From: Chloroflexota bacterium
GTDB taxonomy: Bacteria; Chloroflexota; Anaerolineae; UBA4142; SHND01
DNA length: 55,407 nt
Assembly (NCBI GenBank): GCA_029778615.1
Contig: JAKOPZ010000016.1
Coordinates: 1-55,407 of the forward strand
Direction: 5' to 3'
Positions 1 through 55,407 of the stretch are shown here, piece by piece (position 1 is the stretch's first letter; every line of letters starts with the position of its first letter). A model generated the notes under the pieces. The model had not been told where the DNA came from. It searched no databases and saw only the letters and a program-made list of their open reading frames with translations. The translations under genes and the position numbers were made by a program.

Positions 1-145
1 TCTAAGGGTGACGCAGTTGCCGGACTGTCCACCCGGTATACAAATATCGCTGCGAATGCTTTGCCCCTCCTTGCCGAAATTGACATTCCGCGCGCCTATG
101 CTATCCTCGCGCGCTCGCTTGCCCGTCCGCCGCGCGTGAGGTCGA
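1..145. other. Window edge, no gene assigned
   Basis: Two forward frames stay open from base 1. One ends at a TGA at 137-139, just before the capA-like start. The other runs on into that gene out of frame. Either could be the tail of an upstream gene cut by the window edge, but neither tail is recognisable. Confidence 0.3.
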
Positions 146-1813
146 ATGCATCGTCTGCTTTTCGTGTGCCTGCTTTTTTTTATTTTGGGTTGTTCCGTCG
201 AACCTACGACGACACCCCTTCCGCCAACCCTTTCCCCAACTTTAACTCCACAACCAACGCGCACGGCAACTCGCGTTCCACCCACCGTAACGCCGGAGCC
301 GCGACCTGCGATTTTGTGGCTCGAACCAAATCTGGACAGTCATCTTCGCGCGGCAATTCAAGAAGTCGCCGCGCAGGAGCAGATTGCGATTGAATCCGAA
401 CCGAATAACGCGTCCTTGCGCGTGACGCTCGTGGAATCGCGCGACCCGTTGTTGCTCACGGAAACCGTTTACGTCGTCGCGGACCGTTTTGCGACCTTGC
501 GTGACGGCGTGAAATTTGGCGATGTCCAGCAAGTGTGGCAAGGCACACCGCGCGCAGAATTGAGCGCGCTAATCGTGACGCAAGACACGGCAATGGCGTT
601 GACTCCACTGCTCGGCGCGCCGGGCGCGTTGGTGCAAATCGTCGCGCCCGAAGCATTGACGAATGCTGTTTGGCAAACGCCGCACGCGCTGGCGATTGTG
701 CCCTTTGACCAATTGAACCCGCGCCTCGCCGCGCAGACGCTCGACGGGCAAAATATTTTGGACCACACCCTCGATTTGGACGCGTATCCGCTCGTGGTGC
801 GCGTATATGTCGAAGGCAGCGCGGAACGGGTCCCCGCGTTTTACAACGCCCTGCACGCGCGCGTACCCGCGACGAATCGCGACCCGGAACGCATGACCTC
901 TGTCATTATGACGGGCGTCACCGCGATGGGACGTTTCACCGCGCAAGCCATTGACGAAAGCGGCGACCCCGCCTTTCCCGCGCGCGTCGTCGCGCCGATT
1001 CTCTCACGCGCCGACATTACACACGTCAGCAATGAGATTCCATTTGTGGACGACTGCCCGCCAAATTTGGAACACGATTCGATTCGGCTTTGCAGCAAGA
1101 GCGCAAACATCGAAACGTTCAAGGTATTGGGCGTAGACATTGTGGGACTCACGGGCAATCACGCGGGCGATTTCGGCTATGACAATTATGTGAAAACGCT
1201 CGAACTGTACGAAAAGAATGGAATGAAATATTATGCGGGCGGACGCAACCAAGCAGACGCGCGCAAACCGCTCATCATCGAACATCACGGCAACCGCATC
1301 GCGTTTCTCGGCGCAAATAGTTTCGGTCCACAATCATATTGGGCAACCGCCGACAAGCCGGGCACAAACGGTTACGACGCGGACAAGCTGAAACAGGATA
1401 TTGCTCTGGCGCGCGCGCAAGCCGATGTCGTGTTTGTAGAATTTCAAGCAGACGAAGTGTACAGTTACACCCCCGATGCAACGAACGTGGAAATTTTTCG
1501 TCGGACCTTGAACGACGGCGCGGACGTAGTAACGGGCGTACAAAATCATCATCCCGCGTCCATCGAATTTAACGCCGCCGGGACGCGCGAAATCTTGTAT
1601 GGACTCGGCAATTTTTCATTCGACCAAATGTACAGCGACGAGGTGCGGCAAGGTTTGATTCCGCGTCACCTCATCTATGACGGCAAACTCGTGCAAACGG
1701 AACTCTTGACCACGATGCTCGACCAGTACGCGCAGCCGCGTTGGGCAACCGCGCCGGAACGCGCAGCCATTTTGCGCGCAGTGTTTGCGGCGAGCGGGTT
1801 CAAGACAGAATAA
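146..1813 (+). CDS. CapA-like metallophosphoesterase-fold lipoprotein
   Basis: The 555-aa product starts with a lipoprotein signal whose lipobox ends ILGC (Cys16), followed by a Thr/Pro-rich linker (about residues 20-50). This predicts an outer-face, lipid-anchored protein. The C-terminal half (about 255-520) carries the PGA_cap/CapA signature: GLTGNHAGDFGYDN, then VFVEFQADE, VTGVQNHHP and LYGLGNFSFDQ, which are the metal-ligand and loop motifs of this family. CapA proteins act in poly-gamma-glutamate capsule handling, but many homologues have unknown substrates and no other capsule genes sit beside it. The stretch at about 50-240 resembles an extra substrate-binding-like region and is unassigned. 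A GTGAGG Shine-Dalgarno lies 5 nt before ATG. The signal peptide contains a T8 run. Confidence 0.85.
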   Translation: MHRLLFVCLLFFILGCSVEPTTTPLPPTLSPTLTPQPTRTATRVPPTVTPEPRPAILWLEPNLDSHLRAAIQEVAAQEQIAIESEPNNASLRVTLVESRDPLLLTETVYVVADRFATLRDGVKFGDVQQVWQGTPRAELSALIVTQDTAMALTPLLGAPGALVQIVAPEALTNAVWQTPHALAIVPFDQLNPRLAAQTLDGQNILDHTLDLDAYPLVVRVYVEGSAERVPAFYNALHARVPATNRDPERMTSVIMTGVTAMGRFTAQAIDESGDPAFPARVVAPILSRADITHVSNEIPFVDDCPPNLEHDSIRLCSKSANIETFKVLGVDIVGLTGNHAGDFGYDNYVKTLELYEKNGMKYYAGGRNQADARKPLIIEHHGNRIAFLGANSFGPQSYWATADKPGTNGYDADKLKQDIALARAQADVVFVEFQADEVYSYTPDATNVEIFRRTLNDGADVVTGVQNHHPASIEFNAAGTREILYGLGNFSFDQMYSDEVRQGLIPRHLIYDGKLVQTELLTTMLDQYAQPRWATAPERAAILRAVFAASGFKTE

Positions 1814-1815
1814 GG

Positions 1816-1821
1816 TATAAT
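1816..1821 (+). promoter_or_regulatory. -10 element of a leaderless promoter for the DUF1028 gene
   Basis: A perfect TATAAT lies 6 nt before the ATG at 1828, so transcription would start at or within a base of the start codon. No Shine-Dalgarno or convincing -35 is present. The same architecture is seen at recD2, the PIN antitoxin and one GT4 gene. Confidence 0.55.
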
Positions 1822-1827
1822 CGCCAT

Positions 1828-2931
1828 ATGTCTCCTGAACATCTCGCTTCCACATTTTCCGTCATTGGCTATGACCCCCACACGCAAGAATTAGGCGTCG
1901 CCGTACAATCCAAAGCATTCAGCGTCGGCAACATCGTGCCGTGGGCGCACGCGGGCATCGGCGCGATTGCCACTCAGGCGTGGACAAACAAATCTTTTGG
2001 CCCGCGCGGACTCGGACTGTTGAAAAGCGGACACGACCCCAAAGATGTGATTCAACATTTGATTGCAAATGACCCGGACGGCGCACGGCGTCAACTCGCC
2101 GTGATGGACGCGCGTGGGCGCGCCGCGAATTATACGGGCAACGAATGTATGTCGTGGGCGGGCGGCATCGCCGAACCAAATATTTCCGTACAAGGCAACA
2201 TTCTCGCGAGCGAACGCGTACTGACAAACATGCTGCGCGCGTACAAAAACACGCGCGGCAAACTTGCCGAACGCCTGCTCGCCGCGCTCGAAGCGGGACA
2301 AAAAGCGGGCGGCGATACGCGCGGTGACGCGGCATCACCCACCTCGCGTCACATCCGCACTCTGGGTGATGCCGCGTCAGGTCAGCAATCCGCCGCGCTG
2401 TTAGTCGTGCGCGAAAAAAGCGACATGGACGCGCTCGGCGACGTGTATGTGGACTTGCGCGTGGACGACCACAAAACCCCCATTGCAGAGCTGCGGCGGC
2501 TCTACAGCATTTGGGAAAAAGAGCTGTATCCCTTTCTGGAGGGACGGCGCATCAACGCGCTCCTCCACGCAAAAAAATACGCGCGCGCCCAAAAATTGCA
2601 TCGCGAATTTGCTGCCCACGCCGAACGTCTCGCCAAACGCAATTGGCAGGACGCCGCGCTCTTGAACGCGTTCGCGTGGCAGTTGGCGCAAAACGCGTTC
2701 GGTTTGGATGCGGCGTACAAGTACGCCCAACGCGCGGTGAAACTAAAACCGCGCGACGAAAACATCGCCGATACACTGGCGCAAGTTTTATATCAGCGCG
2801 GGGAGGCCGCGCGCGCCGTCGCAATTGAACGCGCGCTCGCCGCCAAATTTCCCGCGCGTGCTGATTTCAAATTGCAATTGGAAAAATTTGAAAAGGCGCT
2901 CAACACCGCGCGGCGTGTTAGAAAAGCCTAA
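1828..2931 (+). CDS. DUF1028 family protein with in-frame palindrome insertion
   Basis: The 367-aa product has the DUF1028 (Ntn-hydrolase-like) N terminus: STFSVIGYDP, LGVAVQSKAFSVGN and GAIATQAW. These proteins are thought to be self-processing hydrolases of unknown substrate. After about residue 190 comes the usual DVYVDLRVDDH segment, and the C terminus (about 240-350) is helical and TPR-like. Family members usually read GGD(K/R/T)RG directly into QSAALLVV. Here residues 167-185 (19 aa) separate these motifs, and the extra DNA is a near-perfect palindromic unit (see repeat 2325-2379). I placed the start at 1828, not at an upstream in-frame GTG/ATG inside capA, because homology begins there and a TATAAT sits just upstream. 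The gene follows the CapA-like gene after 14 bp. Confidence 0.88.
   Translation: MSPEHLASTFSVIGYDPHTQELGVAVQSKAFSVGNIVPWAHAGIGAIATQAWTNKSFGPRGLGLLKSGHDPKDVIQHLIANDPDGARRQLAVMDARGRAANYTGNECMSWAGGIAEPNISVQGNILASERVLTNMLRAYKNTRGKLAERLLAALEAGQKAGGDTRGDAASPTSRHIRTLGDAASGQQSAALLVVREKSDMDALGDVYVDLRVDDHKTPIAELRRLYSIWEKELYPFLEGRRINALLHAKKYARAQKLHREFAAHAERLAKRNWQDAALLNAFAWQLAQNAFGLDAAYKYAQRAVKLKPRDENIADTLAQVLYQRGEAARAVAIERALAAKFPARADFKLQLEKFEKALNTARRVRKA
2325..2379. repeat. Palindromic element inserted in frame in the DUF1028 gene
   Basis: Perfect 17-bp inverted repeat: arms 2325-2341 and 2363-2379, 21-nt loop. The inserted block is 2326-2382 (57 nt), so the reading frame is kept, and GGT is present on both sides, possibly a short target duplication. 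The arms contain the word GGTGATGCCGCGTCA. Confidence 0.85.
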
Positions 2932-2936
2932 GCGGT

Positions 2937-2982
2937 CGTCAGGTCAAATTTCTCAATTCCGTTTGACCTGACGATTTTTTTT
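2937..2982 (+). terminator. Intrinsic terminator after the DUF1028 gene
   Basis: Perfect 12-bp stem (2937-2948 with 2962-2973), 13-nt loop, followed by A and eight T. It closes the capA-DUF1028 transcription unit. The next start codon lies only 10 nt after the T tract. Confidence 0.9.
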
Positions 2983-2991
2983 ATCTTGACT

Positions 2992-4257
2992 ATGCAATCG
3001 CTCGTGCCCTATCGCAACCTTTCCGCGCTCGCTCTCGCCGGCGGCGCGTTGCTGCTCGCGCTTGCTCTGTGTGCGCTCGGCACATTCATCCTGATTCCCT
3101 TGTTTCAAAAAACCGAGACGCTCGCGACCAACACCGCAGTCCTCTCGCTCGGCGCAGTCGCGTTGTGTTTTGGCGCGCTGCTGATTTGGTTCGGACGCAA
3201 CGTTCGCGCGTCGGTGGCTGTGCCGCTGCGGCTGCCCTCGCCATTCCTTTTTCTCGCCGCGTTTTTTCTCGCGTTGATTCTCGGACAAACGGTTCTGTCA
3301 TTGCGCGCGGCGCCCGCGTATCTCTTTCCCTTTTTTCACGTTCTCGCCTCACTCACATTTCCGCTGACAATTTTGGCATTTGCCGCGCGGCGTTTGCAAT
3401 GTGTTTCGTTAACCTCCATGCTCGCGCAATTTTCATGGGGCGGACTCGTAACCATTACACTCGCGGTGGTGTTAGAGTTGTTGGTTGGCGGTTTCATGGT
3501 CATTGTCGCGTTGGTTGCGCTCGTCGTGGTTTTGGGCAGCGAACGCATTCAAGAAATCGCCGACGCGTTACAGTCCGCCTCACTCGACACACAGCGCGTA
3601 CTCGAAATTATTTCTGCTGAACCATTGGCGGTGCTGATTGTTGGATTCAGCGCGCTCGTTTTGTTCGTAATCCTTGCGCCGCTGTTGGAAGAAATGATCA
3701 AGGCGAGCGGATCTGCCATCCTCATTGCGCGCCGCGTGCGCGCGCACGCGGCGCCCACCAAAAGCGAGGCATTGCTTTGGGGGTTGGCGGCGGGCGCGGG
3801 TTATGCGTTCACCGAAAATATGTTTAACGGGCAGAACTCGCTCGGTGCGGCTGGCGTTGGCAGTCTTTGGGCAACGGCGATGATTTTGCGCGCGGGAACA
3901 TCGCTGATGCACATGCTCGCCACCGCGACCGTCGCCGTCGGTTGGTATGAAGCGTTGGTGCTGAAAAAACGCGCGCGGGTTGTTTTATTCTTTGCGGCGG
4001 CGTTGACCGCGCACGCGGTGTGGAATACCGGCGCGGTGCTTCTCGGCGGCGTGTCCGTGCTCAATGCCTTGGCGCCGGATATGCCGCTCTTGGCCGTTTT
4101 GCTCGTCGGCGGCGCGCTCGCCTTTCTCGGAATTTTGTTTGGCGCATTTTTGTTTTGGCTCTGGCGACTCGTTCGTTGGGCGCAGCCAACGCCCGTTGAA
4201 ATTATCACCTCACCGAATCTCGGCGGTCTGCCCCAAGAACAATTCAAACAAATTTGA
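2992..4257 (+). CDS. PrsW-like intramembrane protease
   Basis: This 421-aa polytopic membrane protein has about ten hydrophobic segments. Its core matches the PrsW (glutamic protease, M82) pattern: LEEMIKA (Glu pair), GYAFTEN, LMHMLAT and, near the C terminus, HAVWN. PrsW in Bacillus cleaves the anti-sigma factor RsiW in the membrane. The substrate here is unknown, and the ECF sigma gene of this window is 44 kb away. The ATG at 2992 was chosen; a TTG two codons upstream is less likely. No Shine-Dalgarno is visible, as the start closely follows a terminator. Confidence 0.8.
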   Translation: MQSLVPYRNLSALALAGGALLLALALCALGTFILIPLFQKTETLATNTAVLSLGAVALCFGALLIWFGRNVRASVAVPLRLPSPFLFLAAFFLALILGQTVLSLRAAPAYLFPFFHVLASLTFPLTILAFAARRLQCVSLTSMLAQFSWGGLVTITLAVVLELLVGGFMVIVALVALVVVLGSERIQEIADALQSASLDTQRVLEIISAEPLAVLIVGFSALVLFVILAPLLEEMIKASGSAILIARRVRAHAAPTKSEALLWGLAAGAGYAFTENMFNGQNSLGAAGVGSLWATAMILRAGTSLMHMLATATVAVGWYEALVLKKRARVVLFFAAALTAHAVWNTGAVLLGGVSVLNALAPDMPLLAVLLVGGALAFLGILFGAFLFWLWRLVRWAQPTPVEIITSPNLGGLPQEQFKQI

Positions 4258-4287
4258 ATGTCGGGCGGTCAGACGACAAGGGGGCGT

Positions 4288-5160
4288 ATGGTTCGTGTTG
4301 TAACGGATTCGGGCGCGCATCTTTCGCGTGAACTGCGCGCCAAGTTCAATATTGGAATTGTGCCGCTGCAAGTGCTGTTTGGTACGCGCGCGTATCGCGA
4401 CGAAGTGGACTTGTCGAATGAGCAATTTTTTTACATGCTCACGCACGAAAAAGTGCATCCGACAACTTCCGCGCCCGCACCGCAAGATTTTATCAATACT
4501 TGGAAACCGATTCTCGATGCCGGGGAAGAAATTGTCTCAATCACCCTACCTTCGGGCTTGAGCGCGACGTATTCGTCAGCCGTGAATGCCAAAGCGCAAA
4601 TGGAACAAGAGCACGGAGGCGAATTGCCTATCACGTTGATTGACGGCAAGTGGCTCTCGATGGCGCAAGGTTTTCAATGTTTGGAGGGCGTGCGCGTGGC
4701 GCAGGCGGGCGGTTCACGCGCGGAGGTGGCAAAAGCGATGACGCGGATGGACGATAAACTTTCGCTCGTCTTTTTGCTCGACACGCTGGAATATCTCAAA
4801 CGCGGGGGACGCATCGGCAAAGCGCAAGCATGGCTCGGCACGATGTTTAATGTGAAACCGCTTTTGGAAATCGCGCACGCGCGCATCGAACCGTTGGAAC
4901 GCGTGCGGAGCCGCAAAGCGGGGATTGCGCGTTTGCTCGAGCTCATCCAAAATCCGCCCGCGACCAACGGTGCGCGTCAAGGCGATGGTCCACTGCACAT
5001 TTCGGTTTTGCACGCGCGGGCGCCGGAATCCGCACAGCAATTGGAAAATGAAATTCGGGCGCGCTTTAATGTTGCCGAATTGGTGATGGCAGAGATTGGT
5101 CCGACGATTGCGGTCCATGCCGGACCCGATGCGTTGGGCTTGGCATTTTATCGCGAGTGA
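4288..5160 (+). CDS. DegV family fatty acid-binding protein
   Basis: The 290-aa product matches the DegV family: VRVVTDSGAHLS at the N terminus, PTTSAPAPQDF, the lipid-contacting SGLSATYSSA loop, LIDGKWLSMAQG, and the characteristic LDTLEYLKRGGRIGKA. DegV/FakB proteins bind a fatty acid and present it to the kinase FakA for phosphorylation in phospholipid synthesis; no fakA gene is in this window. The ATG at 4288 is preceded by AAGGGGG. It starts 30 nt after the protease gene ends, so the two may be co-transcribed. Confidence 0.9.
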   Translation: MVRVVTDSGAHLSRELRAKFNIGIVPLQVLFGTRAYRDEVDLSNEQFFYMLTHEKVHPTTSAPAPQDFINTWKPILDAGEEIVSITLPSGLSATYSSAVNAKAQMEQEHGGELPITLIDGKWLSMAQGFQCLEGVRVAQAGGSRAEVAKAMTRMDDKLSLVFLLDTLEYLKRGGRIGKAQAWLGTMFNVKPLLEIAHARIEPLERVRSRKAGIARLLELIQNPPATNGARQGDGPLHISVLHARAPESAQQLENEIRARFNVAELVMAEIGPTIAVHAGPDALGLAFYRE

Positions 5161-5186
5161 ATGGATGCGGCGCGGAGCACAACTCA

Positions 5187-5221
5187 AAACGGACGCGTGC
5201 GTGACCCGCGTCCGTTTTTTT
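5187..5221. terminator. Terminator between degV and pilZ (convergent genes)
   Basis: 9-bp stem 5189-5197 with 5207-5215, 9-nt loop, T7 tract at 5215-5221 on the plus strand. The T tract overlaps the TAA stop of the convergent pilZ gene. Confidence 0.85.
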
Positions 5222-5561
5222 ATTTCGCGCTGCGAACCAAATGCAGGTCAACGAGATATTCTTCGTCGGGTGACAAATTGCGAAACGCGACGCCCGCGCG
5301 ATAACCGCCTTCCGGTTTTTTTTCCATCCACACAATGCGCGCGGGAATGTCGCCATAACCACCGTTCGGTTTTGCCAGCGTAAAGGTGCATTGTTCGCCG
5401 GTCAACAACGGTTCGCGCGTTTCAATCAATGCGCCCGTGCGACTCAAGTTCAGCGTTTGCACCTCGACATCACTGCTGTTCCACCCTGCGTAGTCGCGCG
5501 TGACGGACGCGGACAGCGTGACCAATTTGCGCCCGAATCGGCGTTTTTCATCACTTGGCAT
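5220..5561 (-). CDS. PilZ domain protein (c-di-GMP receptor)
   Basis: This 113-aa single-domain protein has the two PilZ motifs: RRFGRK near the N terminus (RxxxR type) and LNLSRTGALIE ((D/N)xSxxG type), plus the later GVAFRNLSPDEE strand. PilZ domains bind cyclic di-GMP and regulate motility or exopolysaccharide output; the partner is not evident here. The ATG at 5561 follows AAGGGGGG by about 5 nt, which favours it over the upstream TTG. The gene is separated from its upstream neighbour by the hairpin array at 5706-5927. Confidence 0.85.
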   Translation of the reverse strand: MPSDEKRRFGRKLVTLSASVTRDYAGWNSSDVEVQTLNLSRTGALIETREPLLTGEQCTFTLAKPNGGYGDIPARIVWMEKKPEGGYRAGVAFRNLSPDEEYLVDLHLVRSAK

Positions 5562-5705
5562 TGTGCCCCCCTTTTTTGACAAGAACTGTCGCGTTTCGAG
5601 AAACCAATGTTTAGCCGGTGCGCGCTATTTTATACGCGAGGACGGGCGTTTGTCGAGAGGGGTTTCCGCAATGGGTGCAATTCACATTGGGGCAAGTTTA
5701 ATCGG

Positions 5706-5927
5706 GCGATTCAAGATCGCGTGCGATGCACGGCATCGCCACCCAGCGCCAAGTGAACCTCCGTTCACTAATCGGTGAAGACCGATTTCGCTATGCGTTG
5801 CTGCGAATTCTATTCGCCCGAACAAGTCACCCTCAAACTGAACTACACCCTTCCGCGATGCCAAGCAGCGCACAAATCGCGCGGCGATTGCGAATGCGGA
5901 GCATTTTTGGAATCGGCGACGATTCCA
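5706..5927. repeat. Tandem array of eight short perfect hairpins
   Basis: The gap 5562-5966 has no convincing gene. It holds perfect hairpins at 5706-5720 (5-bp stem), 5723-5739 (7 bp), 5752-5769 (7 bp), 5770-5787 (7 bp, abutting the previous one), 5803-5817 (6 bp), 5875-5889 (6 bp), 5893-5905 (5 bp) and 5908-5927 (8 bp, GCGA loop). All loops are 3-5 nt. The density is far above chance. It could be a structured RNA, a pilZ leader or an array of REP-like units. An ORF across it (5726-5938) looks spurious. Confidence 0.7.
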
Positions 5928-5966
5928 TCTTTCTTTAGCCGTGATTTCCATGTCATGCCTTGAGGT

Positions 5967-7505
5967 TCATTCTTGCCGCGAAATCCGGTACAGCGTGCCA
6001 TCGCCGAATTGGAAAGCGGGCTGCATTTTTACAAGCGTCCGCAGCTCGTCAACGGTGTACAGATAACTTCGCGTCACCGCGTTGAACCAGATGAGATAAC
6101 TGCCGTCATTCTCAAGCATACGCGTTACGCCGCGCGCGGGGTCATTTATTTTAGTGTCGGAATTGTATTCGGTTTTTTGCGGACTCGCTTGCACGCGTAG
6201 ATTGGCAAGAATATACAACGCGTCGGGTGCGTTGCTGAAAACCGCGCTGTCCGCGTTGAACGGGTGCTGCTCAAGATACCGAATCATTGCGCTTTCGCGC
6301 CACAGCTTGCGGTTGAAACCACCCGCGCCATCGTTCGCGTACTCGAGCGTGTTCGCGGTCGCGCCAAGCACCGCCGGCACACTCAACCAGAGCGCGACCA
6401 CGCACACGCTGAACGCAGGCGCCCACTTGTTTGAAAAAATCTGCCCAAGCGTTTTGTACACATTCTCCAACCCCAACACAAGGACCAATGTCAGCGGGAC
6501 CAAGACGGGCGACAACAAACGGTCACCCAACGGGTCAAACGCAGTGAACGTCGCGCTCGCGATGAGAAACGCGGCGTAGACAACGCTGAACAACATCATT
6601 CCCACCGCCAGCGCAAACGCGTTTCTCCACTGTAAAGGATTGCGCTTGACCAAAAACGCGAGCATCAAAACAACTGCCGCGCCGACAAAGGGCAAAATGC
6701 TGTAACGCGTCGCCAGCGCGTCGAGCGAGTACCAATTCAAAATGGTCCGCAACACGAGTTGAAGATTTTCGGACAACGCATAAGCAGAAGACGCGCGCGG
6801 TCCCAAGAACGTGCCGGACACGAAATAATTTCGCAGTACGAACAGTCCGGGCGGCAGCGTGGCGAGCGTCGCAAACGACAACGCCAAGCGCGCGCGTACG
6901 CGCCATGCTTGCGGCAAACAGAGCAACAGCGTGAGCGCGCCGGAGAGAATGAGCGTGACGCCAATGTAACGCGTCAGACACGCGAGCGCCGCCGCAAGAC
7001 ACATGAGGAAAAATAATTTGCGCTCGCGGGTAACAAGAAATTTTTCTTGTGCCAGCAAGAATGCGAGCGTCAACAAGATAAAGAGCGGTTCCGACCACGC
7101 TGTCACTGCAGCTTCGAGCAGCGCGCGCGAACAGAGCACCAGAAGCATTCCCAACGCGGCGAAAGCAAAAGACAAGCCCACGCGCGCACACAGCAGCCCC
7201 GTCAGGGACACTATCGCGCCGAACAAAAATGCGTTGACAAACGCCGCTGCGCCGAGTGGGTCTGCGCGCGCAATAAACGCAACGACCGCGAGCACAATAG
7301 GATACAACGGCGGCTGTGCGACTAACGGTGTCCCGTCATAGGCAATGAGCCCTGTGCCCGCGCGGAGATTGCGCGCGACAGAAATATAGGTCACCGAATC
7401 CGTCGTCAAGCCCGCGCCATAACGACTCGTCGCAACAAGCACGAGCACCATCGCGACAAGTGCAGCAAGGCCAAGAGGAATTTGTTCGCGGACCCATCGG
7501 CTCAT
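5967..7505 (-). CDS. GT-C type membrane glycosyltransferase (GT39/PMT-like)
   Basis: This 512-aa polytopic protein has about eleven to twelve hydrophobic segments. The first periplasmic loop reads LTTDSVTYISVARNLRAGTG, the acidic loop-1 motif position of GT-C lipid-linked sugar transferases, followed by PPLYPIVLAV. LACLTRYIGVTLI is also typical. Such enzymes move sugars from polyprenyl-phosphate donors to lipids, glycans or proteins on the outer face. The substrate is unknown. No strong Shine-Dalgarno. The gene stands alone on the minus strand. Confidence 0.75.
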   Translation of the reverse strand: MSRWVREQIPLGLAALVAMVLVLVATSRYGAGLTTDSVTYISVARNLRAGTGLIAYDGTPLVAQPPLYPIVLAVVAFIARADPLGAAAFVNAFLFGAIVSLTGLLCARVGLSFAFAALGMLLVLCSRALLEAAVTAWSEPLFILLTLAFLLAQEKFLVTRERKLFFLMCLAAALACLTRYIGVTLILSGALTLLLCLPQAWRVRARLALSFATLATLPPGLFVLRNYFVSGTFLGPRASSAYALSENLQLVLRTILNWYSLDALATRYSILPFVGAAVVLMLAFLVKRNPLQWRNAFALAVGMMLFSVVYAAFLIASATFTAFDPLGDRLLSPVLVPLTLVLVLGLENVYKTLGQIFSNKWAPAFSVCVVALWLSVPAVLGATANTLEYANDGAGGFNRKLWRESAMIRYLEQHPFNADSAVFSNAPDALYILANLRVQASPQKTEYNSDTKINDPARGVTRMLENDGSYLIWFNAVTRSYLYTVDELRTLVKMQPAFQFGDGTLYRISRQE

Positions 7506-7599
7506 ACTCTAAACAAAATCAACGTTACGCGGTCACCGGACAGCAAGGAACCCTTGGTGCGAATTCCATTGTGTGCGCGGTTCATTTTTTTACTTGCGG

Positions 7600-7878
7600 T
7601 CAACTCACCACCACGTGCCCCTCTGTAATCTCCGACGGACCCGCGACCAAATGCGCGATACTTTGCTGCACCCAATCCGCCGCGAGCCGATTGGATTCGC
7701 GCGCTTCGGCTTGCGTTTCAAAAATTGTGATGGATGCCATCACGTCACCTTCTTCGTCGAGAACATAGTACGCGATGAACCCCGCGTGCGTCCGAAGCAT
7801 GGGCAAAAATTCCGACTGCACCTTGTTGGTAATTTCCTCTTTGTGGTTTGAATGATATTTACGAATCTCTGCGTACAT
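7600..7878 (-). CDS. Antibiotic biosynthesis monooxygenase (ABM)-like small protein
   Basis: The 92-aa product has the ferredoxin-like ABM-fold pattern: MYAEIRKYHS, PGF-like HAGFIAYYVLDEEGDVMASITIFETQAEARESNRLAADWV. Homologues include quinol monooxygenases and heme-degrading enzymes, but many lack activity. AAGGAG lies 6 nt before the ATG at 7878; an ATG one codon upstream (7881) is the alternative. It follows coxM in the same direction, separated by a palindromic repeat, so co-transcription is possible but unproven. Confidence 0.7.
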   Translation of the reverse strand: MYAEIRKYHSNHKEEITNKVQSEFLPMLRTHAGFIAYYVLDEEGDVMASITIFETQAEARESNRLAADWVQQSIAHLVAGPSEITEGHVVVS

Positions 7879-7902
7879 CATTTTCTCCTTGCGAGAAAAG
7901 TA

Positions 7903-7931
7903 TAGGGGCGCCCGACAAAGGTGCGCCCCTA
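7903..7931. repeat. REP-like palindrome (TAGGGGCGC family)
   Basis: Perfect 9-bp stem 7903-7911 with 7923-7931 and an 11-nt loop, lying between coxM and the ABM gene. GC-rich palindromes of the TAGGGGC...GCCCCTA kind are scattered in many Chloroflexota and cyanobacterial genomes. No T tract follows on the minus strand, so it is not an obvious terminator. Confidence 0.7.
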
Positions 7932-7964
7932 CTTGTTCCTTTCGCTTTTTACTTGACGTTTGCT

Positions 7965-8834
7965 CTACCAACCGTGTGCGCGATGATGCGCGCTGTGTAA
8001 TGCTTCCAGCGCCATTGCGGTGACGAGATGCGCGCGGTAATCGGCAGAGGCATAAATGTCGCCAATGGTGGTGAGACCATCGGACGCCACTTTCGCGGCG
8101 GCGGCAATGTTGTCTTCGGTCATCGGTTTGCCTTTGAGCGCGTCTTCGGCTCGCTTGGCGCGCTGGGCATGGTCTGCCGCGCCCGTGACGCCGATCCGAA
8201 TATCCTGTACCGTGTCATCTTTGATGCTCACCCACACGGCAACTCCCGCCACCGCATAACGCGACGCGGGATGCGGGAATTTGGCATACGCCACTCCGCT
8301 GCCTTTTGCGTCCGTTTTGGGAACGTGAATGGCAGTGAGGATTTCGTTCGCGGCGAGCGCCGTGCTAAACAAGCCCGTGAACAGCTCGTCGGCGCCGATG
8401 CTTCGTGAACCGCCGCTGCCTTGTACTTGTACCGTCGCGCCGAGCGCGAGCATCGCCGCAGGATAATCCGCAGCCGGGTCGGCGTGCGCGAGCGAACCGC
8501 CCATCGTGCCGCGATTCCGCACTTGACGGTCGCCGATGTGCGTGGCAACTTCGGGTAAAAGCGGACACGCGTTCCGCAGGAGCACGGAATGTTCCACTTC
8601 GTGATGTGTGGTCAGCGCGCCGATGGCGATTTTTTCGCCCATGTCCTTGATGCCTTTGAGGTCCGCGATTCGGCCAATGTCAATCAACGCGGGCGGCGTG
8701 GCAAGACGCAGCTTCATCGCGGGCAAGAGCGAATGTCCGCCGGCAATAATTTTGGCATCGGCGTTTTGCGCCATCAGCGCGAGCGCTTCGTTCAGCGACG
8801 CGGGCGCGTGATATTCAAAAGGTGCTGGATACAT
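7965..8834 (-). CDS. coxM: Xanthine dehydrogenase-family FAD subunit (CoxM-like)
   Basis: This 289-aa FAD-binding medium subunit reads FEYHAPASLNEALALM, then the pyrophosphate-binding loop AGGHSLLPAMKLRLA (AGGxS type) and later TMGGSLAHADPAADYPA (TIGG-type FAD loop). It passes electrons from the 2Fe-2S subunit to the acceptor. The start at 8834 comes 2 nt after the coxL stop, with GGAGG inside the end of coxL, so the two genes are translationally coupled. This is the last gene of the SLM operon. Confidence 0.9.
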   Translation of the reverse strand: MYPAPFEYHAPASLNEALALMAQNADAKIIAGGHSLLPAMKLRLATPPALIDIGRIADLKGIKDMGEKIAIGALTTHHEVEHSVLLRNACPLLPEVATHIGDRQVRNRGTMGGSLAHADPAADYPAAMLALGATVQVQGSGGSRSIGADELFTGLFSTALAANEILTAIHVPKTDAKGSGVAYAKFPHPASRYAVAGVAVWVSIKDDTVQDIRIGVTGAADHAQRAKRAEDALKGKPMTEDNIAAAAKVASDGLTTIGDIYASADYRAHLVTAMALEALHSAHHRAHGW

Positions 8835-8836
8835 TG

Positions 8837-11206
8837 CTACATGCCTCCGTTGTTGGATTGCATCGCCTTCCACACTTTTTCGGGCGTGAGCGGCATGTCA
8901 ATATGTTTTACGCCAAAGGGTTTCAATGCGTCCATGACCGCGTTCACGACTGCCGGTGTTGACGCAATGGCCCCGGTTTCGCCCGCGCCTTTGACGCCAA
9001 GCGGATTCACAGGCGACGGCGTGACTGTGCGCGCGGTTTCGTACGACGGAAGCATGGCTGCCGTCGGCACCGCGTAATCCATCATCGAGCCGCTGAGAAG
9101 CGTTCCGTTTTCATCATAGACGCCGTGTTCGTACAACGCCTGTGCGACGCCTTGCGCGATGCCGCCGTGAACTTGCCCGTCTACAATCATCGGATTGATG
9201 ACATTGCCAACATCATCGCACGCGATATAGCGCAGGATTTTTGTTTTGCCCGTGTTGCCATCCACTTCGACCACGCAAATATGCGCGCCGAACGGGTACG
9301 TGCAGTTCGGCGGGTCATAGTACGACGTTTCGTCGAGGAACGGCTCCATGCCTTCGGGCAGCGAGTAACCAACTGCCGATTGCAGCGCGATCTCTTGAAT
9401 CGTTTTCGCGGTGGCGGGCGCGCCTTTGACAAACACTTTGCCGTCTTCGTAAATCAAATCTTGTACGTTGGCTTCGAGCATGTGCGCGGCAAGACGTTTC
9501 GCTTTTTCTTTGATGCGCTGTGCCGCGCGCAAAACAGCTACTGCGCCCACCGCGCCGCTGCGCGAACCGTACGAACCGTAACCGAACGGCGTGCCGTTGG
9601 TATCGCTGTGCTGCACAATTACGTCGTCAACGCTGATGCCCAATTCATCTGCGACCACTTGCGCCATCGTCGTTTCGTGTCCTTGCCCGTGCGACTGGGA
9701 ACCTGTGGTGACGACAACTTTGCCGGTGAGGTGCATCCGTATGTTGGCGCTCTCCCACAAACCCGCGCCCCAGCCCTGTCCGGGCAGACCAATCCACGCG
9801 CTCGGCGCGACGCCACATAATTCGATGTAGGTTGAGAAACCGACGCCGAGATATTTTCCTTTTTTCCGCGCGGCTTGTTGTTCCTCGCGAAATTCGGCAT
9901 AGTTCAACATCTGCAATGCTTTGTCGAGCGTCTTGTCGTAATCGCCGCTGTCGTACTTGAGTCCCGCGAGAATATTGTCCGCCGGCGCGTAGGGAAATTC
10001 ATTAGAGGGAATGAAATTCTTGCGGCGCACATCGGCAGGGTCCATGCCGAGTTCTTCGGCGACCCAATCCATCGCGCGTTCCAAAACGTACGTCGCTTCG
10101 GGACGCCCCGCGCCGCGATATGCGTCCACCATTGCAGTGTTGGTGTACACGTTGGTAACGTGGCAATAGATGTGGGGAATTTTGTACGGACCCGAAAGCA
10201 AGCGTCCGTACAGGGTGGTGGGAATGCCGGGCGCGATGGTGGACAAGATGCCGCCCATGTTTGCGTAGGTCTTGACGCGCAAGCCCGTAATCGTTCCGTC
10301 TTTTTTCGCGCCGATTTCAATGTCGGTGATGTGGTCGCGTCCGTGCGTGGTGGCGATGTAATTTTCACGGCGTGTTTCGTTCCACTTGATCGGGCGTCCG
10401 AGTTTTTTCGCGAGCGCGGTGACCAGCACATATTCGGGATACAAATAAATCTTGGCGCCGAACCCGCCGCCGACCTGCGGCGAAATGATGCGAATTTTTG
10501 TTTCGGCGATACCAAACACAAACGCGGTCATGAGCAGTTTCATCACGTGCGGCGCTTGCGAAGTCATCCACACTGTATATTCGTCCGACGCGGGATTGTA
10601 CTGCGCCGCACAGCCGCGCGGTTCCATCGCGTTCGGAATCAAACGCTGGTTGATGATACTCTGTTTGACGACGACATCCGCGCCTTGGAGCGCGTCAGCC
10701 GTCGCCGCCGCGTCGCCGCATTCCCATTCGCATTCAATATTGTTTGGCGCGTTTTCGTGCAGCTGCGGCGCGCCCGCTTCGGTGGCTTTTTTCGCGTCGG
10801 TGACGACTGGCAGCGGTTCCCACTCGACGTCAATCAACGCGAGCGCGTCTTCGGCAATATAGCGGTCTTGCGCGACGACGACCGCAACGCCCATGCCGGT
10901 ATGCGTCACGCGGTCCACCTCCAAGCAGCGCGGCGTGTTGGCATTGTTTTTCACGCCGCCCGCCTGCCACGCGCACGGCAGCGGATTCACGTCCATAAAA
11001 TCTTTGCCGGTGAAAACGCCAATGACACCGGGATGCGCTTTGGCTTTGTCCGTGTTGATGCTTTTGATTTTCGCGTGCGCGTACGGCGAGCGCAAAATCG
11101 CCGCGTGCGCCATCCCCGCGAGTTGAATATCGTCCAGAAATTTTGCTTCACCCGTAATCAGACGCGGGTCCTCACGTCGTTTGATGGATTGTCCGAGAAC
11201 TCCCAT
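8837..11206 (-). CDS. coxL: Molybdenum hydroxylase large subunit (form II CoxL-like)
   Basis: This 789-aa Mo-molybdopterin cytosine dinucleotide subunit carries VGGGFGAK (245-252), the active-site loop AYRGAGR (362-368) and GAGETG with the catalytic Glu at about 743. Form I CO dehydrogenases have AYxCSFR with the Cys that holds copper. AYRGAGR marks the form II group, whose CO activity is doubtful and whose substrate may be another aldehyde, purine or aromatic compound. Gene order coxS-coxL-coxM is also the form II order. GGAGGT lies 5 nt before the ATG at 11206; a longer in-frame ORF upstream runs through a heptad repeat and is not likely coding. Confidence 0.9.
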   Translation of the reverse strand: MGVLGQSIKRREDPRLITGEAKFLDDIQLAGMAHAAILRSPYAHAKIKSINTDKAKAHPGVIGVFTGKDFMDVNPLPCAWQAGGVKNNANTPRCLEVDRVTHTGMGVAVVVAQDRYIAEDALALIDVEWEPLPVVTDAKKATEAGAPQLHENAPNNIECEWECGDAAATADALQGADVVVKQSIINQRLIPNAMEPRGCAAQYNPASDEYTVWMTSQAPHVMKLLMTAFVFGIAETKIRIISPQVGGGFGAKIYLYPEYVLVTALAKKLGRPIKWNETRRENYIATTHGRDHITDIEIGAKKDGTITGLRVKTYANMGGILSTIAPGIPTTLYGRLLSGPYKIPHIYCHVTNVYTNTAMVDAYRGAGRPEATYVLERAMDWVAEELGMDPADVRRKNFIPSNEFPYAPADNILAGLKYDSGDYDKTLDKALQMLNYAEFREEQQAARKKGKYLGVGFSTYIELCGVAPSAWIGLPGQGWGAGLWESANIRMHLTGKVVVTTGSQSHGQGHETTMAQVVADELGISVDDVIVQHSDTNGTPFGYGSYGSRSGAVGAVAVLRAAQRIKEKAKRLAAHMLEANVQDLIYEDGKVFVKGAPATAKTIQEIALQSAVGYSLPEGMEPFLDETSYYDPPNCTYPFGAHICVVEVDGNTGKTKILRYIACDDVGNVINPMIVDGQVHGGIAQGVAQALYEHGVYDENGTLLSGSMMDYAVPTAAMLPSYETARTVTPSPVNPLGVKGAGETGAIASTPAVVNAVMDALKPFGVKHIDMPLTPEKVWKAMQSNNGGM

Positions 11207-11222
11207 AGTTACCTCCGAGGGC

Positions 11223-11299
11223 GACAAAGGACAAAAGACGAAGGACGAATGCATTTCCAAAATAATTTTCGTCGTTCGTCATGGGTCATTCGTCAACCT
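11223..11299. repeat. Heptanucleotide repeat array, GACAAAG/GACGAAG family
   Basis: Eleven consecutive 7-nt units fill the coxS-coxL gap: GACAAAG, GACAAAA, GACGAAG, GACGAAT, then after a degenerate centre TCGTTCG, TCATGGG, TCATTCG. The two halves are partly complementary, so a long stem can form. The array ends at the coxS stop. Confidence 0.75.
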
Positions 11300-11757
11300 T
11301 ACATTTTGTCCGCCGCGTCACGCACTGCGCGCACGATATTTTCATATCCCGTACAGCGACACAAATTGCCTTCCAGTCCATGACGAATGGTTTCATCGTT
11401 CGGGTCGCCGTGATGCGTTAACAAGTCAACGGCAGTGAGAATCATCCCCGGTGTGCAAAAACCGCACTGTAACCCGTGATGGTCCCAAAATGCTTGCTGA
11501 ACGGGATGGTATGCGCCGTCCGTCCTCAATCCCTCAATCGTCGTAATGTCCGCGCCGTCCGCTTGAACGCCGAGAACCGTGCAGGACTTGACTGCCATGC
11601 CGTTCATCAAAACAGTGCACGCGCCGCACTGCGACGTATCGCACCCAACATTGGTGCCGGTGAGTCCCAGCTTTTCGCGCAATACATGTACGAGCAGCCA
11701 GCGCGGTTCCACATCCACTTCGCGCAGCTGTCCATTCACCTTTATGCTTACTTTCAT
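11299..11757 (-). CDS. coxS: 2Fe-2S subunit of molybdenum hydroxylase (CoxS-like)
   Basis: This 152-aa protein has the N-terminal plant-type [2Fe-2S] domain ([16 protein letters not shown]) and the C-terminal four-helix [2Fe-2S] domain (CGFCTPGM ... CRCTGYENI). Together these give the two clusters that relay electrons from the Mo site to FAD. GGAGGT lies 5 nt before the ATG. It is the first gene of the coxSLM operon, and length and motifs are normal for the family. Confidence 0.93.
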
Positions 11758-11862
11758 AAATGACCTCCAAAGATTGACAGCATTGGGTTGATAGATTCAG
11801 CAGTAGAAAAATGTGATGGCGACGGCGCCTCCTTTCCGTGAACCGGAAAAAGAACGCGCGTT

Positions 11863-11884
11863 ACGCGTAAAAATTTTTACGCGT
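11863..11884. repeat. Perfect 22-bp palindrome upstream of coxS
   Basis: ACGCGTAAAAA followed by its exact reverse complement; the symmetry continues outward as GC-rich arms after one mismatch. It lies about 106 bp upstream of the coxS start, in a 548-bp gap (11758-12305) whose other content is the MITE-like unit at 12036-12210 and the dNK promoter. It could be a regulator-binding site or a cruciform. Confidence 0.55.
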
Positions 11885-12035
11885 TGCGCGCGCAGTCAGA
11901 CGGAGCAGAGTTTATTGGAACACATAAGACAACCATTGTCACAGTTCGATGTAGACCACAGCATTGTGGAAAAATTGGACATGCAAAAACGAACGGGGAA
12001 CGCGCAAAATTATACTCAACAGTGGAATGCAATTC

Positions 12036-12210
12036 AAGGGGGGTATAAGGCAACTGCAAAGTCGCGCCAATTGTCATTTCGAGCGGATGCGAGAAATCCC
12101 AACCTTTCGTGACAAATGAGATTTCTCACAGAGTTTACCCCGAAGGATTGAGGGGTTCGAAATGACATATCCTTGTCAAGGGACTTTGCAGTCGCCTTAA
12201 GGGGGGTATA
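12036..12210. mobile_element. MITE-like unit with nested TCATTTCGAG palindrome
   Basis: A 12-bp perfect direct repeat (AAGGGGGGTATA at 12036-12047 and 12199-12210) flanks 17-bp terminal inverted repeats with one mismatch (12047-12063 and 12182-12198). Inside lies a 96-bp palindromic repeat (12072-12167) with perfect 11-bp ends TGTCATTTCGA. A homologous copy is at 23939-24033. It has no coding capacity, so it would be non-autonomous. Confidence 0.65.
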
Positions 12211-12243
12211 AAAATTTCGGGCAAGATGCTTTCGGCGCGTTCA

Positions 12244-12272
12244 TTGCCGCTGTCTGCGAGCTCTGCTAGAAT
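12244..12272 (+). promoter_or_regulatory. Sigma70-type promoter for the deoxynucleoside kinase gene
   Basis: TTGCCG (12244-12249), 17-nt spacer, TAGAAT (12267-12272). Predicted start is near 12279, giving a leader of about 27 nt before the GTG. Confidence 0.5.
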
Positions 12273-12305
12273 CGTCAGCCACAAGCATCTTTAGGCGGCG
12301 AACAC

Positions 12306-12956
12306 GTGACCTCTGCAAAGCATCTACAAAACATCTGCGTCGTCGGCAACATCGGCTCCGGCAAAAGCACGCTCGCGCGCTTGCTCGGCGCGGCGATTCC
12401 CGAAAGCATCGCCATTCCGGAAAATTTTGACGACAATCCATTTTTGGAATTGTATGTTGCCGAACCGAAACGCTGGGCATTTACCAATGCCGTGCGCTAT
12501 TACTACGATTACGTGCGCGTGTATGACGAATTGACGCGCGAGCGCACCTACACGCGCTGTTTCGTTGACGCAGGCGGCGCGACCAATCGCCACGTCTACG
12601 CGCCGTATCTCGCGCACGAAGCGGTAATGACGCCCGCCGAGAATGCGTTCTACAATCTCTTGTGCGACATGATTCAACGCGCCTATCAATATCCCGAACC
12701 GGACGCGTATATTTTTTTACACGCCGCGCCCGCTCACTGCTTTGAGCGGATGCAAAAACGCGGCTGGCGTTATCAAACGGAAAACATCGCGCTGACCTAT
12801 CTGGAAACGCTGGAGCGCTATCTCGACGCGTTTCAGACGCGCCTGCAAGCAGAGCGCATCCCTGTTTTGGAGTTTGACAGCGAAAGGATTGATTTCACGC
12901 GCGCGGAGGAGCAAGCGCACATCGTCGCGCGCGTACGAGAATTTTTGGGGGATTAG
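12306..12956 (+). CDS. Deoxynucleoside kinase
   Basis: This 216-aa P-loop kinase of the dNK/dGK family phosphorylates deoxynucleosides to monophosphates for salvage. The Walker A loop GNIGSGKS is at the N terminus, followed by IPENFDDNPFLELYV (the family Glu of the catalytic E-x region), RYYYDYVRVYDELTRERTY, and the LID-type RGWRYQTE. The start is a GTG at 12306; no in-frame ATG precedes the P-loop, and the Shine-Dalgarno is weak. It fits functionally with the convergent nucleoside hydrolase gene next door. Confidence 0.85.
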   Translation: MTSAKHLQNICVVGNIGSGKSTLARLLGAAIPESIAIPENFDDNPFLELYVAEPKRWAFTNAVRYYYDYVRVYDELTRERTYTRCFVDAGGATNRHVYAPYLAHEAVMTPAENAFYNLLCDMIQRAYQYPEPDAYIFLHAAPAHCFERMQKRGWRYQTENIALTYLETLERYLDAFQTRLQAERIPVLEFDSERIDFTRAEEQAHIVARVREFLGD

Positions 12957-13031
12957 ACATCGCGGCAACGCAAATTCGAACTCTGTCGAATTCAATCCGG
13001 TGCAAGTTGATTGCGCCGGGCAACCACAGTT

Positions 13032-13853
13032 TCAACTGCCCTCTTGGTAACCGCGCACCTTGTCCACCACTGCGCGCACGCGCGCGGCATCCACTGCATT
13101 TTCGACGCGCCCATCCACTTTGAGCGATGTGCCCGCCAACACGCCGTCCACAATCGGCACAAAGTCCAAAACATTTTCTGCCGTCACGCCGCTGCCAATC
13201 AAGAGCGGCGCATCCGGCGCGCCTTTGCGCGCGGCAATCACATCGCCCAAGTCCGTCGCATAACCCGTTGCCTTGCCGCTGATGACCAACGCGTCCGCGC
13301 CGCCGCGTTCCCACGTATCGAGCGCGACCCATTCCATTTGCATCGGCGCGAGCGGGACCGCGTGTTTGGTCAAACAATCGGTGAAAATTAAAACGTTCGC
13401 GCCCAACATTTTGCGATAGCGCGCGATGTCCGCCGCGCGTCCTTCGATAACTCCTTGGTCGGCGAGCATTGCCCATGACACAATATTGATGCGAACGAAT
13501 TGCGCGTCACACGCTGCCGCAATCGCCAGTGCGCTGATGCCGTCATTGCGCAACACATTTACGCCCAACGGGATTTTTGTTTTTTGGCGCAGCGTGGTGA
13601 CAATGCGCGTCATGCTTGCTACCGTTTCGGGCGGCACGTGGTCTTTGAAAAACGGCGCATCAAAAAAATTTTCAATCATGATGCCGTCCACACCGCCCTG
13701 CTCCAGCGTGTGGGCGTCCGCGAGCGCTGCGTCAATTACGCCATTGAGGTTGTTGGCATAGCGTGGAGCGCCGGGGAGTGCCTGAAGATGCACCATGCCA
13801 ATGACAATCTTTTTCTTGCCAAAGAGCGTATCAAACGGTTCGCGACTGTGCAT
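13032..13853 (-). CDS. BtpA/SgcQ family TIM-barrel protein
   Basis: This 273-aa protein matches the BtpA/SgcQ family: IGMVHLQALPGAP, GGVDGIMIENFFDAPF, PLGVNVLRND, FVRINIVSWAM, DALVISGKATG, PLLIGSGVTAENV. The fold is a (beta/alpha)8 barrel. BtpA was named for photosystem I biogenesis in cyanobacteria, but the wider family sits near sugar and nucleoside genes and probably has an enzymatic role. The start lies 10 nt after the nucleoside hydrolase stop with a GAGGA Shine-Dalgarno formed over that stop, so both are one operon and may act on the released ribose or base. Confidence 0.85.
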   Translation of the reverse strand: MHSREPFDTLFGKKKIVIGMVHLQALPGAPRYANNLNGVIDAALADAHTLEQGGVDGIMIENFFDAPFFKDHVPPETVASMTRIVTTLRQKTKIPLGVNVLRNDGISALAIAAACDAQFVRINIVSWAMLADQGVIEGRAADIARYRKMLGANVLIFTDCLTKHAVPLAPMQMEWVALDTWERGGADALVISGKATGYATDLGDVIAARKGAPDAPLLIGSGVTAENVLDFVPIVDGVLAGTSLKVDGRVENAVDAARVRAVVDKVRGYQEGS

Positions 13854-13863
13854 GATTCATTCC

Positions 13864-14799
13864 TCACCGCATTATCCGTTCTTGAAACAAATTCAAGACG
13901 CCTTCCACATCCACGTCCGTACAAATCGTCGTTTCCACGCCGTCATACCATCTGCCCGTGCGGTCCACGACGATTTGTCCGAAACCGTAACTGTGCGTGT
14001 CCACGCGCACGCGCCGCGCAACGGTTTGAAATAAATCGGGACGAATCAAGTACGCAATCGCCGTCGGGTCGTGCGTATGCAGCGCGCCGTCCGTTTTGTA
14101 TTCTGCCGCGTGAAATGCCTGATAATGCGGCACCACGCGCGCGACCAACTCCGCGTATGCGCTTTTCGACGCGGCAAGTTCGCCGATGTATTGGCGGCTC
14201 ATCACAACAGGCATCGTGACATCCAATCCAACCATGACGACGTGCCAGTCCGCGCCAAAGACCAATGCTGCCGCTTCCGGGTCATTATGGATGTTGGCTT
14301 CGGCGACGGGCGAAACATTTCCGGGCACAAACGCCGCGCCGCCCATAAGCACCACGCGTTTGGTCGCTTTGATAATGCGCGGTTCCAATTTCAACGCCAT
14401 CGCGATATTGGTCAGCGGACCGATGGGCACCAGCGTAATTTCACCGGGGCGTGACATGACGGCTTCGACAATGAATTGTGCCGCGCGCGTATGCGCGGGT
14501 TGACTGTCCGGTTCGTCGGTCAACCCCGCGTCGCCCAAACCATCTTCGCCATGTACAATGGTCGGCGGCGATGTATAATCGCGCACCAGCGGAGAATACG
14601 CGCCGCGCGCAACCGGGATGTCGTCGCGGCCGGCGAGTTCCAATATGCGTAGCGCGTTGCGCGTGGTCACTTCGACATAGTGATTTCCAAAAACGGTGGT
14701 CAGCGCCAGCACGTCGAGTTCGGGCGATTTGAGCGCAAACAAAATCGCCATCATGTCGTCAATGCCGGGGTCAGTGTCAATGAGAATAGATTCGGGCAT
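13864..14799 (-). CDS. Inosine/uridine-preferring nucleoside hydrolase
   Basis: This 311-aa IUNH-family enzyme hydrolyses the N-glycosidic bond of ribonucleosides. The calcium-binding motif DTDPGIDD is at residues 8-15, with VFGNHYVEVTTRNALRILELAG, PLTNIAMAL, VLMGGA and the C-terminal THDPTA that supplies the last Asp ligand and the acid region. The length is normal. It begins next to a heptad repeat (14812-14895) shared with the divergent DUF423 gene. An AT-rich CATTATAT stretch precedes the start by a few nt. Confidence 0.92.
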   Translation of the reverse strand: MPESILIDTDPGIDDMMAILFALKSPELDVLALTTVFGNHYVEVTTRNALRILELAGRDDIPVARGAYSPLVRDYTSPPTIVHGEDGLGDAGLTDEPDSQPAHTRAAQFIVEAVMSRPGEITLVPIGPLTNIAMALKLEPRIIKATKRVVLMGGAAFVPGNVSPVAEANIHNDPEAAALVFGADWHVVMVGLDVTMPVVMSRQYIGELAASKSAYAELVARVVPHYQAFHAAEYKTDGALHTHDPTAIAYLIRPDLFQTVARRVRVDTHSYGFGQIVVDRTGRWYDGVETTICTDVDVEGVLNLFQERIMR

Positions 14800-14811
14800 G
14801 GGATATAATGA

Positions 14812-14895
14812 GAGACTGGGGATTGGAGATTAGAAATTTTTGATTTTTGAATTTCGATTTTCAGTTCATGCTTTAATCTCTAGTCTCTAGTCTCT
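14812..14895. repeat. Heptanucleotide repeat array, GAGACTG family
   Basis: Twelve phased 7-nt units between the divergent nucleoside hydrolase and DUF423 genes: GAGACTG, GGGATTG, GAGATTA, GAAATTT, TTGATTT, TTGAATT, TCGATTT ... AATCTCT, AGTCTCT, AGTCTCT. The outer units are reverse complements of each other and the middle drifts into the GATTTTT family. Confidence 0.8.
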
Positions 14896-14907
14896 TTCGA
14901 GGTAAGA

Positions 14908-15279
14908 ATGGAAAAACTTTTTTTCATCATCGGCGCGTTATCCGGTGCATTGTCCGTGGCGCTCGGCGCATTCGGCGCGCACGCATTGCGGGAGCGCTTG
15001 ACGGCGCAATTGCTCGATACGTTTGAAACGGGTGTCCGCTACGAAATATATCACGCTTTTGCGATTTTGTTCGTCGCAATTGCGTTGACGCGTTGGCAAT
15101 CGAATTTGCTTCCGCTCGCGGGTTGGGCATTCGTGCTCGGCACGCTTTTGTTTTCGGGAAGTTTGTACTTGCTCGCCCTTACGGGCACGCACTGGCTCGG
15201 CGCGATTGCACCTTTCGGAGGGATTGCGTTTATCGCTGGATGGATTTTGTTGGCGGTGGGCGTGTGGCAGAGCCACTGA
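14908..15279 (+). CDS. DUF423 family membrane protein
   Basis: This 123-aa protein has four hydrophobic segments and the DUF423 (YgdD) signature: ALSGALSVALGAFGAHALRERL, TGVRYEIYHAFAIL, FSGSLYLLALTG, PFGGIAFIAGW. The function is unknown. GAGGTA precedes the ATG by 5 nt. It is separated from the sirtuin gene only by a 63-nt heptad array. Confidence 0.9.
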   Translation: MEKLFFIIGALSGALSVALGAFGAHALRERLTAQLLDTFETGVRYEIYHAFAILFVAIALTRWQSNLLPLAGWAFVLGTLLFSGSLYLLALTGTHWLGAIAPFGGIAFIAGWILLAVGVWQSH

Positions 15280-15282
15280 ATA

Positions 15283-15345
15283 GAGACGGGAGACTGGAGA
15301 TTAAACAAGTGTCTCCCGTCTCTTGTCCCCAGTCTCCGGTCTACT
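15283..15345. repeat. Heptanucleotide repeat array ending exactly at the sirtuin ATG
   Basis: Nine exact 7-nt units (63 nt): GAGACGG, GAGACTG, GAGATTA, AACAAGT, GTCTCCC, GTCTCTT, GTCCCCA, GTCTCCG, GTCTACT, followed immediately by ATG at 15346. The first 12 nt (15283-15294) pair perfectly with 15311-15322, so the leader can fold into a strong hairpin. Confidence 0.8.
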
Positions 15346-16116
15346 ATGATAGACATTCCCACTCCACTTCTTGACGCACTGCGTCATGCCCAGCATATCG
15401 CGGTTTTGACCGGCGCGGGCATTTCCGCCGAAAGCGGTGTGCCGACCTTTCGCGACGCGCAAACAGGACTGTGGTCGAAATTCAATCCGCAGGAATTGGC
15501 AACGCGCGAAGCATTTGCGCGCAATCCGAAATTGGTGTGGGAATGGTATGCCTTTCGCCGCGAATTCATCGCGCGCGCGGAACCGAACGCGGGACATTAC
15601 GCGCTGACGGAATTGGAAAAGCGCGCGGAAAAATTTACGCTCGTCACACAAAACATTGACGGTTTGCACGAACGCGTACGACAGAACGTAGAGACGCTGC
15701 GAAGCAGCGTCTCCCCCATCATCGAATTGCACGGCAATATTTTTCGCACGAAATGTTTTCGCGAAGATACGCGCGTGAGCGATTGGCTGGCAACCGATGA
15801 AATTCCGCCGCGCTGTCCGCGCTGTGGTTCGTACATGCGTCCCGATGTCGTTTGGTTCGGCGAAGCGTTGCCGCGCCGCGCGCTCGATGAATCATTCCGC
15901 GCGGCGGAGAGTTGCGACGTGTTTTTTTCCATCGGCACATCCGGTGTCGTCGAACCGGCTGCGTCACTGCCCTTCATTGCGTTGAGAAATGGCGCGGTGG
16001 TGATTGAAGTGAATCCCGAAGAAACGCCGTTAAGCGCAAGCGCGACGTTTTGTTTGCGCGGGGTCGCGGGCATAGTGATGCCGCAGATACTTGAAAGAAC
16101 CGCGGAGGGCAATTAG
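15346..16116 (+). CDS. Sirtuin, NAD-dependent protein deacylase (CobB-like)
   Basis: This 256-aa SIR2 protein removes acyl groups from lysine with NAD. Seen: LTGAGIS (21-27), TQNIDGLH (101-108), catalytic His129 in IELHG, and RPDVVWFGE. Tyr68 and Arg71 (YAFR) match the YxxR pair of class III (desuccinylase-type) sirtuins. Zinc ligands Cys137, Cys157 and Cys160 are present, but the fourth Cys expected near 140 is Glu. Residues 116-124 are an extra nine-residue segment between GLHERVRQNV and IIELHG, encoded by a perfect hairpin (15691-15713). There is no Shine-Dalgarno, because a heptad array abuts the start. Confidence 0.9.
   Translation: MIDIPTPLLDALRHAQHIAVLTGAGISAESGVPTFRDAQTGLWSKFNPQELATREAFARNPKLVWEWYAFRREFIARAEPNAGHYALTELEKRAEKFTLVTQNIDGLHERVRQNVETLRSSVSPIIELHGNIFRTKCFREDTRVSDWLATDEIPPRCPRCGSYMRPDVVWFGEALPRRALDESFRAAESCDVFFSIGTSGVVEPAASLPFIALRNGAVVIEVNPEETPLSASATFCLRGVAGIVMPQILERTAEGN
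15691..15713. repeat. Perfect hairpin inserted in frame in the sirtuin gene
   Basis: 10-bp stem (15691-15700 with 15704-15713) and a GAA loop, arm word GAGACGCTGC. With its flanking C residues it adds 27 nt, that is nine codons, at a surface loop before the catalytic His. Similar GAGACGYTGC palindromes are known as dispersed repeats in cyanobacteria. Confidence 0.8.
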
Positions 16117-16177
16117 CCGATAGCGCATAATAAAACATTTCTTCCTCCTCAGCCCTCTGCGATTTGCCAGTCCCTCT

Positions 16178-16726
16178 TTATTGACTCAACACGTCCGGAT
16201 AAAACACCGCGTCGCGTTCGCTTTGTGTGTTGTGGCACGCCGCGCAGTGTTCCAGTTGTTTTGGGTCGCGCGTGACAACTCCGAATTCATCCACATACGC
16301 GTACTGCCAGCCGCTCTGGTCCTTGAGCATGATGCCGAGCCCTGCCGGTTTGGACGCGCTGTCATTTTTCAAAAAGCGTTCGTCGCGCGCCCATTTCTCT
16401 TTGACAATGACCGTGCCTTCGGGAAACGTGCGCGCACCGGTTTGCGCCATCGTTTGCGCCCCCCCCGGATTCACAAACACTTGAACAAAATACTGGGCAT
16501 GTTCGCTCTGCAGATAAGACTCTTCGGCGGGCGTTTGCAAGCGGCACAATGCCATGAGAAAAAAGGAAACATTGCGCGGAGTTTCAAACAATGCTGTCCA
16601 GTTTGAATACTCGCGCACGATTTTTTCCAGCGTGTCTGAATCGTTTTGAGATGCGTTGTTTGTCAATGGCACCGCACACGCGACAACAAAAAACATTAGC
16701 GCAACAAAAACAATTCCGCGTTTCAA
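16178..16726 (-). CDS. Cytochrome P460-like lipoprotein
   Basis: This 182-aa exported protein has a lipobox ending VVAC. The body resembles the cytochrome P460 family: FPEGTVIVKEKWARDERF, GLGIMLKDQSGWQYAYVDEFG, then the heme-binding CAACH near the C terminus. P460 proteins bind heme c and act in oxidative nitrogen chemistry or detoxification; the role here is unknown. The TTG start at 16726 overlaps the recD2 stop (ATTGA) and has GGAGGG 6 nt upstream, so translation is coupled. A G8 tract in the coding strand (16459-16466) encodes Pro-Gly-Gly-Ala and could slip. Confidence 0.75.
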   Translation of the reverse strand: MKRGIVFVALMFFVVACAVPLTNNASQNDSDTLEKIVREYSNWTALFETPRNVSFFLMALCRLQTPAEESYLQSEHAQYFVQVFVNPGGAQTMAQTGARTFPEGTVIVKEKWARDERFLKNDSASKPAGLGIMLKDQSGWQYAYVDEFGVVTRDPKQLEHCAACHNTQSERDAVFYPDVLSQ

Positions 16727-19059
16727 TTCACACCCTCCGTTCGATATTCCGCGCGGCGATTTGGACTTTTCGCGTTTGACGTTTGACCGGTCATTCCTCG
16801 TTCGTCATTCGTCGTCAGGCGCATCGCCAACCGCGTATTCCGATGCGCGATTTTGTTATTGCGGACAGCAATGCCAATCGCTTTTTTACTGCCCACCAGC
16901 ACCACCAATTGCTTTGCGCGCGTGACGGCGGTGTAAAGCAAGTTTCTTTGCAGCAGCATGTAATGTTGTGTGAGAATCGGCAGCACCACCGCGCGATATT
17001 CACTGCCCTGTGATTTATGCACACTCAGCGCGAACGCGTGAACCAATTCATCCAACTCGCTGAATTCGTACAGAACGCGCGTGCCTTCGAAATCAACCTC
17101 CACCGTTTGTTCTTCAAAATCAATTTCCACCACGCGCCCCATATCGCCATTGAACACTTGCTTGTCGTAATTGTTGCGCGTCTGCAAAACCTTGTCGCCC
17201 ACGCGAAACACCCGCGCGCCGTGCCGCGTTTCGCGTTTGCCTTGTGCAGGCGGATTCAGCGCAACCTGGAGTTGTGTATTCAATTCCGCGACACCCGCTT
17301 GCCCGCGATGCATCGGCGACAACACTTGAATATCGGCAATGGCATCGAACGCGGGAAAGCGATTGCGAATGCGCCGCGTCACCAGGTCAATCACCTGCGC
17401 CGCTGCTTTTGCCGCATCCTCTTCGGGCACGAGAAAGAAATCGCGCGCGTTGGCGAACACGGGAAATTCGCCGCGATTGATGCGGTGCGCGTTCGACACA
17501 ATTTGTGACGTTTCGTCCTGCCGAAAAATCACGTCGAGCGAAATGACGGGAATGGTGTTCGACGCAAGCATATCTTTCAGCACATTCCCCGCGCCCACGC
17601 TCGGCAGTTGGTCGGGGTCGCCGACGAACAAAACATGCGAAGTTAAATCAATCGCTTTGAGCAGCGCATTCATCAACAACAAATCAATCATGGACGTTTC
17701 ATCCACGATGATTAAATCGGCGTCGAGAGGATTGTCGCGGTCGCGCAAAAATTTTTTATGTTCAAAGGGTTTGAATTCCAAGAGCCGATGCAGCGTCTGC
17801 GCTTGTTCGCCCGTCGCTTCGCTCAAACGTTTCGCGGCGCGTCCCGTCGGCGCGGCAAGTTTGAACGTTTTGTGTTTCGCTTTCAACAATTGAATAATCG
17901 CGCGCACCGTCGTCGTCTTGCCCGTGCCGGGTCCGCCGGTGAGGATAGACACTTTTTCCGTGAGCGCAGTGCGTACCGCGTCTTGTTGTTTGGAGGTTAG
18001 TGACTGGGGACTGGAGACTGGAGACTGCGTTTCAAGCCACGCCCACGCTTTTTCCCAACTGACCCTTTGGAAATCCGGGAGCCGTGTTGAACGACTCTTT
18101 TTTAATTCGAGCAAACGTTTTGCAGTATTTTTTTCCGCGATGTGGAATGGTGTGAGATACACGGCAGACACGTGCGCCGAGTCTCCAGTCCCCAATCTCA
18201 AATCTCCAGTCTCTAGTCTCCAATCTCCCATCTCCTCCACCACAACGACCTCGCCCGTTTCCAATCTTCCAATCGCCGCATCAATTTGTTCCGCGCTCGC
18301 GCCCAATGCTTGGCGCGCCTCGTCCACCAATGCGCCGCGTTCGGCAAACACATGTCCATCGTCAATAAATTTTGCGAGAACGTATTCGACGCCCGCTTCA
18401 ATGCGCGCGGGGTCGTCTTCTTTCATTCCGAGCGCACGCGCGATTTTGTCCGCCGTCAAAAAGCCGATGCCGTAAATATCGCGCGCGAGGCGATACGGTT
18501 CGTTTTTCAAAACGTTCAGCGCGCCATCGCCGTACTGTTTGTAAATTTTCACTGCGAGCGCGGTGCTGACACCGTGCGATGACAGAAACATCATCACCTC
18601 TTTGATTTGTTTCTGTTCCGCCCAACCTTTTTGAATTATCTCGATGCGTTTGCCGCCGACGCCGCCCACTTGGTTCAAGCGCGCAATATCCTTCTCGATA
18701 ACTTCCAGTGTATCGAGTCCGAAATAATCCACGATGCGCTTCGCAGTAACGGGTCCGATGCCTTTGATGAGTCCAGAGCCAAGATATTTACGAATGCCTT
18801 CAATCGTCGCGGGGAGTTGAATGGTGAATTTTTTGATTTCGAATTGGCGTCCGTGCGTAGGATGATTTGTCCATATCCCTTGCAGCGCGAGCGATTCGCC
18901 CACGCTCGCGCCCATCAAATTGCCAATCACGGTGACAGTGTACGATTTTCCTTCGGGGACAAAACGCGCGACGGTATAGCCGTTTTCTTCATTGTAAAAC
19001 GTGATGCGCTCGATAACGCCGGTGAGGGGTTGGAGTGAGAGATTCGAGGGAACGTTCAC
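16723..19059 (-). CDS. recD2: RecD2-family DNA helicase with repeat-encoded insertions
   Basis: This 778-aa 5'-3' helicase of the RecD2 type (not part of RecBCD) has an N-terminal OB/helix-hairpin-helix region (GSGLIKGIGPVTAKRIV at 95-111, VGGVGGKRI), Walker A GGPGTGKT (375-382), DETSMID, VGDPDQLPSVGAG and the C-terminal VHKSQGSE with YTAVTRAK. Residues about 275-293 (GDWRLETGD-type), 345-354 and 749-762 are encoded by 7-nt repeats and are not family-conserved. The start is GTG at 19059, with TATACT 7 nt upstream and no Shine-Dalgarno. The first 22 codons and upstream region are duplicated at 19814-19940. Confidence 0.9.
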   Translation of the reverse strand: MNVPSNLSLQPLTGVIERITFYNEENGYTVARFVPEGKSYTVTVIGNLMGASVGESLALQGIWTNHPTHGRQFEIKKFTIQLPATIEGIRKYLGSGLIKGIGPVTAKRIVDYFGLDTLEVIEKDIARLNQVGGVGGKRIEIIQKGWAEQKQIKEVMMFLSSHGVSTALAVKIYKQYGDGALNVLKNEPYRLARDIYGIGFLTADKIARALGMKEDDPARIEAGVEYVLAKFIDDGHVFAERGALVDEARQALGASAEQIDAAIGRLETGEVVVVEEMGDWRLETGDLRLGTGDSAHVSAVYLTPFHIAEKNTAKRLLELKKSRSTRLPDFQRVSWEKAWAWLETQSPVSSPQSLTSKQQDAVRTALTEKVSILTGGPGTGKTTTVRAIIQLLKAKHKTFKLAAPTGRAAKRLSEATGEQAQTLHRLLEFKPFEHKKFLRDRDNPLDADLIIVDETSMIDLLLMNALLKAIDLTSHVLFVGDPDQLPSVGAGNVLKDMLASNTIPVISLDVIFRQDETSQIVSNAHRINRGEFPVFANARDFFLVPEEDAAKAAAQVIDLVTRRIRNRFPAFDAIADIQVLSPMHRGQAGVAELNTQLQVALNPPAQGKRETRHGARVFRVGDKVLQTRNNYDKQVFNGDMGRVVEIDFEEQTVEVDFEGTRVLYEFSELDELVHAFALSVHKSQGSEYRAVVLPILTQHYMLLQRNLLYTAVTRAKQLVVLVGSKKAIGIAVRNNKIAHRNTRLAMRLTTNDERGMTGQTSNAKSPNRRAEYRTEGVN
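16774..16815. repeat. Heptad repeat inside the recD2 3' end
   Basis: Six phased 7-nt units: GTTTGAC, GTTTGAC, CGGTCAT, TCCTCGT, TCGTCAT, TCGTCGT. They encode the TTNDERGMTGQTSN-type tail of RecD2 and belong to the same word family as the coxS-coxL array. Confidence 0.7.
17999..18026. repeat. Heptad repeat inside recD2 (second block)
   Basis: Four phased units, AGTGACT, GGGGACT, GGAGACT, GGAGACT, encoding the ETQSPVSSPQS stretch just before the Walker A region. Confidence 0.8.
18181..18237. repeat. Heptad repeat inside recD2 (first block)
   Basis: Eight phased units of the AGTCTCC/AATCTCC/AGTCCCC type. On the coding strand they give a 7-residue periodic peptide (DWRLETG, DLRLGTG) inserted in the N-terminal half of the helicase. 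Confidence 0.85.
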
Positions 19060-19066
19060 GCGAGAG

Positions 19067-19072
19067 AGTATA
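19067..19072 (-). promoter_or_regulatory. -10 element of a leaderless recD2 promoter
   Basis: TATACT on the minus strand, 7 nt before the GTG at 19059. A copy of this promoter sits in the second direct repeat, where it would now transcribe only a recD2 fragment and the region toward the antitoxin. Confidence 0.5.
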
Positions 19073-19076
19073 AATG

Positions 19077-19105
19077 AAAACGCCGTTCGCTAAAAGCGGA
19101 CGGCG
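19077..19105 (-). terminator. Terminator after the PIN toxin gene
   Basis: 11-bp stem (19081-19091 with 19095-19105, one G-T pair), AAA loop, followed on the minus strand by TTTTCATTTATA. Identical in design to the hairpin at 19901-19925 in the other repeat copy. Confidence 0.75.
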
Positions 19106-19129
19106 CGACGGATAGAACAAATATCTATC

Positions 19130-19537
19130 TCAATCGCTCGTTTCGATAAAGCGTTCTACAAATTGTTTGGGGGAGAGCGCAGGAATGGGCGAACGGCGGT
19201 AGTGCGTGAGATTGCGTGTGATAATGAACGATGCGCCAAAGGATTGCGCCGCCGCGACTTGGAGGGCATCTTCAAAATCGTTGAACAGCAGAGCCAACGC
19301 GTGCCGCGCATCCTCCGTACTGGTCGGCGCCACCTCGACAAATTGCAATAGCTCGCGGAGGAATGGGCGCGCGTCGGGACGCACGAGGTACGCCAAGTTG
19401 GAAAGCGAATGCCACGCCACAGCGGCTTGTCCGGGCGCGGCTTCTGCCCATTCAAGCACCCTTGCGCTGTCCTCAAAAAACTCGCGGCGTTGGAGCGCAA
19501 TGTCGAGCAAAATATCCGTATCAAACAAAAGTTTCAT
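19130..19537 (-). CDS. PIN-domain toxin (VapC-like ribonuclease)
   Basis: This 135-aa PIN-domain protein begins with the acidic LLFDTDILLDIAL motif, has the central FNDFEDALQVAAA acidic pair and the C-terminal FIITRNLTHYRRS. These match the Mg-binding catalytic cluster of PIN ribonucleases. It overlaps the upstream antitoxin gene by 4 bp (ATGA), which is typical of type II toxin-antitoxin pairs. The module lies between two copies of a 127-bp repeat derived from the recD2 5' end. Confidence 0.88.
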   Translation of the reverse strand: MKLLFDTDILLDIALQRREFFEDSARVLEWAEAAPGQAAVAWHSLSNLAYLVRPDARPFLRELLQFVEVAPTSTEDARHALALLFNDFEDALQVAAAQSFGASFIITRNLTHYRRSPIPALSPKQFVERFIETSD

Positions 19538-19782
19538 TTCTCGGACAAATGGTAGCGCGCTCTAAGCGCATCGAGCCGCGCGTCGGGTCGCGCCGACGCG
19601 GCGACGCGAAATTTTCCTGCCCACCTTTGGGCAAACGGACGCTTCTTTTTTTCGCCCGCCAATGGCGCCTCGCGCACGAACCCTTCGATGAGCGCCGACA
19701 CGTTTGTTTTGCGCGCGTGCGCGAGTTTCTTGGCGCGGCGCAAGACCGCAGGGTCCATCGTCAAGGTGATTCGCGTTTTCAT
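19534..19782 (-). CDS. DUF6364-type ribbon-helix-helix antitoxin
   Basis: This 82-aa protein starts MKTRITLTMDPAVLRRAKKLAHARKTNVSALIEGFV-like, the ribbon-helix-helix pattern of DUF6364/VapB-type antitoxins, followed by a basic flexible tail that would wrap the toxin. The ATG at 19782 was chosen over an upstream in-frame start because the conserved strand begins there and a TACAAT lies 7 nt upstream (leaderless). It overlaps the PIN toxin gene. Confidence 0.85.
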   Translation of the reverse strand: MKTRITLTMDPAVLRRAKKLAHARKTNVSALIEGFVREAPLAGEKKKRPFAQRWAGKFRVAASARPDARLDALRARYHLSEK

Positions 19783-19810
19783 AGTATGTATTGTAGCATC
19801 AAGTATGTAT
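19783..19810 (-). promoter_or_regulatory. Promoter and likely operator of the PIN module
   Basis: The minus-strand -10 TACAAT (19790-19795) lies between two exact 9-bp direct repeats (plus-strand AGTATGTAT at 19783-19791 and 19802-19810). Two repeats about two helical turns apart over the -10 element are a plausible autoregulatory operator for the antitoxin. Confidence 0.55.
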
Positions 19811-19813
19811 CCC

Positions 19814-19940
19814 GTAAAACGTGATGCCTTCGATGACACCGGTGAGGGGTTGGAGTGAGAGATTCGAGGGAACGTTCACACGAGAGTGTATAAATGAAAA
19901 CGCCGTTCGCTGAAAGCGGACGGCGCGACGGACAGAACAA
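19814..19940. repeat. 127-bp direct repeat, copy with truncated recD2 start
   Basis: Second copy of the recD2 5' region. On the minus strand, GTG at 19879 opens 22 recD2-like codons (one substitution) and then runs into GIHT and a TGA. It also keeps the terminator hairpin, now serving the glycosyltransferase gene that ends at 19943. Confidence 0.88.
19897..19925 (-). terminator. Terminator after the GT4 gene
   Basis: 11-bp stem 19901-19911 with 19915-19925, GAA loop, followed on the minus strand by TTTTCATTTATA. This is the repeat-copy counterpart of 19077-19105. Confidence 0.75.
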
Positions 19941-19942
19941 AT

Positions 19943-21241
19943 CTATTCCCCGAACGCTTCGGCGAGCAGTGTTTCGAGCCGCCGCGCGAGCATGGTGTAG
20001 GAATAGTGGCGCGTGGCGAGCGCGTAATTTTGCTCGACCCGTTCTTGCGCGCGAGCGGGCTCTTGCAGAATCGCGCGCGCTTCTTCTACAACCTTCTGTG
20101 TGATAAAGCCGTCAAACTCGATGACCTCGAAACCTTTGGGCTTGATGTCAACGTTGTACACCGAATAGTTGTTGACGACGATGGGACGGCGAAAATACAG
20201 CGCTTCTAAAAACGCGTTGCCGAATCCCTCAATCGTCGAAGGATACGTCACCAAATCCGCGCGCGCATACACATCAGGGAGAGAATATATTTTTTTGCCG
20301 TCCGCCGTTTGTCCGCGTTCCCGCTCCACCCGCGCGCTGGCGAATTTTACGCGCACGTTCAACAACTCGGCATACTCGCGCACGCGCGCAGCGTACTCGT
20401 CGCCTTCATCACCCGACGCGTGCGAAATCACCAACGTCGCGGGCAAGCCGATTCGCCCTGTCAATTCCACCGCGTGCTCAATGCCTTTACGCGGAATAAT
20501 ACGCGTGGGCTGCAAGAGCAAAAATTCGTCGTCACGGATGCCCAATTCATTTTTCAAATCGGCGCTGTAGGCATCGGGCGGCGGCGGCGGATTGTCAAAG
20601 TCCATTACGTTGGGGATGAGCAGACTAAAAGTGTGATTGCGCATCCCCAATTGTTCGCCCGCCGTAGAATTGATGACCACATGCCGCAGGGATGGCAAGT
20701 GCGGCGGAAATGCCATGTCAATATAGTCCCACACACAACCCACCATGAAGCGTTGACGCTCCCAAAAAAAATCGTGATGATGCGCGACGGCGGGCATGCT
20801 CGTTTCGGCAAGCAGTTCGGTGAGCGCGAGTCCGAGCGGCACATTCAACGGAATGGTCAACGCGTTTTCGACAATCAGCAATTCGATTCCAAAATCGGTG
20901 ATGAATTGGTACAGCGCGTTTTTCAAATCCAGCGTGAGCGCATGAATTTGCGCGGTGATTTTCGGCGGGCGTTCGCGCGCGGTAAAGGCAACGTGTTGAA
21001 TCGCTTCGATTTCAGGATGAAGGAAATGGGCGCGCGGCACCACGCGACTGCGTTCCGGCGGCTGGTCCGATTCGCCGGAAAAATAAAAACAGGCGTGTCC
21101 CAACCCTTCCAACACGTGTGCCCACTTGTGCGTTTCGAGCGACACACCGTCGGTCCCGTTAAAACGCGTCGAGACAAAACCAATGCGGCGAGGTTTTAAT
21201 TGCCCTCGCACAATCTGAAATTCGATGGGTTGTGCCAGCAT
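19943..21241 (-). CDS. GT4-family glycosyltransferase
   Basis: This 432-aa retaining, nucleotide-sugar-dependent GT-B enzyme has an N-terminal domain RRIGFVSTRFNGTDGVSLETHKWAHVLEGLGH with the acceptor-side GT4 pattern. The C-terminal domain has QPTRIIPRKGIEHAVEL and the donor-binding EGFGNAFLEALYFRRPIVV (E-x7-E). Acceptor and sugar are unknown. It is likely co-transcribed with the GYD gene 17 bp upstream and ends in a terminator carried on the 127-bp repeat. Confidence 0.85.
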   Translation of the reverse strand: MLAQPIEFQIVRGQLKPRRIGFVSTRFNGTDGVSLETHKWAHVLEGLGHACFYFSGESDQPPERSRVVPRAHFLHPEIEAIQHVAFTARERPPKITAQIHALTLDLKNALYQFITDFGIELLIVENALTIPLNVPLGLALTELLAETSMPAVAHHHDFFWERQRFMVGCVWDYIDMAFPPHLPSLRHVVINSTAGEQLGMRNHTFSLLIPNVMDFDNPPPPPDAYSADLKNELGIRDDEFLLLQPTRIIPRKGIEHAVELTGRIGLPATLVISHASGDEGDEYAARVREYAELLNVRVKFASARVERERGQTADGKKIYSLPDVYARADLVTYPSTIEGFGNAFLEALYFRRPIVVNNYSVYNVDIKPKGFEVIEFDGFITQKVVEEARAILQEPARAQERVEQNYALATRHYSYTMLARRLETLLAEAFGE

Positions 21242-21258
21242 CCGCTATCGGCAAAATT

Positions 21259-21552
21259 TTATTCCAAGCGCGCAATGACGTTTGCAATTTCGTCCGGCGT
21301 GAACGCGCGGAGCGTGAGCGTGCGAATATTGCCTTGCCGTCCCGCGCCGAGCAAAAAGCGATTGATGGTTTCATCGTCGGGCGCTTCAGTAATCATAATC
21401 GCGTCATACGGTCCCATCGTCCACCATTCCGCAAGCAGCTTGCAGCCCTCGCGTTCGGCAATCTTGGCGGCGGAACGGACGCGCGCAGGGTCGTCTTTGA
21501 TGGTACGCGCCCCTTGGTCGGTCAAGTTAATCAGACTGATATAGACGGGCAT
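21259..21552 (-). CDS. GYD domain protein
   Basis: This 97-aa single-domain protein begins MPVYISLINLTDQGARTIKD and has GCKLLAEWWTMGPYDAIMITEAPDDET, the pattern of the GYD family (GYD is represented by GPYD). The fold is ferredoxin-like and the function is unknown. GGAGG sits 6 nt before the ATG at 21552, which rules out the longer upstream ORF. It forms a two-gene unit with the GT4 gene. Confidence 0.88.
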   Translation of the reverse strand: MPVYISLINLTDQGARTIKDDPARVRSAAKIAEREGCKLLAEWWTMGPYDAIMITEAPDDETINRFLLGAGRQGNIRTLTLRAFTPDEIANVIARLE

Positions 21553-21929
21553 GATTTCCTCCTCGAGTCGCTCTCGCACTCGGCAAACCTTTTGAAACAT
21601 TGTACGCGCAACATTTGAAACGCGCAATCGCCTGTCACACTCTATCACCATTCTTTTCATCGGACGCAGAGACACGCGGCGGGATGCGGGAATGAAAAAT
21701 TGGTCTTGCTTTTGCCGCGTTCCAAATATGGCTGTCCTGTGTTACCATCCTTTGCGTTAAGCAATGATGTCGCGGCGCGCCGCTTCGGTTGGACCGATTC
21801 CGCGCACGTGACCCAATTTAGACCGCGTTCAGACCGAACGCGCTTATACTATCCCCTGCGGATTGCCGCACAAGCTCTTGGCTTTTGCGCGTACAACCAT
21901 GCTTGCGTGCGCGAGGAAAAAAAACACAG
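21553..21929. other. Intergenic region between GYD and PP2C genes
   Basis: A divergent gap of 377 bp. TATACT at 21845-21850 could be a -10 for the plus-strand phosphatase gene, but no good -35 is present. No gene, terminator or repeat family could be supported here. Confidence 0.4.
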
Positions 21930-23243
21930 ATGATTGCTCCCAATCTTTCCGACACTGTTCCGCAAAATGTGGAAGAGGCGCTGCGCCTGCAAAACGCGCG
22001 TCTCCGCGCCTTACAGCAAGTTGTGTTGGGGCTTACCTCCACTTTGGATTTGAACGCCGTACTCAAACACGTCGTTCAAATGGCGCAAACACTTTCGGAC
22101 GCTGCCCATTCGCATATTTTTCTGTACGACTCGGCGCACGATGAATTGACGCTTGCGGCGAGCCATTGGGCAAAGGAACAGCGTCAAATTCCACTCCGCC
22201 CGCGCGCCGGCGGCATCACTGCCCAGGTGGCGCGCAGCGGCAGAGCCGAATTTATTTCCAACACCGCCGCGCACGTGGCATACGCGAACATGTCCGACGA
22301 CCTTCGCCCCGGCGCGCTCGCCTGTTTACCGCTCAGCAAAGACCGCAAGATTCTCGGTACGCTCAGTCTCGGTTATTGGGAACCGCATCCGTTTGATGCC
22401 GAGACGCGCAATTTTCTTGACCTCCTCGCGCGCCATGCCGCGCTCGCAATTGATAATGCGCGCCTGCACGCGCTGGCGATTGACAAAGCGCGCATGGAAC
22501 ATGAATTGGAGATGGCGCGCACGGTGCAGACGAGTCTCATGCCGCGCAGCACGCCGCACATCGCGGGCTGGGAATTTGCCGCGCTCTGGCAGCCCGCGCA
22601 CCTTGTCGGCGGCGACCTGTATGATTTTACCGTACCCGACGCGTCCGCCGATTCGCTTCAAACTATCAGCATTGCCGATGTGGCGGACAAAGGAATGCCC
22701 GCCGCGCTCTTTATGGCGCTGGCACGCGCGACCTTGCGCGCAAGTATTATGGTGCACTGTTGTCCGTCCGATTGCATTACGCATGTGAATCAAATGCTGT
22801 GCGCGGATGCAACGGACGGGATGTTTGTGACAATGTTTCATGCCCAATTGCATCCGCCAAGCGGTAAATTGGCGTATGTGAACGCGGGGCACAATCGTCC
22901 GCTGTGGTATCGCGCGGGGGAAGGAACGTTAACGGAATTGGAATTGACGGGGATTGCGTTGGGCATTGAGGCGCAGCAAACGTTTGACGAGTGCGCGATT
23001 CACATCGCACACGGCGATTTTGTTTTATTCTACACGGACGGTGTGACCGATGCGACCAACGCGCGTGAAGAGGAATTTGGCAAAGCGCGTTTGCAAGAAT
23101 TGCTCCTCGCGCACCGCAACGCGTCGGCGCGCGAAATTATGACGGCGTTGGAAAATGCCGTGCGCGAATTTGTGGACGGCGCGTCACAATTCGACGACAT
23201 TACGGCAGTAGTGGTGAAACGAATCGCGAAAACCACGAAATAA
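21930..23243 (+). CDS. GAF-PP2C (SpoIIE-like) serine phosphatase
   Basis: This 437-aa protein has a short coiled N-terminal helix, a GAF sensor domain (about 25-170, LDLNAVLKHVVQMAQ to ARHAALAIDNARLHAL), a linker helix (EHELEMARTVQTSLMPR) and a C-terminal PP2C/RsbU-type phosphatase domain with VGGDLYDF, IADVADKGMPAALFMAL, YVNAGHNRPL, LFYTDGVTDATN and SQFDDITAVVVK. The Asp residues of these motifs bind the two metals. Such proteins dephosphorylate anti-anti-sigma factors in partner-switching stress circuits, but no STAS or anti-sigma partner is adjacent. The ATG at 21930 follows GAGGA with a long 13-nt spacing. Confidence 0.88.
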   Translation: MIAPNLSDTVPQNVEEALRLQNARLRALQQVVLGLTSTLDLNAVLKHVVQMAQTLSDAAHSHIFLYDSAHDELTLAASHWAKEQRQIPLRPRAGGITAQVARSGRAEFISNTAAHVAYANMSDDLRPGALACLPLSKDRKILGTLSLGYWEPHPFDAETRNFLDLLARHAALAIDNARLHALAIDKARMEHELEMARTVQTSLMPRSTPHIAGWEFAALWQPAHLVGGDLYDFTVPDASADSLQTISIADVADKGMPAALFMALARATLRASIMVHCCPSDCITHVNQMLCADATDGMFVTMFHAQLHPPSGKLAYVNAGHNRPLWYRAGEGTLTELELTGIALGIEAQQTFDECAIHIAHGDFVLFYTDGVTDATNAREEEFGKARLQELLLAHRNASAREIMTALENAVREFVDGASQFDDITAVVVKRIAKTTK

Positions 23244-23298
23244 CGCGAAACCCGCGTTGGTTAATGCTGCGCTAGAGTTGACCTTCGTTTCCGGTTTA

Positions 23299-23326
23299 TT
23301 GACAGCGCGGCGAAGGGTGTTATGAT
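23299..23326 (+). promoter_or_regulatory. Consensus sigma70-type promoter
   Basis: TTGACA (23299-23304), 16-nt spacer, TATGAT (23321-23326). It is the best -35/-10 pair in the window. The predicted transcript starts near 23333, about 280 nt upstream of the next start codon. Confidence 0.7.
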
Positions 23327-23332
23327 GTCGCG

Positions 23333-23540
23333 GCGTTGGGCGCGAATTGCCGAAAACGCACCACCGGAATTCGGCGCATCCCGCCGGGTGGTCCGCCGTT
23401 CCCAACTGAATATCCTTTTCGTCCCCTGCTTTGTTCTCATTGCTCGACGGTGAGAATGAACTCTTGATGAGGAGAATTTGCAGCGTGTGACGGGTGGACC
23501 GAGCTTGGTAATTTTTGCCAAAGCATCGGTTTTTTATTTT
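23333..23540 (+). ncRNA. Candidate small RNA or regulatory leader
   Basis: It is bounded by a near-consensus promoter and a terminator, predicted about 208 nt, and lacks a plausible ORF. It contains alternative pairings around 23352-23401. I compared it by eye with 6S RNA, SRP RNA, RNase P RNA, tmRNA and common riboswitches and found no match. It may be a free RNA, or an attenuating leader for the 80-aa gene. Confidence 0.4.
23498..23540 (+). terminator. Intrinsic terminator inside the leader
   Basis: ACCGAGC-TTGGTAA pairs with TTGCCAA-GC-TCGGT (two single-base bulges), loop TTT, then TTTTTTATTTT. It lies 72 nt upstream of the 80-aa gene, so read-through or antitermination would control that gene. 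Confidence 0.75.
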
Positions 23541-23611
23541 ATACAGGTCGGCGCGCCCTCGTTTGAGGCGCGCTTGAGCAGAGCAAGAGTTCAGAGCAAA
23601 GGAGTTTTTCC

Positions 23612-23854
23612 ATGGACATGAAACACGTTCATTTCATCCGCGAGATAGTGCTGCGAGACAAACGCGGCAGAAAAGTTCCCACCATGCAAATTTCGTACGC
23701 CAAACCCTCAAATATTAATCCAACTTTCCAAAACGTCCCTCCTAAATACCAAAACGAAGTCCGCAATCTCTATGAAGATATGGGCGGTGGTCGCTTGAAA
23801 GAATGGCTCGTGGGGCTCACCATCATCATTCCCTACACTACGCCGGACGCGTAG
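23612..23854 (+). CDS. Orphan 80-aa protein, family not recognised
   Basis: This small soluble, basic-then-acidic protein begins MDMKHVHFIREIVLRDKRGRK and ends with a hydrophobic WLVGLTIIIPYTTPDA tail. I do not recognise it. AAAGGAG lies 8 nt before the ATG and a strong terminator follows 26 nt after the stop, so expression as its own unit is well supported. Upstream is an unusually long structured leader with its own terminator, which suggests conditional expression. Confidence 0.7.
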   Translation: MDMKHVHFIREIVLRDKRGRKVPTMQISYAKPSNINPTFQNVPPKYQNEVRNLYEDMGGGRLKEWLVGLTIIIPYTTPDA

Positions 23855-23880
23855 ACCCGCTACATCAAACTACATTGCAA

Positions 23881-23917
23881 AAAAAAACTCTGTCCTCGAA
23901 GGGGACAGAGTTTTTTA
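23881..23917. terminator. Strong bidirectional terminator
   Basis: 14-bp stem counting the A/T arms (AAAACTCTGTCC type, right arm from 23903), 7-nt loop, T6 on the plus side and A7 on the other. It closes the 80-aa gene. Confidence 0.9.
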
Positions 23918-23924
23918 TTCACTC

Positions 23925-24117
23925 ATGTTACGCAGAATTGTCATTTCGAGCGGAGCGAGAAATCTCGCAAGGCGCGAATGAGATTTCTCGCAAAACTTGT
24001 CCCGAAGCATTGAGGGAACGGCTCGAAATGACATTTGTCCCGCGAAAGAGTTGCACATTGAGTATTTCAAATTCGTCCTACGTTTACAAACGAACTCTTC
24101 GGCGTTGTGCGTAACAT
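23925..24117. repeat. Second TCATTTCGAG palindromic repeat with outer inverted repeats
   Basis: Core 23939-24033 has perfect 13-bp ends (TGTCATTTCGAGC) and an internal GAGAAATC / GATTTCTC pair; it aligns over its length with 12072-12167. It is enclosed by a perfect 10-bp outer inverted repeat (23925-23934 and 24108-24117). It fills the gap between the 80-aa gene terminator and the histidine kinase gene. Confidence 0.8.
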
Positions 24118-24128
24118 CAGTTAATCAC

Positions 24129-25223
24129 TCACGCCGCAAGTTCCACAAAAAATGTTGTGCCCTTGCCCACCTCACTCTCAACCCAAATTTCTCCGTTGTG
24201 CGCTTCCACCAAACTTTTGGCAATCGCCAGCCCCAGACCCGTGCCGCGTGAATCGCTCGCTTTGTAAAAGCGTTCAAAGATGTGCGGCAGTTCCCCCGTT
24301 GGAATCCCGCGCCCCGTATCTTGTACGGCAAGGAAAACGTTTCCACTCTTGTCCACCGTGCCCGAAACGCGAATCGCGCCGCCGCGCGGCGTATAGCGCA
24401 GCGCGTTCGCAATCAAATTTTCCAACACCTGACGAATACGCGCGGGGTCGGCATCCACGTTGGGCAAATTCGCGGACGCTTCGATTGACAAGCTCACGTC
24501 TTGATGCTGTGCTTGCGCGCGAAAGGACGCGGCGGTCTCGTTCAGCAAAATCGTCAAGTCGGTGGATTCTTTTTGTAAATGCAGCCCGCCGCTTTCCGCG
24601 AGCGCGAGCGTGCGCAAATCTTCAATCAGGCGCGCGAGCTGTCGCGTTTCATCCAGCACTGGCTCCAAATGCGCGCGGTCGAGCGGATAGACGCCATCCA
24701 ACATGCCTTCGAGATTGCCCTGAATCACCGTCAAGGGCGTCCGCAGTTCGTGTGAAACATCCGCCAGCAAGTGCCGCCGCTGGGTGTCGCTCGCTTGCAA
24801 GCGCGTCGTCATTGCATTGAACGCGCGCGTCAAGCCGCGCACTTCGCGCGGACCGCGTTCGCGCACCCGCGCTGCATAATCGCCATCCGCCACGCGCTGT
24901 GCCGCCTCAATCACTTCGGCAAGCGGGTCAATCGCGCGCCGCATCGAGCGAAAGGTAAACCCCAACACCACCAACGCGAGGAGGAACGCGCCGAAACCGA
25001 GTGGGCGCAAAACCAACGTTACATTTTCGGGAATGCTTGTCTGTCCGAACGAAAGCGCCAAGAACCAAAACAAAAAAGTAAATCCGCCGCAGCTGAGGAA
25101 GGCAAACAGAAAAAAGAAAATTCCGAAACGCCAAAAGAGCCGCCGGCGCATCGGATACCAATTTGCAGCATCCGGTGGAAAAGGAGTGTCAGGATTCCAC
25201 CACGGGGGACGAGAACGACGCAT
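24129..25223 (-). CDS. Sensor histidine kinase
   Basis: This 364-aa membrane kinase has two N-terminal transmembrane segments (about 30-60 and 72-95), a HAMP linker (RAIDPLAEVIEAAQRVADGDYAARV), a HisKA domain with the phosphorylated His158 in DVSHELRTPL, and an HATPase domain with NLIANALRYTPRGGAI (N box), VQDTGRGIP (G1) and SRGTGLGLAI (G2). The extracytoplasmic loop is very short, so it may sense the membrane or a partner. It pairs with the OmpR-type regulator upstream. The ATG at 25223 lies next to a heptad array, and no Shine-Dalgarno is seen. Confidence 0.92.
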   Translation of the reverse strand: MRRSRPPWWNPDTPFPPDAANWYPMRRRLFWRFGIFFFLFAFLSCGGFTFLFWFLALSFGQTSIPENVTLVLRPLGFGAFLLALVVLGFTFRSMRRAIDPLAEVIEAAQRVADGDYAARVRERGPREVRGLTRAFNAMTTRLQASDTQRRHLLADVSHELRTPLTVIQGNLEGMLDGVYPLDRAHLEPVLDETRQLARLIEDLRTLALAESGGLHLQKESTDLTILLNETAASFRAQAQHQDVSLSIEASANLPNVDADPARIRQVLENLIANALRYTPRGGAIRVSGTVDKSGNVFLAVQDTGRGIPTGELPHIFERFYKASDSRGTGLGLAIAKSLVEAHNGEIWVESEVGKGTTFFVELAA

Positions 25224-25234
25224 TTTTGAGAGAC

Positions 25235-25297
25235 GCGGAATGAGCAATGCGCAATGAGTCTATTCTCAAACCTCAATGCTCATTGTTCATCACTAAA
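25235..25297. repeat. Heptad array spanning the regulator stop codon
   Basis: Nine 7-nt units on the plus strand: GCGGAAT, GAGCAAT, GCGCAAT, GAGTCTA, TTCTCAA, ACCTCAA, TGCTCAT, TGTTCAT, CACTAAA. It covers the response-regulator/kinase gap and the last codons of the regulator. Confidence 0.65.
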
Positions 25298-25963
25298 CTT
25301 GTAACCCATCCCGTACACTGTCAATACGTAACGCGGCTCGCGCGGGTCGGGTTCGATTTTACGACGCAGATTTTTGATGTGCGCGTCAATCGCGCGTTCG
25401 TACGACTCAAATGCCACGCCGCGCACCGCGTCGAGCAGCTGCGCGCGCGTAAAGATGCGCCCCGGTTGGCGCGCGAGCGCGAGCAGCAGTTGAAATTCCG
25501 TCGGCGTCACATCCACGACGCGTCCGTCAATTGTTACGCGCATACGCGGCGTATCCAATAGTACATTGCCCGCGCGCACGATTTCGCTCCCTTGCGTCGC
25601 GTTCTCCATACGACGTAACACGGCGCGGACGCGCGCGACCAATTCTTTGGGCGAAAATGGTTTGACCATATAATCATCCGCCCCGAGCTCTAGTCCGACG
25701 AGTTTGTCCGATTCTTCACTGCGCGCGGTCAGCATGATGATGGGCGTGTTGGATTCTTTGCGCACCATGCGCGTCACATCCAAGCCGTCCACATTCGGCA
25801 GACCGAGGTCGAGCACGAGCAGGTCCGGTTTCGCCGCCCGCCAAATGGCCAATGCACTTTTGCCGTCACTCGCGGTCAAGATGTTGAAACCCGCGTGCTC
25901 CAAATAGTCACGCGCAATTTGCACAATCTTGGGTTCGTCTTCAACGAGCAGAATCGTTTTCAT
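25280..25963 (-). CDS. OmpR-family response regulator
   Basis: This 227-aa protein has a receiver domain with the acidic pocket VEDE, phospho-acceptor Asp52 in VLDLGLP and DDYMVKPF with the conserved Lys, followed by a winged-helix DNA-binding domain (VTPTEFQLLLALARQPGRIFTRAQLLD ... HIKNLRRKIEPDPREPRYVLTVYGMGYKF). It sits between a small membrane protein gene and its kinase in one minus-strand operon. Its last codons lie in a heptad repeat. Confidence 0.94.
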   Translation of the reverse strand: MKTILLVEDEPKIVQIARDYLEHAGFNILTASDGKSALAIWRAAKPDLLVLDLGLPNVDGLDVTRMVRKESNTPIIMLTARSEESDKLVGLELGADDYMVKPFSPKELVARVRAVLRRMENATQGSEIVRAGNVLLDTPRMRVTIDGRVVDVTPTEFQLLLALARQPGRIFTRAQLLDAVRGVAFESYERAIDAHIKNLRRKIEPDPREPRYVLTVYGMGYKFSDEQ

Positions 25964-25980
25964 GCCAGTACAAGCAAACA

Positions 25981-26014
25981 GGGGAAACCAAGACCTTGCT
26001 CTCGTTTCCCCTTT
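25981..26014 (-). terminator. Hairpin between the small membrane protein and regulator genes
   Basis: 8-bp stem GGGGAAAC (25981-25988) with GTTTCCCC (26004-26011). The following minus-strand sequence is only moderately T-rich, so it may be a weak terminator or an mRNA-stabilising hairpin that tunes regulator expression. Confidence 0.5.
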
Positions 26015-26022
26015 TGACCTGT

Positions 26023-26448
26023 CTACGAAGTGGGTGCTTGATTTTCCGCGTCATGCAACTTTTTGTGCCATTCTTTCACGCGCTCGGGCACGTCCCCGCG
26101 CGCAGGGTCCCAATCTCCGCGCATCCAAGGTCCTCCGCGCATACCCCAACGCGGGCGGAACACCAGACGCGCGAGCACAAACACGAGCAAAATGAACAAC
26201 AGCGGGACGAAACAACCTACCAGACCAAACCCAAACGGACGATGGAAACCGAACGGGCCATAGAACCAAAACGGCGCGGCATAAGGCGCCGCCGGTGCAA
26301 CTCCGCCCGTCACCGGCGGGGTGAGATTTCCACTCACCACCGCGCCCTGCATGACGCCCATATTGTACGCGGTGAATCCCACTCCCGCAACCAGACCAAC
26401 CAACAACAGCGTCAGAATGACGCCCAGAATAAATCTGCCGTAACGCAT
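26023..26448 (-). CDS. Small membrane protein of the two-component operon
   Basis: This 141-aa protein has an N-terminal transmembrane helix, a Pro/Gly/Phe-rich extracytoplasmic stretch (APFWFYGPFGFHRPFGFG), a second transmembrane helix and a charged C-terminal tail (RVKEWHKKLHDAENQ) of SHOCT-like character. I do not recognise a named family. AGGAGG lies 7 nt before the ATG at 26448. It is the first gene before the regulator and kinase, so it may be the signal receptor, an accessory subunit or a target. Confidence 0.7.
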   Translation of the reverse strand: MRYGRFILGVILTLLLVGLVAGVGFTAYNMGVMQGAVVSGNLTPPVTGGVAPAAPYAAPFWFYGPFGFHRPFGFGLVGCFVPLLFILLVFVLARLVFRPRWGMRGGPWMRGDWDPARGDVPERVKEWHKKLHDAENQAPTS

Positions 26449-26748
26449 CTTTTGCCTCCTGCAAAATATATCTTGCTCTGTACCCTGCCTCTGCAACCGA
26501 TTCCGTTTTCAGGTCGTCTAACAGGGTCTTGTTACTTGCGCTTTCAAGCCGAGTATCGCGCGCGATTGTGAAGAAATATTGAATCCGCGCCCAAGACATT
26601 ATGGAGGTCGAGCCGCGCGAGGAGCAGGCGGCTGAAATCCTTTCTTACAATTTAATTACAAGCAAGCATAAATATCCATCCCTGTACCCATTGTCCCATT
26701 CCTTATGTATGGCAGGGGGGTTAAGATAAAAGCTCGAAAGGGGCAAGC
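26449..26748. other. Divergent intergenic region
   Basis: This 300-bp gap is between the two-component operon and the beta-helix gene. A TTAAGAT about 32 nt before the beta-helix ATG may be a -10 element. Nothing else could be supported. Confidence 0.35.
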
Positions 26749-28968
26749 ATGAGTTTTACAGCTTTACTGTTCGGAAAAAAAAATATCGCAGTTGCCTTGT
26801 TCGTTCTCGCGGCGATTGCATTTTCCATCTATCCGGCACATGCAAACACAACCCGACCGCCGCTCGTCAATCCCATCACCGGACAAGCGCCCGTTCGGAC
26901 GTACGTTGTTACCAAAACTTCTGATACGGGGGACAACACAAAACCGGGAAACGGGACCCTGCGCCGCGCGATTGTGGACGCGAATGCCAGTCCGGGTTTC
27001 GATGCCATTGTGTTTGACATTCCCGGCAGCGGCGTGCAAACCATCAAAATCGTCAATTACCTCACCGAACTCAAGGACAATGACGGAGTGATGATTGACG
27101 GCACTCAGAGCGATGACCAAATCGAACTGGACGGTTCGGGCACGCACGGCGTGCATGGTCTGTATGTCACCAGCAACAATAACGTCATCAAGGGCTTGAC
27201 GGTGAACGGCGTGAACGACGGCGCGGGCATTTGGATTGGCAACGCGTCAAATAATGTTCTCATCGGCAACCGCGTGGGAACGAATCCCGCAGGCACGGGG
27301 TCCAAACCAAATCTCGCGGGCATTCTCTTGTCGAATGCAGACCGCAACACGATTGGCGGCACGGATGGCGTTTCACCCGGCGGCGCGTGCACCGGCGACT
27401 GCAACCTCGTTTCGGGAAACAAGCTGCACGGCATCGTGCTCGACAAATCAAATTACAATCGCATCGTCGGCAATTTTGTCGGCTTGAACGCGCGCGGCAA
27501 CGGCTCGCTGGTCAACGCGCAGGACGGCATTTTGGTTGGCGATGGACATCACAACACGATTGGGGGAAGCACCCCTCAGGAACGTAACGTCGTATCAGGT
27601 AACCAAATTGTGGGCATCGAACTGGGTTTGGCGAACGCACACCACAATGTTGTGCAAGGCAATTACATTGGCACCAACAGTGCGGGCAACGCCGCCGTGA
27701 CAGGCAACGGCGCGGGAGTTCTCATTATCACGGCAGCGCGCGACAATGAAATTGACGGCAACTTGATTTCGGGCAATAGCAAATTTGGCGTGTTGGTCTT
27801 TAATCAAGCCAAAGGGAACGAAATCAAAAACAATCGCATCGGCATGGCTGCCGACAGCGACGCCAACATCGGCAACGGCAAACAAGGCATCGAAGTCCAA
27901 ACAAGCGGCAATTTGATTCACAACAATCGCGTCGCCTACAGCCACAACGATGGAATTCGCATCAAAGCCGGTTCCAACAATTTGGTGAGCCAAAACTCGA
28001 CGTTCGAGAACGCCACGTTTGGCATCAATCTTGGCGCGGACGCGTTTACGCCGAACGATAATGGCGATGGCGACGGCGGACCAAACGGAAACCAAAATTT
28101 TCCAATCATCTCGTCAGCTGAATTCGGCGGCACGACCTTGACAATCAAAGGCACGTTGAACAGCCGCCCGAACGGAACCTACACGATTGAACTGTTTCAG
28201 AATCCCGCATGCGACAATACATTCGGCAACGCGGTAGGCGAATCCAAAACGTATCTCACCTCCGTTCAGGTGACGACGGACGGCAGCGGAAATACAAACT
28301 TTACCGCGCAGGTCCCGAACGGACCATCCGACGGAGTGATTACGGGAACGGCAACGGACAGCGCCAACAACACCTCCGAGCTGTCCTATTGCCGCAGCAT
28401 CACGGCGAATTCCAAACCGGGCAAGCCGCAGCTCGTCGCACCGGACAACGGCGGCAGCACGAGCAATCCGCCCACGCTGATTTGGAACGCGGCAACCAAC
28501 GCGGACCACTATCAAGTGCTTGTCCGTCGTGACAATCCCAAGGGAACGATAGTGCACAAGAACAAAGCGGTGCAAGAAACGCTGTACGTTCTGCCTGTGC
28601 TGGAACCGGGTGCAACGTACGTGTGGCGCATCAAAGCGTGCAACGCGAGCAACCAATGTTCCAAATCCGGCTGGTTCAGTTTCACCATTCCCGCATCTCT
28701 GCAACAGCTGTCTCCGATTAACGGACAAAACGCCAACAATCCGCCCACATTAGTTTGGGCAGCGCCAGCCATTCCGGACCATTATCAAGTCATTATTCGC
28801 CGCGACAACAACAAAGGACCCAAAGTGCATCACAACAAATCTGTCACCGCTGACCGCTATGTCCCGCCGCCGCTTCCCGCCGGCACTGTGTTTGTGTGGC
28901 GCGTCAAGGCGTGTGATGCCAACAACAAGTGCACCAATTCGAGTTGGGCGCCGTTTCAAATCAGCTAA
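26749..28968 (+). CDS. Secreted right-handed beta-helix protein with two C-terminal Fn3-like repeats
   Basis: This 739-aa secreted protein has a signal peptide (about 1-32, ending AHA) and the N-terminal segment TKPGNGTLRRAIVDANASPGFDAIVFDIPG, typical of the cap of CSLREAI-type beta-helix proteins. Residues about 110-430 are repeats of the NNVIKG/NRVGTN/GNYIGTN kind that form parallel beta-helix coils. Two homologous modules of about 85 aa follow (NPPTLIWNAATNADHYQVLVRRDN and NPPTLVWAAPAIPDHYQVIIRRDN), which look like Fn3/Ig folds for carbohydrate or surface contact. It may be a polysaccharide-binding or lyase-like surface protein; it lies beside the polysaccharide cluster on the opposite strand. 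No catalytic residues were identified. Confidence 0.8.
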   Translation: MSFTALLFGKKNIAVALFVLAAIAFSIYPAHANTTRPPLVNPITGQAPVRTYVVTKTSDTGDNTKPGNGTLRRAIVDANASPGFDAIVFDIPGSGVQTIKIVNYLTELKDNDGVMIDGTQSDDQIELDGSGTHGVHGLYVTSNNNVIKGLTVNGVNDGAGIWIGNASNNVLIGNRVGTNPAGTGSKPNLAGILLSNADRNTIGGTDGVSPGGACTGDCNLVSGNKLHGIVLDKSNYNRIVGNFVGLNARGNGSLVNAQDGILVGDGHHNTIGGSTPQERNVVSGNQIVGIELGLANAHHNVVQGNYIGTNSAGNAAVTGNGAGVLIITAARDNEIDGNLISGNSKFGVLVFNQAKGNEIKNNRIGMAADSDANIGNGKQGIEVQTSGNLIHNNRVAYSHNDGIRIKAGSNNLVSQNSTFENATFGINLGADAFTPNDNGDGDGGPNGNQNFPIISSAEFGGTTLTIKGTLNSRPNGTYTIELFQNPACDNTFGNAVGESKTYLTSVQVTTDGSGNTNFTAQVPNGPSDGVITGTATDSANNTSELSYCRSITANSKPGKPQLVAPDNGGSTSNPPTLIWNAATNADHYQVLVRRDNPKGTIVHKNKAVQETLYVLPVLEPGATYVWRIKACNASNQCSKSGWFSFTIPASLQQLSPINGQNANNPPTLVWAAPAIPDHYQVIIRRDNNKGPKVHHNKSVTADRYVPPPLPAGTVFVWRVKACDANNKCTNSSWAPFQIS

Positions 28969-28973
28969 CAAAA

Positions 28974-29002
28974 AAGGGGCGAGACTAGATGTCTCGCCCC
29001 TT
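28974..29002 (-). terminator. Terminator with the GT4 stop codon in its loop
   Basis: Perfect 12-bp stem (28974-28985 with 28991-29002), 5-nt loop. On the minus strand it is followed by TTTTTTG. The TAG stop of the minus-strand glycosyltransferase lies at 28985-28987, at the stem-loop junction. On the plus side it lies right after the beta-helix gene but has no T tract. Confidence 0.85.
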
Positions 29003-30100
29003 GCCTTGCACCATTCGCTTGAACAACGCTTCGTATTCATCCGTTATCACGTCCCACGAAAAATATTTTTTCACGCGCTCTTGCGCGCGACAGCGATATT
29101 CTTCGGCGCGCGTCGGATTGTCCAATAGTTCTTGCAGCACTTGCGCCAAATGCTCTGCGCCGCGAGCGCCGCTGTACTGCAACCCCGCATCGCCAAGCGT
29201 TTCCAAATTCTCGCGCGTATCATTCACCACCACACAGTTACCGAACGCCATTGCCTCCAAGAGCGCGGGATGTGTTCCCCCGACTTCGGAGGTTTCGACA
29301 AACGCGTACGCGTGCGACGAAAGTTCGCGATACCCCTGCCCGAACAAATAACCTGTAAAAATGACATTCCTGCCCGCCGACGCTTTCAGTTCTTGAATGT
29401 ACGCGTTCGCATAAGGTGCATCGCCCACAATCACGCATGGCATGTCCGTCCGCAGCTGCTTGAACGCGTTCACCAAATGGTGCGCGCAATTTTCCGGCAC
29501 GAGCCGCCCCACAAACAAAACATATCCGCGCGGTTCCAATCCAAACTTGGCTAGAAATTCGCCCGGCGCGGCGCGTTCCACATCTGCGCCATACGCGATG
29601 TACGTTGTTTCCGCATTCCACCGTTCGCGATAATACTCGCGCACCTGCTTGGAATCCGTTACCACCGAATCGGGCAGTTTCGTCGCCAACCATTCCGCGA
29701 ATTGAATATATCGTTTTGCGGGGGGGGGCCACTTTTGGCGTTTCCAATCCAAGCCGTCCACATTCAACACCACGCGCTGACCTGCCAAACGCGGCAAAAA
29801 GGAGACGGGACTGTTGCCCGCGATAAACATCAACACCACGTCATACCGTTGTCCCAACGCGTGCAAGGTCGAAAGTGTTGTATGCGTAATCGTATCCAGA
29901 TATTTGTTGGCGATGGTCGGAAGTTTTACCAGACGGACGCCGCGATACATTGGCTCGGCATATTGAATATGATGCGAGCGGCAATACACGGTTACGTCAT
30001 GTCCGCGCGCGGCGAGCCGCGCGCCCAATTCTTCCGCGCAAGTTTCAAAACCGCCATAGCTGGCGGGAATGCCGCGCGTGCCAATCATTGCAATCTTCAC
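28985..30100 (-). CDS. GT4 glycosyltransferase with DUF1972-type N terminus
   Basis: This 371-aa GT-B enzyme begins [20 protein letters not shown], the DUF1972 signature of rhamnosyl- and related transferases, and has VLFVGRLVPENCAHHLVNAF and TSEVGGTHPALLEAMAFG for donor binding. It probably adds a sugar during surface polysaccharide assembly. The codons for Trp-Pro-Pro-Pro at about residue 126 contain a run of nine C (29720-29728 as G on the plus strand), a possible slippage site. It overlaps the upstream methyltransferase gene by 4 bp (ATGA) and is the last gene of the cluster. Confidence 0.9.
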   Translation of the reverse strand: MKIAMIGTRGIPASYGGFETCAEELGARLAARGHDVTVYCRSHHIQYAEPMYRGVRLVKLPTIANKYLDTITHTTLSTLHALGQRYDVVLMFIAGNSPVSFLPRLAGQRVVLNVDGLDWKRQKWPPPAKRYIQFAEWLATKLPDSVVTDSKQVREYYRERWNAETTYIAYGADVERAAPGEFLAKFGLEPRGYVLFVGRLVPENCAHHLVNAFKQLRTDMPCVIVGDAPYANAYIQELKASAGRNVIFTGYLFGQGYRELSSHAYAFVETSEVGGTHPALLEAMAFGNCVVVNDTRENLETLGDAGLQYSGARGAEHLAQVLQELLDNPTRAEEYRCRAQERVKKYFSWDVITDEYEALFKRMVQGKGRDI

Positions 30101-30795
30101 GCGTCCTCCGCGCCCAAAACCGCGTGCGCGCTTTCGCGCGTTGCCAATGCGTCAGCGGAGGCAGTCGCAGTGAAAATGTAAAACGATTTGGTGAGACCCA
30201 AGGCGCGTTCGCGCAAAATCTGCGCGCCGGGAAACAGCGCGCGCAGCTCGGCTTCATCAAAATAACGGACGGACATTAAATAGTCCCATTGCGCGCCGAC
30301 CAGACGGCACATCCACCACTGTGCGCGACGCGGCAGCGCGCGGAAAAACGGCAAAGGCACGTGCGAATGACTTTCAAGAGGAAAGCTGCCGTTTGGCGTC
30401 TGTACAAAAAAACGCCGCCCCGTGCGCCGAATTTCTGATGCCAGCGCGTCAGGGTGCGTTACATGTTCAATCACCGAATTACAAAAAACCACATCGAACG
30501 CGCCATCACAAAACGGCAGCTGCTCCCCATCCGCACAAAGACACGGCACGTTCGGAAAGCGGCGCTGCGCCTCACGCAGTTCCGCTTCGCCCCGGTCCAG
30601 CAAAAACACCGTTGGCGTATTTTCTTGAATGGTTTCCAATTGGCTCAACAAATAACTCCCCGGTCCGCCGCCCAAATCGAGCCAGCGGCGTTTGCCCGCC
30701 GCGCGTCCCAATGTATTCCAAAAAAAAGCAAAACGTCGTCGGCGAAACCATCCCGTCACGCGATAACGCCAGCGAATTAGAAATGCCCAAGCCAT
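30097..30795 (-). CDS. Class I SAM-dependent methyltransferase
   Basis: This 232-aa protein has motif [33 protein letters not shown] (motif II), and [28 protein letters not shown], the Methyltransf_11-type acceptor region. It may methylate a sugar or lipid-linked intermediate of the polysaccharide. It is coupled to the next GT gene by a 4-bp overlap, and a gap of 18 bp separates it from the upstream GT4. Confidence 0.85.
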
Positions 30796-30813
30796 GCCAA
30801 TCAGTCTCGTGAT

Positions 30814-31962
30814 TCAATTTGCAGATGCAGTTTGGAGCGTCAAGTCTGCGCCCCGCATGGCGCGTTCGTATACTTCGATGGTCTGTTGCGCCGTGCGTTC
30901 CCAAGAGAATTGGCGCGCGCGTAGCAGACCTTTTTCGCGCCAAGCCAAGCGCGCGTGCTCATCCGTCAACGTTTCGCCCAAAGCGTTTGCCAGCGCGTCC
31001 ACATCGAACGGGTCAACCAAGCGCGCCCCGTCTCCTGCCACTTCGGGAAGAGAGGAGACGTTCGAAGTGATAACGGGCGTGCCGCACGCCATCGCTTCCA
31101 AAACGGGCAGCCCGAATCCTTCGTACAAGGACGGATAGCAAAACAAGTCCGCCGCATTATACAACAACGGCAAGTCCGCGTCGGGCACATACCCGGTTGT
31201 TACAATCGCGTCACGCGCCGCGCGCGCTTGCTCCAGAATGGCATCGGCGCGCCACAACTGCTGTCCGACCAACACCAATTTATGGGGCAACGCATAGCGG
31301 CGTTTTGCCAGTGCGAATGCTTGCATCAAGCGCATCAAATTCTTGCGCGGCTGCATGTTGCCGACGGCGAGGACAAATTGATTCGACGTGCCGTACCGTG
31401 CGCGCGTCTGTTCAAGCAAGGCGGCATCGTCAAGCGGATGAAACCGTTCGTCTGCCGCGTACGGCGTGACGTGAATTTTCTCGCGCGGCAGTTTGTACAA
31501 GCGCACCAATTCGCGCTGTGCCACTTCAGTGTCCGTCAAGATTTGGCGCGCCCACCGCGCGGAACGCGGCACGCTCCATTTCAATAACGCGCGCAATTTG
31601 TATGGAAACCATTCGGGATGCTCCTCGAACGAAATATCGTGAATGGTGACCACGAGCGCGCAGCGCGCGGGAAGCGCAAGCGGCGCATTGTAGGAAAGAT
31701 GCAAGACATCCAACGCGTCGTCGCGCGCGCGCTGTGCCAACTCGCGCGTCAAGCGCACCCACCGCGAACGCGTTGTGTAATCCACAACTCTAATGTGCGG
31801 CGCGCGCGTCACTTCGGGTGGAAGCGCCTCCCGATTTTCGACATAGATAAAAAAAGTATCCGCGCTCGCGCGGCGCGCCAGCGCGCGCACAAGTTCGAGG
31901 ACATAGGTTTCGTTCCCCGTCTCGTTGTGTCCGAGCATGTGCGCGTCAATGCCAATGTTCAT
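30814..31962 (-). CDS. GT4 glycosyltransferase (polysaccharide cluster)
   Basis: This 382-aa GT-B enzyme reads [61 protein letters not shown] and the donor motif [33 protein letters not shown]. These are the features of mannosyl/rhamnosyl-transferases of O-antigen clusters (MtfB/WbdB type). It overlaps the upstream GT39 gene by 4 bp (ATGA). Confidence 0.9.
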
Positions 31963-33848
31963 TGCGTTGCGGTTACACTTTTGTATTGAACTTGAATCTC
32001 TTGGACGCGCGCGCCTTGCTTGGGCGCGTTGAACAGTTCAACCAAAAACGTTTCGCCGATTTGGGCGGGCAGCGCAAACTCGACCGTGCGCCACGCACGC
32101 GAATCGTTTTTCGGTCTGAAGCGTCCGATGAATTGACCATCCACAAATACTTGGAGCGCGCCGCCCGCGCGGTCCTGGGCGCACAGCGCCAAAACACGCG
32201 GCTGCGTCGGCGGCAAACGCAGCCGCACCGCATAGCGCGTGTAATCCGAAATTTCCGCGAACCCCTTGTCGCTTTCTGCATCCGGCGGAAAATCATGCAG
32301 CACAATTTGTGAAGGCACATCCGTCGTTTCATAGTGCCACAGTTGCGCGACGCGTTCGGCTTGGAGAAATTTGAAATCGCCGCTTGCTGCCGTGACGAGC
32401 AAATCGCCTTTGCCCCACACATCGCGCGGAACCATCTGAAAATTTTTTTCGAGCCACGCCGCGTTCCTGCCGTCCATGTTCAAGAACCAAATGTTCAAGC
32501 CGCGATGTTTCAACGATTCGAGCGGCACACGGTTGCCGTCAAGAATCGGCATCGTTTTGGGTTCGGGATAACACCACATCATCAATCCGATGATATAACC
32601 ATCGCCTGCCACTGCGTCCGCAGCGGTCGCGTGGCGATGCAAATACTCGCACATCGTTCCCCAATCATTGATGCGCTCTACCCAGTAACTTTGCCACGCG
32701 GGCGGGAGCAGTGGCGCCATCACCATTCCGCACAATAAAATTCCGGCGGCATTGGCGAATGAAAAACGGGCAGACGCGCGCGCGGGAAAAAAAGTGCGCG
32801 CCCGCGCGGCAAGCCATGCGCTCACACCCACGATACCATAACCGACAAACAATAAATACACCGGCTGTTGAAACAAAAAATAGCGCGGAATAAAAATGTG
32901 ACGCGGCTGCGCAAGCCACAATACAAGCAGTGGCAATGCCAGCCAAATGCAACCAATCAGTGCGACGAGTTTGCGACGACGTGCTGCCGCGCCGAGCCCA
33001 ATTAAACCAAGTAACACATACACTACCAGCGACCAACCATCACCCGCGCCAAACATTCCAAACAATTCTGTTAAAAAGCCGATGCTCAGTTGGAACGGCG
33101 GCGCTTCCACTTCGCCCGGACCGCGCGCCAAGATAAAACTCGCATATCCGGGCAGCAGCGGCAGCGCGCCCAAGAACGCGGTGACGACGGCAGTCACAAA
33201 GGCAATGGGCACACGCCACGGCACACGCGCAAATTCGATGCGGCGTCCCGGTCTATTATACAAGTTCGCCATGAGCCACACGCCCATTCCAACACCCTCG
33301 CTCAAAATCGGCATCAACGCGAAAAAGTGATTATACAAATTGAGCGTCGTCGCAATCGTCAAGCCGAGCCAATTTGTCCACGTTGGTTTCCGCAAACATT
33401 CGATAAAGAAAAAGAGTGAGAGAAGAGAATAAAACGCGAGCGCCGCATACGGACGCGCATCTTGAGCGAACCAAACGTGAAACGGCGATACCGCCAACAG
33501 TATGGCGGCAACAATCCCCGTTATCTTGTCGAGATTTTTTTTGCCGATGCTGTACAACAGCGGCACTGTGAGCGTGCCCAACACAGCGGATGGCAGACGC
33601 ACCCACAAGGGGTCGGTTCCCGCCGCCGTTGTAATTTGAACCAGAACAAAGTGCAGGGGAAAATCGGGCGGGGCGCGAAAACGCAAAATCGTTTCGAGCA
33701 AATCTTGTTGGCGCGCCCACAGCGCCTGCCAAATTTCGTCCCCCCACAGACCGTGCCCGTCGAGCCGAAAGAACGCGGTCACTATGCCAAGCGCAAGCGC
33801 CAACCAAAACGCAAGGTCAACGCGCCGTGCGCGCATACCCGCCTTCAT
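31959..33848 (-). CDS. GT39/ArnT-like membrane glycosyltransferase
   Basis: This 629-aa protein has about eleven transmembrane segments in its first 440 residues. After the first segment comes RLDGHGLWGDEIWQALWARQ, the acidic loop-1 motif (GDE) of GT39/ArnT enzymes, then PPDFPLHFVLVQ and VWFAQDARPYAALA. The C-terminal 190 residues are a soluble beta-rich domain outside the membrane, perhaps a carbohydrate-binding module. The enzyme would transfer a sugar from a polyprenyl-phosphate donor. The ATG at 33848 overlaps the ligase gene stop (ATGA); a longer upstream frame inside that gene is a shadow. Confidence 0.85.
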   Translation of the reverse strand: MKAGMRARRVDLAFWLALALGIVTAFFRLDGHGLWGDEIWQALWARQQDLLETILRFRAPPDFPLHFVLVQITTAAGTDPLWVRLPSAVLGTLTVPLLYSIGKKNLDKITGIVAAILLAVSPFHVWFAQDARPYAALAFYSLLSLFFFIECLRKPTWTNWLGLTIATTLNLYNHFFALMPILSEGVGMGVWLMANLYNRPGRRIEFARVPWRVPIAFVTAVVTAFLGALPLLPGYASFILARGPGEVEAPPFQLSIGFLTELFGMFGAGDGWSLVVYVLLGLIGLGAAARRRKLVALIGCIWLALPLLVLWLAQPRHIFIPRYFLFQQPVYLLFVGYGIVGVSAWLAARARTFFPARASARFSFANAAGILLCGMVMAPLLPPAWQSYWVERINDWGTMCEYLHRHATAADAVAGDGYIIGLMMWCYPEPKTMPILDGNRVPLESLKHRGLNIWFLNMDGRNAAWLEKNFQMVPRDVWGKGDLLVTAASGDFKFLQAERVAQLWHYETTDVPSQIVLHDFPPDAESDKGFAEISDYTRYAVRLRLPPTQPRVLALCAQDRAGGALQVFVDGQFIGRFRPKNDSRAWRTVEFALPAQIGETFLVELFNAPKQGARVQEIQVQYKSVTATQ

Positions 33849-35260
33849 ATTTTTGCTTGCTCCGGATTCTTGACGCCTGCGCGCAACACGGCAGCCCAGT
33901 ACCAAATCAGTCCAAACCACAACATCGTCGTCACCTGATACGCAACAAACAGACCCACCAAACCAATGCCCAGACCGAACAGCATCGTTCGCAGAGTTGA
34001 CGCAGACGAATTTCGCAGTCCGCGCCAACATGTCAAGGCGAACCAGATGAACCACGCAAACAAAATGATTGTGCCAAGGATGCCCGTATCGTGCAGTGAC
34101 ATCAAAGTCAGATTGCTAATCCAGCCCGGCGTGTGCGCGGTGGTCGTATACTTTTGCCCGAACGAGTTCGCGCCCAGTCCCAACCACGGACGCTGCAAAA
34201 AATCCTTCCACGCGTTGCGGTACGAAACGAGACGCGAGGCAACCGTTTGTCCCTCCAAAACGCGATTGACAATTTCAATCTCGCTTTCGGGTCCCGTTGC
34301 CGGGTCAATTTCGGGGTCGCCTGCCTGCGTGCCGCGCGGCATTCCTTCCGCAATCCATTTCGCGCACGGGGCGCGCGCCGCCAAACCGGGCGCGGTCGGC
34401 AGCTGCATCAAGTCGTGCGCCAATTCCTGGCTCGCCACCGCGACGACCAAAACAATTCCGGCGGCAAGGGCTGCCCATTTCAATTTTTGCGTAAATGCCA
34501 TGCCGCCCGCAAACACAAGGACCAACACCAAACCGAACGCCAACGTCAGCAGGACCCCGCGACTGGCATTCAAGCCCAGCGCAATCAAAATAATCAACAG
34601 CGCGCTGCCCAGATAGTTTCGCCAACGCACAAACGAATTGGAAACAAACAGCGTCGCGCCAAACAAGCCAACCATCATCAATGTACTGCCAAACACATTC
34701 GGTTCCCAAAGTGTCCCGTACATGGTGAGCGAAAAATTGCACAGGATGCCGCCCGGACCGCGAATGCCCAACGGATATTGGTCTACCCCCAAGTTAATGC
34801 CGAACGGATACAAAAACCAACCGACGATTCCAAACCATGCCTCGCCTACACCAAAAACCAACAGCGCTTTCAATATCAAGCGCACACGCGCGAGGTTGTC
34901 CTGCAATAACCAGCGCGTGACAAAATAGACGACCACCGCCAAGACCATGCGCGCCCAATACTGGACGCTCTCGCGCGGTTCCGCAGGAAACACGAGCGAC
35001 GAAATCAGCGCGAGGAACAAATAGGCGGCGAGCAGCGCATCGCTCTTGTCAAACGCGAGCCGCGCTTTTTTTTGAAACAGCATCAGAGCCAGCGCCGCGA
35101 ACGCGAGGACGAGGGCAAAATGTTCGAGCTGCGGGCGCAGAGGTACGGCATCAACTCGATAGCGGTTCATGCCAACAGCCAACAGCAAAACCAGCAGCAT
35201 CCACCCCGCCAGCCCTGCTTGTTTTAAATCGTTCCGCAGAGATTCAAACATTCGCGCCAT
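33845..35260 (-). CDS. O-antigen ligase/polymerase-like membrane protein (Wzy/WaaL family)
   Basis: This polytopic protein of about 471 aa has twelve or so hydrophobic segments and one large loop (about 285-385) holding VNRVLEGQTVASRLVSYRNAWKDFLQRPWLGLGANSFGQKY, the Wzy_C signature with the functional Arg and GxGxNSF. It would polymerise or ligate polysaccharide units on the periplasmic face. The start is uncertain: ATGs at 35260, 35251 and 35347 are all possible; 35260 was chosen because hydrophobic homology starts soon after. Confidence 0.8.
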   Translation of the reverse strand: MARMFESLRNDLKQAGLAGWMLLVLLLAVGMNRYRVDAVPLRPQLEHFALVLAFAALALMLFQKKARLAFDKSDALLAAYLFLALISSLVFPAEPRESVQYWARMVLAVVVYFVTRWLLQDNLARVRLILKALLVFGVGEAWFGIVGWFLYPFGINLGVDQYPLGIRGPGGILCNFSLTMYGTLWEPNVFGSTLMMVGLFGATLFVSNSFVRWRNYLGSALLIILIALGLNASRGVLLTLAFGLVLVLVFAGGMAFTQKLKWAALAAGIVLVVAVASQELAHDLMQLPTAPGLAARAPCAKWIAEGMPRGTQAGDPEIDPATGPESEIEIVNRVLEGQTVASRLVSYRNAWKDFLQRPWLGLGANSFGQKYTTTAHTPGWISNLTLMSLHDTGILGTIILFAWFIWFALTCWRGLRNSSASTLRTMLFGLGIGLVGLFVAYQVTTMLWFGLIWYWAAVLRAGVKNPEQAKI

Positions 35261-35399
35261 CGCTACTAGAGACTGCGATACATTGTCTTGAAAGCCGTGA
35301 AGATACTTGCGGCAGTACAGCCCATTGTGGGCGTCGGATTCTGCCATAAACGCGCACAAGGCGCTATGCTACGCACCGTGAATCAATCTGGAATTTGCT

Positions 35400-36554
35400 C
35401 TAGCCGCGCGCCCGCGCTGCCTGCAAAACCTCACGATAAATGTCCAATGTTTTTTGTGCCGCATTGTCCCACGTGTACGAGCGCGCGCGTTGCATTCCCC
35501 GTTCGCGTAATGGATTCGCCAGCGCCTCATCGCCCAATACACGGAGGATGGCTTGCGCCAACGCCTCCGGCGAATCATCTTGCGCCCAGTATGCCGCGTC
35601 GCCCAGCACTTCGGGCATCGGCGGATTTGGCGCACACACCACCGGCGTTCCACACGCCATCGCTTCGACAGGAGGGATGCCAAAACCTTCCAATTTGGAA
35701 GCATAAACGAATGCACGCGCGCCGCAATACAACAACGGCAGCTCGGTTTGCGGCACGTAATCCAACTCGAGCACGCCTTGCTCAAAATGCGCCGCTGACA
35801 CGGGCGGCACGAACGCGCCGTCGCTGGTACGCGGACCCACCAGCGCGAATTGCAGACCGGGCAATTCGCGCCGCACGCGCGCGAATGCCTCGAGCAGCGC
35901 AGGCACATTTTTGCGCGGATGACGCCCGCCGACATAGAGCAAATAATTTTCGCTCAAGCCGTATTTTGCGCGCGCTGCGGCAATATCTCGCGCGTCCGCG
36001 TGGGGTTGAAATTCCGCGCCAATGCCCGGCGCGACGATGTGCACCCGCGCGGGTGAAATGGCATAGCCCTTTATAATTTCACGACGCGAATGTTCCGACA
36101 AGGTCAAAATCGCGGACGCGTTTTTCACCGTGCGCGGGATGACCGTGCGCGCATACAGACGCCATTTCCAATCGAACTGCGACGGAAACGCGAGATAACT
36201 CGTATCAAACACATTGACAATCATCGGACATGGCGCGTGGCGCGGTCCCAAATATGCCGCCGCGTGGAACAAGGCGGGGCGTGCGCGTTCGAGTTCGCGT
36301 TCAAGATTATGGAGCAACCACAAAATGCTGCGCGCATTCGTCTGATAAGTTCCGGCGCCCTTTTGCGGCACGCGCGTCGCGTCCACGCGCGCAAATTCCC
36401 AACCGCGCGCGCCTGCGAGCGCGCGATACAAATTTTCCGCATACACGCGCGAGCCGGTCAGACTGCGCGCAGCAAACGTCATGTCCCAAATCACGCGCGG
36501 GGATTCGGCTAACGCGGCCGCGCGCAAGGATTGTGTTTTAGACGCCGAGTGCAT
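35400..36554 (-). CDS. GT4 glycosyltransferase (polysaccharide cluster)
   Basis: This 384-aa GT-B protein reads VIWDMTFAARSLTGSRVYAENLYRAL, IVNVFDTSYLAFPSQFDW, VGGRHPRKNVPALLEAFARVRRELPG and [33 protein letters not shown]. It has the same family pattern as its neighbours but is distinct in sequence. The ATG at 36554 was preferred to a TTG three codons upstream; no Shine-Dalgarno is visible. It is separated from the ligase gene by about 140 bp, so a promoter may lie between them. Confidence 0.88.
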   Translation of the reverse strand: MHSASKTQSLRAAALAESPRVIWDMTFAARSLTGSRVYAENLYRALAGARGWEFARVDATRVPQKGAGTYQTNARSILWLLHNLERELERARPALFHAAAYLGPRHAPCPMIVNVFDTSYLAFPSQFDWKWRLYARTVIPRTVKNASAILTLSEHSRREIIKGYAISPARVHIVAPGIGAEFQPHADARDIAAARAKYGLSENYLLYVGGRHPRKNVPALLEAFARVRRELPGLQFALVGPRTSDGAFVPPVSAAHFEQGVLELDYVPQTELPLLYCGARAFVYASKLEGFGIPPVEAMACGTPVVCAPNPPMPEVLGDAAYWAQDDSPEALAQAILRVLGDEALANPLRERGMQRARSYTWDNAAQKTLDIYREVLQAARARG

Positions 36555-36580
36555 GAGCAACAATGGTGAGGCGCGAACAT

Positions 36581-37759
36581 TCAGCCACTGTATGACGCCC
36601 CCTCACGCTTTGCGCGCGCAACGCGTTCGTACACCGCGCGCGTGAGTTCTGCCGTGTGCGCCCACGTGAATTGCTGCGCGCGGCGTTCGCCTGCCTCGCT
36701 CAATTTCACGCGCAAACGTTCATCGTCCAACACGCGGCGCATCGCATTCGCCAGCGCGTTCGCATCTTGCGGCGAAATCAGCAGTGCCGCGTCCCCCGCC
36801 ACTTCGGGCAGCGACGAAACATTGGACGTGATGACCGGCGCGGCGGCGCGCATTGCTTCGAGGACGGGCAAGCCAAATCCTTCGTACGAGGACGGAAAAA
36901 GCAACGCCGCGCAGTGTTCGTACAACAGGTCCATTTCGGCGCGTGATGCCTGGGTGACGCGCAAAATACGGAGCGCGGCACGCGTGGATTGTTCGAGCGC
37001 GGCATCATCGGAAAAATGATGTTGTCCGACCAAAACCAATTTGTGCTTGAACGCGGGGTTGCGGCACAATATGCCAAACGCGCGCAGCACCGTCGCTTGA
37101 TTTTTTTGCGGCTCGTCTCCGCCCACGTGCAAAAAGAACGGTGTGCCTTGTACGATTGCGCGCACATCCGCCGAAATTTCGGCGTCCTCTGCGAGCGGCG
37201 GCGCGGCGAGCGGAATAACCGAAATTTTTTCGCGCGGCGCGATGTTGTATTCCACCAACTCGCGCGCAATCGTATCTGCCGCCGTAATGATGTGCGCCGC
37301 GCGCCGAATCGCATTCAACTGAAATTCAAAAAAACGGCGATAGCGTGCGTGCTTGAGCATAACCGCGCCGAGATGCAGGGGCATAATGTCAAACAGCGTG
37401 ACCACCGTCGGCACGCGCTGCCACCACGCCACTCCTGGCAAAGACGGATTGAAAGGCGTTTGTAGGGTGTGCAGCACATCCAATTTGAGCGCGCGCACGC
37501 GCAGGGGCAAAAGCAGCTGGTGCGAAATCACAGGGGTTAGTCGTCCAAGCGGCGGCACGTCAAGCGGCGCAAGGGAAAAATTGGGGGGAAGCGCAAACGG
37601 AAGTGTATACGGCTGCGTGCCGCGCGTCGTCAACAGCACATACTCGTTGATGGAATCCGTCGCCACAAGCGCAGCCGCGAGATTTTCAACATACGTACCT
37701 ATCCCGCGCGTGCGATTCAAGTCAAAAAAAAGAGGTGCCAAGTCAATTCCAACGCGCAT
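36581..37759 (-). CDS. GT4 glycosyltransferase, first gene of the cluster
   Basis: This 392-aa GT-B protein reads MRVGIDLAPLFFDLNRTRGIGTYVENLAAAL, VVTLFDIMPLHLGA, HVGGDEPQKNQATVLRAFGIL and [33 protein letters not shown]. The start at 37759 has TATACT 9 nt upstream and no Shine-Dalgarno, a leaderless arrangement almost identical in sequence to that of recD2. This is the promoter-proximal gene of the polysaccharide cluster. No priming transferase, flippase or export gene is in the window. Confidence 0.9.
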   Translation of the reverse strand: MRVGIDLAPLFFDLNRTRGIGTYVENLAAALVATDSINEYVLLTTRGTQPYTLPFALPPNFSLAPLDVPPLGRLTPVISHQLLLPLRVRALKLDVLHTLQTPFNPSLPGVAWWQRVPTVVTLFDIMPLHLGAVMLKHARYRRFFEFQLNAIRRAAHIITAADTIARELVEYNIAPREKISVIPLAAPPLAEDAEISADVRAIVQGTPFFLHVGGDEPQKNQATVLRAFGILCRNPAFKHKLVLVGQHHFSDDAALEQSTRAALRILRVTQASRAEMDLLYEHCAALLFPSSYEGFGLPVLEAMRAAAPVITSNVSSLPEVAGDAALLISPQDANALANAMRRVLDDERLRVKLSEAGERRAQQFTWAHTAELTRAVYERVARAKREGASYSG

Positions 37760-37768
37760 CGCAGAGAG

Positions 37769-37774
37769 AGTATA
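37769..37774 (-). promoter_or_regulatory. -10 element of the polysaccharide cluster promoter
   Basis: TATACT on the minus strand followed by CTCTCTGCG and then the ATG. The recD2 start region reads TATACT CTCTCGC GTG, so both share an extended leaderless motif. Confidence 0.5.
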
Positions 37775-37796
37775 AACGACAAGCAACGAAATCAAA

Positions 37797-37831
37797 AAAA
37801 CCTCGCGGGGCTAGCCAACCCGCGAGGTTTT
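37797..37831 (-). terminator. Terminator after the flavoprotein gene
   Basis: 13-bp stem (37797-37809 with 37819-37831), 9-nt loop, followed on the minus strand by TTTTTTGATTTC. It insulates the polysaccharide cluster from the metabolic genes upstream. Confidence 0.85.
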
Positions 37832-37838
37832 CCGTCGC

Positions 37839-39167
37839 TCACACGCACATGGCATCCAACATTTCTTGATTGGTCGCAAATTTGAATTCGGGCAGTCCGC
37901 GCAAGCGCGCTTCGTTTTTTTCCGCTTCGACCAGTTTTTTCAAATCGTCTTGGGAAATGACGGCGAGATTGTGCGCGTTCAATTTTTCGCGCAGCAGCGC
38001 TTGGTTCAAGCCGCGCGGGTGTGGCAAAGTCTTGAGGTATTCACCCACCGCTCGCGCGCCGTTTGTGCCATCTTTGCGCGCCACGCCCACCAGACCCGTA
38101 CTCGCTCGCCGCGCCCAGCCCGCCAGAAAAACACCCTCCAGCGGCGCGCCGCTCTGCGGGTCAAATGCTTCGTACGAGATTTCTTCAATCGGAAAACGCG
38201 GCGCAGGATTTTTTACAAATTCGCCTTGCGCGATGGGCAAACCAAACTGCGCGTCCACCGAATCGCCAATCGCAAAAATCACTGTATCGCACGGAATCTT
38301 GCGAAATGTGCCGAGACCTCTGGCTTTGACGTCGCCATTGCTTGGCACCAACGTATTGTTTTCCACTTGCAGCGCGACCACGCGCCCTTGCGCGTCCCCG
38401 CAGATTTCGTGTGGCGACGCGAGAAAATCAAACAAAAAACGCGTGGTCGAAACCGGCGGCAAGGCGCGCGGCAAGCCGGCGAGAATTTCATTTTTCGCGG
38501 CGACGGGGTCTTGAGAGACCGCCAGCATAATGGGTGTGACGCGCGCAATTTCCGCGTCCAGCGCAAGCAGGTCCACATTCGCGCCGACGGTTTCAAATTC
38601 CTTTTTGTCAAATTTTATCTCGGCAGGTCCGCGCCGCGCCACCGCCGTCACGCTTTCCACTTGAAGGTCGCGGATGAGCCAGTGCGCCATGTCCATCATC
38701 ACATTGCCCACGCCAATGACCACCACATTTTGCCCAATCTCGAACGGTGCGGCGCCAAACGGCGGCAGCTTGTTATAGTGATAAACAATATCTTTGGCAT
38801 GATACACTCCGCGCAGCGCTTCCCCCGGCAGCCCCAACCATTTGGTTCCCTGCGCGCCGACGGTGACCAAGACCGCATCAAAACCCAATTCAAACAATTC
38901 GGGAATCGTCAACGCGCCATTTTTTCCAATCGTCACATTGCCGAGATATTCAATTTGCGGCGACGCGAGAATTTTTTCAAATTGCGCGCGCAGTCCGTCT
39001 TTCATTTTGTACTTGTCAGGATAAATGCCGTACTCGGCGAGCCCGCCGGGTTTGATGTCGCGGTTCAAAATCACAACACGCGCGCCCTGTTTGACCAACT
39101 GCTGCGCGCCATACAATCCGGCAGGTCCTGCGCCAATGACGGCGACGTGAAAATTTTCCAAATCCAT
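37839..39167 (-). CDS. Ferredoxin-NADP reductase-like flavoprotein (FprA/adrenodoxin reductase type)
   Basis: This 442-aa two-dinucleotide-binding enzyme has an N-terminal FAD site VAVIGAGPAGLYGAQQL, then RDIKPGGLAEYGIYPDKYKMK, and an NADPH site VVVIGVGNVMMDMAHWLI. ARRGPAEIKF and the C-terminal FLAGWARRASTGLVGVARKDG are typical of adrenodoxin reductase/FprA. It would shuttle electrons between NADPH and a ferredoxin. A GGAGG lies a few nt before the ATG. It is probably co-transcribed with the hydrolase gene 24 bp upstream. Confidence 0.88.
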   Translation of the reverse strand: MDLENFHVAVIGAGPAGLYGAQQLVKQGARVVILNRDIKPGGLAEYGIYPDKYKMKDGLRAQFEKILASPQIEYLGNVTIGKNGALTIPELFELGFDAVLVTVGAQGTKWLGLPGEALRGVYHAKDIVYHYNKLPPFGAAPFEIGQNVVVIGVGNVMMDMAHWLIRDLQVESVTAVARRGPAEIKFDKKEFETVGANVDLLALDAEIARVTPIMLAVSQDPVAAKNEILAGLPRALPPVSTTRFLFDFLASPHEICGDAQGRVVALQVENNTLVPSNGDVKARGLGTFRKIPCDTVIFAIGDSVDAQFGLPIAQGEFVKNPAPRFPIEEISYEAFDPQSGAPLEGVFLAGWARRASTGLVGVARKDGTNGARAVGEYLKTLPHPRGLNQALLREKLNAHNLAVISQDDLKKLVEAEKNEARLRGLPEFKFATNQEMLDAMCV

Positions 39168-39191
39168 TTTGCCTCCGACCTTTCGACCATT

Positions 39192-39944
39192 CTATGCCAG
39201 CTCTGCCAAAAGTTTTACCGTTGCGTCCACAATTTGCTTTTGTTGCTCGGCGCGTGAAATGGTTGCCATACCATCGCCGCCCTGTTCTCCGTAATATCCA
39301 AACTGCGCGTGATTGCCGCCGTCCAGCGCAATGTATTGCGTCGTTGCGGGCACGTTGAGTTTGGATTGTTCAATTTGCTGTGCACGCACTATTTGGTCAT
39401 TTGTCCCATACAGCACAAGCACCCGCCCCGCGTAATTTCTCAAGTCGCCAGCCGGATACGAAGCATAGAACGCGATGGCTTGAATCTGTTCGGGATGCGC
39501 GGAAACAAACTGCGAAGCGGCGACGCCGCCGAGCGAATGACCCGCAATTGCCCAATGTTGAATTTCGGGAAACGCGGAAATAATTCGTCCGGCGACTTGT
39601 GCGTCAAAAAATGCGAGATGAAACGGGACCGACGGGATGATGACGAGGTAGCCGTGTGATGCAATGTCGCGCGCGAGCGGCGCATACGCGCGATAGTCCA
39701 CTTTGCCACCGGGATACAAAATCAATCCTGTGGTAGGCGGCTTGAACGTATCCCCTTGACTTGTAGGTTGAAAGATGAGCCAAGCATTTTTTTCATAAAA
39801 CGAAACGAGTTCGTCACTTTTGAGAACCGTCAACGCTTCGGGCAGCGGACGCGCATAGTCATTCACATACCAAGCAAAGCCGCCCGCGCCGACCAGAACC
39901 AGCGCGAGCAGAGCAAGGGCGGCGAGGGTTAGAATTCGTTTCAT
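39192..39944 (-). CDS. Membrane-anchored alpha/beta hydrolase
   Basis: This 250-aa protein has an N-terminal signal anchor. The hydrolase fold shows LILYPGGKVDYRAYAPLARDIASHGY (oxyanion loop), nucleophile Ser137 in AGHSLGG, Asp183 in YGTNDQIV and His212 in DGGNHAQFG, a complete catalytic triad. The substrate is unknown; the domain is the Abhydrolase/dienelactone hydrolase type. It starts 9 nt after the aldo/keto reductase stop. Confidence 0.88.
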   Translation of the reverse strand: MKRILTLAALALLALVLVGAGGFAWYVNDYARPLPEALTVLKSDELVSFYEKNAWLIFQPTSQGDTFKPPTTGLILYPGGKVDYRAYAPLARDIASHGYLVIIPSVPFHLAFFDAQVAGRIISAFPEIQHWAIAGHSLGGVAASQFVSAHPEQIQAIAFYASYPAGDLRNYAGRVLVLYGTNDQIVRAQQIEQSKLNVPATTQYIALDGGNHAQFGYYGEQGGDGMATISRAEQQKQIVDATVKLLAELA

Positions 39945-39953
39945 AACTTTTTT

Positions 39954-40913
39954 CTATGGCGCGCTCGTCACACGCGCACTCATTTCATCCAAAAATTCCA
40001 CATCCTCGCGCGATAAATTCCAACCTAACGCGCCCGCATTTTCTTTTGCCTGTTTCAAATTTTTCGCGCCGGGAATTGGAATGGTGCCGTGCTGGATGGT
40101 CCAATTGATAGCGACTTGCGGAATACTCTGGTTGTATTTTTCCGCGATGCGTTTCAACTCGAGCACCAGAGGTTGAATCTGCGCGAGATATGCGTAACTG
40201 AACTGTGAACCGCGCGCGCCCGGCAGCGGGTGCGCCGGCGAATACTTGCCGGTAAGGACGCCAAATTTCAACGGGCTGTACGCAATCACGGTTACGTTCA
40301 ATTCACGGCACGTATCCATCACGCCGTTGAAATCAGGGTGGCGGTGCAGCAAGCTGTATTCGATTTGATTCGACGCAAGCGGAATGCCATGCTGCGCGAG
40401 GCGCTTGTGCGCGCGGCGCACTTGGTCCGCATTGTAATTGGAAACGCCGACGGCGCGCGTCAAATTCTTTTCGACTGCTTCCGCCATCGCATCCATCCAA
40501 CTTTCAATCGAGACCGGCGGAAACGCCCAGTGCATTTGATACAAGTCCACCGTTTGCAATCCCAAACGTTTCAAACTGCCGCGCAGCGCGCGCAACAAAA
40601 ATCCTTTCGTTACGCGATACGGCAGCGGGAAAAATTTGGTTGCGATGTGAACCTCATTTTCGAGAGCGGGATTGCGCGCACGCGTGGCATGCATAAACTC
40701 GCCCAGAAACGTTTCCGCTTTGCCCAAGCTGTAAATTTCGGCAGTGTCGAAAAAATTGATGCCGGCGCGCAGCGTTTCCTCGAACGCTTGCTCCAAGTCC
40801 CTCGCGCCGTACCCTCTGCCAAAACCCCAATACAAGCTGTCGCCCCAAGCCCACGTGCCGATGCCGAGAGGCGAAACCATTACGCCACTTTTGCCCAATT
40901 CGATTTGTTGCAT
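39954..40913 (-). CDS. Aldo/keto reductase
   Basis: This 319-aa NADPH-dependent oxidoreductase has the catalytic tetrad Asp56, Tyr61 (DTAEIY), Lys93 (IATKFFP) and His128 (LYQMHWA), plus the C-terminal NADPH site IPIPGAKNLKQAKENAGALGW. The substrate is unknown. It is the first gene of a three-gene run with the hydrolase and flavoprotein. Confidence 0.93.
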   Translation of the reverse strand: MQQIELGKSGVMVSPLGIGTWAWGDSLYWGFGRGYGARDLEQAFEETLRAGINFFDTAEIYSLGKAETFLGEFMHATRARNPALENEVHIATKFFPLPYRVTKGFLLRALRGSLKRLGLQTVDLYQMHWAFPPVSIESWMDAMAEAVEKNLTRAVGVSNYNADQVRRAHKRLAQHGIPLASNQIEYSLLHRHPDFNGVMDTCRELNVTVIAYSPLKFGVLTGKYSPAHPLPGARGSQFSYAYLAQIQPLVLELKRIAEKYNQSIPQVAINWTIQHGTIPIPGAKNLKQAKENAGALGWNLSREDVEFLDEMSARVTSAP

Positions 40914-41038
40914 AGTTCCAATGATTAGAAATCATCGGCAAACAATAGAAAAATCAAGCCAACAAAAGATTCATTCCTTTGTTGTCTGTCCGTTGTGCTC
41001 TTGTTTGCCATAGTTTTCAAAACTACGGAATTCCGGAT

Positions 41039-41983
41039 TCAATCCAAATTCAATCCATCAATCGCGTTGCGAATCACTTGCGCGCTTGCTTTCAATGCCC
41101 TCATTTCGTTGTCATTCAACGGCGGCATGTACGTATCCAAAATGCCGTCGCCGCCGACGAGTTGCGGCAAGGACAGTGTAACATTCTTTACACCGACAAC
41201 AGTATCGTGACACGACGAAACGGTGAGAATCGCGCGTTGGTCATTCAGAATCGCTTGAGTGATGCGCGCGAGCGCCGAGCCAATTCCGTAATACGTCGCG
41301 CCTTTGCCGTTAATGATGTGATAGGCAGCACGGCGGACGCGCGTGTCAATGTCGTCGCGAATTTCATCACTGAGCGCGATGCCGTGCGCGGCGCAAAACT
41401 GTTCGAGCGGAAAATTGGCGACCGTGGCAACACTCCACGTCAACACTTCGGAATCCCCGTGTTCGCCGAGAACGTACGCGTGAACATGCGCGGTATCAAT
41501 ACCCGTCAAACGCGCGAGCAGCAAACGAAAACGCGCAGTGTCGAGCGTGGTGCCTGAACCAATCACGCGCGAGTGCGGCACGCCGCGTTGTTGTGCGAAA
41601 TGCGCGGCGAGATGCGTCATTACATCCACAGGATTCGTCGCGACGACAATGCGCGCGTCGGGCGCGTGTTCCAACACTTGCGGAATAATCTCGCCAAAAA
41701 TTTTCGCGTTGCGTTCCAACAATTGCAAACGCGTTTCGCCGGGCTTTTGATTGGAACCTGCCGCGAGAATCACCACGCGCGCACCAACCAAATCCGCGTA
41801 TTCGCCATCATTCACTTCGAGCGCGTTGGCAAACGGCACCGCGTGCGCGATGTCGTCCGCTTCCGCCGACGCGCGTTCACGATTCGCATCCACCAAAACG
41901 ATTTCGCGCCCAACGCCGCGCATCACGAGCGCGTACGCAGCGGTTGCCCCGACAAAGCCACTACCGACAATTCCGATTTTCAT
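41039..41983 (-). CDS. ldh: L-lactate dehydrogenase
   Basis: This 314-aa enzyme interconverts pyruvate and lactate with NAD. The Rossmann loop is [19 protein letters not shown]. The substrate-discriminating residue is Gln79 with Arg85 (NQKPGETR), which selects lactate over malate. Arg/Asn are in VVATNPVDV, and the active-site His175 is in GEHGDSEV. Length and motifs are normal, fitting fermentative metabolism. The start is ATG at 41983. Its leader comes from a palindromic repeat (41990-42026) whose GAGGTGG serves as the Shine-Dalgarno. Confidence 0.93.
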
Positions 41984-41989
41984 AATTTC

Positions 41990-42026
41990 CACCTCACCCT
42001 AACCGTCTCCTCCTCTGAGGAGAGGG
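41990..42026. repeat. REP-like CCTCACCCTAAC repeat upstream of ldh
   Basis: CCTCACCCTAACCG followed by a perfect 7-bp hairpin (42006-42012 with 42017-42023, CTCT-type loop). It is a word widespread as a dispersed repeat in environmental Chloroflexota. Here it supplies the ldh leader. Confidence 0.6.
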
Positions 42027-42086
42027 AACAGAATGAGCGCATCATACTGAAAAAGATACGGAATGGCGAATGGGGATACATGCGCG

Positions 42087-42120
42087 AAAAAAAAGAGCAG
42101 AGTGATTTCTCTGCTCTTTT
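42087..42120 (-). terminator. Terminator after the BrnA-like antitoxin gene
   Basis: Perfect 12-bp stem (42091-42102 with 42109-42120), 6-nt loop. On the minus strand it is followed by T8. Confidence 0.9.
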
Positions 42121-42136
42121 ACAAAGCGAATCCTGA

Positions 42137-42415
42137 CTATCTCGAACTGTGCGTCAGTGATTCCTTCAACATGCGATTCACCAAAACGTTCAATGACACG
42201 TCTAAATCACGCGCGCGACTTTCCAGTTGCTCTAGCACTTTTGGTTCGAGTGTGATACGCGGATAACGTCGTTCATGCGTCGTCACGCGAAACTCTACTT
42301 CACGCCATGCCTCAGGATATTCTTCGGTATCGTGTGAATCCCAAAATTCTGCCAACTCTTCGAGGGAAGAAAATGTTGCAGGTAACGGATCCCGCTGGTT
42401 TTTACTTTTTTCCAT
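42137..42415 (-). CDS. BrnA/CopG-type antitoxin
   Basis: This 92-aa protein has an N-terminal FSSLEELAEFWDSHDTEEYPEAW motif, found in CopG-type antitoxins next to BrnT, and a C-terminal ribbon-helix-helix (RITLEPKVLEQLESRARDLDVSLNVLVNRML). It would bind the toxin and the operon promoter. It overlaps the reconstructed 3' end of the BrnT gene by 14 bp, as expected for a BrnTA pair, and ends in a strong terminator. Confidence 0.85.
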   Translation of the reverse strand: MEKSKNQRDPLPATFSSLEELAEFWDSHDTEEYPEAWREVEFRVTTHERRYPRITLEPKVLEQLESRARDLDVSLNVLVNRMLKESLTHSSR

Positions 42416-42680
42416 ATCGCTTTCTTTCTTTTTGTGTCATGTCACGCGCGCTCAGAACAAGAGCGGAACGGTTTCGCTTTTACACAAAAAACACCACCAA
42501 ATAGCGTCCTTCTTCCGTTCTTCCTAACGCGCGATAAACATCTTCGCCTTTAACGTTTCCCTCTTGTGCGAAAAAGAAGCGTGGTTTGCCAAGCAATACT
42601 TCTTCCGCTTCGTACGCATAGACATCGTGTTTTCGCTCGAGGTTGTCCGCATCGAGAATAACGATTTTGGCAATGTCCAT
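42402..42680 (-). pseudogene. BrnT-type toxin interrupted by an in-frame TAA
   Basis: The first 66 codons read like BrnT (AEEVLLGKPRFFF, GEDVYRALGRTEEGRYLVVFFV). TAA (42480-42482) then stops translation. Reading past it in the same frame gives KRNRSALVLSARDMTQKER and a stop at 42402, which is the normal BrnT C terminus with its SARDM motif. The total would be 92 aa, the usual length. The stop removes part of the RNase core, so the toxin is probably inactive unless there is read-through or a sequencing error near the T6 run. Confidence 0.8.
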
Positions 42681-42720
42681 GTTCGTATCTCTGCCATAAT
42701 TCTAGCACAACGCGTCAAGT

Positions 42721-44385
42721 CTATTGCTCTTGTTTCTCAATCTTGCCCCACGTATCCCGCAGAGTCACCGTACGATTAAACACCAATTTTTCGCGCGTGG
42801 AATCGGGGTCAACGACGAAATAGCCGTTGCGTTCAAATTGATAGCGCATTCCCGTTTCCGCGTTTGCGAGCGATGGTTCGACAAAACCTTGCACCACTTG
42901 AAGCGAGTTGGGATTGATGTTTTCTTTCCAATCTTCCGCTTCATCGGGTTTCGGCATCGGGAATAAATTTTCGTACAAACGCATCTCGGCGGGAATCGCG
43001 TGTTGTGCGGAAATCCAGTGAATCGTGCCTTTAACTTTGCGGTCGGTGGGCTGCGCGTTCAATGTCGCGGGGTCGTACGTACAACGCAGTTCCGTCACCT
43101 CACCGTTTTCGTTTTTCACAACGCTTGTACATTTGATAATGTACGCCCAACGCAAACGCACCTCCGCGCCCGGCGACAAACGAAAATATTTTTTCGACGG
43201 GTTCTCCATGAAATCGGATTGTTCAATCCACAATTCGCGCGTGAAAGGAATTTTGCGCGAACCCGCGCTCGGGTCTTCGGGATTGTTCACCGCGTCGAGT
43301 TCCTCGATTTTTCCTTCGGGATAATTTTCAATCACCACTTTTAACGGATTCAAGACGCCCATCACGCGCGGCGCGGTCTTGTTCAATTCTTCGCGGATGC
43401 ACGCTTCGAGCAATGCCACTTCGACGAGATTTTGATTTTTCGTCACGCCCACGCGTTCAATGAAATCGCGGATGGAAGCGGGCGTATAACCGCGTCGGCG
43501 CAAACCCGAAAGCGTTGGCATGCGCGGGTCATCCCAACCCGCGACGATATTTTCATTCACCAATTGCAACAGTTTGCGTTTGCTCATCACGGTGTTCGAG
43601 AGGTTCAAACGCGAAAATTCGATTTGGCGCGGATGATAAATTTCGAGATTGTCCAAATACCAATCGTACAACGGACGATGGTCTTCGTACTCGAGCGAAC
43701 ACAATGAATGGGTCACGCCTTCAATCGAATCGGATTGCCCGTGCGCCCAATCGTACATGGGATAAATGCACCACGCGTCGCCCGTGCGATGATGCGTCGC
43801 ATGACGAATGCGATACATCACCGGGTCGCGCATGTTGAGATTTCCTGACGCCATATCAACTTTTGCGCGCAACACACGCGCGCCATCAGGAAATTCGCCC
43901 GCTCTCATTCGACGGAACAAATCCAAATTTTCCTCGATGCTGCGATTGCGATACGGCGATTCGCGTCCGGGTTCGGTGAGCGTGCCGCGATACGCGCGAA
44001 TTTCTTCCATCGTCAAATCGTCCACGTACGCCTTGTTTTGCAAAATCAGTTCTTCTGCCCACTGATACAATTGTTCAAAATAATCGGACGCGAATTTTGC
44101 TTCGCCTTGCCATTCAAAACCGAGCCAGCGAATATCTTGTTGAATCGCGTCCACATATTCTTGTTCTTCTTTGGTCGGATTCGTGTCGTCGAAACGCAAA
44201 TTGCAATAGCCACCAAATTCCTGCGCGATGCCAAAATCTACGCAAATCGCTTTCGCATGACCGATGTGCAAATAGCCGTTCGGTTCCGGCGGAAAGCGCG
44301 TGACGACGCGTCCATCGAAACGTTTTGTCTCGTTGTCTTGAATGACTGCTTCACGAATAAAATCTTTGGGTTCGGGGGTACTCAT
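42721..44385 (-). CDS. glnS: Glutaminyl-tRNA synthetase
   Basis: This 554-aa class I enzyme has the GlnRS form of the HIGH motif ([13 protein letters not shown]), [11 protein letters not shown], and the KMSKS motif VMSKRKL, with the C-terminal anticodon-binding beta-barrels. The length matches bacterial GlnRS. It charges tRNA-Gln directly, so the Glu-tRNA-Gln amidotransferase route is not strictly needed. It stands with GltX and AsnS within 8 kb, separated by toxin-antitoxin modules. Confidence 0.95.
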
Positions 44386-44405
44386 TTTTTATCCACTCAA
44401 CTTTG

Positions 44406-44630
44406 TTATGAATTTTCGTATGCACTCAAAAACTCGTCTCTTGAAATACCTGATTGTGTCAAAATCGTTCGCAGCGTTGACCCTTTAATCGTTCGATGGT
44501 TCGGCAAGGTCAAAGGTGTTCGCGTTCCATCTTGATTCTCTCGCACCATCGAAATATGGTTTCCTTCGCGCACGACTCGAAAGTCGAGTTGCTCAAATGC
44601 TTTGATTACTTTCGCTTTCGGCGCGTCCAC
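44406..44630 (-). CDS. HicA-type mRNA interferase toxin
   Basis: This 74-aa dsRBD-like protein has KVIKAFEQLDFRVVREGNHISMVR with the catalytic-type His, PLTLPNHRTIKGSTLRTILTQSGISRDEFL. HicA cleaves mRNA. The GTG start is preceded by GGGGGA. It is preceded by its HicB antitoxin 50 bp upstream, so the antitoxin is made first. Confidence 0.88.
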   Translation of the reverse strand: MDAPKAKVIKAFEQLDFRVVREGNHISMVRENQDGTRTPLTLPNHRTIKGSTLRTILTQSGISRDEFLSAYENS

Positions 44631-44680
44631 ATGAAATTTCCCCCATCAGACCATGACTCCTGCTTCCGAGACAAATGCTT

Positions 44681-44872
44681 CTAACACACAGGTTCCTCAG
44701 TCTCGATGATTTCTGGACCAAAAGTTTCAATGTGAAATTGAATCGCGGATTTCACATCTGCCATCGCTTCCTCGTAGGTATCGCCTTCGCCAACGACGAC
44801 GCCTTTGAGCCCGATGGGATATGCAACATATCCGTCGGAATGTTTTTCTACAATAATTTTGATTTGTCGCAT
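44681..44872 (-). CDS. HicB-type antitoxin (short form)
   Basis: This 63-aa protein reads MRQIKIIVEKHSDGYVAYPIGLKGVVVGEGDTYEEAMADVKSAIQFHIETFG, the partial RNase H-like fold of HicB without a C-terminal DNA-binding domain. GGAG lies 8 nt before the ATG at 44872. Lacking the DNA-binding part, it may neutralise HicA without repressing the operon itself. Confidence 0.85.
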   Translation of the reverse strand: MRQIKIIVEKHSDGYVAYPIGLKGVVVGEGDTYEEAMADVKSAIQFHIETFGPEIIETEEPVC

Positions 44873-44914
44873 TTTCGTTACTCCTTCTTGCAAACTCAAA
44901 ACGCGCACGAGACG

Positions 44915-46390
44915 CTATACTACGGAACCTGCCCTTGCCATTTTCTCCAACTCTCTCAACGCCCTCTCCACTCTCTCCATCACCTTCCCCTTCCCCATTA
45001 CCTTCATCGTTCCCACCAACGGCGGCGTGACTGTTTTGCCTGTGACGGCGACTCGCAAGATTCCAAAAAACTGCGCGGGTTTCAAACCGAGTTTTTCTGA
45101 CGCGGCACGCAGTTCTTGCTCCAGAGCGTGTTCGTCGTCGAATGATGGGAAATTGTCCAACACCTCGCCCGCGTTGCGTAACGCGTTCAACGATTCCGCC
45201 GCGTTCATTTTATTGCCGAGCAAAAGTTTCGGGTCGTACTCGATTTCTTGTTGGAAAATAAAATCCACCAGCGGCGCGATTTCGTCGAGGCGTTTCAAAC
45301 GCTCTTGCACCAACGGCGCGATTTTCTTCACCGTTTCCAAATCCGCCTCGATACCTGCACGCGTCAAAAACGGCAGCAATCTCTCCGCCAAGTCTCCAGT
45401 CTCCAGTCCCCGAATGTAATACCCATTCATCCAATCCAATTTCGCGCGGTCAAACACGGCGGGCGAAGAATGAATGTGGTCGAGTGTGAATGCTTGAATC
45501 AGCTCGTCGCGCGAAAATAATTCGCGTTCGCCGTCGTATGCCCAGCCGAGCAGCGCCATGAAATTCACAAGCGCTTCCACCAAATATCCCTCGTCGCGGA
45601 ATTGGGTGATGCTCGTCGCGCCGTGACGCTTGGACAATTTTTTCTTGTCGGGTCCGAGAACGACGGGCATGTGTCCGAATTGCGGCGGCGTCCAACCGAA
45701 CGCGTTGTACAAGAGAATGTGTTTTGGAAATGACGAAATCCATTCATCGCCGCGCATGACGTGCGTGATTTCCATCAAGTGGTCGTCAACCACAACCGCC
45801 ATGTGGTACGTTGGAAAGCCGTCGCTTTTCATCAACACTTGGTCGTCCACATCCGCGTTCGGAATCGTAATGTCGCCATGAATAAAATCTGGCAGCGTTG
45901 TGGAACCTTCCAACGGCACGGCGAGACGAACGACGCGCGGCAATCCTTTTGCTTCGCGTTCCGCGCGTTGTTCTGGTGTGAGCCAACGACAGCGGCGGTC
46001 ATAACGCGTTGGTTCGCCGCGCGCTTCTTGTTCTTGGCGCATCTGTTTCAATTCATCCGGTGTGCAGTAGCAATAATACGCCGCGCCTTTTTCAATCAGT
46101 TCGTCCGCGTATTTTTTGTAAATCGCCAAACGTTCCGATTGATGATACGGTCCGTACGCGCCGCCAATGTCGGGTCCCTCATCCCAATTCATCCCAAGAA
46201 AACGCAGCGACTCCATAATGAGCTCAAGCCCATTGTCCACTTCGCGCGCTTGGTCGGTGTCCTCGACGCGCAAAATAAATTTTCCGTCATTGTGCCGCGC
46301 CCACAGCCAATTAAAAAGCGCGGTGCGTAAATTTCCAATATGCGGCGCGCCGGTGGGCGAAGGCGCGTAACGAACGCGAACGAAAGACAT
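44915..46390 (-). CDS. gltX: Glutamyl-tRNA synthetase
   Basis: This 491-aa class I enzyme has VRYAPSPTGAPHIGNLRTALFNW (HIGH variant HIGN), FILRVEDTDQAREV, and the KMSKS variant KKLSKRHGATS. Zinc-site-like CYCTPDEL is present. Residues about 327-334 (GLETGDL) are encoded by three exact heptads (45391-45411) without changing the length relative to relatives. The start codon directly abuts a 91-nt heptad array, and no Shine-Dalgarno is present. Confidence 0.95.
   Translation of the reverse strand: MSFVRVRYAPSPTGAPHIGNLRTALFNWLWARHNDGKFILRVEDTDQAREVDNGLELIMESLRFLGMNWDEGPDIGGAYGPYHQSERLAIYKKYADELIEKGAAYYCYCTPDELKQMRQEQEARGEPTRYDRRCRWLTPEQRAEREAKGLPRVVRLAVPLEGSTTLPDFIHGDITIPNADVDDQVLMKSDGFPTYHMAVVVDDHLMEITHVMRGDEWISSFPKHILLYNAFGWTPPQFGHMPVVLGPDKKKLSKRHGATSITQFRDEGYLVEALVNFMALLGWAYDGERELFSRDELIQAFTLDHIHSSPAVFDRAKLDWMNGYYIRGLETGDLAERLLPFLTRAGIEADLETVKKIAPLVQERLKRLDEIAPLVDFIFQQEIEYDPKLLLGNKMNAAESLNALRNAGEVLDNFPSFDDEHALEQELRAASEKLGLKPAQFFGILRVAVTGKTVTPPLVGTMKVMGKGKVMERVERALRELEKMARAGSVV
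45391..45411. repeat. Three heptads inside gltX
   Basis: AGTCTCC, AGTCTCC, AGTCCCC in phase, encoding part of YYIRGLETGDLAERL. This is the same word family as the arrays at 15283-15345 and 18181-18237. Confidence 0.75.
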
Positions 46391-46481
46391 TTTTGATTTT
46401 TGATTTTAGATTTTCGATTTATGATTTTTTCTGATGAATGTTCGAATCAGAAATCCAAAATCATAAATCATAAATCACAAA
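46391..46481. repeat. Heptad array abutting the gltX start codon
   Basis: Thirteen exact 7-nt units: TTTTGAT, TTTTGAT, TTTAGAT, TTTCGAT, TTATGAT, TTTTTCT ... TCAGAAA, TCCAAAA, TCATAAA, TCATAAA, TCACAAA. The halves are reverse complements. It fills almost all of the gap between gltX and the M23 peptidase gene. Confidence 0.85.
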
Positions 46482-46486
46482 TTCCC

Positions 46487-47578
46487 TCATCCTCCAAATA
46501 CCACAAACGTTAAATGTCCTGCTTTCACAAACACGCGGCGAGAATAAATCAGACTCCCCACATACGCGCGCACGATGTAACTGCCTTCGGGCAAATCAGG
46601 AAACGCGAAATTTTCTTGCAGGACATCATCCGAATTCACGGGCGGATATTGGTCGCGCGAATACGTTTCGGTGTCGCCAATGTACGTGCCGTCCACATCA
46701 TCCGCATAAATCAAAACGCTCGCCGCGCGGACCGGCGCGCCGTTGCGGTCTTGTAAACGTCCCGCAATCGCGCCCGTGCCGGGTAACGGACGCATCCACA
46801 AAATGGAATTGCGCGTGGACGCGTAACTGTTGGCGCCGAGCCGCGTTTCAAAATGCACGTGCGGACCGACGGCGATGCCTTCTTGCCCCACTTCGCCAAG
46901 CGGTTCACCGGCGCGGACATGCTGTCCCGGTTTCACATAGTACGCGCGCACGTGTCCGTACGCGACATAGACGGGTTGACCTTGATACGTGTCGTCCAGT
47001 TTCAAAATGATGACGTTGCCATAGTAATCGGGCTTGCGTCCGCAGATCTCATTCCCGCCCGCGCCGCACTGGGGCAAATCGTCATGTCCGGCAACGACGA
47101 CGGTCGCGTTCGCAACGGCAATAACAGTGGTGCCGAGCGGATTCACAAATTCTTCGCCGTGATGCACTTCGTACTCGCCGCGCCCGGTCGTTCCGTACAA
47201 ATAGTAACGGTCCGGACTATTGCTTGCCGCATCGGGCTGCACGGGTCGCCCAAACAGAAAATGTTCAACCGTCGGATATGGTGTATGCGTGGGCGCGACG
47301 GTTGCCATCGGCGTTGCCGTCGGTGTGGGCGTGCGCGTATTCGTCGGCACACGCGTATTGGTCGGAAAGTGCGTTGCCGTTGCCTCGAAACCGCCGATGA
47401 GCGTTGGAGTACGCGTAATCAAATCCGGCAGCGGAAACGAAGCGGCAAGCCGGTCGGGTTCGCGCAAAATGGCATAGCCGAAAACGACGAACAGAGTTGC
47501 GATGAACGCAACGATGGCAACAATCAAAGCGGGTCGCCGCCGCGGTGGTCTAGGTCGAATATACACAGCAAATTTCAT
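46487..47578 (-). CDS. Membrane-anchored M23 metallopeptidase with Thr/Pro linker
   Basis: This 363-aa protein has a basic N terminus, one transmembrane helix (about 18-40), a Thr/Pro-rich linker (TNTRVPTNTRTPTPTATP) and an M23/LytM domain with VHHGEEF (first zinc His), then GPHVHFE (HxH). A C-terminal beta-sandwich (GAIAGRLQDRNGAPVRAASVLIYADD) resembles a carboxypeptidase regulatory-like domain. It would cut peptidoglycan cross-links or regulate cell-wall hydrolysis outside the cell. The ATG at 47578 starts just before the hydrophobic segment; an upstream frame lacks homology. Confidence 0.87.
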   Translation of the reverse strand: MKFAVYIRPRPPRRRPALIVAIVAFIATLFVVFGYAILREPDRLAASFPLPDLITRTPTLIGGFEATATHFPTNTRVPTNTRTPTPTATPMATVAPTHTPYPTVEHFLFGRPVQPDAASNSPDRYYLYGTTGRGEYEVHHGEEFVNPLGTTVIAVANATVVVAGHDDLPQCGAGGNEICGRKPDYYGNVIILKLDDTYQGQPVYVAYGHVRAYYVKPGQHVRAGEPLGEVGQEGIAVGPHVHFETRLGANSYASTRNSILWMRPLPGTGAIAGRLQDRNGAPVRAASVLIYADDVDGTYIGDTETYSRDQYPPVNSDDVLQENFAFPDLPEGSYIVRAYVGSLIYSRRVFVKAGHLTFVVFGG

Positions 47579-47659
47579 TCTATGCGCGCGCGATAAAATA
47601 ACAAAAAACCCGTTCGCGTCGGGTGAGGCGCGAACGGGTGAAATTGCCAAACTGCTCTT

Positions 47660-47923
47660 TTATTGCGGATACGCGCGTGAGCGAATTGCCCACGCAATCA
47701 TACTTCCCGCCGCGACGGTCACGCCTAATGCCGCCGCGCCCAGCACCCAGTAATTCACATGCGCGGGACGCTGGAGCCGCATCGCGCGCTGTGCCGCTTG
47801 CTGCTGTCCCGCCAACTGCAAATTCGTCCGCAGATGCTGCCGAAACGAATCTGACGGCTGAACCGGCGTCAACACGCGCCGCATGTTCGATGCCATTTTC
47901 TCTTCCCAAAAAGTTTCTTGCAT
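47660..47923 (-). CDS. Small single-pass membrane protein downstream of the sigma factor
   Basis: This 87-aa protein has a cytoplasmic N terminus (RRVLTPVQPSDSFRQHLRTNLQLAGQQQ) and a single transmembrane helix (YWVLGAAALGVTVAAGSMIAWAI). GAGGT lies 5 nt before the ATG at 47923. It is similar in layout to short membrane proteins found near ECF sigma genes and could be an anti-sigma accessory. I do not recognise a defined family. Confidence 0.6.
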   Translation of the reverse strand: MQETFWEEKMASNMRRVLTPVQPSDSFRQHLRTNLQLAGQQQAAQRAMRLQRPAHVNYWVLGAAALGVTVAAGSMIAWAIRSRAYPQ

Positions 47924-47935
47924 AGATACCTCGAC

Positions 47936-48008
47936 ACGAGTGCGATAGTTACATCGTGCGATAGTAGAACGGTAACTATCGCACGACCGCACGATTGCAC
48001 CTTCGCAC
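47936..48008. repeat. 8-bp-period repeat with 13-bp perfect inverted repeat
   Basis: On the minus strand: GTGCGAAG, GTGCAATC, GTGCGGTC, GTGCGATA, GTTACCGT. The period is 8, unlike the heptad arrays. GTGCGATAGTTAC at 47940-47952 has an exact inverted copy at 47972-47984. Confidence 0.75.
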
Positions 48009-48012
48009 CTTT

Positions 48013-48519
48013 TCAAGCATACCGTGCGGTCGCCATGAGCAAAAGCGCAAGCGATGTAACAATCGCGTTCCACAAACTCGCCGAGCCCAGACGTTTTTGC
48101 AGCGCAGCCATTTCCGCCATTTGTGCAGGCGAGGGCGGTTTCCCCGCGCGCGCAATTTCGCCGCCGAGACGCGTCATCTTGCCCGAAAGCGGCCCGACCA
48201 TTCCGCCGCCAATGCCCAACGCAATCAATCCAAACACACCGCCAAGCGCGAACGCCAAACCGACCGGCGTGCTCAGACCCGCGATGCCGTAATGCAAGAA
48301 ATAAAGGGCGAGCCCCGCGAGCACGGTCAAGATTGCGGCAATGGTGATGTACACCGAAAAGCGCAATTTTTCCATCAGATACCCCATGACCTTGCCGCCA
48401 TCCGCGCCCAACGCCTGCACGGCGGGTCCGAGAAAGAACGCCATAATCCATGCTGAGCCGACCCAAAACACACCCGAAAAAATGTGAATGATGCGTAGAA
48501 TGATTGCGAGAATGTCCAT
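48013..48519 (-). CDS. Four-helix membrane protein (CopD/DUF2269-like)
   Basis: This 168-aa protein has four transmembrane helices, beginning ILAIILRIIHIFSGVFWVGSAWIMAFFLGPAVQAL. A His and Trp in the first helix (RIIHIFSGVFWVG) are typical of CopD/DUF2269-type proteins, which are linked to copper or heme handling. The function here is unknown. It is in the sigma-factor neighbourhood, 51 bp after the sigma gene. Confidence 0.6.
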   Translation of the reverse strand: MDILAIILRIIHIFSGVFWVGSAWIMAFFLGPAVQALGADGGKVMGYLMEKLRFSVYITIAAILTVLAGLALYFLHYGIAGLSTPVGLAFALGGVFGLIALGIGGGMVGPLSGKMTRLGGEIARAGKPPSPAQMAEMAALQKRLGSASLWNAIVTSLALLLMATARYA

Positions 48520-48570
48520 GGTTTCCTCTGTGCCGCGCGTTTTACCGTATGGAAAATGCGCGGTATTTGT

Positions 48571-49191
48571 TCACTCCCATTCGAGAATGCCCCGCTTTTC
48601 CATTTCTTCGCGGAGCGAAAGTAACGTGCGGTGGTACAGCGATTTGATGGCGCCTTCACTGCGCCCCAAAATCTTTCCGATTTCCAAATTAGACAGACCA
48701 TCCACAAATTTCAACAACAACAGCTGCTGGCGGTCATCCGGCAGCGCGCGAATCGCTTCGAGCAATTTGCTTTCGGCTTCGGCGCGTTCCGCTTGCGCGT
48801 GCGGGGCGCCCTCTTGCTGCGGCGAATGCAAATACATATCCAGCGGCACTTCCGGATGCCGCGTATTGTCGCGATGCCAATTCGCCACCAGATTGTGCGC
48901 GATGCGATACAACCACGCGATAAACGGCGCACCCGTTTGATTGAAATCGGGAAGATGCGACAGTGCGCGATAAAACACTCGTGCCGTTAAATCTTCGGCG
49001 TCGCGCACATCGCCCGTGCGATAGTAAATGTACGCGTAAATGCGGTCCACATAACGTTCGTACAAATCCGCGAACGCCAGCGGGTCGAGTTTTGCGCGTT
49101 CGATTAACGCTACTTCAGCCACGCGTGCCTCTTCTAAACTTGTGGAATCTTGTCCGTCGGGGTCGCGAAACGCACCATCAGGATTCTGCAT
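48571..49191 (-). CDS. ECF-type RNA polymerase sigma factor
   Basis: This 206-aa sigma-70 family protein has region 2 (AFADLYERYVDRIYAYIYYRTGDVRDAEDLTARVFYRAL ... WLYRIAHNLVANWHRD) and region 4 (LPDDRQQLLLLKFVDGLSNLEIGKILGRSEGAIKSLYHRTLLSLRE). It directs a small regulon. No clear anti-sigma is adjacent; the 87-aa membrane protein is a candidate. The ATG at 49191 was preferred to a GTG five codons upstream, and neither has a Shine-Dalgarno. A GC-rich hairpin lies in the gap before it. Confidence 0.9.
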   Translation of the reverse strand: MQNPDGAFRDPDGQDSTSLEEARVAEVALIERAKLDPLAFADLYERYVDRIYAYIYYRTGDVRDAEDLTARVFYRALSHLPDFNQTGAPFIAWLYRIAHNLVANWHRDNTRHPEVPLDMYLHSPQQEGAPHAQAERAEAESKLLEAIRALPDDRQQLLLLKFVDGLSNLEIGKILGRSEGAIKSLYHRTLLSLREEMEKRGILEWE

Positions 49192-49270
49192 ACCAAAACA
49201 CCGCACCGCGCGAGGCGTTACGCGCGATACGGTGCATTATACCGCATCATAGACCGAACAGGTCTTGACC

Positions 49271-50572
49271 TCACGGGTAAATCTTGTCCAACATGCGCGG
49301 AAAGGGAATTGTCTCGCGCACATGCTCCAATTTACAAATCCACGCGACGGTGCGCTCGATGCCCAGCCCAAAGCCGCAGTGCGGCACCGAACCGTACTTG
49401 CGTAAATCCAAATACCATTCGTACGGCTCGCGCGGCAGTTTGTGTTTTTCCAATTGCGCTTCCAGATATTCCAAATTATCACTGCGCTGACCGCCGCCGA
49501 TAATTTCGCCGTACCCTTCCGGCGCGAGCAAGTCCGCACTCAAACACACTTCGGGACGTTCGGGGTCGGGCGCCATATAAAATGCTTTCATCGCGGTCGG
49601 ATAATGATGCACAAAAACGGGTCGGTCAAACTGTTCGCTAATGAGCGTTTCGTCCGGCGCGCCAAAATCATCACCCCACTTGAAATTCGCATCGCCTTTT
49701 TCTTTAATGATTTTCACCGCGTCGTCGTACGAGATGCGCGGAAAGGGCGGAACAATTTTTTCGAGAAAACTCGTATCGCGTTCCAACACTTGCAATTCCG
49801 CCGCGCGTTGTTGCAAAACGGTTTGCGCCACGTACGAAACCATCCGCTCCGCCACATTCATATAATCGTCCAACGTGCCGAACGCCCATTCCGGCTCCAC
49901 CATCCAAAATTCCGACAAGTGCCGCCGCGTTTTGGATTTTTCCGCGCGGAAGGTTGGACCGAAACAATACACTTTGCCGAACGCCATCGCGTTCGCTTCG
50001 TTGTACAACTGTCCGCTCTGTGTCAGGAACGCGGGGTCGCCGTAAAAATCCGTTTCAAACAACGTCGTCGTGCCTTCCACCGATGCGGGCGTGAGAATCG
50101 GCGTGTCCATCAACATGAAACCGTTGTCGTCCAGCCAATCGCGAATCGCTTTGATAATCGTCGCGCGGATTCGCAGAATCGCATGTTGGCGCGACGAACG
50201 GAGCCACAAGTGGCGATTGTGCATCAAAAATTCGATGCCGTGTTCTTTGGGCGTAATCGGAAATTCATCGCGCGCGAGCTGCACCGCTTGAAAATCCGTC
50301 ACCGCCAATTCGTAACCGCCCGGCGCGCGCGGTTCTTGGCGCACCTCGCCTGTGACGCGCACCGACGATTCTTGCGGCACGCGTTTCGCCAAATCGAACG
50401 CTTCGGGCGAGACCGCTTTGTGAAACAGCGTTGCCTGAATGACGCCCGTGCCATCGCGCACGCGTAAAAATTGCAGCTTGCCCTTGTCGGTCTTGTCGGC
50501 GACCCAACCTTGAATCGTTACGGTCTTGCCCGCGTACTCGGCAATGTTTTGAATGAGAGCAATGTCTGACAT
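49271..50572 (-). CDS. asnS: Asparaginyl-tRNA synthetase
   Basis: This 433-aa class IIb enzyme has an N-terminal OB fold ([27 protein letters not shown]), motif 2 [26 protein letters not shown] and motif 3 [27 protein letters not shown]. The features fit AsnRS, not AspRS (IPFPR ending). GGAGA lies 6 nt before the ATG at 50572. The presence of AsnS and GlnS means both amide aminoacyl-tRNAs can be made directly. Confidence 0.95.
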
Positions 50573-50653
50573 GGTTTCTCCGAGACAAAGAGATTGAGAA
50601 TGCGATAATTCCAAAAAGTGACCAATCAGCATTGGTCAGAAATTTTTGCTTTA

Positions 50654-50716
50654 CGATTTGCGATACGTTGTGCGTTATCCGCCATCTGCTATTTGCGTTT
50701 CACGTTCTCCATCTGC
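50654..50716. repeat. Degenerate heptad array at the TgpA 3' end
   Basis: Nine loosely conserved 7-nt units: CGATTTG, CGATACG, TTGTGCG, TTATCCG, CCATCTG, CTATTTG, CGTTTCA, CGTTCTC, CATCTGC. The array crosses the stop codon of the transglutaminase gene (50689-50691). Confidence 0.5.
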
Positions 50717-53058
50717 TGTTTCAGATTTTGAATCCACGCGCGCGCCGCGTGGATATTGTCGCCGATAAAGCGATTGTAAATCGCGCACCACATTTGTTTC
50801 TGAATGCGCAAGGCGCGCGCACGCACGTTTACGCTTTCTTGCGCGGAAAGGTCAACGCCGCCGTAGCGTTCGCGTACATACAACGCGTTCACATTCGCAA
50901 TCGGCTCGCGCGACGCGGGCATCATTTCCGCCAACTGTTCCGCGCGTTCGTCCGCCGTCGCGTGGGGACGTTCGTGAAAACCTGCCAGCGGTGCAAGACG
51001 GAACATTTCCGCCGCCGCTTGCGCGCCCGGCTTTAAAGTTTTGAGATAACGCTTCCAGCGCCATTGCAAAAACGAATATGCGCCCGCGCCCACAAGCCCG
51101 ATAAACAAAATCGTGTACGTTGTAAGCGCCAATGCCAAAGTCCAAAAATCGTTCGGCACTCCGGGACGCGCATTGCGGTCTTGCGGGTCATCGGCATTCT
51201 GAAAACGCTCGTCCCCCAAGCCGCGCGTGTCGGATTGTTCCGGCTGCTGCGGCTGCTTGGGTTGTTCGGGCTGTGCTTGTTCATCTTGCGGCACGGGGCG
51301 CGAAATTTCCGGCTGTGACGAAGTGGGTTCAAATTCAATCCAGCCCAATTCGCCCAAATACAATTCGGGCCACGAATGCGCGTTCGCTTCGCGGATGTGA
51401 TAATACCCATCATCCGACGCGCTGCCTACCGCGTAGCCCGACGCGACGCGCGCGGGGATACCAATCGCGCGCGCCATCACCGCCATCGCCGACGCGTAAT
51501 AATTGCAATATCCTTCCGGACGCTCGAACAACACATAGTCCACGCCGTCCACGCCGGCAGGCACGGGCTCCACACTATCGTTGTATTTGATATGTTCGCG
51601 CAAATATTTTTCAATCGCGCGCGCCTTGTCGTAATTGTTGGTTTCGTTCGCCGTCAATTGCAGCGCGAGCTCGCGCACGCGTTCGGGCACGCTCGTCGGC
51701 AGGGGCAGATATTCTTCCGCAATGTACGGCGGAATCTGTGTGTCCGCGCGCCGCAAACTATTTTCGTCCGCCGCCGAAATTGAAGAGACGACAATGTATT
51801 GCTCGCCCAACTGAACGCCGTGCTGCAAGCGCAGCGACGCAATGTCGAGATACGCCTGATTGTCCAGCGTGCGTCCCACCGTGTACTTGGCGTCCACCGC
51901 TTCGTTCACGCGTACGGGCTGTGATGCGTTAATGACCAAATTATCTGTCGGCAGTCGCACTTCGACGGTTTGCGTAATTTCGCGTCGCTTTGCCATCGGC
52001 ATTGTTTTCATGCGCGGGTCGCCGATGAGCAAGCCCGCCGATTCTTGCGCGTTGCTCAACCAGCCCGCGCCCGTGTACGTATCGAAAACGACGGCGCGCC
52101 AATATCTGCCATACTCGGATTGAATTTGAAATACTTCGCGGTCGCCCAAACGAATGGGTCCGCCCATCGAAAGCGAACTGCTGAAAAAAGTTGTGGGCGC
52201 CGCGCTGTCCGTCCCGCGCACGGTGGAAAATGCGCGCGACACATCATCTTGTACATCTTGCCAGGGCTCGCGCACGCGGTCATAAATGAATCCGAGCCAC
52301 GCGGGACCGGGCGCGGTCGGCGGCACAAGCCACGCGAGCAAAATAATCAATCCCGAAAAAATCACACCATACGTTAAAAAATCCAAACCGATGTCATTTG
52401 CAAAACGCACCGCCGTTGCAGACCACGTTTGTTGACGCTTTAACAGCGTTGTACGCACAAGCAGCAAAAGCGTGGTGAGCAAAAACAGCATCAAGTACAA
52501 ACCCGATTGCGGCGGCGCGTAAAACAAATTTGCCAAGAGCGCGGCGCCGCACGGCAAAATCGCGCCCCACGGCTGGTGATAGCGAAAGACCGACCACGCA
52601 CTGAAATAACCGAGCAGCCACGCCAGCGCCGCCATCACACACAAGAAAACAAAATTGTCTGTGCCGACGCCCCCGGACATGACATGCGCGAGCCATTGGT
52701 CAATGCGGTCTTGAATCAACAACATCTTTTCGTTCCAAATGGCATTCGGCGGCGCGCCCACGTGCGCGCTCACCAACCACGCACAAAAGCCCGCGCCGAC
52801 AATGACCGCCAACACGAACGCGACCAGCGCGTTCAAGCGCAAACGCGTAACCAGCGCGCCAAACAACAAGCCGCCGAGCGCCGCCCACATTGCTTGAAAG
52901 AGTCCGTCCACCCAATTCGCGGTCGCGACCGATGTCGTCACACTGACAAGCATCAACGCCAGCAGAATTGCTGCAATCCATCCTTCGTGCAGGTGCCGTG
53001 ACAAGCCGCGCGCCGATTTTTCGGCGGCAGGATGAGGTGTGGAAATTACGCGAGCCAT
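50689..53058 (-). CDS. TgpA-like transglutaminase membrane protein
   Basis: This 789-aa protein has about seven transmembrane helices in the first 260 residues (DUF3488-type), then an extracytoplasmic region and a transglutaminase-like core (about 450-590) with the catalytic Cys in PEGYCNYYASAMAVMARAIGIPARVASGY and the His/Asp in EANAHSWPELYLGELGWIEFEP. A Pro/Gln-rich linker, another helix (about 640-665) and a DUF4129-like tail follow. The catalytic triad looks intact. It may act on peptidoglycan or surface proteins. The last codons lie in a degenerate heptad array. Confidence 0.88.
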   Translation of the reverse strand: MARVISTPHPAAEKSARGLSRHLHEGWIAAILLALMLVSVTTSVATANWVDGLFQAMWAALGGLLFGALVTRLRLNALVAFVLAVIVGAGFCAWLVSAHVGAPPNAIWNEKMLLIQDRIDQWLAHVMSGGVGTDNFVFLCVMAALAWLLGYFSAWSVFRYHQPWGAILPCGAALLANLFYAPPQSGLYLMLFLLTTLLLLVRTTLLKRQQTWSATAVRFANDIGLDFLTYGVIFSGLIILLAWLVPPTAPGPAWLGFIYDRVREPWQDVQDDVSRAFSTVRGTDSAAPTTFFSSSLSMGGPIRLGDREVFQIQSEYGRYWRAVVFDTYTGAGWLSNAQESAGLLIGDPRMKTMPMAKRREITQTVEVRLPTDNLVINASQPVRVNEAVDAKYTVGRTLDNQAYLDIASLRLQHGVQLGEQYIVVSSISAADENSLRRADTQIPPYIAEEYLPLPTSVPERVRELALQLTANETNNYDKARAIEKYLREHIKYNDSVEPVPAGVDGVDYVLFERPEGYCNYYASAMAVMARAIGIPARVASGYAVGSASDDGYYHIREANAHSWPELYLGELGWIEFEPTSSQPEISRPVPQDEQAQPEQPKQPQQPEQSDTRGLGDERFQNADDPQDRNARPGVPNDFWTLALALTTYTILFIGLVGAGAYSFLQWRWKRYLKTLKPGAQAAAEMFRLAPLAGFHERPHATADERAEQLAEMMPASREPIANVNALYVRERYGGVDLSAQESVNVRARALRIQKQMWCAIYNRFIGDNIHAARAWIQNLKQQMENVKRK

Positions 53059-53181
53059 TTTCGTTTTCGTTTTGCGGAACGCAGCATCACGCAGCTAGTT
53101 TAATTTGGAGCAAGGCGATTGTCAAAGCGTCCGACGCGCCAACATGAGACTCGTATTAGAAAATGAACCATTGAGCAGTGT

Positions 53182-55344
53182 ATGGCGTCTTGTCTCCAAC
53201 GCCGAATCAATTTGACCCCCTCTCTCATCCAAATTAAGATGCTCGCAATGTGCCACGTATCAGGTTTTAGGTATTACGTATCACGTATCACGTATCAGGT
53301 ATCGCGTATCACGCATCACGCGGTACGCTTTTTGTTTGCGCTTGGCATTCTCGCGCTCTGCGTTGCCGGCGCGCACGCGCAAACGCCCGCGCCGAACATT
53401 CTCGTCACACTCGCGCCGCTCGACCGCAAGACGAGTGTGGAACTCTCGGCGCTCATCGTGGACGCCAACATTTACGAAACGCAGGGACACACCTTTGCGC
53501 AAGGCACCCAAACATGGATTGTGCACAACACCGACACGATAAACGAAACGACTATCGTCGTCGGCTTTCCCGAATGGGCAAGCGCGAGCGCGCAGTTCGA
53601 CCCCACAAAATTTTCCGCCTTTCGCGTCTTGCTCAATAACAAGCCCGTCGCGTTCGCGCCCGCCGTCGCCGATGTAGTGTACAGCGACGCGCCGCGCGAC
53701 ATCAATTGGTTCACATTCGAACTCACCCTCGCGCCCGATGAAAAGAAAACGCTGACCGGCGAATTTACGCAAGATTTGGGCGACGCGTTATTTCCGCGTT
53801 TCACGTACGGCACGCTCGTCGGCAATCGCTGGAAAAATTCCATCGGCTCGGCGCGCATCACGGTGAACTTGCCTGCCGAAACAACCGGCGAACAATTCAT
53901 CGCGCTCGACCCCGACCTTCCAAAATTCGATGGGAAAAATTTGACGTGGCTGTGGGAGAGCCATCATCCCGAAGCCGACCCCGGGGTCACGTTCATTCGC
54001 CCGTCCGTTTGGCAAAATTTGTTGGATGCGCGCGCCGCCGCGACACAGAATCCCGATGACGCGAACGCGCATCTCGCGCTCGGACGCGTCTATCAACTAC
54101 TCGCCTCCCAAGAATCGCCGCGCCGCGATAATTTTCTCGCGCAAGCGGTGGCGGAATTGGAAACCGCCGCGCGGCTCGCGCCCAATAACGTTGACGCGGT
54201 CAAGACCCTCGCGCAGTTGTACGAACAACGCGCGGGCGCGGCGAACGGTCCGCGCGATGTCAATTACATTGCGCTCGCGATGGAACAATGGAACAAGTTG
54301 ATTGGGACGGCGGGCGATGCGGACGCGCGGAAACAATTGGGCGAGGACAGTTTTTATCTCGCGCTCGACGCGCTCGCGCGAAACGAGTACGACCGCGCGT
54401 TGAAATTATTGGACGACGCGCGCACGTTTGCGCCCGACGGCGCGGGTCCGCTCTATACGCGCGAACGGCTCGCCAATCAAATCAAACTCACGCACGTTGC
54501 TGCCGCCCGCGCAGAAATTCAAAACAACGCCGTGGCGAACGCGCTCGCGCATGTGCGCGCCGCGTATGGGGATTCCTTTCAACCCGCGAGCAATTTGCCC
54601 ACCGACGCGCTCGCGTTGAATCATGCGCGCATCACACAGCGCACGGACGCGCGCGAAATCACGTTCAACTTCGTCCCCTACCCCGCGCCTTCCGACGCGA
54701 CACGCGAAGAGACGACCCAAGTCGTGACCGCGCTCAATCAGACCGGCGCGGGCAAAGCCGAATTGTCCGCCGACGCGAACGGCTATACGCTCACGCTCAA
54801 CATTCCCTTTGCCAATGATAATGATTTGCGGACGCGCCTTGTAAAACTTGCGGCGGCAATGCCCGCGCGCAGTGATTGGCAGTTGGTGCGCGCCGCGCTC
54901 GTGCCCGCGCTGTTGGAATTTTCCGTAAGGGATGATACGTTTGCGCGCACGGTGCGTTATCGCGAACAGGTGGATTTGAGCGCGGGGCAACAAGCGATGC
55001 AAACCACGCTGAACGAAATGAGCGCGGCGCTGGGAGAATTGAGCACCGCGTCGCCCGACGACCCCGAAGCGCAGTTGAAACTCGCGCTGCTCCATCACGC
55101 GCAGCAGTGGTGGTACAAACAATTGAGCGCGCTCACGCTCGACTATGAATTGGACGCAGGTAGCGGCATTGCGCGCCAGTGGACTATCTCGCCGAACGCG
55201 CCGCGCACACTCGAATACGGCGCGGAAACGATGCGCGGAGAATTTTATTTAATCGGCGGCGCAGTGGCGCTCGGCATCGTTTTGGTTGTGGTGCTGGGAC
55301 TTGTACTCGTCACGCGCGCGCGCAAAAGAAAATCTCTACCATAA
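53182..55344 (+). CDS. Exported TPR protein with C-terminal membrane anchor; start uncertain
   Basis: This protein of up to 720 aa has an N-terminal signal sequence (about 48-66, RFLFALGILALCVAGAHAQ), a beta-rich region with PGVTFIRPSVW at about 265-280, TPR-like helical repeats (about 290-480, for example DDANAHLALGRVYQLLA, AELETAARLAPNNVDAVKTLAQLYEQRAG) and a C-terminal helix (LIGGAVALGIVLVVVLGLVLV) followed by basic residues. The function is unknown. Starts at 53182, 53239 and 53248 are all possible, because a heptad array (53254-53330) lies between them and the hydrophobic signal; it encodes YVSRITYQVSRITHH. It has no good Shine-Dalgarno. Confidence 0.7.
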   Translation: MASCLQRRINLTPSLIQIKMLAMCHVSGFRYYVSRITYQVSRITHHAVRFLFALGILALCVAGAHAQTPAPNILVTLAPLDRKTSVELSALIVDANIYETQGHTFAQGTQTWIVHNTDTINETTIVVGFPEWASASAQFDPTKFSAFRVLLNNKPVAFAPAVADVVYSDAPRDINWFTFELTLAPDEKKTLTGEFTQDLGDALFPRFTYGTLVGNRWKNSIGSARITVNLPAETTGEQFIALDPDLPKFDGKNLTWLWESHHPEADPGVTFIRPSVWQNLLDARAAATQNPDDANAHLALGRVYQLLASQESPRRDNFLAQAVAELETAARLAPNNVDAVKTLAQLYEQRAGAANGPRDVNYIALAMEQWNKLIGTAGDADARKQLGEDSFYLALDALARNEYDRALKLLDDARTFAPDGAGPLYTRERLANQIKLTHVAAARAEIQNNAVANALAHVRAAYGDSFQPASNLPTDALALNHARITQRTDAREITFNFVPYPAPSDATREETTQVVTALNQTGAGKAELSADANGYTLTLNIPFANDNDLRTRLVKLAAAMPARSDWQLVRAALVPALLEFSVRDDTFARTVRYREQVDLSAGQQAMQTTLNEMSAALGELSTASPDDPEAQLKLALLHHAQQWWYKQLSALTLDYELDAGSGIARQWTISPNAPRTLEYGAETMRGEFYLIGGAVALGIVLVVVLGLVLVTRARKRKSLP
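53254..53330. repeat. Heptad array encoding the N terminus of the TPR protein
   Basis: Eleven exact 7-nt units: CACGTAT, CAGGTTT, TAGGTAT, TACGTAT, CACGTAT, CACGTAT, CAGGTAT, CGCGTAT, CACGCAT, CACGCGG, TACGCTT. It lies directly before the hydrophobic core of the signal peptide. Confidence 0.85.
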
Positions 55345-55384
55345 AAAAAATCCGTGCGCTTGTGGAACGCACAGATTTTTTTTA
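55343..55384 (+). terminator. Terminator after the TPR gene
   Basis: A-rich 5' arm, stem AATCCGTGCG with CGCACAGATT (one mismatch), loop of about 9 nt, then T7-8. The A tract overlaps the stop codon region, so it may act in both directions. Confidence 0.8.
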
Positions 55385-55407
55385 CATCAATTTATTGAAT
55401 TACCTAA

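Follow-up and report, generated by a model that had tools for sequence, protein, structure and literature searches.

A 55-nt palindromic block at positions 2325–2379 (forward strand) of a 55,407-nt stretch of Chloroflexota DNA (hereafter the window) lies in frame within a DUF1028 gene and belongs to a dispersed repeat family with about 100 copies across five of the six genomes of one genus (Chloroflexota, Anaerolineae). The block is best explained, with a probability of roughly 0.88, as one copy of a MITE/REP-like palindrome, mobile but non-autonomous, whose copies have multiplied in this genus and survive translated in genes. By analogy with Rickettsia palindromic elements (RPEs), the best reading is that the element acts like an RPE in an unrelated lineage and may survive as translated, probably disordered insertions.

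The arms of the window element, both 17 nt long (TGACGCGGCATCACCCA at 2325–2341 and TGGGTGATGCCGCGTCA at 2363–2379, forward strand), are complementary at 17 of 17 positions (100%) and enclose a 21-nt loop (2342–2362, forward strand) that differs between copies. No other inverted repeat in the 55-kb window combines a perfect 17-bp stem with a 3–60-nt loop, none was found in 200 triplet-shuffled windows, and the RNA fold of the hairpin region (−41.2 kcal/mol, z = −5.6) is far stabler than that of shuffled sequences. Two more inverted repeats, at 47940–48000 and 23936–24036 with arms of 26 nt and 16 nt, respectively, appeared by eye to be unrelated to the 55-nt element. The host gene (1828–2931, forward strand) is open throughout and encodes a DUF1028 protein of 367 aa (Pfam PF06267, E = 1.6e-71) with a helical (TPR-like) extension at the C terminus. 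The initial annotation had placed an in-frame palindrome in this gene, which is borne out; its block at 2326–2382 is the same 57 nt delimited from another edge.

The 19 added residues claimed in that annotation were also recovered by comparison with homologues. In an alignment with 18 DUF1028 proteins drawn from the same genus, order and class (48–80% identity), residues 167–185 were missing from all 18 homologues and both flanks aligned. The closest homologue, from genome G003 of the same genus (80% identity), has the empty site CGCGG-TCA (the hyphen marking the junction) where the window reads CGCGG-[55 nt]-GGTCA, giving a net gain of 57 nt (19 codons, residues 167–185) with the frame intact and GG doubled. 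The left and right GG copies (2323–2324 and 2380–2381, forward strand) are codon positions 1–2 of Gly166 and Gly185, respectively. The structure predicted for the window protein has a mean pLDDT of 84.9 and matches the solved DUF1028 crystal structure 2imh; its pLDDT falls below 50 over just one long internal stretch, residues 166–184, situated between a helix (146–162) and a strand (187–195).

An exact search for the arm pair in the window's own genome returned no copy beyond that of the window, and a BLAST-type search of 60 relatives gave mostly chance short matches, apart from copies in the same genus. From one good relative in a sister genome a degenerate pattern was designed, for which there were 30 hits; all but one of these fell in three genomes of the genus, and the reversed control gave a single hit. 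A covariance model (R1) was built from an alignment of 21 copies, including the window copy, which scored 69.5 bits (E 8.4e-16 in its own genome). With both strands counted, the model gave 27 matches in the window's genome (G000), 91 in G001, 64 in G003, 8 in G004 and 2 in G005, corresponding after halving to about 13, about 45, 32, 4 and 1 copies, respectively, with at most a trace of the element in G002 of the same genus; the source genomes are fragmented MAGs in which repeats may be under-assembled. Covariation of the hairpin was evident, with 7 of the 17 stem pairs changed on both sides and 97.5% of cells paired, a value reached in none of 500 shuffles. The expectation that the arm would recur in related genomes was met by this repeat family, which has many in-frame coding copies along with copies outside long ORFs. 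A chance match, or a one-off expansion within the DUF1028 gene, would be consistent with the single exact arm pair in the window's own genome but is refuted by the roughly 100 related copies that the genus contains, the controls being clean, and is practically excluded.

Beyond the genus the family is scarce. A core-pattern scan of 84,980 species matched only the Chloroflexota MAG records JACQWQ01, CALMZO01 and JAJTXZ01, and a broader pattern applied to 396 genomes of the class found only this genus plus single copies in G013 and G016, both of a sister family, which are longer relatives of the element. The IMG/VR search gave no phage-carried match and the Rfam search nothing near the gathering score. 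Weakly scoring palindromes in G009, G011 and G260, of TCACGCATCACG type, were set aside as other repeats. Different long palindromes made of TCACGCATCACG units were also seen in other genera of the order and class (L094, L097, L233, L234 and L268).

A total of 102 copies were tabulated with their flanks, 60 of them 55 nt and 32 of them 56 nt long, the remainder ranging from 43 to 70 nt; the 55-nt length seems to result from the loss of a single base at differing loop positions. The arms differ among copies yet pair within nearly every copy, and the loops are free to vary. Read in G-strand orientation, the flanks are predominantly GG/GG. Equal 2-bp flanks occurred in 53 of 94 cases over all copies (36.9 when shuffled) and in 20 of 30 coding copies (12.1 when shuffled, P = 1e-4), with no excess for 3 bp in either set. 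This supports a 2-bp target duplication, mostly of GG/CC. The repeat on both sides of the window element, initially given as GGT, is therefore retained as a feature but shortened to GG, since the statistics back 2 bp and show no 3-bp signal. Further support comes from three empty sites in all: the DUF1028 site given above, GAATGG-ACG in BatA and ACTGG-GCAGA in xanthine dehydrogenase, the last two being clean in alignments and the xanthine dehydrogenase site being so in three species. The xanthine dehydrogenase copy has GA on the left and GC on the right; its empty site has GC, the left base being different.

Not all flanks are equal, and the unequal ones are one-sided (15 GG/GN and no GN/GG in G-strand orientation), an asymmetry that simple duplication does not predict and that counts against the mobile-element reading in the form preferred here. 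A model in which the flanking Gs are part of the element accounts for the asymmetric exceptions and is left open, although it fails for GA/GA and GT/GT sites and for the xanthine dehydrogenase empty site. The element might also be a REP of the IS200/IS605 type, in which a single-strand hairpin is moved by a Y1 (RAYT) enzyme, leaving the GG target on the left and an element-borne GN end on the right. The hairpin is indeed strong and its arms covary, the left GG is steadier than the right dinucleotide, and Y1 genes are present in all six genomes of the genus. However, none of the 17 Y1 loci had a good copy within 1.5 kb on each side, or as far as the contig extended (best match 16.6 bits), the direction of the loop relative to the G strand is random (44:44), and the dinucleotides at the xanthine dehydrogenase site better fit duplication, so that an origin of this type appears unlikely, though it is not to be dismissed.

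The enzyme that moves the element was not identified. No transposase or recombinase could be tied to it, and among the matches listed (G000, G001, G004, G005 and part of G003, all fragmented genomes) the arms were never found as the ends of a kilobase element, occurring only as closely spaced pairs (short hairpins) or alone. Mobility through an unidentified enzyme acting in trans is an inference. It is possible, though we would hold this only tentatively and at less than even odds, that the family represents a new Chloroflexota mobile system with its own unknown recombinase and a GG/CC target, the 57-bp unit and stop-free frame having been shaped by life in genes; if so, it is in the form of coding sequence that the element spreads, making essential proteins longer time and again. 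The family bears on which enzyme moves such repeats, a question standing since the discovery of RPEs.

Several features of local copy arrangement were also recorded. Tandem repeats of the heptamer GTGACGG/GTCACCC (read VTRHPSP) surround the element at L143, L145, L183 and L151, and the same repeats accompany it outside long ORFs at L141, L163 and L146; such arrays host many copies, in and outside long ORFs, and have the look of a preferred landing place. At L130 (G000:C1:1-9000), a 6-kb span holds four copies, set between RHS/YD-type gene tips that are themselves repeated; as two of the copies have the same flanks, an entire cassette may have been duplicated. The arms ATCACCCA...TGGGTGAT, with C at stem position 15, define a subfamily (window 2325–2379, L199 and L178) that was seen only among coding copies (3/30), and A at this position was seen only in the other copies (17/56).

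Copies were classed as coding when located in an ORF of at least 240 aa, the ORFs being called mechanically, so that the coding set may include a few spurious entries and lack some short genes. By this definition, 32 of 59 distinct 55-nt copies were coding, whereas for the 56-nt copies the figure was 5 of 30 (Fisher P = 7e-4), that is, the frameshifting 56-nt copies are depleted from genes. The coding 55-nt copies occur in both orientations (23 as in the model, 9 opposite), and 30 of these 32 use phase 2 (if open frames were used equally, log10 P for the 30 would be −7.8). The common phase-2 peptide is G-DASSRT-PRxxxxx-MRDDAS or a variant of it (GDASSR...MRDDAS; DASSRT-x(6-7)-MRDDAS type). All but one of the 30 phase-2 hosts had a Pfam match at 1e-3, some of them weak, and the hosts are unrelated proteins that include MutS, DnaE, PheT, MnmA, dihydropteroate synthase (DHPS), RACo and penicillin-binding proteins (PBPs) along with xanthine dehydrogenase paralogues, PolX, CoA-transferase, pyruvate phosphate dikinase, molybdopterin oxidoreductase and others. 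DnaE was invaded in two species at two sites, and several inserts lie inside a Pfam domain, splitting the match (RACo_middle, PUA_3 and MoCoBD_2). When 16 flank pairs were joined into a chimaeric query, many of them proved to have orthologues without an interruption in the sister species. Several coding copies lie within or near other repeats (VTRHP, LTPHPSP) that had entered the gene earlier.

Longer relatives of the 55-nt unit within genes kept to multiples of three. The DnaE site in G003 shows a net gain of 54 nt, still 3n. The 67-nt relatives in the genes for a TPP enzyme (G013) and a DinB protein (G016), both reading DASS...DDAS, and a 70-nt relative in a Pyr_redox protein gene (G001) are likewise 3n with the 2 bp added and are in the same phase. 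A 56-nt copy in a DUF4058 gene (L169) is in another phase, although its flanks would allow a net 57 nt. These observations bear on whether ribosomes jump over the hairpin (translational bypassing) or it is cut from the mRNA, with the matching dinucleotides as take-off and landing sites. Translational bypassing is known in T4 gene 60 and Magnusiomyces mitochondria. Palindromic inserts bypassed in a yeast mitochondrion are cited in PMC6649704, and the codons on either side of the element begin with the same two bases (GGT...GGT in the window) around a very stable hairpin, all of which would suit such a mechanism. Bypassing, however, requires neither 3n length nor an open frame, whereas the coding copies contain no stops, share one phase and measure mostly 55 nt and otherwise 67 or 70 nt, each of these lengths being 3n once the 2-bp flank is added, and 56-nt copies are under-represented in genes; bypassing or removal from the mRNA is therefore considered unlikely, and only slight weight is given to it. 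That the insert is translated and not skipped is an inference drawn from three sequence features (3n length, single phase, open frame) and not from proteomic data.

Phase 2 sets third codon positions of one arm opposite third codon positions of the other, and paired changes can therefore be silent on both sides. The arms of coding copies showed an excess of silent over replacement changes (P = 0.002, or 0.08 with another reference base), which gives weak support to selection on the encoded peptide. This mild synonymous excess, together with conservation of the peptide across unrelated proteins and two bacterial families, could be taken to mean that the insert has a function of its own (e.g. 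in regulation or binding) and that positive selection maintains it. The unrelated nature of the hosts and the existence of sister-species orthologues without the insert argue otherwise, and the conservation follows from common DNA ancestry and the paired stem; a functional peptide thus seems very improbable.

Returning to the mobile palindromic element, the findings can be accommodated by the following putative course of events. Insertion would occur at a dinucleotide, with a preference for GG/CC, on either strand, and would leave the dinucleotide on both sides; with a 55-nt copy between the two, 57 bp or 19 codons are added. When read with the flank dinucleotide as codon positions 1–2, the insert contains no stop and would encode a hydrophilic, probably disordered peptide. 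Selection would purge gene insertions of any other total length and most of those in other phases, and 57-bp insertions in loops and linkers could persist, being translated within a working protein. The near-neutrality of such insertions is itself inferred.

RPEs, ~150 bp as first reported, are the precedent for frequent in-frame palindromes, and bacterial MITEs are normally intergenic (PMC10969869). The initial annotation had cited Rickettsia as the known precedent, which is sound but incomplete, as several further bacteria are reported to have REP-type repeats within ORFs, with intragenic REPs on record in Opitutus terrae among others (PMC3733652). In behaviour the analogy with RPEs stands, the copies being in frame in unrelated hosts with one preferred phase and a conserved peptide; sequence membership in an RPE family is not shown; overall, the original observation is confirmed and its interpretation largely right. 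RPE-1, RPE-4, RPE-6 and others are likewise short palindromes that occupy numerous unrelated genes in frame and encode a conserved peptide, in addition to non-genic copies (PMC10969869, PMC3733652). Apart from expression of the peptide in vivo, the criteria of protein-coding palindromic elements, of which RPEs are a kind, are fulfilled here by a dispersed palindrome that lies in frame in unrelated genes, has homologues without the insert and encodes a conserved one-phase peptide. Unlike RPEs, the present element is found in another phylum, its unit hardly departs from 55 nt (57 bp once inserted), it duplicates 2 bp of GG/CC, its long loop sits on a 17-bp stem, and its core was found only in Chloroflexota records (84,980 species).

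Resemblance to other repeat classes is partial. CGTC- and GTAG-tagged REPs are also palindromic and dispersed, with some in ORFs, and no enzyme has been linked to the CGTC type either (PMC3733652). REPs, however, measure 20–40 bp, the CGTC types having 8–9-bp stems, 4–5-nt loops and an unpaired tag at one end (PMC3733652), a definition not met by an element with TGACG/CGTCA inside a 17-bp stem at both ends and a loop of ~21 nt; nor is the GTAG REP/RAYT criterion met, no Y1 gene being flanked by the repeat (17 loci). As in MITEs, which are non-autonomous, there are terminal inverted repeats and a target duplication, and this criterion is fulfilled by the 17-bp arms, the 20/30 flank identity and the three empty sites, but no parent insertion sequence was found among the matches listed and the element is often in genes. 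The coding palindromes of Nematomorpha mitochondria are also stable inverted repeats in translated genes but are long perfect repeats embedded in mitochondrial genes, described as distinct from dispersed insertion elements (PMC6649704). Our literature search found no report of palindromic elements in Anaerolineae, which is not proof of absence.

Until now protein-coding palindromes have been regarded as largely peculiar to Rickettsia, in-frame REPs being known only sporadically from other bacteria. The independent Chloroflexota family, with its nearly fixed length, one phase, clean sister-species empty sites and insertions in DnaE, PheT and MutS, allows direct tests of how hairpins enter genes and how often proteins tolerate about the same 19 residues at unrelated sites. 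A different palindromic repeat, CTCACCCCTCTCC...GGAGAGGGG...GGGTGAG, read LTPHPSPYQGEGQG, was also observed in frame within conserved genes, among them the RACo gene of G003 (L188:1500-1620), where the 55-nt element is nested in it, and the mutS of G001 (L267) carries an insert similar to this repeat at approximately the place where the mutS of G004 has the 55-nt element.
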